Below are positions 1-64,000 of a stretch of 64,000 nt of DNA, piece by piece. The notes under the pieces were generated by a model, which was not told where the DNA came from, ran no database searches, and was given only the letters and a program-made list of their open reading frames with translations. The translations under genes were made by a program, and so were the position numbers. This DNA comes from Methanospirillum lacunae (lineage in GTDB: Archaea > Halobacteriota > Methanomicrobia > Methanomicrobiales > Methanospirillaceae). Each line of letters opens with the position of its first letter. The stretch's first letter is position 1. The stretch spans positions 124,001-188,000 of the forward strand of contig NZ_QGMY01000008.1 of NCBI RefSeq assembly GCF_003173355.1. Direction: 5' to 3'.

Positions 1-388
1 ATATTATCGTATAAATAAAATTCTATTTATTCTTCTAATAAATAAAATATTATCACTATGATATTTAGAAATCTTAAAATAAATGGCAATCTTTAATGGT
101 TAAATCTACCTTTTTTCTTCTTTAAAGCAATCGTTGGATTTGTATGTGTAATTAACTAATAGTACGATTATTGAATCCTTGTACTTATCAATTCAAAAAA
201 CAATTATGTTTATAATGTCATCTCAATAAAATATGAAAAACCATGTTTCTCCATCTTTCAATATATTATCAATACCAAACAATTAATTTTCGATATTCTT
301 AGTTAAATTTAAAAAAATTAATATACTCTTCATACTTACGAATAGGTGTTGATGCTGAGAGTATCAGCTTGATTGTAGGAGATAGTAC
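1..388. promoter_or_regulatory. AT-rich upstream region with probable promoter of the secreted protein gene
   Basis: No credible gene is seen in this very AT-rich stretch. The 11-base string ATAAATAAAAT occurs at about 11 and 39, each flanked by ATATTATC or ATTATC, so the left edge has a short imperfect repeat. A TATA-like TTAATATA lies near 318-325. It is followed by a leader of roughly 40 bases and a GGAGA ribosome binding site just before the ATG at 389. The promoter call is inferred from spacing only. Confidence 0.4.
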
Positions 389-1228
389 ATGAAGTTCGTA
401 TTTGTAGCAATTGTTGCAGTGGTTGCCCTTGTGGCAGTTACCGGTTTTGCAGCAGCAGACCGTTTGCCCAATGCAACCCCTGAGAACCAGGTTTTTTCCA
501 TTGACACCGTAATCGATGCCACTGGAGCAGTAGACGACAAGAGCACCATGTCCTGGGTTATTGCAACTCCAGGTAAAATCCCAACCGGAATCCTTGGAGC
601 AAGTCAGGTTATTTCTGATGTAACCTACAAGGATGCAATCCTCACTAATGGTGGAAAGCTTGCTGAAAACAAGAACTTTGATTTCAACTCAAAGAGCCAG
701 AGCAGTGGCCTTTACAACATTGAATCACAGAAGGTTCTGACCTATGCAAGCACCGAAGGTGCACACCTTGTTGGTGAGGAAGAGTACACTCTCTCTGTTG
801 CAGGAAACTTTGCAAGCTCATCAGATAACATCCGCTGTGTATTTTCAACCCTCAATGGTTCAATGCTCCCGGCATTCTGTAACATTGTCTCTGCAAAGAG
901 CAGCCTTGTTAATGTAAACAGCGCCCAGGTTTCAACCAAGGGACAGATTCGTGCAACTGCAGACACCGCTGATGTTCCAGCAGGTCTGAACTACCAGATT
1001 GCAGTTACTCCTGATGCAAACTCCGGAAGCGGCTTTGCAGAAGGTACTGTAAAGACAGTCTTTGCAGGTAGCATCATGGAAGCCCGTGATAGTAACTACG
1101 ACGATGGAACTGGAAGAACCTGGAACAAGACCGCAGCAACCAACAACTGGAAAGACACTACCTCAGTAACTGGTGGAATCAAGACCCTGCAGAAGGCCTT
1201 TACCTACCAGTCCGGTTTCAAGGTATAA
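389..1228 (+). CDS. Secreted protein of unknown function, probably abundant
   Basis: The 279-residue product begins with a clear signal peptide: Lys near the start, a hydrophobic run from about residue 3 to 20, and an A-A-A-D cleavage region near residue 23. The mature part is rich in Ser, Thr, Asn, Ala and Gly, has few charged clusters and only two Cys, and shows no transmembrane segment or anchor at the C-terminus. This fits a soluble or sheath/cell-surface protein. A GGAGA ribosome binding site lies about 7 bases upstream of the ATG, and a strong terminator follows, so the gene is monocistronic. The regular codon choice suggests high expression. I do not recognise a domain; a sheath-associated or S-layer-related role is possible but unproven. 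Confidence 0.8.
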   Translation: MKFVFVAIVAVVALVAVTGFAAADRLPNATPENQVFSIDTVIDATGAVDDKSTMSWVIATPGKIPTGILGASQVISDVTYKDAILTNGGKLAENKNFDFNSKSQSSGLYNIESQKVLTYASTEGAHLVGEEEYTLSVAGNFASSSDNIRCVFSTLNGSMLPAFCNIVSAKSSLVNVNSAQVSTKGQIRATADTADVPAGLNYQIAVTPDANSGSGFAEGTVKTVFAGSIMEARDSNYDDGTGRTWNKTAATNNWKDTTSVTGGIKTLQKAFTYQSGFKV

Positions 1229-1244
1229 TCAAAGACTCCAAGAT

Positions 1245-1275
1245 CTGATAATTTTTATCAGTTCTTTTTATTTTT
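1245..1275 (+). terminator. Hairpin plus T-tract after the secreted protein gene
   Basis: CTGATAA (1245-1251) and TTATCAG (1255-1261) form a perfect 7-bp stem with a 3-base loop, followed at once by TTCTTTTTATTTTT. The position, 17 bases after the stop codon, fits a transcription terminator for the preceding gene. Confidence 0.65.
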
Positions 1276-1493
1276 GATCACCTTTTTACCCCTACATTTT
1301 GATTATTATCTGAGCATGAATTATATTTTAAATATATTCGATAAACTTCCTTAAAGATAGTCAAGAATGTAGTATCCCTAAAGAATATTATATCGAAAAA
1401 AATGGTGTTTTATTACATAGAACGAAACATATTACATATCTTTCAGTGTCACTGATCTGAAAAAGAAGATTTGTTTTTTCGGTTTTTTTTATC

Positions 1494-2246
1494 TTAATCT
1501 ATTGCAATTCCGCCAAAGTCACGATACTCAAAGCATTCGCATTTGAGATGTGAAAGATTCGGAGCACTTGTCCCGGACTCTAATTCATCAGGTTTTCCTT
1601 TCCATATTACGGTTCCTTTCTCCAGAATAATTACCCTGTCACCGATAATCTGGGCGTCCTTTATTGAATGAGTAACCATAATCGCAGGATGACTACTTGT
1701 AACCAGTTGTTCTCTCAGTTCAAGTCTGATCTTCTCTCTGGCCATAGGATCAAGAGCTGTAAGTGGCTCATCAAGTAACAGGAGATGTGGCTGAACGATA
1801 AGAGCCCTGGCTAGAGCTACACGCTGTCTCTGTCCTCCTGATAGATTTGTCACCCTCTCATTCCTTACATGTGCAATTTCAAGATCCTCAAGGGTCCTCT
1901 GGATCTGAGAAACAATTTGTTCTTTTGGTATCTTTCGCATTTTAAGGCCATATGCGATGTTATCGAAGACAGACATATGGGGGAATAGTGCATAATTCTG
2001 AAACACATATCCAATGTTTCGCTCTTCAGGGGGGGAGAATATTTTTTGTTTAGCGTTGAATACAACGTGACCGTTGAGGACAATTTCTCCATCATCCGGT
2101 TCTAATAACCCTGAGAGAAGGTTGAGAACAGTTGATTTTCCAGAGCCATTTGTACCAAGAAGGATAAGAACTTCTCCGGGATTAACCGTTAAATCTATAT
2201 TCAATTTAAAATCCCTGAGTTGTTTCTCCAGGTTTGCAGTTAACAT
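1494..2246 (-). CDS. modC: Molybdate/tungstate ABC transporter ATP-binding protein
   Basis: This 250-residue ATPase powers import of molybdate or tungstate at the inner face of the membrane. The Walker A motif GTNGSGKST is at residues 31-39, a Q-loop FQN at about 82-84, the signature LSGGQ at 135-139, Walker B LLLLDEP at about 155-161, and the switch histidine in VTHS at about 193. It overlaps the permease gene by one base (TGATG), so the two are translationally coupled. Many ModC proteins carry a C-terminal TOBE/Mop regulatory domain of about 70-140 residues; here the chain ends soon after the ATPase core, so that domain is absent. A separate Mop protein is encoded at 13445. Sulfate or another oxyanion cannot be excluded, but modA and fdhD in the same region favour Mo/W. 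Confidence 0.85.
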   Translation of the reverse strand: MLTANLEKQLRDFKLNIDLTVNPGEVLILLGTNGSGKSTVLNLLSGLLEPDDGEIVLNGHVVFNAKQKIFSPPEERNIGYVFQNYALFPHMSVFDNIAYGLKMRKIPKEQIVSQIQRTLEDLEIAHVRNERVTNLSGGQRQRVALARALIVQPHLLLLDEPLTALDPMAREKIRLELREQLVTSSHPAIMVTHSIKDAQIIGDRVIILEKGTVIWKGKPDELESGTSAPNLSHLKCECFEYRDFGGIAID

Positions 2247-3058
2247 CAGGGTGACCTCCCTGCAAGAACCCGTATTGTAATGAGAATAACACAGGATATC
2301 GCGATAAGTACAAGAGATAAGGATATTGATGCAGAGAGATCATTCTGCATAAAACCATAGATTGCCAGGGGCATTGTCTGTGTCTTTCCTGGTAGATTTC
2401 CTGCAACCATAATGGTTGCTCCAAATTCTCCAATAGCCCGGGCAAAACCAAGAATTACACCAGATACCAGCCCTGTCCATGCGAGAGGTATTGTGATCCT
2501 GATGAATGTTGTAAGTTGTGATGCCCCTAGGGTTCGTGATGCAGATTCATATGACTGATCAACCATAGCAAAGGCAGTTTTTGCCTGTCTGATGTAGAGG
2601 GGCCCTGCAACAAATACCTGGGCGAGTACGACTGCAAAAGTTGTAAAAATTATGGTTATTCCGATACTATTAAAATAGGACCCGATAAGGCCCCTTCTTC
2701 CAAAAAGGACCAGAAGTGAAAGACCGGCAACAGAGGGGGGAAGAACAATGGGGAGATCAAGAAGGGTTTCAACAAAGTCTCTTCCATGATAGGACACCCT
2801 GGCGTTCAGGTATGCCAGAGGAGTGCCTATGATCACCACAATCATTGTTGATGCTGCGGCAGTGATTAGTGAGAGAAAGATTGCACTCTCGACCTCTGGT
2901 TTTAAAATCGCAGCAATAAATTCATCAGGAGTTATCCTGAGCAATAGTGAGATGAGAGGCAGAGTGAAAAAAAGGATTGTTATGAGAACGATAAAACCAA
3001 ATATGACCGGAGCTATCCTGGCTGCCAGAGTTCTGGAATTGATGGTGCCGGGTTTCAT
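2246..3058 (-). CDS. modB: Molybdate/tungstate ABC transporter permease
   Basis: The 270-residue membrane protein has about six transmembrane helices, the first near residues 12-40. A cytoplasmic EAA-type loop (R-T-L-G-A-S then I-P-L-A-W-T-G) sits near residues 175-200 and is the docking site for the ATPase. This pattern is that of the ModB/WtpB/CysT permease family. It is the first gene of a two-gene operon with modC and is transcribed away from the DUF364 gene. No substrate-binding protein lies in this operon; the likely partner is modA at 19067. The assignment to Mo/W rather than sulfate rests on that context. Confidence 0.85.
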   Translation of the reverse strand: MKPGTINSRTLAARIAPVIFGFIVLITILFFTLPLISLLLRITPDEFIAAILKPEVESAIFLSLITAAASTMIVVIIGTPLAYLNARVSYHGRDFVETLLDLPIVLPPSVAGLSLLVLFGRRGLIGSYFNSIGITIIFTTFAVVLAQVFVAGPLYIRQAKTAFAMVDQSYESASRTLGASQLTTFIRITIPLAWTGLVSGVILGFARAIGEFGATIMVAGNLPGKTQTMPLAIYGFMQNDLSASISLSLVLIAISCVILITIRVLAGRSP

Positions 3059-3364
3059 GATCCTAATTCCTGTGGTGACATATAGATCAGGCTTGCTAAT
3101 CTATTCATTCCCTAAATGTCTTTCATAGGTAATTTAAATTTCCAATCATATTTCCAGAAGAAGGTCTGGAATAATGGAATGATAGATGTAATCCGCCCAT
3201 ATTATTTCCTATTATTTTCACTTGGTTGTATGTTCTGATTGTTCATAGGTAACACTTCAATTTTTTTATCTGTATAAATTCGTATACTCATAGCAATAAT
3301 TGAAATAATCTTTTAACTTTTTTTACATATATCATAGAGTACTAAGTATCGTTTCGGAAAAATC
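3059..3364. promoter_or_regulatory. Divergent intergenic region between modB and the DUF364 gene
   Basis: No gene is seen. On the plus strand a TATA-like TTTACATATATC at about 3322-3333 lies some 35 bases before the DUF364 ATG, which predicts a leader of only about 12 bases. No convincing ribosome binding site precedes that ATG. The region must also carry the modBC promoter on the other strand. I found no clear palindromic operator. Confidence 0.4.
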
Positions 3365-4249
3365 ATGAATCAAAATCCTGTATCAATCCTTGAAAAGGGA
3401 TATAATAAACTTCTAAGCGAGTATAATAGGCTAAATCTACCTGAAATCAGAGTGAAACAATTCGGAATCAATCCGGGATGGAATGCTGTCATCGGAACCA
3501 ATGGTTGCTGCGGGGTTGCGATGAGTTTTCAGGACAATAATCCTGTCTATGACTCTGATCAGACCGGATTGGATTATTCATATCTTCAAACCTGTATTGG
3601 CCAACCACTCTTTGAGGTGTCCAGGGAAACGATGTCAGATTCATGTTTAAGTAGACGTTCAATCGGCCTTGCCGCATTAAATGCCCTTTCACAACCGTTT
3701 GTAACAGATGAGATCCTGAAAGAGAAAGGATTCAAAGTTGGGATCGAGGTAAAAGATCTGGTTAGAAGTGATGATAATCTTGTAATTGTTGGATATGGCG
3801 GTCTTGTAAAGAGTTATGCTGGCCGTTGTCGGGAATTACATGTTACAGACCAGCGGCCGGTTGAATCCTTTAAAACTATGATTATTGGTGAAATCATTAC
3901 TTCAGGCCCGGTTGGTATAACTGTCCATCCTGCAGATGAAAACCGGGAGGTACTAGCCGATGCTGATGTGGCAATAATAACTGGTTCGACTCTTGTGAAT
4001 GGAACATTTAATGAGGTAGTCGGATATGCAAAGAATGCCAGAATTAGAGCACTTTATGGATCTAGTGCCCAACTAATACCTGATGTACTTTTTGAGAATG
4101 GCATCAATATCGCGATGTCGGTTGCTATCAGCGATCCTCAAAAGTTTGAATATGATGTCATGAATGCTCCAGATATGGAAACGGCCCTTCGTAAGCATCA
4201 GAGAAAATATAATGTTGGAGATCCCGATAAACTCTATGATATCAAATAG
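3365..4249 (+). CDS. DUF364/DUF4213 family protein, putative metal chelation
   Basis: The 294-residue soluble protein matches the two-part family of DUF4213 (N-terminal, about residues 10-95, with NGCCGVA near 46-52) and DUF364, described as a putative heavy-metal chelation domain (about residues 110-285). The second half has a Rossmann-like core with the glycine run VGYGGLV near residue 140. Another typical stretch, IITGSTLVNGT, lies near 205-220. Members often sit beside metal transporters or are linked to molybdenum or iron handling. Here the gene is divergent from modBC, suggesting a role in Mo/W handling. The exact reaction is unknown and the metal link is inferred. Confidence 0.7.
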   Translation: MNQNPVSILEKGYNKLLSEYNRLNLPEIRVKQFGINPGWNAVIGTNGCCGVAMSFQDNNPVYDSDQTGLDYSYLQTCIGQPLFEVSRETMSDSCLSRRSIGLAALNALSQPFVTDEILKEKGFKVGIEVKDLVRSDDNLVIVGYGGLVKSYAGRCRELHVTDQRPVESFKTMIIGEIITSGPVGITVHPADENREVLADADVAIITGSTLVNGTFNEVVGYAKNARIRALYGSSAQLIPDVLFENGINIAMSVAISDPQKFEYDVMNAPDMETALRKHQRKYNVGDPDKLYDIK

Positions 4250-4287
4250 ATATCATTATATTATTGATAAATGGGATTATCGAGAGA

Positions 4288-4914
4288 TTACTTAGAAAAA
4301 ATTATCCAGAACCCTGATTCATCATTGATGATCCGAAATTCACTAATACCAGCAGATCGTATACTATCCTCAATCTCACCAGGGCCATATTTACGAAATC
4401 GTACTCCCGGAATTGTCTCCATGTCACATTCTGATGAGTTCTCTTTTTTTTGTTGATTGACGGCATTTCTAATCTCTGATGAACCATACCCTCCACCAAT
4501 GTATGCAAGGCCTCCATCTCTGAGAACCCGACGAATTTCATTAAATGCAATTGGAAGGTTCCTCCAGAAGTGATATGAACCACGGCTCACAACCAGGTCG
4601 CACGATCCATGAGTGAGGGGAATTCTATGAACATCACCGATAATTGGATGTATACGCCCTGATAAATTCTGTAATTTGGTATTTTTCATCAGAAGGGACT
4701 GCATTTTTGCTGAGTTATCAAGTGCCATTATGGATAGATTTGATGAAGTAACTAGTGCCATGGAAAGAGGACCTGGACCTGAACCAATGTCTATACAGGT
4801 TCCATCTCTGATCCCGGTTTTCTCAAGAATCTGGCTGGCAATAACCGGATAAATCTGTGCAAATACAGATCTTGTTAAATTGTCATACCTGTCTGCGTCT
4901 TCAGTTTTCATCAA
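4288..4914 (-). CDS. Class I SAM-dependent methyltransferase
   Basis: The 208-residue soluble protein has the class I methyltransferase fold. Motif I CIDIGSGPGPLS lies near residues 40-51, an acidic residue after the second strand in ALDNS near 68-72, GDVHRIP near 92-98, and VVSRGSYHFW near 107-116. This is the Methyltransf_11/25 type. The substrate is not predictable. The gene converges on the DUF364 gene 38 bases away and is not obviously in an operon. It is the first of five methyltransferases within the Mo/W region. Confidence 0.75.
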   Translation of the reverse strand: MMKTEDADRYDNLTRSVFAQIYPVIASQILEKTGIRDGTCIDIGSGPGPLSMALVTSSNLSIMALDNSAKMQSLLMKNTKLQNLSGRIHPIIGDVHRIPLTHGSCDLVVSRGSYHFWRNLPIAFNEIRRVLRDGGLAYIGGGYGSSEIRNAVNQQKKENSSECDMETIPGVRFRKYGPGEIEDSIRSAGISEFRIINDESGFWIIFSK

Positions 4915-5069
4915 AAGGTATCCTGTAATATGATCATGGATATGAAAAAAACTAATGATATCATTTGTGATGATTAGTAAATGTAATTTCTTAATCTATC
5001 TAAATAAATTACCTTTGTGTAAGGGATGATTGAACAAAAAAGAACTGGTATTATTGGTTTTACCGGTAA

Positions 5070-6173
5070 TTATAGGAAAACAAGCATTGTGGCAGTCTGA
5101 TTGATATGACCTATGTATTCTTCTCCATAGGTTGAAAATCCAACCATTGGTATATCTTTGAATATTGATCCATATGCATCATTCTTGCCATCCTGATAAA
5201 GTTGAAGAGTTCTCAGAATGCAGTTAAAGTTTATAAGCCCTTTAATAGGCCCGTTCTTCTCCTGAATTTTTTGAATGTCTGCTGTTGTGTCAGCAATGAT
5301 ATCTGTGGATTCAAGAACTTGGAGATCAACTCCCTCCTTGATCTGGCAGTAGAAGTAGATCGAACTTCCGTCAACACGCTGTGGACTTCGAACAAATGGT
5401 TCGCCGTCAGCAATAAGCCCTACTGGATGAGTCATGAAGTATGAAGCCACATCGGTTTCGTTGGCATCAATTGCTTTTGCATATGCACTGACTGCAGGCA
5501 GGCCATTGAACTCAATAACCTTACGGTTCGCTTCATCAACAGATGTTGGGGTTAGTTTTTTACCAGTTTCACAGAAAGACTGTGTTTTGAGAAGTTCAAA
5601 TCTCGATGCCGGCTTGATGAGAGCAAGGACCGCTGCATTGTTGTAGACCTTTCCATCCAGATACACATAGGTCTTTTTAAAAGCCAGGTCATCGCCAGCT
5701 GAACCGCCGATTACCGGAATGTCCACAAGATCCCCTATCTTTTCCATGAGCCCTTCTTCAGCACAAGAAAGTCCGTCGATAAGGATTATCCCCACATACT
5801 TATCTGGGTTTAATTCAAGTGGTTTTAATCCGAATTTGTCTGCAAGGCTGATTATTGCACGTGAAGGAGCCTTACGATCACTGAGATCAATAACATCTGC
5901 CTCAATTCCTGATATAGCATCAGATTCTAAAGCCATTGCAACAACTGAGTTCTTCAGCATGCTTCCTGATACCAACTCACCTGCAGTAGAGCATCCAATC
6001 ACTGTTGCAGTAGGGAATTTCTCTTTCATGGTCTTGCTAATGGATTCTGGATCGTATTGTGAAGACGCAAAAAAGAGAACAACAACCGGTGTAAGCCCAG
6101 AAAATGAGGATGAAATTTCTGTTGCAGCAGCAGTCGGGTCTGGTTTTATTGAATGTGATACCTTAATTGTCAT
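5070..6173 (-). CDS. FIST domain sensory protein
   Basis: The 367-residue protein matches the FIST family: FIST_N (about residues 28-215, with VIGCSTAGEL near 56-65) followed by FIST_C (about 220-350). FIST domains are predicted small-ligand sensors, possibly for amino acids, and usually occur fused or linked to signal transduction proteins. No transmembrane segment is evident, so the protein is probably cytoplasmic. It lies one base after the stop of a 68-residue protein gene, which indicates an operon. The output partner is not visible in the immediate neighbourhood. Confidence 0.75.
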   Translation of the reverse strand: MTIKVSHSIKPDPTAAATEISSSFSGLTPVVVLFFASSQYDPESISKTMKEKFPTATVIGCSTAGELVSGSMLKNSVVAMALESDAISGIEADVIDLSDRKAPSRAIISLADKFGLKPLELNPDKYVGIILIDGLSCAEEGLMEKIGDLVDIPVIGGSAGDDLAFKKTYVYLDGKVYNNAAVLALIKPASRFELLKTQSFCETGKKLTPTSVDEANRKVIEFNGLPAVSAYAKAIDANETDVASYFMTHPVGLIADGEPFVRSPQRVDGSSIYFYCQIKEGVDLQVLESTDIIADTTADIQKIQEKNGPIKGLINFNCILRTLQLYQDGKNDAYGSIFKDIPMVGFSTYGEEYIGHINQTATMLVFL

Positions 6174-6174
6174 A

Positions 6175-6381
6175 TTACACCGTTAGCTGAACGCCCATAT
6201 CTTTTGCGATCTGTCTGATCTTTTCAATAACAACAGGATCATCATCAGATGAGGCAGTATACTTCGCTCCGTCAATACCTTTTAAAAGAAGTTTCGTTCT
6301 TGTAGTAGATTCCAGGCTGGGATTTCCCTTTGCCCGTTGCTCAATGAGGTTATCTATAAGCGTTTTAATTTTTCCTGACAT
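6175..6381 (-). CDS. Small conserved-type protein upstream of the FIST gene
   Basis: This 68-residue, mostly helical and charged protein is encoded immediately before the FIST protein, with a one-base gap between genes. The shared transcript suggests it works with the FIST sensor. I do not recognise a domain. It has no Cys, no signal peptide and no membrane segment. The N-terminal half looks like an amphipathic helix, and the C-terminal half (about residues 45-68) like a second helix ending in a short strand. Confidence 0.55.
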   Translation of the reverse strand: MSGKIKTLIDNLIEQRAKGNPSLESTTRTKLLLKGIDGAKYTASSDDDPVVIEKIRQIAKDMGVQLTV

Positions 6382-6680
6382 ACATCATCCTATGGATTCT
6401 TTAAATTCATATTAACTTGTGACTATATCTATATTCCTTAATTAAATTAGCAAGATTTGCCTAATGCTCAAATATTATGCCTTATAATTATCGGTGAATC
6501 TGATTGATTCGTATGAAGTGAAAAGATCCGGGAAAAATTCGGAAAGTACCATGAGTAATATAAAAATCCTCTAGTGACGTATCTGTTGAGCCGCTGTTAT
6601 TGCCAGATTTAAGGAATTTTGTAACTGGGAAAAACATGATATGGGAAACCTCATGGTAATGGACTCATCAATACTATTCT

Positions 6681-7862
6681 ATGACTTCCCCTCCTCGTGA
6701 TATCTACCTCAATAACGCTGCAACAACCTGGCCAAAACCAGAACGGGTTATCGATGCTGTACAGGCTCATCTTCACAGACTCCCCGGTGAATCCGGGCGT
6801 TCAACCGATGAACTAACCGTCGATCCGGTTCAGGAGGCACGAGAGACTGTATCAGAATTTTTGGGTTGTAAAGAGCCTGATCATCTGATCTTCACTTCTG
6901 GTGCAACTCAGTCTCTGAATATGTTGATTCATGGATTTGCAGCCGGGCAGGAGGATATGTTTCATGTAATTACCACGGATTTGGATCATAACTCAGTCCT
7001 GAGGCCACTTACAACCCTTGCTGATAATAATCGAATTGAGGTCTCGGTTATCCCATCACGAGACGGATATATTCACTCGTCTGATATCATCAGTGCCATA
7101 AGGGATGATACGCGTCTTTTCGTCATAAATCAGGGAAGTAATGTTCTTGGGACAGTTCAGAATATTCATGAGATACATTCTGCTCTCAAACGTGCTGATT
7201 TATTCATGATAGTTGACGGATCACAGACAGCAGGTCAGATACCCGTTGATCTCTCTAGACTTGGTGCTGATGCCTTTGTATTTACCGGGCATAAATACCT
7301 CTTTGGCATGCCCGGAATTGGAGGCTTCTGGATCCGCGATCCTGATGTTGTACAACCAATAATACAAGGAGGAACTGGCACTAATTCAGCAAACCTTCGG
7401 CAACCATCAATTCTTCCTGAACGATATGAAGCAGGAACGCCCAATTATCCTGGAATTGTATCACTTGAAGCCGGAATATCCTACCTGCGTGAGATTGGCA
7501 ACTCCCGCATCGCTGATCATCAAAGAAAGTGTATCGATGCTTTTTATGATCCCTTAAAGGATTCAGATCAGATTATCAAATATCATCCTACACCCGATAT
7601 TCCGGTTTTTCCGGTTAACATCAAAGGAATGGATCCCGATACCGCAGGGTTTGTAATCAGAACAACATATGGAATCATTACGAGAACTGGCCTTCACTGT
7701 GCTCCACTAATTCATGCCAGAATCACCGATGGAAAAGGGTGTGTGAGATTAAGTCCATCTATACTCACTGATCCATCAGATTGTAGGTTTGCTGGTGAAG
7801 TTCTGGCATCATTGGGTGATCAGGTTCAGTCTGCAGGAACTACATCTAAGGCTAGTCAGTAA
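6681..7862 (+). CDS. Cysteine desulfurase-like class V aminotransferase
   Basis: The 393-residue protein is a PLP-dependent fold-type I enzyme of the NifS/SufS group. The N-terminal YLNNAATTWPKP is typical of the TIGR01977-type cysteine desulfurase family. PLP-site features are His103, Asp179, Gln182 and the Schiff-base lysine K205 in FTGHKYLFG. A cysteine, C340 in RTGLHCAP, sits where the persulfide-forming Cys of SufS-type enzymes is found. It probably mobilises sulfur from cysteine for Fe-S clusters, thiolation or Mo/W cofactor sulfuration. Its end overlaps by 11 bases the end of the convergent methyltransferase gene. No scaffold gene (sufBC, iscU) is nearby, so the acceptor is unknown; fdhD at 19971 is a tempting downstream user. 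Confidence 0.8.
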   Translation: MTSPPRDIYLNNAATTWPKPERVIDAVQAHLHRLPGESGRSTDELTVDPVQEARETVSEFLGCKEPDHLIFTSGATQSLNMLIHGFAAGQEDMFHVITTDLDHNSVLRPLTTLADNNRIEVSVIPSRDGYIHSSDIISAIRDDTRLFVINQGSNVLGTVQNIHEIHSALKRADLFMIVDGSQTAGQIPVDLSRLGADAFVFTGHKYLFGMPGIGGFWIRDPDVVQPIIQGGTGTNSANLRQPSILPERYEAGTPNYPGIVSLEAGISYLREIGNSRIADHQRKCIDAFYDPLKDSDQIIKYHPTPDIPVFPVNIKGMDPDTAGFVIRTTYGIITRTGLHCAPLIHARITDGKGCVRLSPSILTDPSDCRFAGEVLASLGDQVQSAGTTSKASQ

Positions 7863-9051
7863 ACCCGGGATCACTTTTCCTTGATGAAATACCCATTAAT
7901 TCCAATGTTTGCAGCCATTCAGGGTTCTGGGTATCAACAGTGAGCGTGATCATTTTTTCACGTTCTTTTTTTGAGAGCAATGAAATCCGGAGACAGGGAG
8001 CTGGTTTGGGCTCTTCTTTCTTTTTGCAGATGATCATGGTTACTGAATAATCATCTGTGAAGAGGTCAGGTATTCGTTCTACCTGTTTTATGGTAAAACC
8101 ACAATCCTGGAGAGAGCGAAGATAATCGTCTGAAAGAAATGTCTGTTTCTTGCCTCTGTGAGATTTCCACTCGGGTTCTTCACCAATCATCCACATCCTG
8201 CTCTCTAACTGGGAAAGAGGGTTATCAGCAATCTCATTATCACCAGACTGGATATTGACAAAGATTCCTCCCGGAGCAAGAGCATCATAGATCTTAGGTA
8301 TCATTGAAGTATTCTTTCCACTTGGGTTCGAGGATGAAAGGATGAGATTATATCCTGCTCCAATTTCATCTGTAAAGAAATTTCCAGGACATACCTTCAC
8401 CTGCTCATCCATATCATGGGCTATTATGTAATCACATGCTGTATCCGTTACTTCCGGTAAATCAAACACAATACATGTGAGATCCTGTTTCAGGGAGGCT
8501 AGGGCAATAGAATATAGTCCGTGACCTCCGCCGAGATCCAGCATTAGTCGGGCAGAGAGAAATTCAGGAAGTGCAACAATAGACCTGATAACCTGCTGAA
8601 GTCTTCCGGTCATTGCATTCTCTGCCATCGGAGGCAGGCACATATCGCAGAAGAACTCCTTTTTATCATATATTACAGGCCCATTTTTTATGACATCAGG
8701 GAGATGTACCCAGAGTTCAGAGATCTTTTTCTTAATTTTCTCCAGATATGCCCCCTGATAATACGGTGATCCAGATGAGAAGTATGTGGTGGCTAATTGT
8801 GTATTCTGATATAATCCATTATTCTCACAGATAAAGTCACAATCAACAAGAATTCGTAACAATGGGGGAAGCATTTCATGACGAGGAATAACCTTGCTGA
8901 GTTCAGTAATAGAGACCGGTGTATCCAGATAATCGAACAGTTTTAATTCAAGTGCTGCAAGAAGAGAGTAAAACTGTTGTGTTTGAGCAGCCATCCTGTT
9001 TACTTTCCGAAACAGCAGATGTGGCTCAGTTGGGGGATTTGTAATAAACAC
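7852..9051 (-). CDS. O-methyltransferase-type SAM methyltransferase with winged-helix N-terminus
   Basis: The architecture is that of plant-type O-methyltransferases and BchU/CrtF: a helical/winged-helix dimerisation domain (LELKLFDYL region) and a C-terminal class I methyltransferase with motif I LDLGGGHGLYS. An extra tail of about 60 residues follows the methyltransferase domain. The start is uncertain. An in-frame ATG at 9144 sits about 25 bases after a TATA-like ATATATAA and could be leaderless. Alignment with the related gene at 27190 fits the GTG at 9051 better, and the extra 31 residues look low-complexity. It converges on the desulfurase gene and diverges from the small gene at 9319. 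Substrate unknown. Confidence 0.7.
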   Translation of the reverse strand: MFITNPPTEPHLLFRKVNRMAAQTQQFYSLLAALELKLFDYLDTPVSITELSKVIPRHEMLPPLLRILVDCDFICENNGLYQNTQLATTYFSSGSPYYQGAYLEKIKKKISELWVHLPDVIKNGPVIYDKKEFFCDMCLPPMAENAMTGRLQQVIRSIVALPEFLSARLMLDLGGGHGLYSIALASLKQDLTCIVFDLPEVTDTACDYIIAHDMDEQVKVCPGNFFTDEIGAGYNLILSSSNPSGKNTSMIPKIYDALAPGGIFVNIQSGDNEIADNPLSQLESRMWMIGEEPEWKSHRGKKQTFLSDDYLRSLQDCGFTIKQVERIPDLFTDDYSVTMIICKKKEEPKPAPCLRISLLSKKEREKMITLTVDTQNPEWLQTLELMGISSRKSDPGFTD

Positions 9052-9318
9052 CCGTTGCTTGTTTCGGTTATTTTGTTTTCCTTTTTGGCACTGTAGAGAG
9101 GATATAGTAGATGATATTTGGTGTGAACAGAGTGTTGGTATCATTTTGATCAATACTTATTGTATCTTATTATATATCATTTGTATGGAAGATATCTTCC
9201 TAAAACAACTATTTAATTACTATTGTTGTGGATATTTGTAATAGCAGAAAGTCAATTAAATCAGGATATTAATTGAATATGTATTTACGATTTTTATATT
9301 ATATTGAGGATTCAGGTT

Positions 9319-9618
9319 ATGTTTAATACCATTCAGGAAGTTAAAGTCAAACAATGTGGAGACGGGAAGATAAAAAAAGAGTATCTTCTTCCCGGTCCGG
9401 TCAAACGCGAGATGCTCGATTCCATGAAACCTGCAGGAGATATTTACATCATGGATTATCTGGCAGATCCTGTATATACCATTATCAATGGGACCGTTTT
9501 TAATATGAGAGGAGTTATTGGGAAAAAGAAGATTGAAGTCTGGTATGCAGCAGATGAGCTAAAACAGTCAGAAGAATTTCTACTCTCACTGTTTTTGTCA
9601 GTACTTTCAGGGGAATAA
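9319..9618 (+). CDS. Small protein, paralogue of the one at 16577
   Basis: The 99-residue protein starts at the ATG at 9319, with GAGGA 8 bases upstream. It shares a block with the 123-residue protein at 16577-16948: a basic/polar start, then K-x-E-Y-L-L-x-x-P-V-x-R-E, then a variable strand-rich half. It has no signal peptide or membrane segment and a single Cys. I do not recognise a family. Both copies lie beside methyltransferase genes in the Mo/W region, so a shared role with them is a reasonable guess. Confidence 0.6.
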   Translation: MFNTIQEVKVKQCGDGKIKKEYLLPGPVKREMLDSMKPAGDIYIMDYLADPVYTIINGTVFNMRGVIGKKKIEVWYAADELKQSEEFLLSLFLSVLSGE

Positions 9619-9800
9619 ATAAATATTTATCACAATGCAGGTTCCTGAATAATCGTATATTGAACTTTGAGTAGAGTAATAATCATTCTATATTCGGAAA
9701 AATATGATCTACAGTCTGAAAAGAGATACCTAATGTTGATTTAGTAACAAAACAGGTGATGAGATTAGTAACTCTATATAAAGGGAGATCCGGAGAAATT

Positions 9801-10013
9801 TTACTTACTCCTTTCTTCCTCAAGAACGGTAAAAACCGTAAATCCCTTCCATAAATCCAGAGTGTTCTCAGCCGTGAAAATGATCAAAACATTCAGCACA
9901 CTGTTTCCGATCGAAATCGTAACGCCTGTATTGACCATTTTCTGATTGTTCGATGGAGTTGAAGTAGAATCCCGTCCACTGGTTTCATACAACCCCACCT
10001 CCTGCAGTGCCAT
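9801..10013 (-). CDS. Doubtful 70-codon open reading frame
   Basis: The predicted 70-residue product has a Ser/Thr/Asn-rich N-terminal half and a hydrophobic stretch near residues 35-50. Only AAGG directly abuts the ATG, so ribosome binding is weak. No family is recognised. It lies alone between two intergenic stretches and could be a gene remnant or a chance frame. A short palindrome (ACGGT-AAAA-ACCGT, 9826-9839) sits near its 3' end. Confidence 0.25.
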   Translation of the reverse strand: MALQEVGLYETSGRDSTSTPSNNQKMVNTGVTISIGNSVLNVLIIFTAENTLDLWKGFTVFTVLEEERSK

Positions 10014-10243
10014 CCTTAAATGGCAATGCTTTGTTGCATATGTGTGTACTTAAAAATATGCCATGCAATACAAACAACAAATGGCACTCCATTTAGATAT
10101 ATATATATTATCTTGGCAATAATAAATCAATATCTATAACCTTCCCTCATAATGACCGTTTTCGAAAAAAAGACTTATGGTAATGGTTTGATGCCAATAG
10201 ATACTTCACAGTCTACTGAAATAAACACGTAATTAAACGTGGA

Positions 10244-11191
10244 CTACTGCCTGTACCATAATGGTATTATTCTTGTAAATCCCTCATGATCACTGATCAT
10301 GGTCCGTATCCTTCTGAATGAGTGTTTTAACTCATCTGATCCTGTAAGATTCGATTGTTTACCTGACCATACAAGGTCAGGGATGATACTCATTGCACAG
10401 TAAAGAGCATACCTATTCCAGAAATCATATGAAGGAGAACCATTATAATATCCGTCAACCTGTCCTCGTGCAAATGAGATACTGATATTACGGGTGAACA
10501 GGGCTAGTTTATAGAAATCATGAATGGGATCACCCCAGTCTGACCTGTTAAAGTCGATAATCCCATTCAGGTGTCCATCATGAATGATGAGATTGGCTGG
10601 ATGGTAATCATCATGTTGAAAGGTTTGCCTGACTCCTTCCAATAGGTATACATTTTTCGTGATAAATTGCTGAATAACATCCAGATTTACTCCCTTTGTG
10701 TCCACTGGGTTACGAGAAAATTCTGAACAATACCATTCATGCTTTCGTAGTTTCATCATGAACCAGGGGGGAGTTTCTGGTGGTGCAGACAACTTATGGA
10801 GTTTTTTTAATTCTTCTCCTGCCTGAAAGCCGATTCGATATTGATCTTCACAACTTAACCTGATGAGTGCCTCTTCACCATCTTCCCCATCAACATAGTC
10901 AAGTATCAGCAGGCATAATCTCCCATCATCATCGATCTGAAACTGGTGAGGTTTTGGGATATACAAAGAAAATTTACTGAGGTCTTTTAAAAGATTATAT
11001 TGATCACGCATAGAGGATATCGCCCTGGCATCACCAACTGGAGTGATCCGTGCCAGGTATTTCCTACTGGATGGGGTGATAAGAAGATACTTCAGATCTG
11101 AAGAATACCCTTTTTTTATTGGGATAATCTCTGAAAAATCTACACATTTGTGAATCAGATTTAGAACCGTGGGGCTTATATATTCATTCAT
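10244..11191 (-). CDS. Aminoglycoside phosphotransferase-family kinase
   Basis: The 315-residue protein has the APH/choline kinase-like fold. A catalytic loop QHDDYHPANL is at about residues 192-201, and the metal-binding segment IIDFNRSDWGDP at about 211-222 places Asp213 and Asp218 in the usual positions. The upstream HxHxxN-type pattern is preserved. Members phosphorylate small hydroxylated compounds such as sugars, homoserine, choline or antibiotics. The gene stands alone, divergent from the methyltransferase at 11298. Antibiotic resistance is not implied; the substrate is unknown. Confidence 0.75.
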   Translation of the reverse strand: MNEYISPTVLNLIHKCVDFSEIIPIKKGYSSDLKYLLITPSSRKYLARITPVGDARAISSMRDQYNLLKDLSKFSLYIPKPHQFQIDDDGRLCLLILDYVDGEDGEEALIRLSCEDQYRIGFQAGEELKKLHKLSAPPETPPWFMMKLRKHEWYCSEFSRNPVDTKGVNLDVIQQFITKNVYLLEGVRQTFQHDDYHPANLIIHDGHLNGIIDFNRSDWGDPIHDFYKLALFTRNISISFARGQVDGYYNGSPSYDFWNRYALYCAMSIIPDLVWSGKQSNLTGSDELKHSFRRIRTMISDHEGFTRIIPLWYRQ

Positions 11192-11297
11192 ACGAGTAAA
11201 AATTAAAATAATATTCTTAGCAGTGTTATATGATTAATCATATTCCCAAATAATTATACCCTCTTCATCCCAATATCTTTCTACCGGAGTCTGAGAA

Positions 11298-12122
11298 ATG
11301 CATCTGGACGATATTGACTGGGATATGTTATGGAAAGAAAAGCAGAAGATGCATAATTTCACATCCAATCCCGTTTCGCAGGAGAAGCGATGGGATCAGA
11401 TGGCTTCCTGGTACAGATTCTGGTCAGAGCATGATGAATACCCTCCTAAACTCCTCCAGCGCATTCAAATGGATCGAGAATGGTCTGTTCTTGATATTGG
11501 GTGTGGAACTGGAACCATAAGCATTGCAGCTGCGATGAGAACCAAACGGGTGACTGCTCTTGATGTATCAACAGAAATGCTCAATATTCTGAAAGAAGAT
11601 GCAGAACGCAGGTATCTGGGAAATATCAGGTACCTCCACCAGACCTGGGAAAGTGTCAAAATTGGAATAGATATCAAGCCTCATGACATTGTCGTCGCTT
11701 CCCGTGCAATCTCCCGGACCGGTGATCTCTGTGAATCACTCCAGAAGATTAACCAGGCTGCCCGAGAGTATGCGTATATAACAGCCTGGAGTGGAGAGGA
11801 AGGAGATTTTCCTCAAAACCTTCTGAAGGCAATTGGCAGGAGCTACACAAATACTGCTGACGATATCTATGTCTATAATATCCTACACAAAATAGGAATT
11901 CGCCCCAATGTTGAGCAACTTGAGTGCCGAAATCCTATTTACTATAAAGATCACGAACATGCTCTCCAGAGTTATCAGATGCTATTAAATCTCACACCTG
12001 AAGAGACCGTGTGTGCAAGAACCTACCTAAAAGAGAATCTGGTCCGTAGGCGTGATGGCAGATATGAAACACCAGAAACACGGACCTGGTGGTCACTCTT
12101 CTGGTGGAAGAAACAATCTTAA
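11298..12122 (+). CDS. Class I SAM-dependent methyltransferase, paralogue of the one at 17114
   Basis: The 274-residue protein has a distinctive N-terminal segment (W-D-M-L-W-K-E-K, residues 8-15) before the methyltransferase core. Motif I VLDIGCGTGTIS lies near residues 64-75 and the acidic ALDVS near 88-92. The C-terminus ends in a Trp-rich TWWSLFWW. The protein at 17114-17983 has the same layout: SWAEQW at the start, motif I, and a closing ATIWW. The pair therefore forms a paralogous subfamily with an extended substrate domain. It converges on the Cys-rich protein gene at 12179. Substrate unknown; the context is Mo/W-related. Confidence 0.75.
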   Translation: MHLDDIDWDMLWKEKQKMHNFTSNPVSQEKRWDQMASWYRFWSEHDEYPPKLLQRIQMDREWSVLDIGCGTGTISIAAAMRTKRVTALDVSTEMLNILKEDAERRYLGNIRYLHQTWESVKIGIDIKPHDIVVASRAISRTGDLCESLQKINQAAREYAYITAWSGEEGDFPQNLLKAIGRSYTNTADDIYVYNILHKIGIRPNVEQLECRNPIYYKDHEHALQSYQMLLNLTPEETVCARTYLKENLVRRRDGRYETPETRTWWSLFWWKKQS

Positions 12123-12178
12123 TTAGCGGTACCTGTTTGGATCATCCAGATTATCTTCGTGATTTAATCCGTAAATTC

Positions 12179-12490
12179 TCAGGTATATGCAGATTTGCAT
12201 TTAGGACAAAGATATATCCTGCAGAGTTCAGGTCGTGATGCATAAACAGTACAGATTACAGAGCCCTCGTCTTTCTCCCTCAAGAATGGACATGCGAGAG
12301 GCCTTTTTTCTAGGATTGTATTGTTCAGAAATAATTCATGTTTGTCTGGATCGATTATGACGACCTGTTCAACCCCGGTAATCAGGTATTGAATCCTGAA
12401 CCTGAATGTATCCTGTTGTTCAATGATGCCAAATACATCGCCCATGTAACTGCAACAATATCCGCATTTACCACATTGACCTGGTGCCAT
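12179..12490 (-). CDS. YkgJ-type CxxCxxCC metal-cluster protein
   Basis: The 103-residue protein begins with GQCGKCGYCC, the CxxCxxCC signature of the YkgJ/PF03692 family, which is predicted to bind zinc or an iron-sulfur centre. Further cysteines follow in LACPFL, VICTVY, LCRIYLCPKC, as is usual in the family. It is a soluble cytoplasmic protein. The gene stands alone, convergent with the methyltransferase at 11298. Function in this organism is not known. Confidence 0.7.
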   Translation of the reverse strand: MAPGQCGKCGYCCSYMGDVFGIIEQQDTFRFRIQYLITGVEQVVIIDPDKHELFLNNTILEKRPLACPFLREKDEGSVICTVYASRPELCRIYLCPKCKSAYT

Positions 12491-12972
12491 ATGTTACCCA
12501 GAGGATATCTCCTTAAAAATATTAAACGCAATATGGCTTTTTACTTCCGATAACGCGGCCAGATTTGGTTCGATCTTGAAGACCATATTTATAAGCGCGA
12601 ATTTTATTCAAGGATGAGTAATTTGAATGGACAAGTGAGCACCAGGATAGATTCTCCCAAGAAAAATTATTCATTTAGAGAAAAGAAGGTCCATACGGAA
12701 TATGGATTTGTCTGATGATGTCTAATGAGTTATTTATGATTCAGAGATTAGCGGTTATATTTTTTAAAATATAAGGCATTGATCATCATTATTTGTATAA
12801 ACTTTTTATTGAAATAATTATTATTTACAATTAAAAATTCATTTTACTATAAAAATATAGCAAATTTTATTACTTAATCTAATTATTTAAATTTTGATAT
12901 TAATCAGATTCATTCAAAAGATTTATGACTGGTGATGAGAAATATCTATGTGCCGAGATTCGAGGTTAACAT
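12491..12972. promoter_or_regulatory. AT-rich intergenic region with a possible small leaderless gene
   Basis: Apart from the short frame at 12614-12715 no gene is seen. The stretch 12760-12920 is strongly AT-rich. A well-formed TATA-like ATATTTATAA lies at about 12585-12594 on the plus strand. Just before the gene at 12973 there is a GAGGT at about 12961-12965. Confidence 0.4.
12614..12715 (+). CDS. Candidate leaderless small open reading frame (33 codons)
   Basis: An ATG at 12614 opens a 33-codon frame ending in TGA at 12713-12715. A TATA-like box is centred about 24 bases upstream, where archaeal transcription would start at or next to the ATG. That fits a leaderless mRNA. The peptide is basic (several Lys and Arg) with no hydrophobic segment. 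It is too short to judge by composition, so it is listed as a candidate only. Confidence 0.25.
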   Translation: MSNLNGQVSTRIDSPKKNYSFREKKVHTEYGFV

Positions 12973-13209
12973 ATGGTAAAAGTAAATGAACTATATGAAA
13001 TTGAGGTCTTTCCCTCTGACTGGCATGATATTGTGTCCCAGTATAACTCAAACCGGAAAGCTGGCCGTGACACAGTAATTGAGAGGGAGATTGCCGGAAA
13101 ACCCGTTCAGTGTGTTGTCACCGGTTACGCATGGAGAGAGTCAAGAAAGCCTAATGCTCCCCAGAAACAGAAGATAACAGTCCTGATAAAGGACATCAAA
13201 GAAGCGTAG
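12973..13209 (+). CDS. Small protein of unknown function upstream of the Mop protein
   Basis: The 78-residue protein starts at an ATG preceded by GAGGT about 8 bases away. It looks like a compact alpha/beta domain: a strand after residue 8, a Trp-containing helix (W17), then two strands (about residues 43-52 and 66-75). It has one Cys and no signal peptide. The gene lies on the same strand 235 bases before the molbindin gene, so the two may be co-transcribed. I do not recognise its family. Confidence 0.55.
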   Translation: MVKVNELYEIEVFPSDWHDIVSQYNSNRKAGRDTVIEREIAGKPVQCVVTGYAWRESRKPNAPQKQKITVLIKDIKEA

Positions 13210-13444
13210 ATAACTGCGAATCCATATATTCACATCGCAGTTCAGCCTGCCTTTACACGTCATTTCGTACGCACCAGAAACGTCGTGATCGGAGTAGGAT
13301 ATTCCCGAAATCCATCCGATTTCAAAATGAATCGTAGTGTCTTTTTTTAAGCCCTCTGGTGAGTATACCCTTCGGAAAAAACTATTATTGGCTAGTGCAG
13401 ACATATTACGGTCATCATATTGTGGGAAAAAAGGGTGGAGGTTT

Positions 13445-13654
13445 ATGCGAATCAGTGCTCGAAACTCAATAAATGGAACTATTATTTCTATTACGAAAGG
13501 TGTGGTAAATTCAGAGGTAGTACTTGATATCGGTGACGGTATTCTGGTGACCTCCATAATCAGTACACATGCTGTGGAGAGTCTTGGGCTTAAGGAAGGA
13601 GTTCAGGCATTTGCTGTTATTAAATCCAGTGAAGTGATGATTGCTGTGGATTAA
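13445..13654 (+). CDS. mop: Mop-domain molybdate/tungstate-binding protein (molbindin)
   Basis: The 69-residue protein is a single TOBE/Mop domain. It opens with MRISARNSINGTI and has the conserved second strand ITKGVVNSEVVLDI, then the loop to LGLKEG and the final AVIKSSEVMIAV. Molbindins assemble as hexamers that store or buffer molybdate or tungstate in the cytoplasm. The start at 13445 is fixed by GGAGGT four bases upstream; an upstream in-frame extension to 13337 lacks Mop similarity. It complements ModC at 1494, which has no TOBE domain of its own. The rSAM-SBP fusion gene converges on it 34 bases downstream. Confidence 0.85.
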   Translation: MRISARNSINGTIISITKGVVNSEVVLDIGDGILVTSIISTHAVESLGLKEGVQAFAVIKSSEVMIAVD

Positions 13655-13688
13655 GAAAAAAATAATGAATTAGAATGATCTCCCGGAT

Positions 13689-15413
13689 TCAGATCCTGGT
13701 GTTTGTTTGATTTGTTTGAATATCATTAAGTAGCGTATTGAGATATTTTTCATCCTCTTCAAGAGAGAATCTGATTATTTCCGGGTGCAGAAGGTTTGCA
13801 AAATACTCAAGTGCAAGAATCCATCTAATTCCGGATACCGGGTATTTCTTTGGGATACAATAAACCTGTTCAGTCTCTATTGCTGGTGCTAAAAGGCCTT
13901 CAATATGACAATGATGGAGAAAATCGGAGGTATCAGATATCCCCATTCCTAGACAAAGGATTATTTCCGGTTGTAGGGCCATGAACTCCTCCCGGGACAA
14001 TGGGTGAGGTCGTGATTCTGTATAGCTTATCTGATAGTTGAGAACATCACCTCCGGCTCTTGCAGCGAGGGCCACCTCCATCTTGTCAGGATATGATGCA
14101 AGATATGGGTGTGAAAGAGCACAAAATACACGTGGATGCCTGAGGTTAGTTACAAATTTTGTAATCTGTTCAAGCCGTTCTGTGTAAAACCCAAGAAGTG
14201 GATGAACCAAATCCTGAGTATCAGCGAACTGGCCAAGTGTTCTGATGTATTCGATGTATCCTTCAGGTGTTGCAAAAAAAGTCTGTAACTTCTCAAGCCA
14301 ATCTCCAGATAGAATCTGTACCAGAACCCTGCTGACCACCTTTTTATCATAAATCCCAAGTTGATTTAGTGTTCCGGAAACCATGTCCAGGAGAACCGAG
14401 GTCCTGTACCCTCCCCTGAATCGAGGTTCATAGCCATCATTTCTATAATATTCCCCGAAAACTGGAATCGTTCTCCCACAGGTGCATTCTGACTGATAGA
14501 TCCTGTTTGTCAGCCGGGCCCCCATTGGGCCATAAAACGTCCGTTCAATAAGCAGGGTCTTACAATCAGGACAATAAGAACTGAGGTTGTATGTCCCGGG
14601 TGTGTTGAAGAGATAAACCCAGTTGAGCCAGGTTTTACACTGAGTGACTAACTTCTCAGCGTCATCTGGTGCAGGTTCACAATCATTATCCGCTCCATTG
14701 AATGGAATGAAGCGCATGATATGCAAAGGAATTTCTGCAGATAAATAAGAAAGATGTCTTGCCAGGTTGGTAATTTCATGCTCCCGCCGGGCTTCGAAAA
14801 CTACTGATACCTCAAGATGAATCCTGGTGTCATGAATGATTTTGATGTTATCAAGCACTTGTTTAACACCACAAGGAGAACCACATGTACGGTACACATC
14901 ATCTGACAGACCCTTCATTCCAATGTTTACCATATCCAGGTATGGGAGAATTTGCCTGAGAACAGGTGATTCCATACACCCGTTCGATGCACATCCCACC
15001 AGTAATCCCTCCTTCTTTAGTGTCTTTGCAGTATTGATTAATGTGTGAAATGAAACTGATGGTTCGTTTAAACAAAAAATGACTCCGAGACATGAATGGT
15101 CCCGAACCTGGTTCAGAATCTCATCCGGATCTGCCTTGAGCAGGGCACCAGCAATCAGGTCAGGATCATCGACAAGCATATGTGATACACATCCTGGACA
15201 TGAAAGATTACAACCAAGAGTTGAAAGGAGCAAATATCTTCCTCCCGGAGTATAGTGAAGGAAGGGGACCGTCTCAATTGCACTAGGCCAAAGTGCCAGG
15301 TACTTATCAGCAAACCGCTCATGCAGGATTCCATTTGCGCAGGTTTGCATCCTGCACTTGCCAGTTTTTCCTTCAGAAATCTGGCAAAAATGCCCACAAA
15401 TTTGGCATTCCAT
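13689..15413 (-). CDS. Radical SAM protein fused to a substrate-binding-protein-like domain
   Basis: The 574-residue protein has two parts. Residues 1-320 resemble the AmmeMemoRadiSam/PflA-like group: a Cys-rich start (C3, C6, C10, C20, C25), the radical SAM cluster motif CNLSCPGC (C68, C72, C75), and a Cys pair region CPDC (281-284) with CTC (310-312). A middle segment (about 320-425) is of unknown type. Residues from about 426 to the end look like the C-terminal lobe of B12/siderophore/molybdate binding proteins (PF01497 type): an RVFCALSHP strand, aGGDVL, LQPEIILCLG, then a final W/A-rich helix and LHPE. There is no signal peptide, so this lobe is cytoplasmic. It follows the true binding protein gene by 16 bases, giving a three-gene operon 16948 to 13689. 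The reaction is unknown. Confidence 0.75.
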   Translation of the reverse strand: MECQICGHFCQISEGKTGKCRMQTCANGILHERFADKYLALWPSAIETVPFLHYTPGGRYLLLSTLGCNLSCPGCVSHMLVDDPDLIAGALLKADPDEILNQVRDHSCLGVIFCLNEPSVSFHTLINTAKTLKKEGLLVGCASNGCMESPVLRQILPYLDMVNIGMKGLSDDVYRTCGSPCGVKQVLDNIKIIHDTRIHLEVSVVFEARREHEITNLARHLSYLSAEIPLHIMRFIPFNGADNDCEPAPDDAEKLVTQCKTWLNWVYLFNTPGTYNLSSYCPDCKTLLIERTFYGPMGARLTNRIYQSECTCGRTIPVFGEYYRNDGYEPRFRGGYRTSVLLDMVSGTLNQLGIYDKKVVSRVLVQILSGDWLEKLQTFFATPEGYIEYIRTLGQFADTQDLVHPLLGFYTERLEQITKFVTNLRHPRVFCALSHPYLASYPDKMEVALAARAGGDVLNYQISYTESRPHPLSREEFMALQPEIILCLGMGISDTSDFLHHCHIEGLLAPAIETEQVYCIPKKYPVSGIRWILALEYFANLLHPEIIRFSLEEDEKYLNTLLNDIQTNQTNTRI

Positions 15414-15429
15414 AATAAAAAAGAAAAAG

Positions 15430-16476
15430 TTATGGAGAGGAGGGTTTATTCAGAGTAACCGGTGTCTTGTCTGCAAGTAATGCAGCGACATCCTTATCTG
15501 TAAGGGTAAGCCGGTAGAATTTCTGATAAAACTCCTTGATTTCTGAGGTCAGGTCATTGTGGACATGGTCGGGATACAAGGTATTCTGGAGCCACATCAT
15601 ACCGAGAACATTTTCAGGTACTGGGAGTTCCCAGGCCATGATATATTTAGGCATACGGTATACCTGTTTTTTCTTGACCGCGGTAAGGTCCTTCCATGCC
15701 GAATCTGTGAGAATATCAGTCACGTTCTTAGAGTTATATGATAACAGAATGATATCATCTGGATTCCAGTTGTAGATCTGTTCCAGTGTAACCTTGCTAT
15801 CGCCTCCCACAACGCCCTGTGCAACATTGTATCCACCAGCAATACCCAATGACTTTGCTTCGTACCAGTCATCACCCAGTGTTGACAATGGCTCCCTCTG
15901 ACCGAAGTATACTTTTGCCCGGTTTACATCAGTATAGTCAGCAACATTCTTTTCCAGTTCGTCAACTTTTCCGTTGTAATAGGAAATGAATTCCTCTGCT
16001 TCTTTCTCTTTGCCGGTGATCTTACCGATCATCTCGTAACTCTTCATAAGAGTATCAGGTGATTCCACATCAACAACAGCAACCGGAATGCCTGTTGCGG
16101 CAATATCTTCATTAACTTTCGAATATGCCTTGTCAGAGATAACAAGTTCAGGCTTAAGAGCAATTAACTGCTCAAGATTTACATTTGTCTTACATCCTGC
16201 ATTTGGAAGTTTACCAAGGTTATTTTCTGTTTCATTTACCTTGTTTCTATCTGCAGGTCCGACACATGTTCCGACCAGTTTGTTGTCAGCACCTATAACA
16301 AAGAAGAATTGGCTTGTAAAAGGATCCACCGTTACAATCCTGTTGACATTTGCTGGAAATTGAATCGTATTTCCCGCCAGATCGGTGATCGTTTTGTTTT
16401 CAGCAAAGGAAACTACCGGGAATACTAAAAGCGCAATTAATAATCCACATAGTAAAAGTTTGAAATTTGTACCCAT
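15430..16476 (-). CDS. Secreted substrate-binding protein of the B12/siderophore/MolA type
   Basis: The product (348 residues from the ATG at 16476, which has GGAG 8 bases upstream) has a signal peptide (hydrophobic core about residues 5-22). A two-lobed class III binding protein follows, with ITDLAGNTIQFP, RIVTVDP, EQLIALKPELVIS and EQIYNWNPDDIIL. Such proteins feed BtuCD-type importers of corrinoids, siderophores or, for MolA, molybdate/tungstate. No permease or ATPase of that type is encoded nearby, so it is an orphan here. The surrounding Mo/W genes favour a MolA-like ligand, but cobalamin or iron chelates remain possible. It is sandwiched in an operon between a small protein gene and the radical SAM fusion. 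Confidence 0.75.
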   Translation of the reverse strand: MGTNFKLLLCGLLIALLVFPVVSFAENKTITDLAGNTIQFPANVNRIVTVDPFTSQFFFVIGADNKLVGTCVGPADRNKVNETENNLGKLPNAGCKTNVNLEQLIALKPELVISDKAYSKVNEDIAATGIPVAVVDVESPDTLMKSYEMIGKITGKEKEAEEFISYYNGKVDELEKNVADYTDVNRAKVYFGQREPLSTLGDDWYEAKSLGIAGGYNVAQGVVGGDSKVTLEQIYNWNPDDIILLSYNSKNVTDILTDSAWKDLTAVKKKQVYRMPKYIMAWELPVPENVLGMMWLQNTLYPDHVHNDLTSEIKEFYQKFYRLTLTDKDVAALLADKTPVTLNKPSSP

Positions 16477-16576
16477 ACATTGCACTCCATTGGTCATGGA
16501 TGACCACATTACTGTTGGGAATATTTAACTAAAATAGTTATGTGGTTTATCGAGTAAAGTTAATTCAGTTTATTAT

Positions 16577-16948
16577 TCATTTGTGCCTTAAGAATATGTG
16601 TTTCAGATACTGTATCGATTTCTGAATTAAAACAAGTGGATACCAATCAGGTTTTTCAGAATCAGGTATGGTTGAAAGAAAACCATGAAAATAGTCCTCA
16701 ATTCCGATTGATATTTCTGGAAGACTTTCAACAACGATAACCGGGCTCTTAAGGATTCCACTGATTTGTAGACCTTCATGATTAGAGATACAATAAGTAG
16801 GAGAGAGATATTGCCAGCCAGTATTTTCATAACTTCCTTGTGAGAGTGCATACAAGACCTCCCTGGTAACCGGGCTGGACAAGAGGTATTCTGTTTTTAC
16901 TCGTCCATCAGAGAGAACTGGCTGGGTTCTGACTGATACAATCTCCAT
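16577..16948 (-). CDS. Small protein, paralogue of the one at 9319
   Basis: The 123-residue protein shares with the 99-residue product at 9319 the block with K-x-E-Y-L-L-x-x-P-V-x-R-E and a following aromatic/strand-rich part. It has a longer C-terminal helix. There is no signal peptide. It is probably the first gene of an operon with the binding protein (101 bases downstream of its end) and the radical SAM fusion. It is divergent from the methyltransferase at 17114. Family not recognised. Confidence 0.6.
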   Translation of the reverse strand: MEIVSVRTQPVLSDGRVKTEYLLSSPVTREVLYALSQGSYENTGWQYLSPTYCISNHEGLQISGILKSPVIVVESLPEISIGIEDYFHGFLSTIPDSEKPDWYPLVLIQKSIQYLKHIFLRHK

Positions 16949-17113
16949 ACATAGGTCATATGTTATGAGAGTTCTTGAAAGTGAGGGATGAACAGGGTGT
17001 ATTCACCTGAATTCAGACCTGCGGTGTATGGGCGGGACCCATGTTTTTCAGGTAATCCGGTATCTCTATATATGTCATTGCAACACAATTCAGAAGTAGT
17101 TCGGGTGGATTGT

Positions 17114-17983
17114 ATGTATCTCCAACAGAAAAACACCTCTCAAATATCAGGTACATCCTGGGCAGAGCAATGGACTCGCCTAAAGGAGAGACATATCCGG
17201 TCGATACATACAAACAATCAAAAGACCTTCTGGGATGATCCCGACAATGTCAGCATGTATCTTGAGAATATCCAGGGGGATTACTCAAAGATGGTGGATG
17301 AACAACTCAGAATTATTGATGCCCCACCTGGATGTTCTGTGCTGGATATCGGATCAGGACCTGGGACTCTTGCGGTTCCTCTGGCTAAACAGGGCTGTAA
17401 TGTAACTGTTATTGAGCAGGCCCCCCTCATGTGCCAGGCTCTTGAAGAATACAGGATTCAACAGGATGTTCCTCTGATAAAGATAATAAACCGGCCGTGG
17501 GAGGATGTTACCTGTGATGAACTTCGGGGTCTGTTTGATCTGATAATATCTTCGTTCTCCCTCACCATGACAGATATAGCCGGAACCATCAGGATGATTC
17601 AACGAATCTCATCAGGAAGAGTCTACCTGTTCTGGTTCCTTACTCTTCCATCCTGGGCTCAAATGATGCAGGATCTCTGGCCTGAACTCCATGGCAGGGA
17701 ATATTATCCTACTCCACTTGCAGACTGTCTCTGGAATGTCCTGTATGAAATGGGAATTTATGCAAATCTTGAGGTCATGGAACCGGCTCCACCAGTTTTC
17801 TATGAGTCAGTTGTGCAGGCTGCCAGGACTATTGCAAAGCAGTTTGAATGTACTGAAGAATGGCAGGATAAAATAATACATGAGTATTTGACCAAAAACG
17901 TCAGTATCACGCCTGATGGAAGGATACTGGCAGGAGGAGAGCATCGAAGCGCGACAATCTGGTGGGATAATCACCGGTTATAA
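17114..17983 (+). CDS. Class I SAM-dependent methyltransferase, paralogue of the one at 11298
   Basis: Motif I VLDIGSGPGTLA and the acidic VIEQA mark a class I methyltransferase. The extended layout (SWAEQW start, WEDV after motif III, long C-terminal domain ending ATIWW) matches the protein at 11298. I chose the ATG at 17114 because GGGTGG precedes it by about 5 bases and the resulting 289 residues match the paralogue's length. An in-frame ATG at 16988 would add 42 residues of unlike composition. The gene is divergent from the operon at 16948-13689 and so may be co-regulated with it. Substrate unknown. Confidence 0.75.
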   Translation: MYLQQKNTSQISGTSWAEQWTRLKERHIRSIHTNNQKTFWDDPDNVSMYLENIQGDYSKMVDEQLRIIDAPPGCSVLDIGSGPGTLAVPLAKQGCNVTVIEQAPLMCQALEEYRIQQDVPLIKIINRPWEDVTCDELRGLFDLIISSFSLTMTDIAGTIRMIQRISSGRVYLFWFLTLPSWAQMMQDLWPELHGREYYPTPLADCLWNVLYEMGIYANLEVMEPAPPVFYESVVQAARTIAKQFECTEEWQDKIIHEYLTKNVSITPDGRILAGGEHRSATIWWDNHRL

Positions 17984-18010
17984 CTAAAAAAAAGAAGATG
18001 TCTGATACAC

Positions 18011-18868
18011 TCAAATATTTCCGCCCTGAAAACTGGTTTCATTTTTCTGTTTGAATGCATTTTCGATCAGATCTTTTGAGAAGACATCCGGGACTGTACC
18101 GTTTTTTGCATATAGGTAAAGGGCTGTATTATATATTCCCTGCATGGCGTTAACCATAACAAAGAGTACTATCAGGATAAGGAGGTATAAAGAGACTGCA
18201 GCAATAATGAGTTCCCCAACTCCTGTAAGCATCAAAAGAAACACAGGGATTAGAGCAATAAGCGCTATCAATACAAATATAAGGGCAATACCTCCCTGAC
18301 CAACAACGGTTTCTCCCCATGTTCGCTTAAAGAGTGATGCTGACTCTTTGATTGACTCAATGGCCCCCCGGTTTTCAATGATCATTATCGGAACCACAAA
18401 GAAGGTCAGAAGACTCCATGCGACTCCGATTAGAGATGAGATAATCTGGGCAACAAAATTATTATTATCTCTGATTATCTGAAGAACAAGCCCAATTGTT
18501 GCAGATATAAATGCCCATACAAAAATCTGTATGATGTTTTGTTTTGCGGCTGATATTCCGTCTGAAAACGTGGGGTCACCCCCTGTTAATCTGATATGTG
18601 CACAGGCTACAAGACCCGCGTTGAAGAAGATAACCACGAAATAAGTGATCAAGTAAAAGAGGAATATGCCAACGTACACCAGTGGGGAACTGTGATTCTT
18701 GGTATCAAGACCTACTCCCATGAGAACAGCAGGAATGAGAAACGATGCAGCAATTATGATGCAGACAATTCCAGACAGAACCGGGAATAACAGGAGTTCT
18801 TTATCCTTTTTGATTACTCCCCAACTCGCTTTTATCAGAGCGATACTTCTGCCAATCGATTCGAACAT
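18011..18868 (-). CDS. DUF6159-type multi-pass membrane protein
   Basis: The 285-residue protein has about six hydrophobic helices. Between the second and third there is a short polar stretch with GGDPTFSDG, and an SASLFKRTWGE motif lies near residue 185. This pattern matches the DUF6159 membrane protein family. The N-terminus SIALIKASWGVIKKDKELLLFP is a typical opening for the group. Function is unknown. The gene stands alone and converges on the methyltransferase at 17114. Confidence 0.65.
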   Translation of the reverse strand: MFESIGRSIALIKASWGVIKKDKELLLFPVLSGIVCIIIAASFLIPAVLMGVGLDTKNHSSPLVYVGIFLFYLITYFVVIFFNAGLVACAHIRLTGGDPTFSDGISAAKQNIIQIFVWAFISATIGLVLQIIRDNNNFVAQIISSLIGVAWSLLTFFVVPIMIIENRGAIESIKESASLFKRTWGETVVGQGGIALIFVLIALIALIPVFLLMLTGVGELIIAAVSLYLLILIVLFVMVNAMQGIYNTALYLYAKNGTVPDVFSKDLIENAFKQKNETSFQGGNI

Positions 18869-19066
18869 ACTATAGATTCACTAAAATTCTATATAATATG
18901 CTCCATCCCCAAAAAATTGGTATGAATATAATATCCATGATTCTGCAACAAAAAGCAATTAGAGATTTCAAAATCCGCTTATTTTTCTAATATTAATATT
19001 ATGTAATTAACGATTTCCTTTTATCTATATGAAATCCATAATTAACCTGTATTTCGGAGTGCTATT

Positions 19067-19873
19067 ATGAAGATGAATGTATCGTATCTTGCAGTCGGGC
19101 TCATGCTGCTTCTTCTTGCAGTTCAGATCGGCTGTGTTTCAGCTGCAGACACAAATCAGACTGGCCTGACAATCTTTGCAGCTGCATCCCTTACTGGTGT
19201 GGTTGGTGACCTCGATAAGACGTTTGAGGCTTCACACCCTGGGATTACTATCACACCCAACTTTGACAGTTCTGCAACACTTGAAACCCAGATTAAAGAG
19301 GGCGCTTCTGCTGACCTCTTCCTTCCTGCAAGTGACTCTAACATCAACAACCTGATCAAGGTCAACCTGATTAGCAAAGATGATGTCACACCCTACGCAA
19401 CCAACAAACTTGCACTTATTGTTCCAGCAGATAACCCCGCTGGTATCACCGGACTTGCTGACCTTGCAAAGCCAGGTGTAAAGATTGTAAGTGAGACTAA
19501 GGATGTTCCTGTCCGTAAGTACACCGAGCAGATGCTGAATAAGACCGTCAACGACACTGCCTATGGTCAGGCATTTGTTGATGCATTTAAGAAGAACGTC
19601 ATCTCTGAAGAGACCAACGTCGCTGGTGCAACCACCAAGGTTTCCCTCGGTGAAGCAGACGCAGGAATCACCTACTACTCAGATGTCTCAAAAGAACTTG
19701 CTGATAAGATAAAGATCATCGAGATTCCTGAAAACCTCAATGTAGTAGCAAAGTACAATGCAGGTATTCTCACAGAAGCAAAGCAAAAGGATCTTGCAAA
19801 AGATTACGTAAAACTGCTGACTTCTGATGAAGGAAAGACTGCACTGAAAGAGTACAAGTTCAGCCCGGTATAA
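19067..19873 (+). CDS. modA: Molybdate/tungstate ABC transporter substrate-binding protein
   Basis: The 268-residue protein has an N-terminal signal peptide (hydrophobic residues about 7-25, with a Cys at 23 near cleavage, possibly a lipobox-like site). The class II oxyanion-binding fold follows: LTIFAAASLTGVV at about 33-45, FDSSATLETQI, GASADLFLPAS, then GEADAGITYYSD near 200-212. These are hallmarks of ModA. The start is supported by GGAG upstream. A strong terminator follows, so it is monocistronic and would serve the permease ModBC encoded at 1494-3058. It may prefer tungstate; the sequence alone cannot decide. Confidence 0.88.
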   Translation: MKMNVSYLAVGLMLLLLAVQIGCVSAADTNQTGLTIFAAASLTGVVGDLDKTFEASHPGITITPNFDSSATLETQIKEGASADLFLPASDSNINNLIKVNLISKDDVTPYATNKLALIVPADNPAGITGLADLAKPGVKIVSETKDVPVRKYTEQMLNKTVNDTAYGQAFVDAFKKNVISEETNVAGATTKVSLGEADAGITYYSDVSKELADKIKIIEIPENLNVVAKYNAGILTEAKQKDLAKDYVKLLTSDEGKTALKEYKFSPV

Positions 19874-19897
19874 GATAACTCAAAAACCGGTTGAAAA

Positions 19898-19935
19898 GGC
19901 AGAAGATAGATAATCATCTGCCGACTTTTTCTTTT
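19898..19935 (+). terminator. Terminator hairpin after modA
   Basis: GGCAGA (19898-19903) pairs with TCTGCC (19917-19922), with a further short GAT/ATC pairing inside, followed by GACTTTTTCTTTTCTT. It lies 25 bases after the modA stop and between convergent modA and fdhD. Confidence 0.65.
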
Positions 19936-19970
19936 CTTGAAAAATTAATTATTGCACTTGAATGCTTTGA

Positions 19971-20753
19971 TTATTCAATAATGCTGCTCTTTGCACCGAT
20001 AATACGCTCTGGTGATGTATAGATATTCATTTTTCCACCTCTGATGAATCCGATGATGGTAAGCCCGGTTGCTTGTGCCATTTCTATCGCAAGTGAGGTT
20101 GTAGCTCCCCGGGATGCTATCATAGGAATACCTGCAAGTATACACTTTCGTGACATTTCTGAAGATATCCTGCCAGATATCAGGACACAGGTCCGGGTAA
20201 GGTCCCAATTAGTCCGGAGTGCATATCCGATTACCCGGTCGAGAGCGTTGTGTCGTCCGATATCTTCAGTCTTTGTTATCATCGTGTTACTGCTGACAAG
20301 ACCAACGACATGAATCCCTCCGGTTCTGATGTGAAGATCAGAGTCCAGAACCAACTTCAACGCCTGATGGATCCATACCGGATCCATTCGAACATCAGAT
20401 GTGATCAACGGTAGTTTGTTTATGTCAAGAAACGAAGAATCGCCTCCACAACCTGATAATATGGTCTTTTTGCCCTCCCTGATGGCAACTTTTCCAGTTG
20501 TAAGAACTCGAATCGTCTGTTTCTCTATCTGTAATGATTCGATGTCATCTACCTGTTTGATCATCCCTTCAGTGTAGAGGTATCCTACAACAAAGTCTTC
20601 AAGCCGGCTGGGGCTTGTCATGACATTGAGAATCTGCCTGCCATTGACCCACAGGGCATATGGGGCTTCAATAACGACTTCATGATTAGAAGTAGAAAAA
20701 GCGTGATCTATCTCTTTTATACAGGGAACGGTTATCGATAATTCTTCTGTCAT
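19971..20753 (-). CDS. fdhD: Formate dehydrogenase accessory sulfurtransferase FdhD
   Basis: The 260-residue protein matches FdhD, which carries sulfur from a cysteine desulfurase to the molybdenum/tungsten cofactor of formate dehydrogenase. Family features seen are PYALWVNG (31-38), VVGYLYTEG (55-63), the Cys loop SGCGGD (100-105), GGIHVVGL, TEDIGRHNALDRVIG and SGRISSEMSRK. In E. coli the loop holds two Cys in a CxxC arrangement; here only C102 remains and Asp occupies the second position. The presence of fdhD implies formate dehydrogenase elsewhere in the genome and fits formate-driven methanogenesis. A degenerate copy of its 5' end lies at about 24066-24260. Confidence 0.88.
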   Translation of the reverse strand: MTEELSITVPCIKEIDHAFSTSNHEVVIEAPYALWVNGRQILNVMTSPSRLEDFVVGYLYTEGMIKQVDDIESLQIEKQTIRVLTTGKVAIREGKKTILSGCGGDSSFLDINKLPLITSDVRMDPVWIHQALKLVLDSDLHIRTGGIHVVGLVSSNTMITKTEDIGRHNALDRVIGYALRTNWDLTRTCVLISGRISSEMSRKCILAGIPMIASRGATTSLAIEMAQATGLTIIGFIRGGKMNIYTSPERIIGAKSSIIE

Positions 20754-21250
20754 TACAACTCCAAGTATTGATGATTAGCGATATACCAGTATTGTATGGA
20801 TTATATATTTTACTTCAGAATGCGGTAAAAAGTTACAATAACTATGATTAAATGTGGCAAATTTATATACATCAGCGAAAATTTGGAATTATTATATGAC
20901 AGGGGGTATAATTTCCTTTCACTTCATCATCAGTATAAAAAACACGAGGATTCTCCTGTAATTTTTCTCTTTACCTGATTGTAACAAACGCATAACAAGA
21001 AAGTGTGCTTTCAATCCTTGTTTTGCGAAATTAATACTGATTATTTGGAATCATTTTGAGGATATATCCATATATTCCGCTTAAAATTATAGGTATCCCA
21101 TAATCCATTCATGATTATTACAGATTGCGGCATTAATCGGATGGTAAAAGGTCATTCATGTCAATTGTGAAACCGAATCAGAATTATATATTTTGAATTC
21201 GCAGATAACCATGTTCCTCGGTTCGTATCATTTATCCCATGGTGTTTGTT
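20754..21250. promoter_or_regulatory. Intergenic region upstream of fdhD and of a small gene
   Basis: No gene is seen in about 500 bases. The part next to fdhD (to about 20836) is duplicated, with divergence, at 24190-24260, so the duplication included the fdhD promoter area. On the plus strand AAATTTATATAC near 20868 is a good TATA candidate, but no frame follows it at a suitable distance; an RNA or an unannotated short transcript is possible. Confidence 0.35.
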
Positions 21251-21478
21251 ATGAAAGAAGTACTGAATTTTCATAATGTAGAAGTTCATCACGTAAAAGA
21301 GACACGTCAAAAACCATCCGATGATATCCAATTATCTCAATGGACAAACTTTTCTATTCCACGTAACTTAATAGACACATCTCCGTTTTTTATTTTTGCT
21401 AACGGCGAGTTGATAAAGAAAAATTGCAAACCACCTCCAGATGCTGATCTTACCCTGCCACATACTAATTCTGAATAA
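21251..21478 (+). CDS. Small protein of unknown function
   Basis: The product is 75 residues from the ATG at 21251, which has GGTG about 6 bases before it. An in-frame start at 21239 gives 79 residues. The N-terminal third is His/Val-rich, the middle is aromatic, and the C-terminus is Pro-rich. There is no signal peptide, membrane segment or recognised motif. It precedes a chemoreceptor gene by 116 bases on the same strand; co-transcription is possible. Confidence 0.4.
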   Translation: MKEVLNFHNVEVHHVKETRQKPSDDIQLSQWTNFSIPRNLIDTSPFFIFANGELIKKNCKPPPDADLTLPHTNSE

Positions 21479-21594
21479 TACTGTCACACACGTGGGGATA
21501 TCATGCAATTAAAGAAAATATAAAGAAATTGGTGAATGACAAGATTTGGATTGATTGATGAAAGTATGGCACTTATTGTGGAGTTGAAATCATT

Positions 21595-23712
21595 ATGTTT
21601 CTTGATAATATCAGAATCAGCAATAAACTGATTGGTAGTTTTTTACTAATCGCTGTAATTGTGGGTATAGTTGCAGTGCTTGGTTATACAAACATGGAAA
21701 CGATCAATAAAGGATCGACAGCCATGTATTCAGACCACCTTATCCCAATTCAGGATTTGGGCCTGGTGTCATCTACGATATATCAAATAAGGGGAGATTT
21801 TTACAAATATGTTCTCATTCCACAGGAACAGGCAAACACTCAAAAAATACTAGAGAAAAATGTTGCCACTGTTAATTCCATAATCGGTTCATATCGGAAT
21901 CTACACATCAGCAATGCGCAGAATGTAGAACTTCAGAAGTTTGATTCATTATGGGCCCGGTATCAACAATTATTAAAAGATAACAAGGCACTCTGGGATT
22001 CAGGGCAAAAAGACGCGGTACTTGAATCATTAACAACCGGTGAATTACAGAGAGTCAGGAAAGATATGGGTGCCTCAATCGATAACCTCACTCAGATAAG
22101 TAAGGATGAAGCAGAAACGATTAAATCAGAATCTGATGCGACATTTGTTCAGTCCTCATTCCTTATCACAGTAGCCGGAATCATTGGGGTGCTTGCAGCC
22201 CTTATTTTAGGAATAGTCATTAGTAAAGGAATTGTCGGACCTCTTAACCGAACTGTAGAAATGATTCTGGAAATGGGGAAAGGACATCTAGGCATGAGAT
22301 TGTCAATGAACCGGAAAGACGAAATAGGAATAATGGCGGATGCTATGGATACCTTTGCCACTGATCTTCAGACACGTGTTATTCACCGTATGCAATTGAT
22401 AGCAGTAGGAGAAAAAGTCCAGGATATTCCTCCATATGATGAAAAGGATGAGATTTCCCCTGCTCTCAATCAGATGATCAGTACACTCAATGCATTGCTT
22501 GATCAGATGGGTATCCTGATTGGAAATGCAAAAGAAGGGAAACTTCAGACAAGGGGAGATCCAGATCACTTCATCGGAATATATCGGGAACTCGTTAATG
22601 GTATTAATCAGATGCTTGATGCTATTACCATTCCACTGAATGAAACGCTTCATGTTGCTGAAGAATATGCAAATGTAAACTTCAACGCCCGATTCAATGA
22701 CACCTATGAGGTGAATGGGGATCTTCTTGAACTCAAACTCAAATTGAATAAAATCGGGGAACATGTAGGTAAGGAATTAAAAGCACTCATCCTTGAGATC
22801 ACAGATCAGGTTGAGAACCTTACCAAATCAGCAGAATCATCTGCTGCAACAGTTGAACAGCTTGCAGCCGGTGCAGATACAATCGCTCAGAATGTTGAAA
22901 ATGTTCAGTTAAATGCTGATCTAACTAATAAATCAGTTCAACAGGTCCTCACAGCAATGGAAGAGTTATCTACATCTGTCTCCACCGTGGCGGTAAAAGT
23001 GGATTCCGTTTCCAAGCTCAGTCAGGATGCAGATAGAACATCGACACAGGGAGTAGAAAAAGCAGCGATTGCAGAGGATGGTATTCATTCAATAACCGGA
23101 TCCGTAAATGATGTTGGACATATTATATCAGAAATTAAGGGGCAAATGATTGAGATCGGTAAAATCGTTGAGATCATTAGTGGTATTGCAGACCAGACAA
23201 ACTTGCTTGCGTTAAATGCAGCCATTGAAGCTGCCAGGGCGGGAGATGCTGGTATGGGTTTTGCAGTGGTAGCAAATGAGGTCAAAACATTGGCACAAGA
23301 TTCTCAGAAATCAGCAGAAAATATCGCCAATATTATATCCCTGCTTCAATCACAATCAGAAAAAGCAGCAACAGCAATGAACCTCGCTGAGCAAGAAGTG
23401 AAGAAAGGTTCTGCTGCAATAACCGACACTATTACATTCTTTAGATCTATCGCAAATCAAACACAACAGATATCGATGTATATAACCGAAGTAGCTGGCT
23501 TGTCTGAAGAGGAAGCAGCGGCTGTTCAACAGATCACAGCCAGTGTTTCTGAGGTTAATAAACTATCAATGGCTACAGCAGAGGAAGCAGTGGGAGCTTC
23601 AGCAGCATCAGAAGAAGCAGCAGCCGCATTGAAGCAGTTGTCTGATATGCAGGAAATATTGGCAGACGCTTCACAAAAGATTGGTTCATCAATGGTGAGA
23701 CTCACGGGATAA
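21595..23712 (+). CDS. Methyl-accepting chemotaxis receptor
   Basis: The 705-residue membrane receptor has a first transmembrane helix at about 12-31, an extracellular four-helix-bundle-type sensor to about 185, and a second helix at about 187-209. A HAMP domain follows, then further HAMP-like repeats (for example around EGKLQTRGD and [10 protein letters not shown]) and a long cytoplasmic signalling hairpin. The hairpin tip is [19 protein letters not shown], the CheA/CheW contact and most conserved part of the family. The C-terminus is Ala/Glu-rich and offers methylation sites. It is a stand-alone gene with no che genes nearby. The domain order matches the two receptors at 48622 and 50860. 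Ligand unknown. Confidence 0.9.
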
Positions 23713-23809
23713 CGACATGTTTATTTAAAAAACAGAAGATGTCGAAATCTAAAAGAATATCATTTTATAAACGATGATAAAAAGGAAAAAACTGGCGGAT
23801 TATCCACCT

Positions 23810-24180
23810 CCAAGCAATTCTAAAGTTACTTCATAGGGATTCTAAGGACTTCTCCCATTTTTTGTTTGAAAAGAAAGTATCTGGATGAATCTGTCAGAGT
23901 TGATCAAGAGATAGTCTGTCTATAATATCAGGTGCAATTTTTTCTGCCCCTTCTTCTTTCCAGGGTTTTTCATCAGATATCCCATCCGTACATGCATACG
24001 CATCGCTTTTTAGATCTTCTTCTGATAACTGGTTAAATGAAGCGGAGACGAACCGATCAGAACTGATGTCATTGACCCACAGGGCATATGAGGCCTCAAT
24101 GACAACCTCATGATTAGAAGAAGAAAAAGCGTGATCTATCTCTTTTATGTAAAGATGATTATCGATAATTCTTCTGCCAT
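23810..24180 (-). pseudogene. Chimeric pseudogene: fdhD 5' end joined to a copy of the small gene at 26912
   Basis: The right part (about 24066-24180, with similarity continuing to about 24260) matches the start and upstream region of fdhD. A small deletion shifts the frame within the first dozen codons. The left part (about 23810-24060) matches the 92-residue protein gene at 26912-27190. That part has an indel in DLKK, later frame restoration, an AGA to TGA nonsense change just after SLDQL, and a further frameshift near the end. A 103-codon frame crosses the junction but joins two unrelated proteins out of register. It is a decayed rearrangement product with no expected function. Confidence 0.75.
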
Positions 24181-24442
24181 TACAACTCCAGGGATTGGTG
24201 AACAACGATATATCAGTATTGTATGCAACCCATATTTAACTGAGAATGCGGGAAAGGTTCGATATAGAAAGCAAAGAAAAAAGAATTAAATTTTTTAATA
24301 ATATTACTCATAACATTTGCAATAGTTGGGGAAAAGATCATACTGGTACTCTCTTTTTAAATAATCTGGAAAAAATTTCGTTGCAGGGAAAAGAGAGATT
24401 TGTGGATTAATGGGTTTCATATTAAAGATAAAAGATGCTTTT

Positions 24443-26501
24443 TTACTTGACTGTGATATATCCTATTTTCTCAATACTTGCTGACGTTAAACTATTCTGC
24501 ACCGAGAGCCTGACAGAGTATGTTCCAGGTACCTGGTAGATGTGGGTCAGATTCTGGGATACAGATACATTCCCATCTCCGAGGTCCCATAACCAGGAAG
24601 TTGGGTTCCCGGTAGAGAGATCAATGTAAGAAATCTGAACCGGAGCAGAACCGACAGTCCGATCAGCCTCAAAGGACGCTGTGATTTCTCCTGGAACAGG
24701 TGTAGGGGTTGGGGATGGGATCTCCCCCGATGTCACTGTTATGGCTTTGTTGAGAGTTGCCATTCCACCGGTCTGATCATTCATTGCTTTCAGTGTCACA
24801 GAATAGATACCAGGGGTAGTATAGGTATGGATCGGGTCTCTGTCTGTTGAAGTTCTTCCATCACCAAAGTTCCAGAAAAACGAGGACGGGTTACCCAGCG
24901 ACTGGTTCGTAAATTCCACCGTCAAGGGAACTGCTCCCCATGTCGTGTTCAGTGTGAAGAAGGCATGAACCTGACCAGGTGTTGGACGACCTGAAGAGGA
25001 GATTGTATGGTTTGCGATGATGTTTGAAAAAGTCCAGGAATTCACCGGTCCGACAAGAGTACCGTTTACCGAGACGTTCATAAGGTCAGCCCCCGGTTTT
25101 GCCTGGGCAATGTAGGTTGCTATTTGAATACCGGGGATATGATTGATTCCCGTTTGGATGTAGAATCGTCCAGTCATCATGCGATGCATTAATGATCTGG
25201 GCTACCCTGACTAGAGGTGCTGTGTCCCAACTGCCTGATCCATCTACTACCTCATAGGGAACTAGAGAGTATCCGGTTTCTTTGGGATCCTGTAGATCTG
25301 ACCAACCAGATCCCTCTGGGTTGCTCCAATAGTTACCAGCGAGGTATGGTCCTCCTATCACATTGATTCCCGAAACCGGGCCTGTTGGATGATTCCAGGT
25401 GAAACATCTCGTACTATCATTCATGAAGATATTCTGATTATTTGCGAGAATATTGTTATAGATGGTGAAATTGCCCGGTTTTGTGTAGGTACCATCAACC
25501 AGAATGCCGGCTTTTACACTCTCCCGAATGATGTTGCCGGTCATCGTGACATTATACTGGTTACTGTACGTAGTTCGAATCCCAATGGTATTATTCGTGA
25601 GCAGGTTGTCACTTACCGAATTGTTTAGACGTGATCTGATCATTATTCCGGCTTGATAGTTGTCATATATCGTATTTCCAATGACCCGTGCGCTGGGTTC
25701 ACAAGAATATATGCCATACATACCATTCTCATAAGCAACATTTCCGGAGATATTAGAATAATATCCATACCCACAATCTCTAGGATCTATTCCACCGCAA
25801 TCACCTCCTCCTGCCATGATACCATATACATTGTTCCGAAATGCACGGTTTCCATACACGAGTGAGCTGTCTCCTCCGGTATATATCCCCATACGTTTGT
25901 TCAGGAAAGCTGTATTGTTCATTATTACGCAATTCCTGCCGTAATGCGGTGTAGAATAAATTCCATTACTGTTCAGGTATGCTGTATTGTTCACGATCGT
26001 TCCATATGCTCCTCCAACATATATCCCCGTATAGCCATTATCAGAGACGGTATTACCATTGACCAGTGAATTGTTTCCATCAAGCCTCATACCGTAATAA
26101 AAATCGGATATTTTGCTAAAGTTGATGATTGTTGTGTGATGTGAACCCTCCTTTCCCATTATACCGATTTCAGATGATCCGGTCAGGTTTTTTCCGTTAC
26201 CATCAAGTGTTATGCCTGTTCCCTGGATCAGAATACCATACTCATATGGTGATGAGTTGAGATCATCGGTGAGATAATACGAACCTGATTCATTAATGAT
26301 CACTTCACCGCTGGAATATGATCCAAGAAATGTATAATTCGTCCCGTTATACCCAGGCACAAGAGCCGTATGGTTTGATAATCCATCTGCTGATACTATT
26401 GCCACTCCACTGGAGAGCAGGAAAGAACCTAAAACAAGGACAAATATGAACCCCCCGCAATACCCGGTTTTATCATCGGTTTGAACATAATCTTTCATCA
26501 T
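24443..26501 (-). pseudogene. Frameshifted surface protein: beta-helix plus two PKD domains
   Basis: The gene encodes a signal peptide/membrane segment (about the first 35 residues from the start near 26501), then a right-handed parallel beta-helix of NosD/PbH1 type with many N-N-T/G-I-Y repeats. The reading frame then breaks: after SYP the frame runs into a stop at 25086. One base over, the frame continues with AQAKPGADL and two PKD domains (FFWNFGDGRTS and WLWDLGDGNVS). The slip lies in GGGG at 25133-25136; three instead of four would restore one protein of about 685 residues. Such proteins are exported adhesin- or sheath-like surface proteins. The break may be a real mutation, phase variation or a sequencing error. 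Confidence 0.75.
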
Positions 26502-26911
26502 ACCTACACCAATCCCCCACATTGTGGTAACAATGGATAGGTTATTAAACACCTTTATTGTTTTGTTATTATTTCTGTAAAAAAATGAAATGAAGTTTTA
26601 TAAATCATCAAAAAAATATCTGGCTCTCTCTATAGTTGGTGATAAAAGGCAATTCTGTTTTGAGAACCAGTCAGAGTGTATATCTAGGTTGTATACGCAG
26701 TAAGCCGCCAAATTTCTGTTTAACTCTTCATTTACATCATACAAGAAGAATACAACTACCCAGAAAGCAAAAATGATCAGGAATAATTTCGGTATGAATG
26801 ATTATTGGGACTCTGAATTTTCTACTTCAAAGATAAAGAGTTCAGAACCCTTAAAAAACTCCGTATCAATAAAAATAGATTAAAAACCTGTTAAGATACC
26901 GGACTGCTGAA
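26502..26911. other. Intergenic region without recognisable genes
   Basis: About 410 bases with AT-rich stretches. No credible frame, hairpin terminator or repeat was found. It separates the surface protein gene from the methyltransferase/small protein pair, all on the minus strand, and must hold the surface protein promoter. Confidence 0.4.
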
Positions 26912-27190
26912 TCATCCCTCTCCAAGCAATTCTAAAGCTACTTCATAGGGATTCTTAGGAAGTTCTCCCATTTTTTTGTTTGAAAAGAACGTATCCGGAT
27001 GAATCTGTCTGAGTTGATCAAGAGATAGTCTATCAATAATATCCTGTGCAATCTTTTCTGCCTCTTTACTCTTTCCAGGGTTTTTCATCAGATATCCCAT
27101 CCGCACATGCATGAGCATCGCTTTTTTTAGATCATCTTCTGATAACTGGTCAAATGAAGCGGAGATGAAACGTTCAGGTGCTTCTGCCAT
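26912..27190 (-). CDS. Small helical protein coupled to a methyltransferase
   Basis: The 92-residue protein is predicted to be largely helical and charged, with a His/Met-rich helix (L-M-H-V-R-M-G-Y) near residues 26-33 and a C-terminal NPYEVALELLGEG. There is no Cys or membrane segment. Its ATG overlaps the stop of the methyltransferase by one base (TAATG), so the two are translationally coupled and probably act together. A degenerate copy lies at 23810-24060. Family not recognised. Confidence 0.65.
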   Translation of the reverse strand: MAEAPERFISASFDQLSEDDLKKAMLMHVRMGYLMKNPGKSKEAEKIAQDIIDRLSLDQLRQIHPDTFFSNKKMGELPKNPYEVALELLGEG

Positions 27191-28221
27191 TATGCTCCAC
27201 TCCCGGTCTTTGTCCCCATGTGAATAGTTGATTCTCCATATGCACTCCGTAGTACACCGGTCTGGAAGATTACAAGGCCGTTTTCATTACAATTCTTTTC
27301 GTATCCTTCCCGGTCCTTGATAGCATGATATTTATTGTGTATACCGAGTTCGAGTTCATAGAGGCCCTGCATTCCGGTTCCTTCAGATTCCCTGATAAAC
27401 CAGTTGTTTGAGATGAAAAGACCACCTTCATTAAGGTGGGCACTGATATCCTTCAGTATAGCATCTAGGCGGTTCTGGTCTGCATAAAGGACATGAGAAA
27501 CCAGGATGATATCATACTTACCCTCGGGAAGAGATCCCAACTTTCCTTTGATCGGTGTGATCCGATCCTTCATCTCATACCTGGTAATATTCTGTTGAAG
27601 GAGCTCGGAACTTGCAGGTTGTTCAAGAACCGATGCTTTTAGATCTGGATGGATCTGGCAGGTAGCCATGGTATACAGACCATGACCACTGCTAATCTCA
27701 AGAAAGGATTTTGCATCTTTAAATCCAGCCCACCGGCTGATAACTGTCGTAATGTTCTTGAGCATCCCCCTGATCTCCTGCTCTGCATGGGATGCACCCA
27801 TCAGTGGGGTCTCCTGGTCAAACGTTGTTTTTGTTTCACCACTTGTCAGGTATGTTTTCAGATCATTCCAAGGGGACTCAGGCTCTGCAAGTGCCATAAT
27901 GATATCTCCCTGGTAATACCTGCTGTTTGTTACAAAATGTAGGTTGGCTGACGGTGAGACCAGATATTTCTCTCCAGAACGCCTAACGATATCCAGGTAA
28001 AAGAGCATCCCAATCAGGGGTGCCATATATTCTATGGGGATTTTAGTCCCTTTACTAATATCTTCAATTGTGGCAGATCCATTTTCAGCCATCCAGTCAA
28101 ATACTTTAAGTTGCAGGGCTGCCCGGATAACCATAAACTCCTTGTATACCTGGATGAGATCATCAACTACCTCAATGACCGGAAGTTCTGGCAATTTAAT
28201 TAAATCAATCTCTTCTGTCAT
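27190..28221 (-). CDS. O-methyltransferase-type SAM methyltransferase with winged-helix N-terminus
   Basis: The 343-residue protein has an N-terminal dimerisation/winged-helix part (ALQLKVFDWM, then PIEYMAPLIGMLFYLDIV) and a C-terminal class I methyltransferase. Motif I is FLEISSGHGLYT and further hallmarks are IILVSHVLY and GGLFISNNW. It is related to the enzyme at 7852. It forms a two-gene operon with the 92-residue protein and lies upstream of no other gene. It ends the accessory region just before fwdC. The substrate is unknown; bacteriochlorophyll, quinone or natural-product methyltransferases share the fold. Confidence 0.75.
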   Translation of the reverse strand: MTEEIDLIKLPELPVIEVVDDLIQVYKEFMVIRAALQLKVFDWMAENGSATIEDISKGTKIPIEYMAPLIGMLFYLDIVRRSGEKYLVSPSANLHFVTNSRYYQGDIIMALAEPESPWNDLKTYLTSGETKTTFDQETPLMGASHAEQEIRGMLKNITTVISRWAGFKDAKSFLEISSGHGLYTMATCQIHPDLKASVLEQPASSELLQQNITRYEMKDRITPIKGKLGSLPEGKYDIILVSHVLYADQNRLDAILKDISAHLNEGGLFISNNWFIRESEGTGMQGLYELELGIHNKYHAIKDREGYEKNCNENGLVIFQTGVLRSAYGESTIHMGTKTGSGA

Positions 28222-28391
28222 AATTCCTCGATAATTCGGTTATTCCCTTTCCGTTTCTCACTGGTTTTCAGCCATTGTTTTCAGGTGCGTATCTGAATAT
28301 CTGGGGTCAGTGTTTCGGTAACTCCGGTATGAAAATACGGGGCAAGACCGGATTGTATCTGGTAATTCACGAGGCGGAAATAAAAAAAAGG

Positions 28392-29195
28392 TTAGTTTGC
28401 CTTGAGGTAGATATGACCCCAGACAATCTGTCCCTTCTTCTTCTCTTTCCGCTCTCCAAGGTCACCGATGTATTCATCAAAGGTGTAGGTCTGACCGTCA
28501 CATTCCTTCTCGACAGTTCCAACCTTCTTGTATCCTGGCATTGGGTAGAGGAGTTTTCCAAGGATATATGCATCTCCCTTAACCAGTTGTCCACCGACAC
28601 GGCCTTCAACATCTCCCTTGATGATGACCGTTCCGCCTTCAGCGTGGGTCAGGACATGGATGAAGACATCACCCTCAATGATGATGGTTCCACCGGTCAT
28701 GGCGGTTCCAACATCATTACCGGCTTTACCTTTTACCCGGATCAGACCGCCGCTCATACCACGCCAGTCACCACGGTAGGCACTACCGACATGGTTGTCA
28801 GCATCTCCTTCAATAAGGATCTCGCCGCCTTCCATACCGATTCCAAGGAATGCATCAGCATTTCCCTTTACGGTAATCTTTCCGCCTCTCATCCAGCAGC
28901 CGACGTACATATCGGCATCGCTGTTGATGAGGATCTCACCAGCTGTCATCTGCTGGCCGAACCGCTTCATCTTACGGACATTTCCGTTGACGATGATCTT
29001 GGTATCGGCTGCGGTCTCTCCAGCTTTTCCGGAAAAGGAGAAGAAGTCTCCAAGTTTCCAGACAACTTTTCCCTCATGAGCCGGAAGATCTGCGATCTCG
29101 GTCAGAGATTTCCCTGCGAACTTATCAGGGGTTACACTGTAGCATTCGAGGTACAGCTCAGGCTGCTGTACCAGGGTCATTGTTACGGTTTCCAT
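28392..29195 (-). CDS. fwdC: Formylmethanofuran dehydrogenase subunit C
   Basis: The product is about 267 residues from the ATG at 29195, which has GAGGTG six bases upstream; the in-frame GTG at 29204 is less likely. The C-terminal two thirds form the G-x-x-G-rich parallel beta-helix shared with the glutamate synthase alpha C-terminal domain (repeated MxGGxIxIxGDA units, for example EGGEILIEGDADNHVG). FwdC is a structural subunit that scaffolds FwdA and FwdB in the complex making formylmethanofuran from CO2. It is the last gene of fwdDBAC. A long frame on the opposite strand here is an artefact of codon bias. Confidence 0.93.
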   Translation of the reverse strand: METVTMTLVQQPELYLECYSVTPDKFAGKSLTEIADLPAHEGKVVWKLGDFFSFSGKAGETAADTKIIVNGNVRKMKRFGQQMTAGEILINSDADMYVGCWMRGGKITVKGNADAFLGIGMEGGEILIEGDADNHVGSAYRGDWRGMSGGLIRVKGKAGNDVGTAMTGGTIIIEGDVFIHVLTHAEGGTVIIKGDVEGRVGGQLVKGDAYILGKLLYPMPGYKKVGTVEKECDGQTYTFDEYIGDLGERKEKKKGQIVWGHIYLKAN

Positions 29196-29205
29196 CTTTT
29201 GCACC

Positions 29206-30921
29206 TCAGGCTACTTCTACTTCAAGTGCCCGTGGGCGGTACACATGGTCGTCGAACACTGCATAGTTCTCAAGGTTAACAGTGTAACTCTTGGTGAACT
29301 TCTCTTTGATATCACGCATAACCTGTGAGTTTTCAGGCATGGTGACCTTGGTCCAGATGGTGTGTCCCTTCGGCTCTGCAACAATCTCACCATTCTGGAC
29401 GATAACAACTCCTTCCTTGATGGTGTAGGCAGTCTTGGTGAATGCCTCTTCAATCAGTTCTGGGTCAGCCGGGATCTTCTTGGCATCAAGGTTGTAGATA
29501 GATACGTTTCCATCTGCACCCGGAGCAAGGCTGCCGTACATGCTTGACATACCAAGAGCCTTGGCCGGACCTGCACGGGTCATCATGGCAATATCGTAGA
29601 GGTTGAGTTCGCGGTCCATGGAGGCGAGATCGGTTGCTGCAATAACCTTGTCCTTACGCTTCATGGAGTCAAGGGTTGCATCACGGGCCTTTCTGGACAT
29701 GAGCCACTTGATGATACGTGGGTAGCGGCTGAATGGTCCTCCGTTCGGATGGTCAGTGGTGATAAAGGTCCGCATCAGGTCTTTTGCATAGAGTCCAATC
29801 TCAAGACCGACTGCCCACTGGATACCAATGACAGCAACGTCCTTATCATAGACAAATGGCACGATACCTGAACCGGTTTCGAGTTCAACATCACAGTTTG
29901 CCCACTTGCGGTGGTTGAGTTCCATGAGGTGGTGCTCGAATGGACCGTCTGCAGTCATGGTGGTTGTTTCATCAAGAGTGACACATCCGAGATCGACGGT
30001 GATGTTTTCAGTCTTGTTGACGTAGTCCATGACTTCCTTTGCTGCAGATCCAAAGGTTGCCCAGCTGTCACCTTTGTAGGAGTGGAACTGAAGGTGAGTG
30101 TTATGCAGAACCTGTTCTCGTCCGAACTTGTTCTTTGCTTTGTATCCCTCTGCAAGCTTCAGGGTGTCAAGGGTATCTGTATAGTTACCCGGGTTTCCAA
30201 GGTTGTTGGGGTGCAGATGTATTGAGTGGGGCAGACCAAGGTACTCGTTGGTCTCGATAAGGCCCTTGACAATCTCGGCAGGGGTGATATCGAAGTAGGG
30301 AACAGGGTCATGGATAGTGTTACAGTTCTCTCCCCATGCCCAAGCTTCTGTGCCACCTGGGTTGACGACCTTGATACCAACACCGTATGTTGCCTTCAGA
30401 AGCCAGGCGACATATGCAGCGTTGTTCTCGATCTCCTTGTTCTTGAGGTACTCAAGACAGAACCAGTTGTTACCGAATACCGGCATGGCACTGATATCGA
30501 GGATTGGTGTGTCCCTGATCTCTTCATGCACGTGGGGTGCCATGAGTGGAGGCATTGCTGCCTCGTTGACGTAGGTGTATCCCAGACGGGAGTATGCATA
30601 CCCGGTCTTCCAGGTGGTTGGAATTGAGTATCCCATCTCCATCCGTTTACCCTGTTTGAGAATCCCACCACGGTAGTCACCACGGAAAAGTTTGTCTTCA
30701 GGTCTCATCTCACGTCCAAGGTTGACTTTTGGGCCAACTACGTGTGTATGGATATCCACACCACCGGCCATAACAGTCTTACCACTGGCGTCGATGCTCT
30801 TTGCCTTTGAAGAGACCTTTTCTACGATCTTGCCGTCCTTGATAGCAATATCTGCTTTGTCTCCTTTGATTCCGGAGATTGGATCAAAGACGTATCCGTT
30901 CTTGATAATCAGTTCAGACAT
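29206..30921 (-). CDS. fwdA: Formylmethanofuran dehydrogenase subunit A
   Basis: The 571-residue amidohydrolase-fold subunit condenses formate, delivered through an internal tunnel from FwdB, with methanofuran. The binuclear metal site begins with GVDIHTHVVG (two His). The family segment GIKVVNPGGTEAW contains the Lys that is carbamylated in the characterised enzyme, and later ligands lie in HTHLQFHSY and near TTDHPNGGPFSRYP. Length fits the family (about 570). The gene starts three bases after fwdB stops. No Cys cluster motif is present, as expected. Confidence 0.93.
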   Translation of the reverse strand: MSELIIKNGYVFDPISGIKGDKADIAIKDGKIVEKVSSKAKSIDASGKTVMAGGVDIHTHVVGPKVNLGREMRPEDKLFRGDYRGGILKQGKRMEMGYSIPTTWKTGYAYSRLGYTYVNEAAMPPLMAPHVHEEIRDTPILDISAMPVFGNNWFCLEYLKNKEIENNAAYVAWLLKATYGVGIKVVNPGGTEAWAWGENCNTIHDPVPYFDITPAEIVKGLIETNEYLGLPHSIHLHPNNLGNPGNYTDTLDTLKLAEGYKAKNKFGREQVLHNTHLQFHSYKGDSWATFGSAAKEVMDYVNKTENITVDLGCVTLDETTTMTADGPFEHHLMELNHRKWANCDVELETGSGIVPFVYDKDVAVIGIQWAVGLEIGLYAKDLMRTFITTDHPNGGPFSRYPRIIKWLMSRKARDATLDSMKRKDKVIAATDLASMDRELNLYDIAMMTRAGPAKALGMSSMYGSLAPGADGNVSIYNLDAKKIPADPELIEEAFTKTAYTIKEGVVIVQNGEIVAEPKGHTIWTKVTMPENSQVMRDIKEKFTKSYTVNLENYAVFDDHVYRPRALEVEVA

Positions 30922-30923
30922 AT

Positions 30924-32249
30924 TCAGGCCCCCTGTGCATTGAGTTCATCAACGCGGTCAGCGATCTTGTTCAGCAGTTCCTCATCGGTAAGGAGACCCT
31001 GTGGATCGAGAACCTGTCTGAACTGGATTGGTACGTTGTCCATCCTGTATACAATTCCGCCGGTGTCAACACCACAGATACAGACCGGAATGTGCAGGTC
31101 AGAGATCTCAGATGCCATGCAGACGCTTGGATCAATTGTAACCCAGGGGTGCTTTTTGAGATGCTGGACTGCCGGAATTGGGAAGTGTGCACCTGCATCG
31201 GTTCCGATGTTGATGAACATATCAGTTTCATCACGCATTGCCATATCCACTGAACTGGTCTCACCTGGATTCATGTGGGCATAATTCTTCTTGGTAAGGT
31301 CAAGGCAATACGGGAATCCGAATGTCCAGGACCAGACTACACCAGGACCTGCGATATTGTAGTGACCACGCATTGCCATGATCGTCCACTTGGCAACCTT
31401 GTTCAGGTCACGCATAAGGGAGATTGCAATGTCGATGTTGTGGTTACGTCCATCTGAATGGGTGAGTCCCATACCGTAGAAGACAGTACCGAACCTGGCA
31501 TTGGCCATGATCTCGGCAACCTGGAGGATCTGCTCTTTTGGAACATCTGCAACGACATCAGGAAGATCATCTCCATGTCCGTGCATGACCATCCTGAATG
31601 CATCGAAGAGTTCGTAGTCGTGACCTTGCTTTACCCTGACATGAATATCAGCTACGTTTGCAGTATCAGTGTACCGTGGATCGATGACGACTACGGTACG
31701 CTTCTTCTGTCCCTTTCCGGTGAAGAATCCACGAGGGAAGATAGAATACCGCGACATGTGACGTGGGTGTGCGTGTGCCGGGTTGGATCCCCAGTAAACA
31801 ATCACGTCTGCACGGTTCTTAACTTCTCCAAGGGTACACGTCGGGTACCCGTTATCGAATATTGCAAGGAAAGACGGGCCGTGACAGATGGTTGCACAGT
31901 TGTCAAGGCAACCACCTGCAGACTCCATAACACGGGCTGCTGCTGCCTGACCTTCACAGTTTGTTGAACCAAACCCGTACATGAGTGGCTTTTTTGCCTT
32001 GTACAGGTGCTGTGCCGTCCATTCGATGGCTTCCTCGTATGAGATCTCTTTCATCGAGCCATCTGGCTGGCGAAGCCGGGGAAGGCGGTGTCTGTGTTCT
32101 GAGCTTCCGTGTTTGAAGATCTCAGTTCCGATTGCACAGACATTCTCGACCTCAAGCACCTTTTTTCCGTCATCAGAGACAGTGACTCTGACATCATCGC
32201 AGGAGCAGCCACAATATGGGCATCCCACATTCTCGTATACCTTTGGCAT
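30924..32249 (-). CDS. fwdB: Formylmethanofuran dehydrogenase subunit B (Mo/W active site)
   Basis: The 441-residue catalytic subunit reduces CO2 to formate at a bis-molybdopterin Mo or W centre. N-terminal cysteines C10, C13, C17 and C38 fit the [4Fe-4S] cluster. C122 in ATICHGPS is the expected metal ligand; it is encoded as cysteine, not selenocysteine. Cofactor-binding regions include YWGSNPAHAHPRH and VVVIDPRYTDTA. The ATG shares a base with the fwdD stop (TAATG). FwdB and FwdD together equal one molybdopterin oxidoreductase chain. Whether Mo or W is used cannot be read from the sequence. Confidence 0.93.
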   Translation of the reverse strand: MPKVYENVGCPYCGCSCDDVRVTVSDDGKKVLEVENVCAIGTEIFKHGSSEHRHRLPRLRQPDGSMKEISYEEAIEWTAQHLYKAKKPLMYGFGSTNCEGQAAAARVMESAGGCLDNCATICHGPSFLAIFDNGYPTCTLGEVKNRADVIVYWGSNPAHAHPRHMSRYSIFPRGFFTGKGQKKRTVVVIDPRYTDTANVADIHVRVKQGHDYELFDAFRMVMHGHGDDLPDVVADVPKEQILQVAEIMANARFGTVFYGMGLTHSDGRNHNIDIAISLMRDLNKVAKWTIMAMRGHYNIAGPGVVWSWTFGFPYCLDLTKKNYAHMNPGETSSVDMAMRDETDMFINIGTDAGAHFPIPAVQHLKKHPWVTIDPSVCMASEISDLHIPVCICGVDTGGIVYRMDNVPIQFRQVLDPQGLLTDEELLNKIADRVDELNAQGA

Positions 32250-32662
32250 TATTCCTCACCTTTCCACATGCCGACTGCACCCTGAACCAGATGGAGAGCA
32301 GTCTTCAGTTTCTCTTCCGGTGCAGGTTCCACAGTTACTGGAAATCCACTGTATTGGGGTGTTCCGGTTGACTGGGTACGGGGAGGAACGACCTGGTTTG
32401 CCCAGACACCCTGCCTTATGTGGCAGAGACCTGGGTATACTGTCTGTCTTCCGACAACAGCTTTGACAACGACCTGACCACTCTCGCTGGTGACCCGGAC
32501 GTTAGTATTCTTTAAAATTCCCAGTTTCTTCATGTCCTGTTCATTCATTTCAATGATGTTACAGGCATCGAAGTATTCCGGAGAAGTTTTCCCTATTTCC
32601 ATTGCGACACCTTCTTCGAAGGCACGCTGGGTTATCATGTTTAAGATGTACTTTTCAGCCAT
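32249..32662 (-). CDS. fwdD: Formylmethanofuran dehydrogenase subunit D
   Basis: The 137-residue subunit is the molybdopterin-dinucleotide-binding domain (double-psi beta-barrel) that caps the FwdB cofactor. Features are IIEMNEQDMKKLGI, TNVRVTSESGQVVVKA and the loop PGLCHIRQGVWANQV, which contacts the cofactor in this family. It is the first gene of fwdDBAC. A GGGAGAT ribosome binding site precedes the ATG, and a long, hairpin-rich leader lies upstream. Confidence 0.92.
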   Translation of the reverse strand: MAEKYILNMITQRAFEEGVAMEIGKTSPEYFDACNIIEMNEQDMKKLGILKNTNVRVTSESGQVVVKAVVGRQTVYPGLCHIRQGVWANQVVPPRTQSTGTPQYSGFPVTVEPAPEEKLKTALHLVQGAVGMWKGEE

Positions 32663-32902
32663 AGGATCTCCCGAAAATCCTACTCGTCATGTTCAGGTGT
32701 TGATCAGGTCTACACCATACCACTGATTGGTTTCCTGTTTTAACAGGAGTCAGAAAGGAGGTGTATAGAATGGTACGATTCGTAGATCACGAATATGAGC
32801 CGAACCCGATCGGCTTAAGATCAACGATCTCAATTCATAATCTGAATCATTAGTTCCATCTGGAATATCATCCAGAGGAGGTTTACCAAACCTAATCTGC
32901 AA
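32663..32902 (-). ncRNA. Structured 5' leader of the fwdDBAC mRNA (candidate cis-regulatory RNA)
   Basis: Between the predicted start site (about 32900) and fwdD there are seven perfect short hairpins in a row. AGGTTT/AAACCT is at 32879-32893, TCTGGA/TCCAGA at 32859-32876 and ATTCA/TGAAT at 32833-32847. AGATC/GATCT is at 32818-32830, GCCGA/TCGGC at 32799-32814, ATTCGT/ACGAAT at 32778-32794 and CCTGTT/AACAGG at 32734-32747. TACACC/GGTGTA (32711-32716 with 32760-32765) can close the last into a larger stem. The density is far above neighbouring intergenic DNA. No known riboswitch class is recognised. Confidence 0.45.
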
Positions 32903-32924
32903 TCATACATCGGTTTTAATTTAT

Positions 32925-32932
32925 TATATAAA
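32925..32932 (-). promoter_or_regulatory. Probable TATA box of fwdDBAC
   Basis: On the minus strand the sequence reads TTTATATAATAAA, with TTTATATA at 32932-32925. It would place the start near 32900, at the foot of the first leader hairpin. One TTAGGCA motif (32950) lies just upstream of it. Confidence 0.5.
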
Positions 32933-32949
32933 CCCAGGGGATGCGAAAG

Positions 32950-33418
32950 TTAGGCATATTGACCGATTTGTGAGAATTGCCCCCTGCGCTATAAAAATTT
33001 AAATTATGGGATTTTTACTTATTTTTATGTAATCCTGGGAGTTAAAATTATGACAATATTTGTGAAAGTCAACATGAATGATTGATATTTCCTGTTGCCG
33101 CAATGTTTCTCCTAATAAATATTTTGCACGAGGTGAATAATTAGTTGTAATTTATTATTGGTTATGATTAAATTACTTTAATGAAGATGGCAGTTGGAAT
33201 CCAACCAGAATCACAATGAAGATAGGTCTCATGAGTTAGGCACTATGAGCGATCAATATATGCCTAAATCAGACCGATATTATTGACAAGACGCAGATTT
33301 TCAGGAAGTTATGCATCAGGGAAAACGAGGGTATGGATCTTTCTATATGTCACAAACCACAATCTGGTTGTCAGTTGGAGGTCGTATCCCTTAAAGATTT
33401 ACCAGTCATAATGCCTAA
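32950..33418. repeat. Four copies of a TTAGGCA-type motif between fwdD and the transposase-like gene
   Basis: Plus-strand copies start at 32950 (TTAGGCATATTGACCGAT) and 33236 (TTAGGCACTATGAGCGAT). Minus-strand copies run from 33267 (TTAGGCATATATTGATCG) and 33418 (TTAGGCATTATGACTGGT). The middle two form an inverted repeat across 33236-33267. The shared core is TTAGGCA followed by an A/T-rich step and TGA. The pattern fits a transcription factor operator. The remainder of 32903-33447 has no credible gene. Confidence 0.55.
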
Positions 33419-33447
33419 TTTTTTGTGACATCTTTCAGCAGATATTT

Positions 33448-34986
33448 ATGAAGAGTTTTATCAGGAAAAAAGTAATCAAAGGGCATGAGTATCTGTATGA
33501 AATAACTCCGTATTTCGATCCTGATACAGGGAAATGGAAGCAGAAATCAAAATACCTGGGTAAGAATGTTGAAGGAGAGCCGGTTAAAAAGGAAAAACCT
33601 GCTGTTCCAAATCAAATTTTTGATCTAGGCCAATATATTCCTCCTTTTTGGGCTGTCCACGAGTATAAAATCCTGGAAGCATTGATTTCATGCTGTTCAC
33701 CTGTTGAAGCTGCAACTCTTGTAGTACTCGCGATAAATCGACTGATACAACCCTGTCCTCCTGAAAATCTGTCGACATGGTATTCAGGTACCTGTATGCC
33801 ACTCCTTATACCAGGCCCGGACCTGACCAAAGAAGAGGTAATTCAGACACTCGAGAACGTATCTGATACACCTGCTACAGGTATGTTTGCCAGAATGTTC
33901 TCTCTCGTCAACAAGTTATCTGATCAGCGAGTATTGATGACACTTCAAAGTACCCCTTCCTGTCAGACCGGGATCTCTTCAAATGGTCCGGAAATTGAAG
34001 GATGTCTGGAACGGGATCTCATGATGAGATTGCATTATGATCCTGTCATGAATATTCCGGTCGGGTGTGATTTCTTCTCATTTCAAAAAGAATCTATCGA
34101 AGATTCGATTAAGCAGGTAAAATCTGGGCATATTCCCGGGGGGATTATTCTTCCCCATTGGGATTATATGTCCCCATCACTGATTCCCCTCATCATCAGA
34201 AATGAATGCCCGTTTATCATCAGAACAAATCTTGGGTATGAACCAATTTCATCGCATATATCTGAGTTAGGGGGGCAGGAGTACCATTCGACAAACATCA
34301 GGTATTACCAGGGACAAGCCTGCTATGTCAAATCATTCTCTCCAATAATCGGAGGACATAAGGTAATGGGATTTTTCCTGCATAATATTAGAAAAGAGCA
34401 ATCTGATCGCTTATTATTTCACAAAAATCTGCAAAACATCAGGGATTTGATCCAGGAGATGAGTATCAGTGCCTGGATTGAAGAGGAGAAGTTGGAAGAG
34501 ATTGCAGGTCCGTTTAAATCATTTTTCTCCCGTGAAGAAGCAGGTGAGATAACAACAGTACGACGTAATGAAGAAGAGATTAATCGGGCTCTTATGCAGT
34601 TTGGAAAAGACGGAGTACTCTATCAGGGTGACCTTACATGGGAATTCTGTTTTAATCTTGTTGATATCAGAAATGAATTTGAAGAAGAAATTAACAATTA
34701 TATCAACGAATTTGAACGCGATTATTCTAATTTTCGGACAGAACGAATAAAAGCAGGCATCTATTTCGTTGCATTTCTAACTTTTCAGATCCGCCATTTA
34801 GTTGAAAATCGCTTGAAATCGATGAAAATTAAGCATGTTTCTACGGTTGAATCATTAATTGCAGAATTAACTCCGATACACCTGGTTAAAAGTTCTGATT
34901 TTATGGTGGTTCCAGGGCGACTCAAACGTGAACAGAAGATACTGCTCTCATTTTTTGGAGGGATTCCCTCATTACTCGATATCTAA
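33448..34986 (+). CDS. IS1634/IS4-like transposase relative with eroded catalytic motifs
   Basis: The 512-residue protein opens like IS1634-type transposases (KGHEYLYEITPYFDPDTGKW then SKYLGKN) and has the family's C-terminal region. That region includes DIRNEFEEEINNY with the expected catalytic Glu area, RTERIKAGIYFVAF and a final SVESLIAEL-type block. However, the usual first catalytic Asp region reads MTLQSTPSCQ, and the D-R-G motif is replaced around PHWDYMSP. I see no terminal inverted repeats or target duplication. It is therefore an old degenerate transposase or a domesticated derivative that has kept a full-length frame. It sits between the fwd and hdr operons on the opposite strand. 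Confidence 0.6.
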   Translation: MKSFIRKKVIKGHEYLYEITPYFDPDTGKWKQKSKYLGKNVEGEPVKKEKPAVPNQIFDLGQYIPPFWAVHEYKILEALISCCSPVEAATLVVLAINRLIQPCPPENLSTWYSGTCMPLLIPGPDLTKEEVIQTLENVSDTPATGMFARMFSLVNKLSDQRVLMTLQSTPSCQTGISSNGPEIEGCLERDLMMRLHYDPVMNIPVGCDFFSFQKESIEDSIKQVKSGHIPGGIILPHWDYMSPSLIPLIIRNECPFIIRTNLGYEPISSHISELGGQEYHSTNIRYYQGQACYVKSFSPIIGGHKVMGFFLHNIRKEQSDRLLFHKNLQNIRDLIQEMSISAWIEEEKLEEIAGPFKSFFSREEAGEITTVRRNEEEINRALMQFGKDGVLYQGDLTWEFCFNLVDIRNEFEEEINNYINEFERDYSNFRTERIKAGIYFVAFLTFQIRHLVENRLKSMKIKHVSTVESLIAELTPIHLVKSSDFMVVPGRLKREQKILLSFFGGIPSLLDI

Positions 34987-35127
34987 AAAGGACTGCATGA
35001 GTATCACCGAAAGATACTCTACAGTATACTAATCGATCAGAAGACTGGTGCGAATCTAAATTTAATATGGTATTTCCGGTTTTGACATTAATCCATCATA
35101 CCATAAAAAAAGGGATGATGGTCAGGT

Positions 35128-35550
35128 TTATTTCTGGAACTCTTTGATTGGACTTGGTCCAAGTTCCCGGATCTTGGCGCTGACATCTTCCATAACTTTA
35201 CCCCATTTTGCACCCTCAGATGCTGAAACGAAGGTCATACGGAATCTCTTGTCGTCAAGACCGATGTTCTTCATCAGGGACTTGATCATGAACATCCTCT
35301 TTGCTGCCTTGTAGTTTCCTTCAAGGTAGTGGCAGTCACCGAAGTGGCATCCGGAGACGAGAACTCCGTCTGCACCGTCGACGAAAGCTTTCAGGATGAA
35401 GAGCATATCAACACGGCCCGTGCACATGACACGGACACCACGAACATCTGGCGGGTACTGGATACGGGCACCACCAGCAAGGTCTGCTCCGGCATACGAA
35501 CACCAGTTACAGATGATTGCCTGGATTTTTGGGTTCCACTCGTCAGACAT
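35128..35550 (-). CDS. mvhD: Heterodisulfide reductase-associated iron-sulfur subunit MvhD
   Basis: The 140-residue protein matches the MvhD/FlpD family, with Cys in IICNWCSYAG (CxxC), RVMCTGR and VSGCHFGDCHYLEGN for a [2Fe-2S] centre. It passes electrons from a hydrogenase (MvhAG) or formate dehydrogenase to HdrA. It follows hdrA by two bases at the end of fwdGF-hdrCBA-mvhD. No mvhA or mvhG is present here, so the electron donor is encoded elsewhere; formate dehydrogenase is plausible given fdhD. Confidence 0.92.
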   Translation of the reverse strand: MSDEWNPKIQAIICNWCSYAGADLAGGARIQYPPDVRGVRVMCTGRVDMLFILKAFVDGADGVLVSGCHFGDCHYLEGNYKAAKRMFMIKSLMKNIGLDDKRFRMTFVSASEGAKWGKVMEDVSAKIRELGPSPIKEFQK

Positions 35551-35552
35551 AG

Positions 35553-37568
35553 TTACTCCCCTCCGAGGAGGTATGCATCAATCTGTGCAACAATCTGTGG
35601 AGTTGTGAAGTGCTGCATCTTGATTGCACCACCTGGACAGAATCCACCACAGGTACCGCAGCCTTTACACTTTGCTTCGGTAACCTGCATGACTGTCCGT
35701 CCGTCCTTCTCTACCAGATCAAGTGCACTGTATGGGCAGAGTTTAATGCACATACCACAGCCTGCACACAGATCCTGTATACACTGGGCGAAGTATGGCT
35801 CAAGTTCCACATGCCCGATGTGGATTGGAATAGATGCTGCTGAAGCTGCACCTTCTGCCTGTGCTACTGTGTCAGGGATATCTTTTGGTCCCTGGCAGAC
35901 ACCAGCAAGGAATACACCGGCAGTAGTAGTTCCACAGGGGTTCAGTTTCGGGTGTGCTTCAAGCATCCAGCCATCTGCAGAGGCTGAAACACCGAACTTC
36001 TTTCTGAGGACATTTGCACCATCGATGGGCTGAACTGCTGCTGCAAGAACAACGAGGTCACATTCGATGTCAACCGGACGGTTGAGAAGTGTGTCTTCAG
36101 CAAAGACATGCAGATTCTTGGTATCAGGATCTTCAAGGATGTTTGCAACACGACCACGAATGAACTTAGCTCCTTCGTTCTGGATACGGTAGTAGAACTC
36201 CTCGTATGCCTTACCGAAGGATCTGATGTCCATGTAGAAGATGTATGCTTTGCAGCCCTCGATCTTTTCCATGATCTGGTGGGCGTGCTTGAGCGAGTAC
36301 ATACAACAGAATCGTGAACAGTATGCTTTGTTGACGCCACCGGTGTTGTCACGTGACCCTGCACAAAGGACGAATCCGACTGACTTTGGTGTCTGTCCAT
36401 CGCTTGGGCGAACCAGGTGACCCCCGGTCGGACCGGATGCACAGATCAGACGCTCGAATTCAAGGGAATGGATAACATTCTCGTGTCGTTTGTATCCCCA
36501 TTCTCTCTTCTCTTCGATTGGGATGTAGTCGTATCCGGTTGCCAGGATAACAGTTCCAACCTTATACTTGGGGAACTCGTCAACCATCTCAAGATCGATT
36601 GCTTGCTTGGTACCGCAGGCCTCGACACACAGACCACATTTGACACATGAATCAAAGTCTACGGTGTAGATCAATGGCACTACCTGAGCGTGATTGATGT
36701 AGATGGCCTTGCGTGGAGCCATACCGAACTCGAATGCATTTGGCTTAATGACTGGACAAACTGCGGTACAGTCTCCACAACCATTACAGCCACCTCCAAC
36801 GATACCCTTGGCTGCTGCCTCTACGGGGTTCATGACACCACGAGCCTTCTTGCGGAGGGTGACTTCGAAGTTACCGATGTACCCTTCTACATCTTCGACT
36901 TCATGGTAGGAGAGGAGCACGATGTTCGGGTGACGTCCTGCATCCACCATTTTTGGCGCAAGGATACACTGTGAACAGTCGAGGGTTGGGAAGGTCTTGT
37001 CGAGCTGTGACATGCGGCCACCAATGCTCGGAGACTTCTCAACCAGGTAGGTTGTAATTCCTGCACTTGCAAGGTCCAGTGCTGCCTGGATACCACCAAC
37101 ACCACCACCAACGACCATTGCTGCCTTTTCGACAGGAACTGCCTTTGGAACGAGGTCTTCGAGGTAAATTGCCTTGGCAACTGCCATTCTGACCTGGTCT
37201 TTTGCCTTTGCAGTTGCATCGTCATGCATACCATGCATGTGAACCCAGGAGTTCTGCTCACGGATGTTTGCCATCTCAAAGCGGAACATGTTCAGGCCAC
37301 CTTCCTTGGTTGCAATTCTGAATGTGGGCTCGTGAAGACGTGGAGAGCAAGCTGCTACTACAATACCGGTAAGGTTGTGCTTCTCAATGGCCTCCTTAAT
37401 CATTGTCTGACCTGGAGTGGAGCACATATACTGGTAATCAGCAGCGTAAGCGACATTAGGAAGTGTCTTAGCGTACTCTGCTACATCCTTGACATCAAGG
37501 GAACCGGCAATGTTGGTTCCACAGTGACACACGAAGACACCGATTTTTGCTTCTGTATTTTCTGCCAT
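35553..37568 (-). CDS. hdrA: CoB-CoM heterodisulfide reductase subunit A
   Basis: The 671-residue flavoprotein is the electron-bifurcating subunit. It has an N-terminal Cys site (VCHCGTN), a Rossmann FAD site GGGVGGIQAALDLA near 150-165, and the HdrA Cys region TLDCSQCILAPKM. Two ferredoxin-like motifs follow (CNGCGDCTAVCP and CVKCGLCVEAC). At the C-terminus are two more [4Fe-4S] motifs (CAGCGMCIKLCP and CKGCGTCGGFCP). It splits electrons between the heterodisulfide (through HdrBC) and ferredoxin. It lies in one operon with hdrC, hdrB and mvhD. Cysteine rather than selenocysteine is used throughout. Confidence 0.95.
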   Translation of the reverse strand: MAENTEAKIGVFVCHCGTNIAGSLDVKDVAEYAKTLPNVAYAADYQYMCSTPGQTMIKEAIEKHNLTGIVVAACSPRLHEPTFRIATKEGGLNMFRFEMANIREQNSWVHMHGMHDDATAKAKDQVRMAVAKAIYLEDLVPKAVPVEKAAMVVGGGVGGIQAALDLASAGITTYLVEKSPSIGGRMSQLDKTFPTLDCSQCILAPKMVDAGRHPNIVLLSYHEVEDVEGYIGNFEVTLRKKARGVMNPVEAAAKGIVGGGCNGCGDCTAVCPVIKPNAFEFGMAPRKAIYINHAQVVPLIYTVDFDSCVKCGLCVEACGTKQAIDLEMVDEFPKYKVGTVILATGYDYIPIEEKREWGYKRHENVIHSLEFERLICASGPTGGHLVRPSDGQTPKSVGFVLCAGSRDNTGGVNKAYCSRFCCMYSLKHAHQIMEKIEGCKAYIFYMDIRSFGKAYEEFYYRIQNEGAKFIRGRVANILEDPDTKNLHVFAEDTLLNRPVDIECDLVVLAAAVQPIDGANVLRKKFGVSASADGWMLEAHPKLNPCGTTTAGVFLAGVCQGPKDIPDTVAQAEGAASAASIPIHIGHVELEPYFAQCIQDLCAGCGMCIKLCPYSALDLVEKDGRTVMQVTEAKCKGCGTCGGFCPGGAIKMQHFTTPQIVAQIDAYLLGGE

Positions 37569-37580
37569 GTCATTGCCTCC

Positions 37581-38471
37581 TTACAGCACCTTCTCCAGGA
37601 ATGGAGCACAGTCAATTGCATGCAGATCAAGAGCAAGATCCTGTGGGCTCATACCCTGTGCAAGACCAAGCAGTTCATTGAAGTGCAGAACAGGAATGTT
37701 GTACACATCGCCGAACTTCTCTTTGATCTCAATCTGACCACGGTCAAACTGGAGCTGACAGAATGGACAGAGTTCAGTGATTGCATCGGCACCAACTTCA
37801 GAGATATTGATGAGTTTCTCGTTGGTGATGTCGAGAGCATGGACGATATCGTATCCACGGACACCGCCACCAGCACCACAGCACTGCATTTTATTACGGT
37901 ACTGAACTGGCTCTGCACCGACTGCTGCTACAAGTTCTTCAAACCACATTGGGTTCTCGGTGTCACCAAAATGACGATCCTTTTGTGGTTTCATTAAGTG
38001 GCAGCCGTAGTGACAGGCAACCTTTGCTCCGGTCATTGGAGTGGTTACTGAGTCACGGATCTTCTGAACACCACAGACTTTGGGGTCGTAGTAGAGCTCG
38101 GCAAGGTGGAATACATCGATGGTTCCCTTGTATTCCATGTCGATCTCTTTCAGAACTTCGTTGACCTTGTTTCTGAGTTCCTCGTCGTGCTTGAGAATGT
38201 GGTTTACTTCCCAGATCGACTTGTAACATCCATTGCACACAAGTGCAATGTCCTTCTTCATCTGCTCAGCGAGGACAAGGTTCCGGGCTGCCATGGCGTA
38301 CCAGACAGTCAGATCGATGGAACCGAATGCACCAGGTGCCGGGCAGCAGCTGGCTCCTTCAAGGGGCAGTAATTTAATGCCGACCTTTTCACTGGTCTTG
38401 ATTGCGGATGCTTCACAGCCGGGGTACCGGTTTGGTGCAATACATCCGAGGAACAAAGCGTATTCGTGCAC
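37581..38471 (-). CDS. hdrB: CoB-CoM heterodisulfide reductase subunit B
   Basis: The 296-residue subunit holds two CCG domains (Cys-rich, C...CC...CxxC). The first has C10, C19, GASCCPAPG and CNGC. The second has CHYGCH, QCCGAGGG and CPFC. These bind the noncubane [4Fe-4S] clusters that cleave the CoM-S-S-CoB disulfide. Length matches the family. The gene follows hdrC with a two-base gap and precedes hdrA. Confidence 0.95.
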   Translation of the reverse strand: MHEYALFLGCIAPNRYPGCEASAIKTSEKVGIKLLPLEGASCCPAPGAFGSIDLTVWYAMAARNLVLAEQMKKDIALVCNGCYKSIWEVNHILKHDEELRNKVNEVLKEIDMEYKGTIDVFHLAELYYDPKVCGVQKIRDSVTTPMTGAKVACHYGCHLMKPQKDRHFGDTENPMWFEELVAAVGAEPVQYRNKMQCCGAGGGVRGYDIVHALDITNEKLINISEVGADAITELCPFCQLQFDRGQIEIKEKFGDVYNIPVLHFNELLGLAQGMSPQDLALDLHAIDCAPFLEKVL

Positions 38472-38473
38472 GT

Positions 38474-39049
38474 TTAGTCCCCCTTGAGGATACGGTCAGC
38501 GTTCTCTTTCAATCCGTAGTGGTCCAGGATCTTCTGGATACCCTTGATATATTCGGGGTACATGTGGGTTGTTGGTGGGTCAGCGGTCAGGCCAAGTCTC
38601 TTTCTTGCGGCCCGGTTGACATCGTTGTTCGGAACACCGTGACCGGAGTTGTAGATCAACTGGACGGTCTGGAGGAAGTTGCGTGGAACAATGTCCTTCT
38701 TGAATGCAAGATTCCGCATTGCCATGATGACATCGGTTGGAGCGATGTCACGTGGGCACCGGTCAGTACATGAATAACAGGTGGTACATAACCAGAGATC
38801 TGGGTCGGTTAATGCTTCGTTCTCGAGTCCAAGTACATTCCGGCGCATGAACAGGCGAATCCTGTATGTGCTGCGGGGTGCAGATGGGCAGGAACCGGTG
38901 CAAGTACCACACTGGTAACACATATTTGCGATTGTGCGGCTTGTCTTTATAACGTCCTTTGTGAACTCTGGATTTGACTGACTGTTGTGATATCTTGTGT
39001 CAGCAAGTTTTTTGTTCAGTTCAGGGTTGTCGTAACTTTTTGCAGCCAT
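38474..39049 (-). CDS. hdrC: CoB-CoM heterodisulfide reductase subunit C
   Basis: The 191-residue subunit has two [4Fe-4S] motifs, CYQCGTCTGSCP and CTTCYSCTDRCP, and relays electrons from HdrA to HdrB. There is no membrane-anchor subunit (HdrE) nearby, consistent with the soluble HdrABC type of methanogens without cytochromes. The gene starts 12 bases after fwdF ends. Confidence 0.94.
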   Translation of the reverse strand: MAAKSYDNPELNKKLADTRYHNSQSNPEFTKDVIKTSRTIANMCYQCGTCTGSCPSAPRSTYRIRLFMRRNVLGLENEALTDPDLWLCTTCYSCTDRCPRDIAPTDVIMAMRNLAFKKDIVPRNFLQTVQLIYNSGHGVPNNDVNRAARKRLGLTADPPTTHMYPEYIKGIQKILDHYGLKENADRILKGD

Positions 39050-39061
39050 TTCTATCCTCTT

Positions 39062-40228
39062 TTACTGGCCGACCGCCTTCAGTTCGACCGAGCCCATTCC
39101 TGATGCCTTTTCCCGAACCATTGAGGTTCTGGCAGTACAGAGTTTGGCTTTGATCTTCTTGAACAGGTCAGTCTCTTTGCCCTTGATTCTGACTGAGTCA
39201 CGCCTGAGGTAGATAATGTCCTCACCAGGACAGGCGTTTACACAGGCACCACAGAGGATACAGAAGTCTTTGTTGACTGCGATGTTTGCCTCAATCTTAC
39301 CGTGCATCTCCTTTGCAGGAAGCGGGGATGGGGTATAAATCGCGTTTGCTGGGCAGACATCGACACAGGTTGAGCAACCTCCCGGACACTTTTCAGGATG
39401 GAAGGTGATCTCTCCCTCAAAGATCTTGTTGACTGTGATTTCTTCGGTTGGGCAGTTGATGGCACACCAGCGGCAGGTGCAACAGTCATCCTCGATGATG
39501 CTGACCTTTCCAAGGTTTACCTTCCCTGACATCTCACGGGTTACTTTGATGGCATCGTTTGGACAGGCTTCTGCACAGACATTACATCCGTCGCAGTAGT
39601 CACTGTCCCAGATAACGCGACCTTCAACCTTTCCAACTTCCGGAGTGTAAGGTTTATGCTCAACAGTTAATGCCTGACAGAGATTTCCGCAGATACCACA
39701 CTTGGTGCATTTCTCATTGTCGACCTCGAAATCAATCTTTAAATTGACTCCCTGGCCTTTGGCTAGACCCTCACAGTCCTGACCCTCAAAGAGTGGGACG
39801 TCACGGTCTATTGCATCACGTGGGCATACATCCTGGCAGATGTTGCAGCGGACACATTTCTCATCATCGATAGATGTGCCCTTATCATAGGTTGGGAATC
39901 CCTCTTTCTCAAGAATTGGGAGCCGTTCTTCGTTGTTTATCTTCAGAGAGAGAGCTGTGAAGGGGCACATGATGACACAGACACCACAGTATGAGCATTT
40001 TGTCTCATCAATGTGGACGCTTGCTGCATCACAGACCAGACCACGCTGGACTCCTCCAACAGCTCCAACAGCTATTGCTTCTTCAGGACAAACCTCGCGA
40101 CAGATTCCGCAGCCCGTGCAGATATCATTGTCGAGGATGAGGTTGTTGACCTGCTGAAGAAGCCGCTGCTCCATGATAACCCGGGATCCATCATAGGACT
40201 TCGAGTACTTCGGAAACAGTGTTGACAT
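39062..40228 (-). CDS. fwdF: Polyferredoxin of formylmethanofuran dehydrogenase
   Basis: The 388-residue protein contains eight [4Fe-4S] motifs of CxxCxxCxxxCP type in four tandem pairs: CTGCGICREVCP, CSYCGVCVIMCP, CVRCNICQDVCP, CTKCGICGNLC, CDGCNVCAEACP, CTCRWCAINCP, CSTCVDVCP and CILCGACVNACP. That number matches FwdF, the electron wire of the Fwd complex. Placement between fwdG and hdrCBA supports direct electron transfer from Hdr to Fwd. MvhB-type polyferredoxins usually have more motifs (about twelve), which argues against that name. Confidence 0.88.
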   Translation of the reverse strand: MSTLFPKYSKSYDGSRVIMEQRLLQQVNNLILDNDICTGCGICREVCPEEAIAVGAVGGVQRGLVCDAASVHIDETKCSYCGVCVIMCPFTALSLKINNEERLPILEKEGFPTYDKGTSIDDEKCVRCNICQDVCPRDAIDRDVPLFEGQDCEGLAKGQGVNLKIDFEVDNEKCTKCGICGNLCQALTVEHKPYTPEVGKVEGRVIWDSDYCDGCNVCAEACPNDAIKVTREMSGKVNLGKVSIIEDDCCTCRWCAINCPTEEITVNKIFEGEITFHPEKCPGGCSTCVDVCPANAIYTPSPLPAKEMHGKIEANIAVNKDFCILCGACVNACPGEDIIYLRRDSVRIKGKETDLFKKIKAKLCTARTSMVREKASGMGSVELKAVGQ

Positions 40229-40285
40229 TAAGATACCTCGTAAGTGTTCACGATTTCGGTTCTGATAATATACCCTGGACGTGCC

Positions 40286-40552
40286 TCAGGCGAATGCCTT
40301 ATTAGGCGTTTGTCCCGACAGCTGAATCACATCGTACGGGCATGCATCAACGCAAATCCCGCATCCGGCGCAAAGTTCATGATTCACATCAAGAATAATT
40401 GCGTCGCCATTTATGACCTTATAAATCTTATCGGTCGCAGAGGCCTCGGATGGAGAGATTGTGTTGAGTTCCAGCGCATTGACCGGACATGCCACCACAC
40501 AATTGTTACAGCCGGAGCATCGCTCAATGTTCACATGTACTGCAAATGCCAT
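40286..40552 (-). CDS. fwdG: Ferredoxin-like subunit of formylmethanofuran dehydrogenase
   Basis: The 88-residue protein has two [4Fe-4S] motifs (CSGCNNCVVACP and CAGCGICVDACP) with an insertion of about 35 residues between them, as in FwdG. It is the first gene of the fwdGF-hdrCBA-mvhD operon. A GGTG ribosome binding site precedes the ATG. A short palindrome GCCTTATTAGGC lies at the 3' end of the gene. Confidence 0.85.
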   Translation of the reverse strand: MAFAVHVNIERCSGCNNCVVACPVNALELNTISPSEASATDKIYKVINGDAIILDVNHELCAGCGICVDACPYDVIQLSGQTPNKAFA

Positions 40553-40604
40553 ATCTTACGCACCAGCCTGATCGATTAAAATCGACTGCACAAAGGTTGT
40601 AGGA

Positions 40605-40617
40605 AAATATAGATAAA
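40605..40617 (-). promoter_or_regulatory. Probable TATA box of fwdGF-hdrCBA-mvhD
   Basis: On the minus strand TTTATCTATATTT lies about 55-65 bases before the fwdG ATG, predicting a leader of about 30 bases. This leader is short, unlike the long hairpin-rich one of fwdDBAC. No TTAGGCA motif occurs next to it. Confidence 0.4.
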
Positions 40618-41079
40618 GGTATTGAATTTTATCGCGTTTTCTGCCCTTTTTTCTAATAAAATGTAAATTACTCCTTTTTTATCTACGCCTCAAAATAAGT
40701 GATATTATTTATACACTTGAATGTATCTATCATGATTGTTCATTATGATTGTAAATTTGATTTTCACATAAATATCTGCGAATATTTGATTAATTTACAA
40801 ATAGGTCTCAATTCACGTTGTTTATTCGTGCGCAGGGGTTAATAAAATCCAGAAATCCAAAAATATCTGATATAATGCATATTCCTCGGTTTCAGGCTAT
40901 AATTTGGGATATTTCAAAAAAAAGTCTCTCCATTTTCGGCCAAATTGTCCATATTTTTCTTATGCGTGCAACAATTTCCGTTAAATCAAAATTCAAGGGA
41001 TAAATTTTCACTAGATTCTGTCAACTTTCATGCGCCCAACCTGATAGTGACCTGGCGTGCCGCACCAAAAAGGTCTGTG

Positions 41080-41115
41080 TCTGAAGGTATTATGCTTAAA
41101 TGTAATATCTTCAGA
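41080..41115. repeat. Long isolated inverted repeat
   Basis: TCTGAAGGTATTA (41080-41092) and TAATATCTTCAGA (41103-41115) pair over 13 bp with one mismatch around a 10-base loop. There is no T-tract after it and no neighbouring gene end, so it is not an ordinary terminator. It may be part of a small RNA or the remnant of a miniature mobile element. Confidence 0.45.
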
Positions 41116-41497
41116 AGAATCACCCACCATTAATCAACATGAAAACGACCCGGTGAGCACTTATAATTGTATCGGATTCATCCAACTTTTTCAAAGGCAT
41201 TCACATTGTCCTCTTAGAAAACTATCATTTTCTTATATTGTTAGATGTTCAACCCTGGTGAGCTGAGAATCCCTTCATCTACACAGACTTGAGAAAATGA
41301 TATTTCCTGACTACCTGGATCCTTGAATATTTTAAACTTGGTTTATATCACTGATTCTTTGGATTGGGACCTTGTGAGAGTATGAAAGTTTAGCCACTAT
41401 TAATAATACCTGGTTTAGTAGGATTCTGAATAATGTATGTAAAGAATGGTGGAATAAAACTGTGTTCTCTTTATACTTTCATGCATAACTTCGTTTC

Positions 41498-42349
41498 ATG
41501 TCTCATGCTTTATCGCCTGTATATCTCCTCGCTGTTCTCTCAATGATTCTGCTCATCCCTACTGGAGGGGTATTGGCAGAGGATACACTCTCTTCTGCAT
41601 CTCCTAAACAGCACACGCAAGACCTGACATTTTATACTGAACAACTCCCACCATATAATTATCAGGAGAATGGGTCTGTAAGGGGATTTTCCATAGATAT
41701 TCTCAATGATATCAGTGCAAAATCAGGATTAAACCTCTCCCCTGAAATGATACACGTCGTTCCATGGGAGGAGGGCTACGAGGCTGCTCTTAACGGAACC
41801 AACACAGTTATCTTCTCAACTGCCCGAATTCCTGAACGAGAAAACCTGTTTAAGTGGGTTGGACCGATATCCAATGAACGGTATGCTCTGTTCGCTCCCA
41901 ATGAATCATCCGTTTTGATAAATTCTCCAGATGATTTAACACATTTTAGAATTGGTGCAATATCCGACGATGCTTCTATCTCCCAGCTTCTTGCGAGGGG
42001 GGTAAATGAGAGCAGTATTGTCACTGCAGATACCATATCAGATCTCATCTCGATGATACACGACAAGAAGATTGATCTCTGGGTATATCCTGAAATCACA
42101 GGACGATATTATATTGGCCAGATAACCGGGGATTATAATTCATTTGTACCAGTGTATACCTTTGAAGGAGTTGGAATCTATTATGCTTTCAGCAAGGATG
42201 TTTCAGATGCAACAGTCAGTTCATATCAGAACGCTCTTGATGAACTGAAGCAGGAGAAGAATGAGACCGGAGTGAGCAGATATGATCAGATCCTCGGGCA
42301 GTACATCCGTTCATATAGTGCTGTAATAAACTCCAATACAAAAATATAA
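41498..42349 (+). CDS. Family 3 extracellular solute-binding protein
   Basis: The 283-residue protein has a signal peptide (hydrophobic residues about 8-26, cleavage near GVLAED) and a periplasmic-binding fold of the amino-acid type. Features are LTFYTEQLPPYNY, VRGFSIDILNDI, VIFSTARIPERE, then FRIGAISDDAS. Members bind polar amino acids, or serve as sensor domains. No permease or ATPase gene is nearby, and the C-terminus has no anchor, so its partner is unknown. A terminator follows directly. Confidence 0.78.
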   Translation: MSHALSPVYLLAVLSMILLIPTGGVLAEDTLSSASPKQHTQDLTFYTEQLPPYNYQENGSVRGFSIDILNDISAKSGLNLSPEMIHVVPWEEGYEAALNGTNTVIFSTARIPERENLFKWVGPISNERYALFAPNESSVLINSPDDLTHFRIGAISDDASISQLLARGVNESSIVTADTISDLISMIHDKKIDLWVYPEITGRYYIGQITGDYNSFVPVYTFEGVGIYYAFSKDVSDATVSSYQNALDELKQEKNETGVSRYDQILGQYIRSYSAVINSNTKI

Positions 42350-42356
42350 CGTTAAT

Positions 42357-42388
42357 GAGGGGTTTTTCATTTCCCTCCACCTTTTTTT
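42357..42388 (+). terminator. Terminator after the solute-binding protein gene
   Basis: GAGGG (42357-42361) pairs with CCCTC (42373-42377), followed by CACCTTTTTTT. It lies within 10 bases of the stop codon. Confidence 0.6.
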
Positions 42389-42467
42389 AAATGAAATAAA
42401 AAACTAGACTTTGGTGGTTACCTGATCCAAGGTATTAGGCCTGGTCAATAGACAGTTGAATGAAAAA

Positions 42468-42689
42468 TCAGGATATTACTCTGGCTGTCACCACTTCTTC
42501 TTCCGGTTCGAGTGGAATGAGTATCCATGCACAGATATAGATCAGGATCCCGGTTCCGCAGGTAAATAATAGTAATAACGCGATTAACCTGATGATCACC
42601 GGATCAATATCCAGGTATTGTCCAATTCCACTGCACACTCCACCCAGGATTTTATCGTTTCGGGATCGATATATCCGTTTATCAACCAT
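42468..42689 (-). CDS. PspC-domain membrane protein
   Basis: The 73-residue protein is a complete PspC domain: RIYRSRNDKILGGVCSGIG then a short amphipathic stretch and one or two hydrophobic helices (about residues 32-60) ending in WILIPLEPEE. PspC proteins are small membrane proteins linked to envelope stress in bacteria; archaeal versions are common and poorly studied. The gene stands alone, divergent from the MFS transporter whose ATG is 64 bases away. Confidence 0.82.
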   Translation of the reverse strand: MVDKRIYRSRNDKILGGVCSGIGQYLDIDPVIIRLIALLLLFTCGTGILIYICAWILIPLEPEEEVVTARVIS

Positions 42690-42752
42690 GACATATCATG
42701 TTCATATCAATACCCAAAAATTGTACTCCCTAAATTGAGCCAGACTTATATC

Positions 42753-44189
42753 ATGAATGACAAACTCAAATCACTTTCCGGTGATACACAACTTGTACCT
42801 CCCAGGAATCGCCATCTCATCCTTCTTATCATCCTGGCCTGTGGATTTATCGGAGTTGTTGATATTCAGATCGTTTCAATTGCTCTTCCTACGATCACAC
42901 ACCTGTTGAATGCCTCAGTTGGCCAGACACAATGGATAGCGACCAGTTATGTCATCACCGTTCTTTGCACAGTATTATTAGTTGGAACCATATCTGCCGG
43001 GATTGGTAAAGGCAGAATACTAAAAGCCGGAATACTGGTATTTACAATAAGTTCTCTTGCCTGCGGTCTTTCCACCACTCTCGGAGAATTGATCTTCTTC
43101 AGAATACTCCAAGGTCTTGGTGCTTCGCTGATGATGAGCGTTCTCATGGCTTTAATCATCGAAATCTTCCCTCCTCATGAGCGTGGAAGGGCGATGGGTC
43201 TTAACACAGCTGTGATAGCACTCGGCCTTATTGTAGGTCCGTCTGCCGGTGGGTTTATTGTTGATACAGCAGGATGGCCGTTTATATTCTTCTTCAATAT
43301 CCCGGTGGGCACCCTGCTCTTCCTCGGTGCTCTTCACTATCTCCCTGCTGATCGTATCGTGAAAGGGTACAGGTTCAGCGATTATACCGGTGCTATACTC
43401 CTCGTTCTCTTCATGGCAGCATTAGCCATGGTTTTTAACACGCTTGCGAATCCACCCATCCAGGCCGCTTATCTGGGAGTCTGGACTGGTCTGTGGATAA
43501 TTCTTTTTGTTGCCTTTATCCTTCGTGAGCGATCTCACTCGCAGCCTCTATTATATACCAGCATCTTTAGAAATTCCAGATTTGTTCTTCCTTCAATCAG
43601 TCTTGTCCTCTATCTCGCTGCAACCTTCATCCTTCTCACCGGTCAGCCGTTTTACTTTCAGGGTGTGATGGGTCTCTCTCCCTCCCATGTCGGCCTCATC
43701 GCATTGATCACTCCGGTTACGATGATTCTTTCAGCTCCTCTCTTTGGAATGATATACGACCGGACAAAGTGGCGGGGATATACAGTCACCGGACTTAGCC
43801 TGATGGGATTTGCTTATTTTGGCTGCGGTGTTGCATTTTACCGCATGGAGTATCTTCTCATTATCGTTTTCTTTGTTGCAACCGGAATTGGCAGGGCGAT
43901 ATTTCAGGGGCCAAATGTGATTGAGATCATGGCTGCAGTCCCTCCCTCGCTCCAGGGAATGGGATCAGGACTGATAACGACCCTGATGTATCTTGGCATC
44001 ATGGTTGGTATCTCGCTCACTGCCATCCTTCTGACAACTGGACTTGCAACATCAGGATATTACGGTCAGGTTCTTGATGCAGATCCCCAGGTGCTTGCAG
44101 CAGTATTTGGACAGATTATGGGCATTGGGGGGTTGCTCTGCCTTACTGGAGCGGTATGCTCTTTTAAAAGGAAACATTCAGATGGATAA
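42753..44189 (+). CDS. MFS transporter of the DHA2 (14-helix drug/H+ antiporter) type
   Basis: From the ATG at 42753 the product has 478 residues; the in-frame extension to 42618 would run into the divergent pspC gene. About 14 transmembrane helices are seen. DHA2 features include VVDIQIVSIALPTI in helix 1 (the usual D-x-x-I-V-x-x-A-L-P), the RILQGLGASLMMS motif C-like region, and HERGRAMGL in the loop before helix 6. It would export small amphiphilic compounds using a proton or sodium gradient. It is monocistronic with its own terminator. Confidence 0.85.
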   Translation: MNDKLKSLSGDTQLVPPRNRHLILLIILACGFIGVVDIQIVSIALPTITHLLNASVGQTQWIATSYVITVLCTVLLVGTISAGIGKGRILKAGILVFTISSLACGLSTTLGELIFFRILQGLGASLMMSVLMALIIEIFPPHERGRAMGLNTAVIALGLIVGPSAGGFIVDTAGWPFIFFFNIPVGTLLFLGALHYLPADRIVKGYRFSDYTGAILLVLFMAALAMVFNTLANPPIQAAYLGVWTGLWIILFVAFILRERSHSQPLLYTSIFRNSRFVLPSISLVLYLAATFILLTGQPFYFQGVMGLSPSHVGLIALITPVTMILSAPLFGMIYDRTKWRGYTVTGLSLMGFAYFGCGVAFYRMEYLLIIVFFVATGIGRAIFQGPNVIEIMAAVPPSLQGMGSGLITTLMYLGIMVGISLTAILLTTGLATSGYYGQVLDADPQVLAAVFGQIMGIGGLLCLTGAVCSFKRKHSDG

Positions 44190-44193
44190 AAAA

Positions 44194-44219
44194 GGTTTTT
44201 TCTGTCTAAACAGAAAACC
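44194..44219 (+). terminator. Terminator-type hairpin after the MFS gene
   Basis: GGTTTTTTCTGT pairs with ACAGAAAACC around a CTAA loop five bases after the stop codon. The stem's left arm is itself T-rich. It separates the MFS gene from the convergent six-gene operon. Confidence 0.5.
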
Positions 44220-44258
44220 CCACAACATTGTACGCTAAAGGATCAATATTATGCGTAA

Positions 44259-44621
44259 TTATTGTGAATATTCGATCTCTTCTTTTGGGATTATCTCTGA
44301 TTCCTGATTCGGACATGCATCCGGGCATTGTATCTGGTGTAGCCTGATGATCCCGTTACATGAACTGCAGACATAAAATTCATCCTTCCAGCATTCAGGA
44401 CATGCCCATCGTCCACAGATCACACATTGCCGCAATGAAGGAACAGGGGCAGCCCGGTGGCAGAGATCGCAGATATACCGCGAAAATGACTCGCTGTCCC
44501 TGACTGGTGGCTCACCCTGTCTGCGAATCTCACCAATCATGGAGCGAAGATGGGAGTAAAAACTCCCTGTCTGATCACTTCCTGCCGGTTTTTTCTGTTG
44601 CCAGGGAATTTTCCAGGGCAT
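44259..44621 (-). CDS. Zinc-ribbon protein, last gene of the EEW operon
   Basis: The product of up to 120 residues contains four CxxC-type knuckles (CDLC, CVIC, CPEC, CSSC) in the second half, which could bind two zinc ions in a RING- or double-ribbon-like fold. The first ATG (44621) overlaps the upstream gene by 47 bases; a second in-frame ATG at 44540 avoids overlap. There is no membrane segment. As the last gene of a tightly overlapping operon it probably works with the membrane/coiled-coil proteins. Function unknown. Confidence 0.6.
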   Translation of the reverse strand: MPWKIPWQQKKPAGSDQTGSFYSHLRSMIGEIRRQGEPPVRDSESFSRYICDLCHRAAPVPSLRQCVICGRWACPECWKDEFYVCSSCNGIIRLHQIQCPDACPNQESEIIPKEEIEYSQ

Positions 44622-44931
44622 TGAGCCGACCTTCGAGATCTTCCAGAGTGGTTTTCATCTCGCTCTCAAATTTTTTCAGCGTCACAATCCGCTCTTCATC
44701 GCGGGTAAGTGCTGCATTTCTATCTTCCTTGAACGAGTTCAGGACCGGTCTGCGTACCAGTGACCACTCCTCAACAAACCGCTCAAACTTTCGGTCTAGG
44801 TACTCATCGACCCTGCTTTCAACAGGCCTGCTTATTGCAATTCTGCCACCTGATCCCTTGAAGAAGTAATACACCAGGAAGATTACCAGGATAGCAAGAA
44901 TAACAATCAGAAGTATTTCTTCCGGAGTCAT
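44575..44931 (-). CDS. Membrane-anchored coiled-coil protein with EEW motif
   Basis: The 118-residue protein has an N-terminal transmembrane helix (about residues 6-24). A shared block follows (EYLDRKFERFVEEWSLV, about 43-59), then a coiled coil (about 75-112, with LKKFESEMKTTLEDLEGRL). The block and coil match the two upstream proteins at 44928 and 45146, so the three are tandem paralogues. The ATG overlaps the upstream stop (ATGA). Function unknown. Confidence 0.65.
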   Translation of the reverse strand: MTPEEILLIVILAILVIFLVYYFFKGSGGRIAISRPVESRVDEYLDRKFERFVEEWSLVRRPVLNSFKEDRNAALTRDEERIVTLKKFESEMKTTLEDLEGRLNALENSLATEKTGRK

Positions 44932-45149
44932 TTCACTTTCTCCTTCAGCAGGCGGACACGTGTTTCGAGATCGCTTAGTTTGGTTGATGTTTCCCGTTCA
45001 AATGACTTCAGACCTACAAGTTCATCCTGAACACGGTGGAACCGCTGGGTGAGATCGGTAAGATCATTTCTGGTGGAGAGCTGCCACTCTTCGATGATCA
45101 AACTCATTCTGCGGTCGAGATATCCGGAGAGGTAGTTATCAAACTTCAT
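44928..45149 (-). CDS. Small coiled-coil protein with EEW motif
   Basis: The 73-residue protein consists of the paralogue block (YLDRRMSLIIEEWQLSTRNDL) followed by a coiled coil (LKSFERETSTKLSDLETRV). It has no membrane helix, unlike the next gene product. It overlaps both neighbours by four bases (ATGA), a sign of strong translational coupling. Probably it forms a mixed coiled-coil assembly with its paralogues. Confidence 0.65.
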   Translation of the reverse strand: MKFDNYLSGYLDRRMSLIIEEWQLSTRNDLTDLTQRFHRVQDELVGLKSFERETSTKLSDLETRVRLLKEKVK

Positions 45150-45451
45150 ACTTTCTTCTCCAGTTCTTCGATTGCCAATTTCAAATCTGAAGTACGTTTT
45201 TCCAGATTAGATTTTTCAACCACCAGTCTCTCCACTTCATATGAGAGGAACTCAAGTTTCTGTTTCAGATGGCGGAGATCATCATCAGTCACAAGTCCCC
45301 ACTCTTCAATGACTGCTTCCGCATTACGGTCAAAGAACGAGTCGAGTTGTTTGTCAAAGGTAGGGATTGAATCGGCTATCGATCCAGGCAGTGAACTTAG
45401 TTCCTGCATGTAATTCTTGGTTCTGGTAAATGTTGGATACATACCCATCAC
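45146..45451 (-). CDS. Coiled-coil protein with EEW motif
   Basis: The 101-residue protein carries the paralogue block (FFDRNAEAVIEEWGLVTDDDL, about residues 38-58) and a coiled coil to the C-terminus (L-E-K-R-T-S-D-L-K-L-A-I-E-E-L). The first 25 residues differ from the other two. It overlaps its neighbours by four bases on each side. No recognised domain. Confidence 0.65.
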   Translation of the reverse strand: MMGMYPTFTRTKNYMQELSSLPGSIADSIPTFDKQLDSFFDRNAEAVIEEWGLVTDDDLRHLKQKLEFLSYEVERLVVEKSNLEKRTSDLKLAIEELEKKV

Positions 45452-45828
45452 AGAATTTTCTTCTCTTCATCCTGAATCTTGGTCAGCATTCTGTCGAGTT
45501 TCTCATCCTTGATCATATTCTCAAGTTTCTGGATCCTTCCTTCAACAAGTTTCTGTTTTACAAAGATGTCAGATTGAAGGGCTGCATTCAGATCTTCGAT
45601 TTCACGCATCGATGAGAGTTTATCTTCACTTATTCTGAGCAAAGATGGTCCTTTAGTACTTGAATCTTCTTTAAGAATACTAAGTTTTTCCCGCTCAAGT
45701 TCAAGTTCAAGTTTCCTGTTGTTGGTTTTCATCAGGCGGATTTCACGAACTATGAGGAAGATAAAGACAATAACTCCAAAGATGATAGCAATACCAATAA
45801 GCCCGTCGTTTGTAAACGTGATATCCAC
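45448..45828 (-). CDS. Membrane-anchored coiled-coil protein
   Basis: The 126-residue protein has one N-terminal transmembrane helix (about residues 9-27), then a long charged coiled coil rich in Glu, Lys and Leu. It lacks the EEW block of the three following paralogues but has a similar anchor-plus-coil plan. The start lies two bases before the end of the RCK_C gene. Function unknown; a scaffold role is a guess. Confidence 0.6.
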   Translation of the reverse strand: MDITFTNDGLIGIAIIFGVIVFIFLIVREIRLMKTNNRKLELELEREKLSILKEDSSTKGPSLLRISEDKLSSMREIEDLNAALQSDIFVKQKLVEGRIQKLENMIKDEKLDRMLTKIQDEEKKIL

Positions 45829-45830
45829 GC

Positions 45831-46649
45831 CTACCCCTCCAGTAGTTTGGTCGTATATTCAAGACCCTTATCTGATCCAGCCAGGTATACGAGGTCTCCG
45901 GTTGCGAGTACGGTAGTGTCACCCAGGGGTATGACGGTATCAGCCCGTTGTACTGCAATAATCATGACATCGGGTGGTATAGTCAGGTTCTGGATTGACC
46001 TTCCAGATGCTGTTGCAGCTTTCACCTGGGCAGCATGTTTCTCACCCTCACTCTCGGCAAGCAGTTTTTTCAGGTTTGCTGCGTCTTCTGGTTTGAGCGA
46101 TTTCAGACCTCCCTCTACTGCTGCATTGAATCGTGATGTTGGAACAAGGTCTTTGATGCGTGCTGCAGTCTCACGTCCGGCTTCCCCAATCTTTTCTCCT
46201 ATCGGGGTGACCTCTTCTACAATCTTTGCAGAGACTTCTTTAGCTTTCTCGTGAAGATCCTGGGCAGCCTGGCTCGTTCCCTCTCTGATGCCGGCAGTCT
46301 TTTCAGAGAGTGTTTCACCGATATCCTGGACTCCCTGGTTGATCTTTCCGGCAAGTTCTCCGGCTGCGTCTTTTACCTGTTCAGTAACCGGCACCTTTCT
46401 TTTGACATGCACGTCAGTGCCATCAGTGATGCCTAGTTTCTTGAGATCCTCTTCACTGATCCTGATCTGACCCTGCTCTACGAGTGCGTCAGCGTACACG
46501 GTAAGAGTGATTGAAGCCCCTTCGGGAGTCGCAACCTCAACCTCGGTTTTATCTTCAATCCCGATTTCTGTAAGCAGGCTGCTATTGACTCGTGCTCTGC
46601 CGCGACCAGGCATGGCACGTTTTATTGCCCGCAGGATAACTTCCTCCAT
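45831..46649 (-). CDS. RCK_C (TrkA-C) protein with double-psi-barrel-like N-terminus and amphipathic middle
   Basis: The 272-residue protein has three parts. Residues 1-90 contain two related units (SSLLTEIGIEDKTEVEV and EEDLKKLGITDGTDVHV) like the swapped-hairpin/double-psi barrels of AbrB, VAT-N and FwdD. Residues 95-180 form a long amphipathic helix with apolipoprotein-like 11-residue periodicity. Residues about 213-271 match RCK_C (TrkA-C): IPPDVMIIAVQRADTVIPLGDTTVLATGDLVYLAG, a small-ligand sensing domain of K+ and other transporters. It is the first gene of the six-gene operon. No Rossmann RCK_N domain is present, so NAD control is unlikely. Function unknown. Confidence 0.7.
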   Translation of the reverse strand: MEEVILRAIKRAMPGRGRARVNSSLLTEIGIEDKTEVEVATPEGASITLTVYADALVEQGQIRISEEDLKKLGITDGTDVHVKRKVPVTEQVKDAAGELAGKINQGVQDIGETLSEKTAGIREGTSQAAQDLHEKAKEVSAKIVEEVTPIGEKIGEAGRETAARIKDLVPTSRFNAAVEGGLKSLKPEDAANLKKLLAESEGEKHAAQVKAATASGRSIQNLTIPPDVMIIAVQRADTVIPLGDTTVLATGDLVYLAGSDKGLEYTTKLLEG

Positions 46650-46776
46650 ACTGGATAAAAGGCATCATTGGCATATAAAATTTATGAGATATTCTAAAAA
46701 ATTAAGCCATGTCGTGTCATAAAATTGTTATTTTCAGAATACTCAACCTTTCGCGGCCTATATGGGTGACCCGGTA

Positions 46777-48543
46777 TTATTTCTGATCCTGTAAGATGTT
46801 TTCCAGTTCAGGAACTGGACAGACCGGTGTGGCCGATGCAGCACAGTTCCAGTCTTCAAGTACAGTCTCAAGCGAGGTGGTCTGGGTAATCTCCTCACCT
46901 ATCGTATCCTCCACCCCTGATATCCGAAGCATCCTTCTTACCTGCCAGGTGGCATCTGCAATTCTGAGTTTTATCCCGGCAGTAGTGAGTTCCTGGTAGA
47001 GGTCAACGATCATATCAGATGCAGAGACATCAACAATCGGTGACGTACTCATGTCAAGTAGTACAAGCCTGACCGTTGGATCTTCTGCAATCAGTTCCTC
47101 TATGCGGTCTTTGACCATCTCGGCATTGGCAAAGATCAGCGGAGCATCAACCCTGATGATCAGGATGCCGGGTATTGCAATATTTTCCGGATGTCTAATC
47201 CGGTCTGCGTACTGTCTGGTATTGGGAACCCGTCCCAGAATGGCAATTCTTGGTGTTGTTACCCGGTATAAGATATCGGTAAGAGAGAGGATGACACCGA
47301 TGAACACACCTGAAAGGATACCAAACAGCAGGACTCCTGCACATGTGGCAATGGCTATGCCAAATTCGTTTCTACTGATTTTTGCTATCCTTAAAAGCCC
47401 CTTCACATCAACCAGTCTGAGAACAGCCACGAGAATGAGGCTTCCGATGATTGCTTCAGGCATTCTGGTGAAAAGACCGGTGAGGAACAAGGCAACAATA
47501 GCAGTGAGGACTGCTGCAATGACCCCGGTTATCTGAGTTACAGCCCCATTAATCTCATTAAGTGCTGTCCGGGAAAAACTGCCTGCAACCGGAAAACCCT
47601 GAAAAAGGCTGGTTGCAATACTTGTTGCACCGAGAGCAAGAAGTTCCTGGTTTGAATCGACTTTATAATGGTATCTCCTGGCAAGAGATGTCCCGATACT
47701 CATGTCTTCAACATAGGCAAGGAGAAAGATTGCAAATGCAAGAGGAAATATGAACTGAACATCATTAAATGAGATATTGGGAATGATGAAACTGGGAAGT
47801 CCTGCCGGGATGACCCCAACTTCCTGAACACCGCGTGATGCCAGATCTGTATAGTTCATAACCAATATTGAGAAGATAACTACAATCAGGGCAGCCGGGA
47901 GTTTTCTGCATCTTCGTTCAGCACAGAGAAGAAATGCTATTGCACCTACTCCAATTACAACAGTTGGGAGATTTGCTGAAGGAAGATGGGTGATAAGGTA
48001 TATCAGTTGATCGAAAAATGCTCCTGATATTGATTTAATGCCGAATATCTTGAACAACTGGCCACAAATTATGACTAATCCCATTCCTGCAAGAAATCCT
48101 TTAAGGACAGTTTCTGATATGAGGTTGACAATAAACCCGAGCCTGAATATACGTGCAATAATGGCTAAACATCCAGCCATAAGAACAGTGAGTGCTGCAA
48201 GGGAGGCATATCGTGCAGCATCAATTCCAACAAGCATCCCTAGCATTGCTGCAGTCAGGATGGCTTCTGATGAACTCGGCCCGATGTTCATCTCCCTGAT
48301 GGTGCCAAAGAGACAGTAGACAAGTGGAGCAACAATACCGGCATATAACCCATATTCAGGGGGAAGTCCGGCAAGTTGTGCATATGCCATGAGTTCAGGA
48401 ATAGCAAATGCGGTAAGGGTAATGCCTGCAATAATGTCTGCACGGAATAGTTTCTTAGTATATACTGGAAGCCATCCGGTGATTGGGAGGGTTGCTGCGA
48501 GTTCTCCTCGAATAGTGGCCCAGGAAGGTTGATTGATCTGCAT
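46777..48543 (-). CDS. SulP-family anion transporter with STAS domain
   Basis: The 588-residue protein has the SulP membrane domain (about residues 30-420, first signature IAGITLTAFAIPELMAYAQLAGLPPEYGLY). A cytoplasmic STAS domain follows (about 440-560), with ILIIRVDAPLIFANAE and VLLDMSTSPIVDVSAS. SulP proteins move sulfate, bicarbonate, molybdate or other anions. Bicarbonate is attractive because a carbonic anhydrase is encoded at 61450, and molybdate because of the Mo/W genes, but the sequence does not decide. The gene is monocistronic. Confidence 0.85.
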   Translation of the reverse strand: MQINQPSWATIRGELAATLPITGWLPVYTKKLFRADIIAGITLTAFAIPELMAYAQLAGLPPEYGLYAGIVAPLVYCLFGTIREMNIGPSSSEAILTAAMLGMLVGIDAARYASLAALTVLMAGCLAIIARIFRLGFIVNLISETVLKGFLAGMGLVIICGQLFKIFGIKSISGAFFDQLIYLITHLPSANLPTVVIGVGAIAFLLCAERRCRKLPAALIVVIFSILVMNYTDLASRGVQEVGVIPAGLPSFIIPNISFNDVQFIFPLAFAIFLLAYVEDMSIGTSLARRYHYKVDSNQELLALGATSIATSLFQGFPVAGSFSRTALNEINGAVTQITGVIAAVLTAIVALFLTGLFTRMPEAIIGSLILVAVLRLVDVKGLLRIAKISRNEFGIAIATCAGVLLFGILSGVFIGVILSLTDILYRVTTPRIAILGRVPNTRQYADRIRHPENIAIPGILIIRVDAPLIFANAEMVKDRIEELIAEDPTVRLVLLDMSTSPIVDVSASDMIVDLYQELTTAGIKLRIADATWQVRRMLRISGVEDTIGEEITQTTSLETVLEDWNCAASATPVCPVPELENILQDQK

Positions 48544-48621
48544 ATGTTCAATACGGTATTGGATACAAAGTAGCAGGATTATATGAGTATATGGGCAGGT
48601 ATTGCCCTACTCTACCAGAAT

Positions 48622-50745
48622 TTATACAATTAAAAACCGCTGCATCTCAGTAGTGGTGGTAGATACTGCTGTATTAATATCATTAATGATGTCTGTTATC
48701 TGTTGCGCTACTGATAGTGCTTCTTCGGCTGTAGAAGAAGAATTCATTGCATCTTTGGAGGTCTGCCTGACATGAGTACTCATTTCATGAACGCTTGCAG
48801 TAATCTCCTCAAAGGATGCTGCCTGCTGTTCAGATGATGATGCAACAGCATCCATATTGGTTTTGATCTCCTGAACTCCTTTTGTTAGTGATGAAAAGAT
48901 CTCAAGAGTCTCACGAAGAGAAGTACTGCCGTCTTCAATAACTGATTCTGCTTCTTTCATCGCTGTAGTAGCACGTGAACTCCGGTTATCAAGTTCAGAA
49001 ATCATTGTGGCGATTTTCTGGGCAGCTGTGCCAACCTGTTCAGCTAATCCCTTTACCTCTCCGGCAACAACTGCAAATCCTTTCCCGGCATCCCCGGCTC
49101 GTGCAGCTTCTATCGCTGCATTGAGTGCAAGCAGATTTGTCTGATCTGCAATATCTGAAATAATATCTGTGATTCTGCTGATCTCTACCATCTGATCACG
49201 AATTTCAAATATAATTCCTGTTGCTTCACCTGATACTTTTCTTATACTCTCCATGCCCTCTTCAGCACTTGCTGCAGCAGTAATTCCTTTCCTGGCGAGT
49301 TGGTCAGCTTCATTTCCAGATTGAGCTACGGCTTCCACATTAGCAGATACTTTCATCACATGATTTGTCAGATCCTCCATCCCCCTCAGAACCTGAACAA
49401 TCTCTTCTTCGCTCATCTCTGCATTGGCCCTGGTGCTGTCAGCATTAGCTGCAATAATCCCTGCTCCCCTCTGGACATCTTCAATACCGGATTCAGCCAT
49501 CTTGGCCTGGGATTCAAGATCTTTCATCTCGGTACCTATCACACCAAGGGCACTGGACACTTCAAGCCCAATCTCATTCATGGCATGCTCAAATGCAACA
49601 AAATCTCCTTTTACCTCAACTTTGTTTGAGAACCTTGCAGTGAAGTTGCATTTTGAGTATTCTGATGCAAGCCGTATGGCTTCATTGATTGGAATAATCA
49701 GTGACAGAAGTGTTGTATTAAACCCTTTTACAATCTGCTGATATGATCCATGGAATTTTATCTCGTCACCTCTGGCTTTGAGATCTCCTTCAGCAGCTCG
49801 TGATGATATCAGTTCAAGTTCGGTTATTACTCCGGTAACAGCGTTACTCATTTCGATGAGAGCAGGTGTTATCTGATCATTCTCACTTTTTGGAGTTAGA
49901 CTTGTAGAAAGGTCTCCCTGTGCTATTCGCTGGAGTGTTACCACGACCTCCTGTTCAAGAAAATCAGAAAACCTGTCTGCCATACCTGCCATGTCCCCAA
50001 TCTCATCTTTTCTAACAAGGGTAAGCCTGGTATTGATCTCTCCTCTGCTCATCCTGTCAAACTGGTTCATAACCTGATACAATGGTTCGGTGATTGATCG
50101 TGTCAGGGAAAAAGCGATGAACAGGGAAATAATGATGATAACCAGCGCGACAACTGTCATAAAAGTTATCGAGTTTTTTACCTCGATTGAGCCTGCTTTT
50201 GCTGTAATTTCAGCCTGACTGAGTACTATCTGTTTGAGCTGGTCAAAGGTAGCTACTGTTGCCCGTCTTGCATTTGCATGGTCACCACCGTTTTTAATGG
50301 AGGTAAGTGCATCCTGCTCCTTTTTTGCTTTTTCAAGTTCAAAAACATCGACAGCTGTTTTTTTGTAGGTCACCCATTGCGTTTTAAATGTCTCAAAGAC
50401 TTTTTCTTCCTCTGGTGTCATTGATGAAGAACTTAAATTCTGGATCTGACTCTCAATATTTGTAATTTCAGTCTTCAACCGGTTTTCATCCTGTTCACGC
50501 TCATCAATGATAGCCATGGATCTGAATACAAGAGCCCTCATTGAGTTCAATGAGACCTCCATACTTGCTATCTCTGTAAGGGGAATGGTATTTTCAGTAT
50601 ACATATGGTCCATCTGCCTGGAAATGGTGTTCATTCCTGAAAATCCGATAACCCCAATCAGACACATAAGGAGGGTAACCAGCACGAACCCTCCTATTAA
50701 CTTTTGACCTATTCTGATATTGTCGATGAACTGCAGTCGTATCAT
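48622..50745 (-). CDS. Methyl-accepting chemotaxis receptor
   Basis: From the ATG at 50745 (GGAGG nine bases upstream) the product has 707 residues; an in-frame extension to 50802 adds 19. Layout: first transmembrane helix near residue 20, a four-helix sensor domain, a second helix near 200, HAMP, further HAMP-like repeats and a signalling hairpin with [19 protein letters not shown]. It is closely related to the next receptor (50860) with the same [12 protein letters not shown] element before the second membrane helix. The pair is a tandem duplication. Confidence 0.9.
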
Positions 50746-50859
50746 ACTAAGTGCCTCCGGTCTCATCCCACCGATGAGTAATACAATGAATTCACGTATC
50801 ACTACATCAAAGTAAGGGATGGGAGAGTTCCGGAAAGCAGGGCTATAAAAAAGAGAGGT

Positions 50860-52989
50860 CTATAATGTAACCTTGAATTTTTTCATTTCATCGGTTGTGG
50901 TTGCAACAGAATCATTAATATCTGTAATAATTGATGTAATCATTTCTACAACTGACAGTGCTTCTTCTGCTGTTGCTGATGAATTCATTGCATCTTTTGC
51001 AGTCTCTGAAACCAGACTGTTCATCTCTGTTATACTTGCAGTAATCTCTTCAAAGGATGCTGCCTGTTCCTCAGTCGCACCAGCAACACTTGTCATATTC
51101 TTGCTGATATCTTCTACAGAAATAGTGAGCTGGTTAAACGCCTGAACGGTCTCTTTTAGAGCATTTTCACCGTACTCTATTGCCTCTCCTGCCCCTTCCA
51201 TGGCTTTTACTGCCATTGTACTCTTTTTCTCAAGGGTACTGATCATAGCAGCAATTTTTTGGGCTGAATTACCGGTCTGGTTCGCAAGTTCTTTAACCTC
51301 ACCGGCAACAACCGCAAATCCAAGACCTGCATCACCAGCCCGGGCAGCTTCAATTGCAGCATTGAGTGCAAGCAGATTCGTCTGCTCTGAAATATCAGTG
51401 ATGATATCGATGATCTTGGTGATCTCAGTCATCTGATCTCCAATCTCTTTGACTAAAGCTTCAGCTTCTGAAGAAGAGTGTTTGATACTCTTCATCCCCT
51501 CTTCAGTCGTTGCAGTAGATAGAATCCCGGTTTTAGCCTGGCGATCAGCTTCAGAGGCCGACTGAGCAACGGCCTCAACATTCGTTGATACCGATGTTAT
51601 TGTGCTCGTAAGATCCTCCATTGCACGTAAAACCTGTGCTATTCCTTCTTTGCTTTGTTCAGCGTTATGTTCTGTCTGCTCGGCATTCCCTGCAATTATT
51701 CCGGCCCCTCTTCTTACATCTTCAATTCCTGATGTTGCTTTTCCTGAGTGGTCCATGAGGTCTGTCATCTGTTGTTCAACAACTTTAAGTGCTGACGAGA
51801 CTTCAGTTCCAATCCTGTCAAGAGCATCTCTAAAGTCCTTGAAATCACCTTCAATCCGGATTTTTGGATTAAACCGGGCGGTAAAGTCACAGTCAGCGTA
51901 CTGTCTTGAAAGAGTAATTGCCTCATTTACCGGGCTTATGAGTATATCCAGGGTAGAATTAAAGCCAAGTATTATCTCCTGATATGAACCCTGGAGTTTT
52001 CCAGGGGTTCCCCGTGCAGAGAGGTCACCTGCTGCTGCTTTTGATGAGATCTTCTGGAGTTCGTTGATCACAGTTGTAAGAGAAGTAAGGGTGTTTGAAA
52101 GTGCAGGAGAAATCTGGTCGGTTTCACCCTGACTCGTGATTGAAGAGGTGAGATCGCCGGCTGCTATGCGATGCATGGTCTCAACAACATTATGTTCAAG
52201 ATAATCACTGAACTGGTCAAACATTGTGGCCATTTCACCAATCTCGTCTTTCCTGGAAAGTCGCAATCTTGCACCAATGTCCCCGGTTTTCATCAGTTTA
52301 AACTGGTTTATGACCTGATGAAGGGGGTTGGTGATACCCTTAGTCAGGAAAACTGCTATTGCAAGAGCAATGATTGCAACAATAATTCCAGTGCCAACCA
52401 TTAATGGAATAATACGGTCTTTTTCTGCATGTCCTGCCTCAGCAATATTCTTTGAATCAACAAGAATACCCTGCTTGAGGGAGGCGAATGTATCAGCCGT
52501 AGCCCGCCTGGTATTTGCATGCTGTCCTCCGTTTGCGATAGATGTCAGGGCATCGTTGGTTTTTCCATCCTCAAGAAGGGAAAAGACATTTTTTGCAGCA
52601 GATTTGTAATCAGCCCACTGGGTTTCAAATAATGTGAGATTTGCCTGCTGCTCGGGACTGAGTGATTCCTGCTTGAGTTTACTAATAAGGTTGTCTATGG
52701 TTTGAATCTCGGTCTGCATTCTTTCCAGGTCCTGCGGCCTTTCAGCAGGAACTGAAAACGTCCGGAAAACAAGGGCACGAATTGAGTTGAGTGAGGTTTC
52801 AATGCTTGTAACTTCATAAAGAGGGACAGTTCCATCAGAGTAGACTTTGTCCATCTCATTGCCTATGGCATTCATACCAAAAAAACCAATAAGCCCTATT
52901 GAAGACATGAGGATTACTACAAGTATAAATCCACATATGAGCCTGGTTCCAATTGGGATGTCATTAATTTTCTCTAAATTCCTATGCAT
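50860..52989 (-). CDS. Methyl-accepting chemotaxis receptor
   Basis: The 709-residue receptor has the same plan as its neighbour: membrane helix 1 (about 16-38), helical sensor, [13 protein letters not shown] element, membrane helix 2 (about 190-212), HAMP plus HAMP-like repeats, and the hairpin tip [19 protein letters not shown]. It is followed after 114 bases by the second receptor, so the two may be co-transcribed. No che or archaellum genes are in the window. Ligand unknown. Confidence 0.9.
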
Positions 52990-53207
52990 ATTTTACCAAA
53001 TATCCTTGTATCTCTAACTTATCGAATCCGTTGCTAATATCTTATGTCGCTCTGTTAGGATTATGATGTTTCTGATATTGAGATATCAGAAAAATGTGGT
53101 ATTACCATATTGTATATATTTATAATTGCCGTAATTGTCGTAATTGGGCAATAAAAATATGGCGTAATATCGACATAGTTAATCATCTCAGTGACAGATA
53201 ACTGGTA

Positions 53208-53759
53208 ATGAATGAGTTTTGGCGTAAGATCGTTCATATGGTCTTCGGCCTGCTTATCACGCTTTTGATATACTATGTTCCAAAAGAGAGTACCCTCATA
53301 ATCCTTGGTGTAGGATTACTTGTCGGGCTCTGGTTCATCGATCTTGAGATGCGTAAAATCAATGTTCCGCTGATACACGAACTCATATTCCATCTTGAGC
53401 GTCCGGGTGTTTTTCCTGGTAAAGGGGCTTTTTATTTTGTATTTACTGCCCTTGTTACCCTGATTCTCTTTCCATCAGTTGTGGCAGCCCAGGGTATACT
53501 CATTTTGTCAGTGCTCGATGGAATGGCTACCATTATTGGTTTGCGATATGGCAGGATCAGGATCATTAATCACAAATCCATAGAAGGTTCAGGCGGAGCA
53601 ATAATCGTGACTTTTATTGTTCTGTTATTCTTTATGGACCCGGTTAAGGCAGCAGTTCTTTCAGTGGTTGCCGGTATTGTTGAACTTGGCAGTCCCATTG
53701 ATGACAATCTGCTTCTTCCGATAATCATCGATCTGCTCCTGGTGCTACTGCCCTGGTGA
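53208..53759 (+). CDS. Dolichol kinase/SEC59-like membrane protein
   Basis: The 183-residue protein has about six hydrophobic helices and the pattern of the DGK1/SEC59/VTE5 lipid kinase group. Seen are an early RKIVH, FPGKGAFYF, and a later VLDGMATIIGLRYGR followed by KSIEGSGGA. Such enzymes phosphorylate polyprenols or related lipids with CTP, and are found widely in archaea where they may act on archaeal isoprenoid alcohols. It converges on the Ehr-like operon, with 16 bases between ends. Confidence 0.75.
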   Translation: MNEFWRKIVHMVFGLLITLLIYYVPKESTLIILGVGLLVGLWFIDLEMRKINVPLIHELIFHLERPGVFPGKGAFYFVFTALVTLILFPSVVAAQGILILSVLDGMATIIGLRYGRIRIINHKSIEGSGGAIIVTFIVLLFFMDPVKAAVLSVVAGIVELGSPIDDNLLLPIIIDLLLVLLPW

Positions 53760-53775
53760 TAAAGTGCACCAGGGT

Positions 53776-54393
53776 CTACTTCTCTCGTGATTTGAGCAAG
53801 GTAAGCAGACTTTTTATAATCTCAACTGGCCTCGGAGGATTTCCCGGGATCTTCAGATCTACCGGGATGACGGTATCAATCCCGCCAAGTACTGCGTATG
53901 ATCCCTTCCATATCCCGCCTGTGCATGCATCATCTCCGATTGCTATCACTATCTTCGGGTTCGGTGTAGCATCATACGTTTTCCTGAGTGCATCAGCCAT
54001 GGCACAGGTCACTGCCCCGGTGACCATCAAAGCATCTGCATGTCGTGGTGAAGCGACAAATGTGATTCCAAAGCGTTCAATGTCATAATACGGGGAAGAG
54101 AGGTTTCCAAGTTCAATCTCTGCTGCATTATCGCTTCCACAGTCAACCTCCCTGATTGCAAGGCTTCTGCCAAACAGTCGTGTGATCTCCTGGTGGAGGG
54201 CAGTGTTGAGTTCTTCTATTTCCTGATTCTCTCTGACTTCCTTTGTTTCCTTGGTTTTACTTTTCTCCCTTATCCCCCGGTTATCCGGTTCATTTCCGTT
54301 AGGATACGACTTGAGTGAAGTTTCACTGCAGAGCGGTTTTTTAAAAAGATTTACAACAGTTTCAATCATGGTATCAGAGATCAGTTCCTGCAT
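53776..54393 (-). CDS. Small (NuoB/HycG-like) subunit of Ehr-like complex, without Fe-S ligands
   Basis: The 205-residue protein aligns with the NuoB/HycG subunit: REVDCGSDNAAEIEL (81-95), VTGAVT (125-130), AIGDDACTGGIW (151-162) and PGNPPRPVEII (183-193). The cluster ligands of the family are missing: CNGC becomes D88-N-A-A91, the GDCA Cys becomes D155, and PGC becomes PGN (N185). C85, C130 and C157 are present but not at the standard places. It has a charged N-terminal extension of about 65 residues. It is the last gene of the operon. The start may be the ATG at 54369 instead, which avoids the 20-base overlap. Confidence 0.75.
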   Translation of the reverse strand: MQELISDTMIETVVNLFKKPLCSETSLKSYPNGNEPDNRGIREKSKTKETKEVRENQEIEELNTALHQEITRLFGRSLAIREVDCGSDNAAEIELGNLSSPYYDIERFGITFVASPRHADALMVTGAVTCAMADALRKTYDATPNPKIVIAIGDDACTGGIWKGSYAVLGGIDTVIPVDLKIPGNPPRPVEIIKSLLTLLKSREK

Positions 54394-55918
54394 ACGAGAG
54401 ATTCAGGCTCTTGTTAATGACCGGGAAATCAGCAACGATGTTGCCAATAACTGCATGTTCTATCGCGTACCAGTTACAAAACGACGCTGTCCTGACTTTA
54501 TACCGGTCAATGAATCCGTTTCTGATATAGACCCAGTGCAGCACCATTCCCCGGGGAGACTCTGCCATAGAAAGTGCAAACCCGTCATGAACCTGAACCG
54601 GGATTTTTGCAGGACCTTCAGGAAGAAAGACAATCAGTTCCTGGATCAACCGAAGTGATGCACGGATCTCCTGGTGTTTGAGTGTAAATCGTGCAAGAAC
54701 ATCGCCTCCCTGTTCACAGACCTGACCCGGTATCCTTTCACGGTAAACTCCATACGGGTGGTTGATACGGGTATCGGCAAACGATCCCGAGGCCCGGGCA
54801 ACCGGACCTGAAAGAGCAAGAGATCGTATCAGTTCTGGCTGAACAACACCGGTGGTTGCAAACCGGTCAATAACTGACGGGATTGAGAGCACCCACCCTG
54901 CAATCTCATCAAGTTCACGCTCTATCTCACCTGCATTTTTAAAGAGATGGTCCAGTGATTCTTTTGAGATCTGATCAGATACACCACCCGGGCAGATGGC
55001 ACCTTTGAGAAACCGGGAACCACAGATTTGGTCTGCTTCCCGCTGGATATGTTCTCGAAGGACCGTGAATCTGCTTGCAGAAACCGGGTGAGCGATATCA
55101 GTTACCATTCCTGCAAGATCTGAAAGAAGTGAGCAGGCCCGTTCAAGCTCAAGGAGTACTCCCCTGATGTACTCTGCACGGGGTGGAATGGTAACTCCAC
55201 ATATCTGCTCGATTGCCATACACAGCCCGCAGGCGTTCACAGCGGATTCGTCCCCAGATATGGATTCAGCTATTCTGACCGTCTGCTCCGGGGTTTTTCC
55301 TTCGGCACATTTCTCAAGTCCACGGTGAAGATATCCAAGCCGAATTTCAAGATTTACGATCGTCTCACCGATGACACTGAATCTGAAATGACCCGGCTCT
55401 ATGATTCCTGCATGGACCGGGCCGACCGGGACCTGAAAGACGCTGCTTCCTTCGATGGTTTTGAACTGGTATGGATCACCCGGTTTATTCTCTCCGACTG
55501 TTGTCGGTGGTTTGTTCTGGACTTCCTTTTTGAGCGGATGGAACCCTGCCGGATATGCTTCATGAAGGAAGAGTCTGCGGGTATCAAACGCTCCAGTGAA
55601 GACAATTCCAAAACCGTCTGCAATCTCCCGTTCAAAGAGGGAAGCAACAGGGAATATCCCTGACACCGAGCAGCGTGCCATTCCGTTACCATGCGAAACC
55701 AGAATAAGCATCTTCTCTGAGCCTGGATTTTCTAATACATAGAGCAGGCTGCATCCGGTTTCTCCCTCAAACTCCTCTACACCGAAGATTGAGATCAGGT
55801 TCAATCCTTTCTCTTTGAGGTCCTTAATCGTCGAAACGATCTCTCCGCCTGGAATGCGGTAATACCGGGCAGTCTGGTCCTCTTTCAGCAGTATTCTGCC
55901 GGAGAGTGCCTGGGTCAT
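54374..55918 (-). CDS. Large (NuoCD/HycE-like) subunit of Ehr-like complex, without NiFe cysteines
   Basis: The 514-residue protein fuses a NuoC/30 kDa-like N-terminal part (about 1-130) to a NuoD/49 kDa-like part, as in HycE/HyfG. Landmarks are PVGPVHAGIIEPGHFRF, LGYLHRGLEK, then ESISGDESAVNACGLCMAIE. In true hydrogenases the first metal-binding motif starts with Cys where S221 stands, and its second Cys is E224. The C-terminal motif L-C-Y-S-C-T-D reads L-S-Y-A-G-T-D (S508, G511). All four NiFe ligands are thus gone, as in the Ehr class. Start overlaps the upstream stop by four bases. Confidence 0.8.
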   Translation of the reverse strand: MTQALSGRILLKEDQTARYYRIPGGEIVSTIKDLKEKGLNLISIFGVEEFEGETGCSLLYVLENPGSEKMLILVSHGNGMARCSVSGIFPVASLFEREIADGFGIVFTGAFDTRRLFLHEAYPAGFHPLKKEVQNKPPTTVGENKPGDPYQFKTIEGSSVFQVPVGPVHAGIIEPGHFRFSVIGETIVNLEIRLGYLHRGLEKCAEGKTPEQTVRIAESISGDESAVNACGLCMAIEQICGVTIPPRAEYIRGVLLELERACSLLSDLAGMVTDIAHPVSASRFTVLREHIQREADQICGSRFLKGAICPGGVSDQISKESLDHLFKNAGEIERELDEIAGWVLSIPSVIDRFATTGVVQPELIRSLALSGPVARASGSFADTRINHPYGVYRERIPGQVCEQGGDVLARFTLKHQEIRASLRLIQELIVFLPEGPAKIPVQVHDGFALSMAESPRGMVLHWVYIRNGFIDRYKVRTASFCNWYAIEHAVIGNIVADFPVINKSLNLSYAGTDL

Positions 55919-57399
55919 ATACCGCCCCCGATCCCAATATCATGCACGGCTGCAGAAAGGAATGCCTCCTCTCCCGGAATCATCAGAACTCCCATAAAAA
56001 CTGACAGGGCGAGCAGGAACACGACCGGTACCTTCATCCAGATTGGCACGATGTATTGCAATGGAACTTCGCCCTCTGCACATGTTTTTCCCATGATATC
56101 AAGAATAAACCTGAATATGGCGGCTCCTGCAAGGGCAAAGAGCAGTAATGCCAGCAGCGGGATATAAAGCGATAATTTTCCTGATTCTAACAGGATTCCA
56201 AACTTTGAAAGGAATAGAGGGAAGATTGGTGTTCCAATGATCGCAACTGATCCAATAATGAATGCCACTGCTGCAAACGGTTGCAATCTGAAGAGATCTC
56301 CTATCTGATCCTCTGTTCCAGGGGTATGGGATTTGTACTGGCGGTGCAGGATTCCGGCAGAGAAGAAAAGGCCGGCCTTCACAACCGAATGGCCCATCAT
56401 GTGATAGATCATCCAGAAGAATGCAACCGGTGTTCCGATACCTGTTGCAAGCAGGAGAAATCCCATGTTCTCTATTGATGAGAATGCAATCAGCCGCTTT
56501 ATCCCGGTCTGTCTGAGCATCGAAAAACAGGCTACCGACATGGTAAGCATTCCAAAGATGATCAGGAGCAATGATATCCTGGGTGCAATGGAAGTCTGGT
56601 GGACAATCCCGGCTATCCGGGCAATTCCATATATCCCCACGTTCAGGATTGCTCCTGACAAAACCGCACTTACCGCAGATGGTGCCTTAGCATGTGCCTC
56701 AGGCAGCCAGGTATGAAGCGGAACAACTCCTGATTTTGCTGCAAATCCTATGAAAAAGAAGGTGCATGCAATCATGAGCATCCCGCTATTGCAGGATGGT
56801 GCCTCTGCCAGAATGGTCTGCCAGTCAAGACTTCCTGTTCCGGTCTTCTGCCTGATGAGTTCAAAGAGGAAGATAACCCCGATGAATGAGAAGAGCATCG
56901 ATGTGGAGCAGACAAAGATGTACTTGAGTGAGGCATCGATATTCTCTTTTACCGCAAGGATGGAGACGAGGAGGGCTGAGAAGACAGTGGTAAGCTCAGC
57001 AAATATCCAGAATTGTGCTACATTCGGTGCATAAAATGCCATGGTGGTGACAAAGAGCAGAAGCGAAAAACCGAGATAAAATATTCGCAGGCTTCGTCTG
57101 CTCAGTTCACCTGCCTTGACCAGTCCGTCTATGTATCCGACTGCATAGATGCTGGCACAGGTGAAGATTACTCCGGTGACAAGCATCAGGATCAGGTTCA
57201 AGTGGTCAATCATGAAGAGCGAGAGTAATGCACCGTTCCAGGCATCAGGCATTGCCATAAGCAGGATGGTTATGATAAGAGTCGCTGCAGAGTGTATCAC
57301 TCCAAGCAGGCTCATCTGCCTGTGTGATTTCTGGACTGCCTGAAGCAGGAGAATAATGGCAGTGACTGCCGGATAAAGGAGAGCCACAAGCAATGTCAT
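55915..57399 (-). CDS. NuoN/HyfF-like antiporter-type subunit of Ehr-like complex
   Basis: The 494-residue membrane protein has about 14 helices and the proton-pumping antiporter pattern: FWIFAELTTVFSA with the helix 5 Glu, GFAAKSGVVPLHTWLPEAHAKAPS with the helix 7 Lys, and YHMMGHSVVKAGLFF with His and Lys in the broken helices. These residues are intact, so ion translocation should be possible. It overlaps both neighbours by four bases. Confidence 0.82.
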   Translation of the reverse strand: MTLLVALLYPAVTAIILLLQAVQKSHRQMSLLGVIHSAATLIITILLMAMPDAWNGALLSLFMIDHLNLILMLVTGVIFTCASIYAVGYIDGLVKAGELSRRSLRIFYLGFSLLLFVTTMAFYAPNVAQFWIFAELTTVFSALLVSILAVKENIDASLKYIFVCSTSMLFSFIGVIFLFELIRQKTGTGSLDWQTILAEAPSCNSGMLMIACTFFFIGFAAKSGVVPLHTWLPEAHAKAPSAVSAVLSGAILNVGIYGIARIAGIVHQTSIAPRISLLLIIFGMLTMSVACFSMLRQTGIKRLIAFSSIENMGFLLLATGIGTPVAFFWMIYHMMGHSVVKAGLFFSAGILHRQYKSHTPGTEDQIGDLFRLQPFAAVAFIIGSVAIIGTPIFPLFLSKFGILLESGKLSLYIPLLALLLFALAGAAIFRFILDIMGKTCAEGEVPLQYIVPIWMKVPVVFLLALSVFMGVLMIPGEEAFLSAAVHDIGIGGGI

Positions 57400-58088
57400 G
57401 CCTGCACCTCCTCTTCAGACCAGAGATGAAACTCTTTCAGCCTGTTTGTGTACGCGTCAATGCTTGAATCCATTCCTACCGTAAGGATTGTTGTCAGAAG
57501 TACGAGGATGATCAGATCCACCATGATAACAAACTCGGTAATGAACGGCAGTTCAGTCACGAATAAACCGAAGAGGAGCACCCCGTTCTCCATCGAAAGA
57601 TATCCGATAACCTTGGTAATTGCGAGCTGGCGGGTGAAGATGGCGATGAGACCCATCATCATCAGCGAGACCCCAATCACTGAACCCATGAAAAAGAGAC
57701 TGTTTTCGGTGAAGAGATCCTTGAGTACCCGCGAAAAACAGAGATACACAAGCAGGATTAACAGCATACTGACCATGAGGGCTCCTCCGGGCTGCAGGTA
57801 ACTGAACTTCAAATCCTGCTGGATCTTAATCCGCTGCTGTATGATCCTGATGAACCAGGGAATCCCGATCACCTTTGAAACCAGGGTAATTCCTGCAATC
57901 AAAAGAAGGATGCTATTGTTTTCTATCACACCAATCAGAATAGCGATAGCAACGAGGATCAGCGACTGGAGTGCATAGGTCCTGACCAGTGACGAGAGGT
58001 TTCTTGTCGTAAGCAGGCATGCAGCAGATATCAGAACCAGGATCAGGCAGATCCTGAGCAGAGTAGATACCATCCCGGGCTCGATCAC
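57396..58088 (-). CDS. HyfE-like membrane subunit of Ehr-like complex
   Basis: The 230-residue protein has about seven hydrophobic helices and the HyfE/MnhC-NuoK-like layout, including SLMMMGLIAIFTRQLAITKVIGYL and ENGVLLFG near residues 138-170. It ends in a charged tail. In hydrogenase-4 and Ehr operons a HyfE-like gene sits exactly here, between the NuoH-like and HyfF-like genes. ATGA overlaps with both neighbours. Confidence 0.78.
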   Translation of the reverse strand: MIEPGMVSTLLRICLILVLISAACLLTTRNLSSLVRTYALQSLILVAIAILIGVIENNSILLLIAGITLVSKVIGIPWFIRIIQQRIKIQQDLKFSYLQPGGALMVSMLLILLVYLCFSRVLKDLFTENSLFFMGSVIGVSLMMMGLIAIFTRQLAITKVIGYLSMENGVLLFGLFVTELPFITEFVIMVDLIILVLLTTILTVGMDSSIDAYTNRLKEFHLWSEEEVQA

Positions 58089-59026
58089 AACATCACCTCG
58101 CTCAGGATGGTCAGCGCCGAGAAGAAGAACGCCATCATAAAGAGGCCCGGTACCCTGAAGAACCGCATTTTGGCAAATGAAGACTCAACAATGCCAATCA
58201 GAACTGATAGTGCAGTTCCTTTGATGAGAAACAGGATTGCAGCCAGGACAAGCCCAATAATAGAGGCTTCCTGAATGATTCCGATCGGGATAAGAATGTT
58301 GATGAGCAGTGCCATCATGAGGGTCTGTTTAACCGCATGGGAGAGTTCAAAGAGTGCCAGATTTCTCCCTGATGTGTCAAGAAGCATTCCTTCATGAATC
58401 ATAGTGAGTTCAAGATGCGTCTCGGGATTGTCCACGGGAACCCTGCCTGTCTCTACGATGATCAGGATAAAAAGTGAGACCGAGAGAAGAAGGATGGTCG
58501 GGCTCATTCCCGGGATGATTGTTGTTGCATGCCTGAACATTTCAGGGATTGAGAGGGTGCCTGCAACATATGCCATTGCAGCGAATACAACGACTGTTGT
58601 TGGTTCTATCACAGCAGAAAGACTCATCTCCCGGGAACTTCCCATACCTCCAAACGTACTTCCTGCGTCAAGTCCGAGGAGTGCAAGCAGGAACCTGGTG
58701 AATGCAAGAAGGTACAAAAAGACGATGATGTTTCCTTCTGCAGGTGCTGCATCAGGAATCCAGATGACAGGAACAAGCAGGACAGCAACCATCAGAATGG
58801 CAAGTGAGGCATACGGTGCTGCCCGTGAGATGAAACTTGCATAATCTGAGTATACCACCTCTTTTCTGAAGAGTTTTGCAAGATTGTAGTATCCCTGCAG
58901 AAGGGGAGGTCCTGCTCGTCTCTGTGCCCGTGCCTTGACTATTTTAACAACAGTCATGTAAAGAGGCGATATTAACAGGACAAATCCGAGATTAAACAGA
59001 CCCGCAAGGACCGGAGTAAAACTCAT
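58085..59026 (-). CDS. NuoH/HyfC-like membrane subunit of Ehr-like complex
   Basis: From the ATG at 59026 (GGGTGG five bases upstream, ATGA overlap with the previous gene) the product has 313 residues and about eight helices. Conserved loops include AGPPLLQGYYNLAKLFRKE, LGLDAGSTFGGMGSSRE and the acidic loop ETGRVPVDNPETHLELTMIHEGML. These Glu/Asp-rich loops form the connection between the soluble arm and the membrane channel in complex I and related hydrogenases. They are preserved here. Confidence 0.85.
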   Translation of the reverse strand: MSFTPVLAGLFNLGFVLLISPLYMTVVKIVKARAQRRAGPPLLQGYYNLAKLFRKEVVYSDYASFISRAAPYASLAILMVAVLLVPVIWIPDAAPAEGNIIVFLYLLAFTRFLLALLGLDAGSTFGGMGSSREMSLSAVIEPTTVVVFAAMAYVAGTLSIPEMFRHATTIIPGMSPTILLLSVSLFILIIVETGRVPVDNPETHLELTMIHEGMLLDTSGRNLALFELSHAVKQTLMMALLINILIPIGIIQEASIIGLVLAAILFLIKGTALSVLIGIVESSFAKMRFFRVPGLFMMAFFFSALTILSEVML

Positions 59027-60954
59027 GCAAGCCACCCCATAACAACAACAAGCACCACGACAGCACCGAACACATACAGGACATATGTGTCCACGTTACC
59101 GTTCTGGAGCCTTGAAACCGCTGAACCATATGAGTCTATCAGCCTGGCTACCGGGAGGTACAGATACTCTTCAAAGAATTTCATGAGTTCAATCCGAGCT
59201 GTTCCGGATCTGACAAAACAGTGTTCAGAATCCTGATATTCTTTAGAGAATGTAATTCGTGTCCTGAATATCGGGGCAAAGATCCTGACAACCGGCTCAG
59301 TGAACCCTGAACCGGTATACTCCATTTTGCTTGTGGGATCCTGCATTCCGCATCCCCAGGTTATGGAAATTCGTGTCTCCCGTGATGCAAGAGAATATAC
59401 TGCAGCGTATGTCAATGCCAGTGCCCCAATCAGAAGAATCGAGAGCAGGAGTAGATCTGGCAGATATCCGGGGTATCCAAGGATGGAGAGAATCTGGGAT
59501 GAAAATATTCCGGAAAGGATGCAGGCAATCGATAAGACTGCAGGACCAGCCCTCATCATGAGTGGAACTTCGTGTGCCTGTTTTGCAGCCGGTGTTCTTG
59601 GGAGTGCGAGGAATGTGAGCCCAAAGGCCTTTACAAAGCAGACTGCAGTTAAGGCCCCGGTGAGACCGAAGAGCGAGAGGACGATGACAAGGAGCACCTG
59701 CATAAGAGGCTCAGACTGCATGAGCCCGGTGATAAGTGCCTGGTAAATAAGCAGTTCTCCTGCAAATCCGTTGAGGGGAGGAAGAGCCGAGATTGCGAGG
59801 ACACCAACAAAGAAGAGCCCGCCTGTCCATGGCATTCTGACAAGGAGTCCGCCGAGTTCATCGATGTTTCGTGTCCCGGTTGCCATGTTCACTGATCCGG
59901 CTGTGAGAAAGAGGAGTCCCTTGAAGAGGCCATGACTGACAGCATGAAACACTGCCCCGAGAAGTGCCATCGTTCCGATTGCCTGATGACCGGTTGCCGT
60001 AAAGACAACAAACAACCCAATTCCTGTCAGGATAACCCCGGTATTGTCTATTGAAGAGTATGCAAGCAATCCTTTGAGGTCCTGTTCCTTTACAGCATAC
60101 ATCACGCCAAGAACTGCAGTAAGGCACCCAAAGAAAAGAATGACAAGACCTGATGTGATATTTGGAATAAAAAATCCGGTGACTGCACGGACAAGCATGT
60201 AAAGGGCTGTATTGAGCATCATACCTGACATCAGGGCCGAGACCGGAGATGCAGCAGCAGGATGGGCGTATGGCAGCCACTTGTGAAATGGTATTGCTCC
60301 CGCCTTGATTGCAATTCCGAGAAATATAGATAGAAATGCCAGCAGCCCGGGGAGTGTTGTTATGGATATTCCTGTTGGGAATTCAAACGAGCCTGAATTC
60401 AGGTATAACTGGATGACTCCGAGGAAGATACAGACCGTTGAGAGTTGGGTCATTGCCAGATAGAAGAATGCGGCTTTTCTGGTTTTCTCATCCTGGTATT
60501 CGATCAGGACCAGGAAGAATGATGAGATAGCCATAATCTCCCAGAAGAACAGGAATGCACATGTTGTCCTTGAAAGGAGAACGAGGAGCATACTGGTGAG
60601 AAAGATTGGGATCAGGCTGCAGAGCAGATCGCGACTTCTTCCCCCATGCATCCGGGCGATATATCCTGGACTATAGCAACAGACTGCAATCGTGAGAATG
60701 CCCAGAAGGAGAGAGAAGGCTGCCGTAAGGCGGTCAATGCCAAGAATGACCGGGAAGAGGGGTGTCAGAGAGAATGAAATACGTTCTCCTCCAGTGATAC
60801 GGAGCAGGGCTGAAGCAGAGGCCAGGATTGTGAGTGCACCTGCACAGCCCTGAAGTAGTGAACAGTAACGATACGATCTGATGCCTGTGAGCCATATGGG
60901 TATGACCCCTGCTGCAAGATAGAAAAAGACAGCAGGAATAAAGAGATCAATCAT
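59023..60954 (-). CDS. NuoL/HyfB-like antiporter-type subunit of Ehr-like complex
   Basis: The 643-residue protein is the first gene of the six-gene operon. It has about 16 helices with the antiporter residues intact: FFWEIMAISSFFLVL (helix 5 Glu), GIAIKAGAIPFHKWLPYAHPAAASPVS (helix 7 Lys) and FHAVSHGLFKGLLFLTAG. The C-terminal part contains ISITWGCGMQDP and a last hydrophobic helix, as in HyfB. Ion (H+ or Na+) translocation is expected. Presence of two antiporter-like subunits in the operon gives at least two putative ion channels. Confidence 0.85.
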   Translation of the reverse strand: MIDLFIPAVFFYLAAGVIPIWLTGIRSYRYCSLLQGCAGALTILASASALLRITGGERISFSLTPLFPVILGIDRLTAAFSLLLGILTIAVCCYSPGYIARMHGGRSRDLLCSLIPIFLTSMLLVLLSRTTCAFLFFWEIMAISSFFLVLIEYQDEKTRKAAFFYLAMTQLSTVCIFLGVIQLYLNSGSFEFPTGISITTLPGLLAFLSIFLGIAIKAGAIPFHKWLPYAHPAAASPVSALMSGMMLNTALYMLVRAVTGFFIPNITSGLVILFFGCLTAVLGVMYAVKEQDLKGLLAYSSIDNTGVILTGIGLFVVFTATGHQAIGTMALLGAVFHAVSHGLFKGLLFLTAGSVNMATGTRNIDELGGLLVRMPWTGGLFFVGVLAISALPPLNGFAGELLIYQALITGLMQSEPLMQVLLVIVLSLFGLTGALTAVCFVKAFGLTFLALPRTPAAKQAHEVPLMMRAGPAVLSIACILSGIFSSQILSILGYPGYLPDLLLLSILLIGALALTYAAVYSLASRETRISITWGCGMQDPTSKMEYTGSGFTEPVVRIFAPIFRTRITFSKEYQDSEHCFVRSGTARIELMKFFEEYLYLPVARLIDSYGSAVSRLQNGNVDTYVLYVFGAVVVLVVVMGWLA

Positions 60955-61449
60955 GATAAAACCGTGAATATGTGATAGAGGCAGAAGGTGGTCAGACAGG
61001 TATTGCAGAATCGATGGTTGTCATCCCAGGGAAAATGAATACGATCCGGGTATTCTGCATAAAAATCGCCAAAGACCTGCCTGAATTTATCAGGTTATCG
61101 TTCGTGGAAAATCCATGTATAGATAACCCATTTGGCGCATGGGTCGATCTTACAGCATCCAGTAAAGAGACGTTTATAAGTGAGTCAGTGGTTTGTCGTC
61201 AGAATTGTCGACATTTTCCTGATATCACCAATGTGTCAGAGCGCCTGATCTTCTGAAAAACCGCAAGTAAACCGGACTGCATTACTATATTTAATCCCTC
61301 TGTTCCCGGACTCCTATGAAATTTCAATTGAGAAATCTTGACTCGGGACCCAATATTCGAATTGGGGTCCAATATCATCTCTGATTTATTTAGGATCATT
61401 TTTCTGCATCGCCAGCAATCCATTATTGTTCCTGTCTTCGGAGCAGAGT
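60955..61449 (+). promoter_or_regulatory. Intergenic region with carbonic anhydrase promoter, small upstream frame and leader hairpin
   Basis: No larger gene is convincing. A TATA-like TATATTTAA at about 61286-61294 lies about 26 bases before an ATG at 61316. That ATG opens a 22-codon frame ending at 61384, so the transcript may begin leaderless on this frame. Within it GGACCCAAT (61346-61354) pairs with ATTGGGGTCC (61361-61370) with one bulge. The carbonic anhydrase follows at 61450 behind a GGAG. Confidence 0.4.
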
Positions 61450-62076
61450 ATGGGTATCGAAAAATTACTGGAAGGAAACAACCACTTTGTAGAGTGTGAG
61501 TTTTCTGAAAATATTGAGTACTATAAAGAACTCCTGAAAGGCCAGAATCCCCATGTGATGATGATTAGCTGTTGCGACTCACGGGTCGCTCCAGAGATAA
61601 CCTGTCATGCAAAACCTGGTGAGATATTTGTGCACCGGAACATCGGCAACATTGTTCCGCCCGGTGACTGGAATGTCGGAACGTTCCTTGAGTATGGGAT
61701 CGGACATCTCCATGTTGACACTCTCGTTGTCTGTGGACACGAAGGATGCGGAGCGATGCATGCCCTGGCACACCGTCATTGCGGAGATGACGCATTTATC
61801 CCCGGCTGGCTCCGTCATGCCCAACCAGCCCTTGCAACAGTAACTGAGAAGAATCCGTATCCTGATGATCCTGAAAAAGCAAAAGAGTGGCAGTCAAATC
61901 TTGAGATTGAGAATGTACGGCTCCAGCTCAAGCATCTGCGTACCTACAAGATCGTCCGTGATTCAGAACGTGAGGGTACACTTAGGGTGATTGGATTATA
62001 CTACCGCATCTCTGATGCCAAACTTGAGGTGATAGATCCGGGAAAGCCTCTGAAACATGATGGAAAATCATCCTGA
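61450..62076 (+). CDS. Beta-class carbonic anhydrase
   Basis: The product has 208 residues from the ATG at 61450 (GGAG seven bases upstream); an in-frame ATG at 61426 is less likely. It carries the beta-carbonic anhydrase zinc site: C41 in SCCDSRV with the D43-R45 dyad, then H97 and C100 in CGHEGCGA. It interconverts CO2 and bicarbonate in the cytoplasm, which serves CO2 supply to formylmethanofuran dehydrogenase and pH balance. Size and motifs are typical of prokaryotic enzymes of this class. Confidence 0.93.
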   Translation: MGIEKLLEGNNHFVECEFSENIEYYKELLKGQNPHVMMISCCDSRVAPEITCHAKPGEIFVHRNIGNIVPPGDWNVGTFLEYGIGHLHVDTLVVCGHEGCGAMHALAHRHCGDDAFIPGWLRHAQPALATVTEKNPYPDDPEKAKEWQSNLEIENVRLQLKHLRTYKIVRDSEREGTLRVIGLYYRISDAKLEVIDPGKPLKHDGKSS

Positions 62077-62253
62077 TCCTTTTTTCTGACTTTTACTTTG
62101 TTTGATTCAGTCAGTTGACTGCCCATACTTCTATAAATATATAACTCATCTGGCCTCCTATGAAACCGGATTCATATGCGATGATCTGCAACGTAGTTTG
62201 TCGATCTGTGCAGCCGAAAAGGTCTGTCAAGCACAGATTAACGGAAAATTATC

Positions 62254-62664
62254 ATGGCAAAATTAATCGTCTCCGGTATCCGGACCTGTAATAGAAAAGA
62301 TGCAGTATTCGCAGAGATCAATAAGTTCATCGCTGAAATCGGGGTTGTCGACGAGATTATCGCCGGTGGGTCAACTGGTGTTGATATGATCGCAAAGATG
62401 TTCGCAGAATCCAAGGGAATCAAATACAAAGAATTTGCTCCAAACTGGCAGGATGACCTCAATGCAGCAGGTATGGTTCGTGATTCCCGTATGGCAGAAT
62501 ATGGAACCCATCTCCTGGTCCTCTCCAATGGTATCAGTAAGGAATCCCGGAATCTTATCAACGAAGCTAAACAGAACAATCTTGTCATTAAGACCGTCGG
62601 TGTCTTTGAAGGTTTGACCGAGACCGAAATGCTTCACCCGACAGCATCTCCTTCCTTTAACTAA
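62254..62664 (+). CDS. SLOG-superfamily DUF2493 protein
   Basis: The 136-residue protein matches the DUF2493/YspA group of the SLOG (LOG/DprA-like) superfamily: LIVSGIRT at the start, IIAGGSTGVDMIAKMFAESKG near 35-55, APNWQDDLNAAGMVRDSRMAEYG near 62-85, then LLVLSNG and ESRNLINEA. The fold binds nucleotides or their derivatives, and members are suspected in nucleotide signalling or defence. A single gene with no obvious partner. A ligand cannot be named. Confidence 0.8.
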   Translation: MAKLIVSGIRTCNRKDAVFAEINKFIAEIGVVDEIIAGGSTGVDMIAKMFAESKGIKYKEFAPNWQDDLNAAGMVRDSRMAEYGTHLLVLSNGISKESRNLINEAKQNNLVIKTVGVFEGLTETEMLHPTASPSFN

Positions 62665-62795
62665 CTCCTGGATACCATATATCTTTGAATAGGGTTCCGA
62701 GCTCCTCCTTTCTCTTTTTAGCCTTTGGTGATGACGTGAACTATATAGGATTGAATTCACTACTCAGTGAACAATTTCCGAACTGGTTGTGTCTG

Positions 62796-64000
62796 ATGCC
62801 GAGAACTTCTACTCAAAAGATACTGGTTGTGGAGGATAACCGCACCCAGGCAGAGTCACTTCGCTATATTCTCGAGAAAGGCGGACATGAGGTAATTATT
62901 GCTGCCGATGGTCAGGAAGGACTTGCAAGTATAGAAAAGCAGCATCCCGACATTGTTCTAACTGACGTTATCATGTCCCCGATGGATGGGTATGAACTCT
63001 GCAGAAGAATTAAGGAAAATCCTGCTACGCGGTCCATCCCGGTAATTCTGGTTACATACCTGTATAATCCGGCAGATGTCATTAAGGCCCTCGAATATGG
63101 AGCAGACAATTTCATCATCAAGCCGTACGATGCAGACTGGATCTATTCACGCATCATCGGAACGCTCGAATCGGTAACGCAGGTTCAAAAAGAGGTTGTC
63201 ACTGATCCCCTCACTGTCTCATTTTCGAATCATAAGTATGAAATACGGTCAGGGAAGATGCAGATACTCAACATCCTTCTCTCAACCTATGAGACTGCCA
63301 TCAAGAACAATTGCGAACTTCAGGTAGCTGATGAACGTCTCCATTACCTCAACGCCCAGCTGCAGAAAGCGGTCTCTGATCTAAAACAGGCAAATGAGGA
63401 ACTCCACAACAAGAATATCGAGCGCGGTAGACTTGAAACAGCCCTTGTGAGATCCAACAAGAAGTTCCAGTACATGGGGAGCATCATCCATCATATCCTG
63501 CTCACCCAGCTGAGTTCTATTTATCACAATATGGAGAAGGCAAGTTTCGGGCAGAAAGAAGGGTTGGTTGAACCCGGGTACTTTAAAAAAGCATACGGCA
63601 TGGTTGAAAAAGCTCTCAACATTGTCCGGATCACCTGCGAGACCCTTGACCCGGTCGTCCAGAGCCCGGCATGGATTGACCTTCGGGATCTGATCCATAA
63701 TGCGCTGAGGGAGATTCCGGCCGGTTTAGTCAGGGTTGATTGCCGGATTCCCGAGAGTGTGAAAGTTAATGCATACCCTCTCATTGAGAAGGTCTTTGCC
63801 GAACTGATAGACAACTCGGTCAGGCACGGAAAAAAGACAACAACGATTCGGTTCAGTATTGAGAATCATGAGGACGTTCCGGTGTTGATCTATGAGGATG
63901 ACGGTGTAGGTATTCCGGTTCAGGATAAAAAGGAGATCTTTTCGCATGAGTATGGACTGTCTGCAAGTCACGGACTCTTTTTGTCAGAAGAGATCCTTTC
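62796..64000 (+). CDS. Response regulator-histidine kinase hybrid, cut by the window end
   Basis: From the ATG at 62796 an open frame runs to the end of the window (about 400 codons). It has an N-terminal receiver domain (ILVVEDN, phosphoacceptor Asp in IVLTDVIMSPMDG, Lys in FIIKPY) and a coiled-coil linker (about residues 185-225). A histidine-containing dimerisation region follows (IIHHILLTQLSSI, H-box), then an ATPase domain with N-box DNSVRHG and G-box YEDDGVGIP. There is no membrane segment. Such REC-HK hybrids are common in methanogens and act as cytoplasmic signal integrators. The C-terminus lies outside the window. Confidence 0.85.
   Translation, partial: MPRTSTQKILVVEDNRTQAESLRYILEKGGHEVIIAADGQEGLASIEKQHPDIVLTDVIMSPMDGYELCRRIKENPATRSIPVILVTYLYNPADVIKALEYGADNFIIKPYDADWIYSRIIGTLESVTQVQKEVVTDPLTVSFSNHKYEIRSGKMQILNILLSTYETAIKNNCELQVADERLHYLNAQLQKAVSDLKQANEELHNKNIERGRLETALVRSNKKFQYMGSIIHHILLTQLSSIYHNMEKASFGQKEGLVEPGYFKKAYGMVEKALNIVRITCETLDPVVQSPAWIDLRDLIHNALREIPAGLVRVDCRIPESVKVNAYPLIEKVFAELIDNSVRHGKKTTTIRFSIENHEDVPVLIYEDDGVGIPVQDKKEIFSHEYGLSASHGLFLSEEIL

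Follow-up and report, generated by a model that had tools for sequence, protein, structure and literature searches.

A radical SAM enzyme fused to half of a putative metal-uptake receptor: a widespread protein family of strict anaerobes, most likely involved in obtaining or handling molybdenum or tungsten

Why would a radical SAM enzyme carry half of a metal-uptake receptor, and which ligand would that half hold? The question is raised by a gene for a 574-aa protein at positions 13689..15413 (minus strand) of the window, by which we mean the whole analysed stretch of 64,000 nucleotides from Methanospirillum lacunae (contig NZ_QGMY01000008.1, positions 124,001 to 188,000). A preceding sequence-only reading of this DNA had proposed that the gene joins a radical SAM enzyme to one lobe of a binding protein, and that the product could present a metal or a metal complex for modification. 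We re-examined the gene by analysis of its open reading frame, Pfam profiles, full-length homologues and AlphaFold models.

Residues 1–322 (14448..15413, minus strand) make up a complete radical SAM domain of the AmmeMemo-like type, as indicated by alignment with TIGR04337, by conservation of its cysteines and by a fold match to 3c8f. The Pfam profile PF04055 (Radical_SAM) matches residues 64–203 with 37.6 bits (cut-off 29.5). The cluster motif C68-x3-C72-x2-C75 (CNLSCPGC; 15189..15212, minus strand), conserved throughout the alignment, is preceded by C3, C6, C10 and C20 and followed by C281, C284, C310 and C312. The C-terminal half contains the linker helix and the second (C-terminal) lobe of the PF01497 fold (residues 378–565; 13719..14282, minus strand), according to the PF01497 profile, AlphaFold, Foldseek and residue conservation. 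The match to PF01497 (Peripla_BP_2) extends over residues 381–523, which correspond to positions 92–234 of the 235 in the profile, and scores 29.1 bits against a cut-off of 27.5. By Pfam and Foldseek, the two-lobed PF01497 architecture with its cleft is absent, and only the linker helix and the second lobe are present. The initial estimate of about 150 residues holds for the lobe itself, but the whole domain added to the radical SAM half spans about 240 residues; it starts around residue 330, where a short helical segment leads into the lobe. No stretch resembling a signal peptide was found at the N-terminus (MECQICGHFC...), which is the Cys-rich start of the radical SAM domain; on this point the sequence-only reading was right.

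Structure prediction for the whole fusion from a 36-sequence alignment gave a pLDDT of 88.4 and a pTM of 0.88, and for residues 324–570 alone, from 80 sequences, 91.4 and 0.89. In a Foldseek search, one part of the whole-fusion model resembled the pyruvate formate-lyase activating enzyme 3c8f (TMt 0.77) and the other part the binding proteins 4pag, 4mo9, 4ovk and 4hn9. With the C-terminal model as a query, the best 50 matches listed were PF01497-type binding proteins only, including the same four entries, CeuE, MolA (3psa) and BtuF; TM-scores by query ranged from 0.41 to 0.63, and about half of each target was covered. Since this model matched nothing but PF01497-type proteins among its best 50, the suspicion that the C-terminal region is not PF01497-like is refuted; sequence, predicted fold and structural search agree. 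The fusion of a radical SAM enzyme with a binding-protein lobe is confirmed by Pfam profiles, AlphaFold and Foldseek alike. Judged by its CX3CX2C motif and its modelled partial TIM barrel, the protein is a predicted member of the radical SAM superfamily; as a whole it is, by its sequence, a putative cytoplasmic protein composed of a radical SAM enzyme and half of a metal-uptake receptor.

The likeness to AmmeMemoRadiSam proteins noted earlier applies to the fold and the cysteine pattern, but does not extend to membership of the AmmeMemoRadiSam system. TIGR04337 (AmmeMemoSam_rS) aligns over positions 12–329 of 349 with 114.7 bits, below its cut-off of 220. In a phylogeny built on the radical SAM half, all fusions form one clade (99% SH-aLRT) and the sister group is a clade of stand-alone radical SAM relatives (96%); the true AmmeMemo enzymes constitute a 100% clade apart from both. 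The AmmeMemo rows L193 and L194 were disregarded in this tree (wrong reading frame), and L064 represents a fusion cut by a contig end. The true AmmeMemo enzyme of the genome is encoded on another contig than the fusion, and the only MEMO gene is located on contig C6, the fusion being on contig C8. The AmmeMemoRadiSam assignment was rejected on the score, the separate clade and the lack of a nearby MEMO gene. The name of a glycyl-radical activase was also considered, and dropped or ranked low.

The stand-alone sister enzyme is followed by a gene for a 390-aa protein without a Pfam match at L065:9865-12014, L076:5480-7692 and L094:3129-5329, in operons that carry a FecCD importer. In Desulfobacula, a stand-alone sister enzyme and a fusion are both found within one gene string.

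The fusion is widespread among strict anaerobes. The 108 genomes examined from the window's archaeal family contain about 40 full-length copies, with up to three per genome and two in the genome of the window itself. A single-sequence query against genome contigs gave no confirmed relative. An alignment-based profile scan of 84,980 species detected 238 related loci, among them loci in Methanomicrobiales, Methanosarcinales, Desulfobacterota, Bacillota and Campylobacterota. The best 80 of these 238 relatives belong to Methanobacteriota (46), Thermodesulfobacteriota (14), Bacillota (14), Myxococcota (3), Campylobacterota (2) and another group (1). The same full-length architecture was observed in 95 distinct proteins from two domains of life. 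C68, C72 and C75 are kept in 94 of them, and the N-terminal cysteine set together with C281, C284, C310 and C312 in at least 93; at least 97% of the sequences retain the GGY motif at residues 334–336 and the lobe residues P436, GG454-455, N459, P482, C502, A511 and P544. A recent accidental fusion or an annotation artefact has only the unusual architecture in its favour, and practically no chance of being correct in view of so many distinct full-length proteins with invariant residues in both halves. The search in other genomes refuted in particular an accident confined to one strain, and this reading was dropped.

The family is apparently new to description: searches of the open-access PMC literature on this fusion, on AmmeMemoRadiSam function and on Mo/W yielded no description of a radical SAM/PF01497 fusion. 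In some genomes of Methanomicrobiales the coding sequence is broken into two open reading frames close to the domain border, and in Methanoculleus chikugoensis two copies of the fusion face each other; these cases are found at L084:9001-10737, G258:C1:19689-21423 and L097:8989-11474.

Within the window, the fusion gene is preceded by a gene for a secreted full-length PF01497 binding protein (15430..16509, minus strand; PF01497 103 bits), which has a signal peptide and which the sequence-only reading had correctly assigned to the same superfamily. Further upstream is a gene for a 123-aa protein (16577..16948, minus strand) without a Pfam or NCBIfam match, whose cluster occurs near fusions in 11 of 94 neighbourhoods. 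These three genes are probably one unit, because the binding-protein and fusion genes are separated by only 16 bp on the same strand and the 123-aa gene precedes them. Neither a FecCD gene nor a methyltransferase gene of the MT2 type adjoins the fusion in the window; the binding protein is the only importer component that does so. A gene for a Mop/TOBE molybdopterin-binding-type protein (13337..13654, plus strand; TIGR00638 73.5 bits with a cut-off of 55, PF03459 49.8 bits) converges on the fusion gene with 34 bp between the stops.

Class-I SAM methyltransferases (PF13649) are also encoded in the window, at 16988..17983 (plus strand), divergently from the three-gene unit, and at 11298..12122 (plus strand); at 4288..4914 (minus strand) the MT2 profile detected a homologue of the small methyltransferase encoded ahead of the fusion at other loci. 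A DUF364/DUF4213 putative heavy-metal chelation protein (3365..4249, plus strand; PF04016 83 bits, PF13938 43 bits) is located near a ModB-like permease and an ABC ATPase (1494..3058, minus strand; permease 2246-3058, PF00528 and ModB profile; ATPase 1494-2246, PF00005 and ABC_ATPase profile). A ModA-type binding protein (19067..19873, plus strand; PF13531 175.7 bits and ModA profile) is followed by FdhD, a maturation factor of the Mo/W formate dehydrogenase (19971..20753, minus strand; PF02634 235.6 bits). The FwdA and FwdB subunits of formylmethanofuran dehydrogenase, a Mo/W enzyme, are encoded at 29206..32249 (minus strand; TIGR03121 769 bits and TIGR03129 620 bits, both over the cut-off).

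Positions 1–17 kb of the window form the right end of an island of about 100 kb (contig C8, about 42–141 kb; loci L029-L034). The island contains 17 of the 31 PF01497 matches of the genome, many SAM methyltransferases, three MoeA genes, XdhC and DUF364 genes, and the second fusion copy (C8:66357-68051). Two HmdB-like radical SAM genes lie beside PF01497 genes in the same island (L031:9842-10843, plus strand, and L031:10973-12019, minus strand; TIGR03957 about 124 bits, below the cut-off). The small protein at 16577-16948 (minus strand) and another one at 9304-9618 (plus strand) constitute one unnamed family, with 34% identity over 62 residues; both are found in Mo/W and methyltransferase settings.

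Across 94 fusion loci, the genes seen most often near the fusion encode a small class-I SAM methyltransferase, an ABC ATPase, a PF01497 binding protein and a FecCD permease; the 45 loci of 17–20 kb include a binding protein in 35, a FecCD permease in 34 and an ATPase in 39 cases, and Gram-negative loci additionally carry TonB receptors. Of 95 distinct fusion copies, 54 have a methyltransferase gene immediately before them. In 24 of these 54 the two genes overlap by 4 bp, which indicates coupled translation.

Genes linked to Mo/W are enriched in these neighbourhoods. We counted ModA, ModB, DUF364, FmdE, MoeA, Mop, XdhC, TsaA and the HTH-PBP_like regulator in archaeal fusion loci of at least 17 kb and, for comparison, in 40 stretches of 20 kb placed arbitrarily in genomes that are related to the fusion carriers or in part identical with them. 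At least one such gene is present in 17 of 22 fusion loci versus 2 of 40 random stretches, and the p-values of this comparison are a guide only, because the fusion loci are related to one another. The individual counts in the 22 loci and 40 stretches, respectively, are 7 and 0 for ModA, 7 and 1 for ModB, 10 and 1 for DUF364, 7 and 1 for FmdE, and 5 and 0 for Mop. In the longer loci of the GTDB set, no Mo/W gene was seen in about half of the 45. A ModE-like gene adjoins the fusion locus in Sulfurospirillum.

In Desulfosporosinus fructosivorans, NifD-like, NifK-like and NifH-like genes are located between the methyltransferase and the fusion (L107:5193-8902), and more nitrogenase-type genes are located downstream. 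A 760-aa gene beside the fusion locus of Methanogenium marinum (L145:5402-7684, minus strand) apparently encodes two tandem PF01497 binding proteins.

The lobe could be a docking or sensing domain only, with an activase-like chemistry acting on a separate protein or peptide; the lobe would then recognise the partner or report the Mo/W status, as cytoplasmic PBP-type regulators do. The radical SAM half is most like glycyl-radical activases and AmmeMemo, and cytoplasmic PBP_like regulators (HTH with PF12727) are encoded beside several fusions. We nevertheless regard this role as improbable, since no conserved gene for a substrate peptide or partner adjoins the fusion except the methyltransferase and the importer.

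The binding proteins provide a clue to the ligand. The closest characterised relative of the window binding protein in the PDB set is MolA HI_1472 (3psa; 117 bits, E 7e-33), the matches ranked above it being structural-genomics entries without an assigned ligand; BtuF is matched with about 30 bits (E about 2e-6). When the fusion-lobe profile was run against the whole genome, its best stand-alone match was the same adjacent binding protein (91.3 bits). In 12 of 17 genomes, the stand-alone binding protein most similar to the lobe is encoded no more than about 15 kb from a fusion or a stand-alone radical SAM gene. The fold does not name the ligand, because the lobe profile matches MolA weakly (35.8 bits) and also matches heme, siderophore and B12 binding proteins (IsdE, BtuF); with the profile of the whole fusion, MolA was not recovered. 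We also asked whether the lobe and the adjacent binding protein had diverged together in a specific manner, and the outcome was negative (partial r 0.13, p 0.18). The early suggestion of a metal or metal complex has gained independent support, pointing to Mo/W, from RNA elements, neighbouring genes (Mod, DUF364, FmdE, Mop and XdhC) and the kinship with MolA. The lack of specific co-divergence does not favour a role of the lobe in presenting the complex to the radical site.

The RNA elements were identified in the bacterial fusion loci by a search with Rfam. L109 and L124 each contain one Moco riboswitch and L113 contains two; L127 has two Moco-II RNAs. In L124 (Geobacteraceae), the Moco riboswitch and, after it, a terminator-like hairpin are located 424 nt before a binding-protein gene that overlaps the fusion; the gap between the riboswitch and this gene contains the apparent remnant start of another binding-protein gene. 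In L127 (Pelobacter), the two Moco-II RNAs lead an unbroken same-strand run of genes for a methyltransferase, a TonB receptor, a binding protein, FecCD, an ATPase, FmdE, a second methyltransferase and, at its end, the fusion. In the genome of L138 (Desulfuromonadales), a Moco-II RNA lies 9.4 kb upstream of the fusion on the same strand and precedes a run that starts with a methyltransferase and a TonB-receptor gene. A Mo/W RNA is thereby found ahead of the fusion's own gene string in three cases. Some of the RNAs, namely those in L109 and L113, belong to nearby Mo/W operons rather than to the fusion, and several bacterial fusion hosts have no Mo/W RNA anywhere in the genome. A Mo/W RNA is present within 20 kb of the fusion in 7 of 21 bacterial genomes versus 1.14 expected from the total number of these RNAs in each genome (simulated P 2e-5), and within 10 kb in five of the 21 versus 0.58 expected.

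PF01497/FecCD importers often carry B12 or heme, and the enzyme might serve the salvage of corrinoids or tetrapyrroles: a BtuFCD-like importer would deliver the compound, and the fusion would remodel or open its ring, as ChuW does with heme. The matches of the lobe profile to IsdE and BtuF agree with this, as does a cobalamin riboswitch just downstream of a frameshifted fusion copy (L144:4099-4285), oriented toward apparent cobalamin genes. Within the bacterial loci covered by the Rfam search, this cobalamin riboswitch is the only one, against four Moco riboswitches and two Moco-II RNAs in total, and none of the fusion operons is led by a cobalamin element. Among characterised proteins, the window binding protein is most closely related to MolA rather than to BtuF, and Mo/W genes are enriched near fusions. 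A corrinoid substrate is less likely than a Mo/W complex, and we consider the salvage scheme quite improbable.

The fusion family most likely helps strict anaerobes to obtain or handle Mo or W, because its genes adjoin those of a methyltransferase and an importer of metal chelates and, in several bacteria, stand in operons led by Mo/W-sensing RNAs. We estimate the probability of the Mo/W link at about 0.75. The fuller proposal, that the fusion is a cytoplasmic enzyme processing a Mo/W complex within a Mo/W acquisition module, seems to us evenly balanced. According to it, the binding protein and the FecCD/ATPase importer, with a TonB receptor if there is an outer membrane, would bring in a Mo/W compound, probably an organic complex; a chelate seems preferable to the bare oxyanion. 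Two cytoplasmic enzymes from usually coupled genes, the class-I SAM methyltransferase and the radical SAM enzyme, would act on this compound. The receptor lobe would hold the ligand, or the part that bears it, before the radical SAM barrel; it presumably binds the same ligand as the importer and may receive it from there. The chelator could be built, or broken to free the metal, and the sequence is compatible with either. Since the first lobe is lost, it is suggested that the radical SAM barrel may supply the other side of the cleft. We tentatively extend this to a specific and rather unlikely version, in which the Mo/W complex docks on the receptor half, and this half and the mouth of the barrel make up a catalytic cleft. 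The complex would be methylated and radically cleaved or assembled there, yielding free metal or a non-pterin Mo/W cofactor by an undescribed supply route.

In a chelator-making variant, the methyltransferase, the radical SAM enzyme and DUF364 would build a Mo/W metallophore that is exported and re-imported, and the lobe would grip the product or sense its metal-bound form. The methyltransferases, O-methyltransferase, importer and TonB receptors of the loci resemble the content of metallophore loci, and an MFS-type transporter gene is located beside the fusions in two Methanospirillum loci (L030 and L040). DUF364 has been tied to heavy-metal chelation and was proposed to make a flavin- or pterin-type chelator (PMC2954201). 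The annotated neighbour clusters include neither a condensing enzyme nor an NRPS nor a nicotianamine-type synthase, and exporters are rare beside fusions; we regard such synthesis as doubtful.

The supply of Mo/W to anaerobes for formate and formylmethanofuran dehydrogenases or for nitrogenase in sulfidic, Mo- and W-poor settings is poorly understood. If the Mo/W reading is correct, the fusion family ties many undescribed importers, methyltransferases and radical SAM enzymes to this supply in methanogens, syntrophs and sulfate reducers, and the fusion offers a single protein from which to trace the ligand. For the radical SAM group of the AmmeMemo-like type, it supplies a relative with a recognisable attached receptor.

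Among known systems, the AmmeMemoRadiSam enzyme (TIGR04337) shares with the fusion the four N-terminal cysteines, the CX3CX2C motif and the layout of the C-terminal cysteines; the fusion differs in reaching half of the cut-off, in forming its own clade and in the added receptor domain. The archaeal MoeA1-PBP fusion, a close parallel in its logic, likewise joins a cytoplasmic binding-protein domain to a Mo/W-handling enzyme in anaerobes, and capture of Mo/W with channelling to the active site was proposed for it (PMC11733289). The enzyme in that case is MoeA, whereas here it is a radical SAM protein with a single lobe of the PF01497 superfamily, and Pfam detected no MoeA domains in the fusion. 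MolA of the molybdate/tungstate importer MolBC-A has the same fold as the fusion lobe, but is two-lobed, secreted and devoid of an enzyme, unlike the linker helix and C-lobe of the cytoplasmic fusion; genes for a binding protein, FecCD and an ATPase occur near most fusions, as the counts above illustrate, and in the window only the binding protein adjoins. The Btr-type regulators (NF049932) presumably set a precedent for a PF01497 domain whose target is an imported metal complex and whose place of action is the cytoplasm. Unlike the fusion, they are transcription regulators that contain the complete PF01497 domain and lack a radical SAM moiety. Finally, the structural-genomics entry 4pag from Sulfurospirillum deleyianum is a close orthologue (607 bits) of the binding protein whose gene in Sulfurospirillum cavolei lies two genes ahead of the fusion. 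It is a stand-alone receptor rather than a fusion, and offers a solved structure of a partner receptor in the fusion system.
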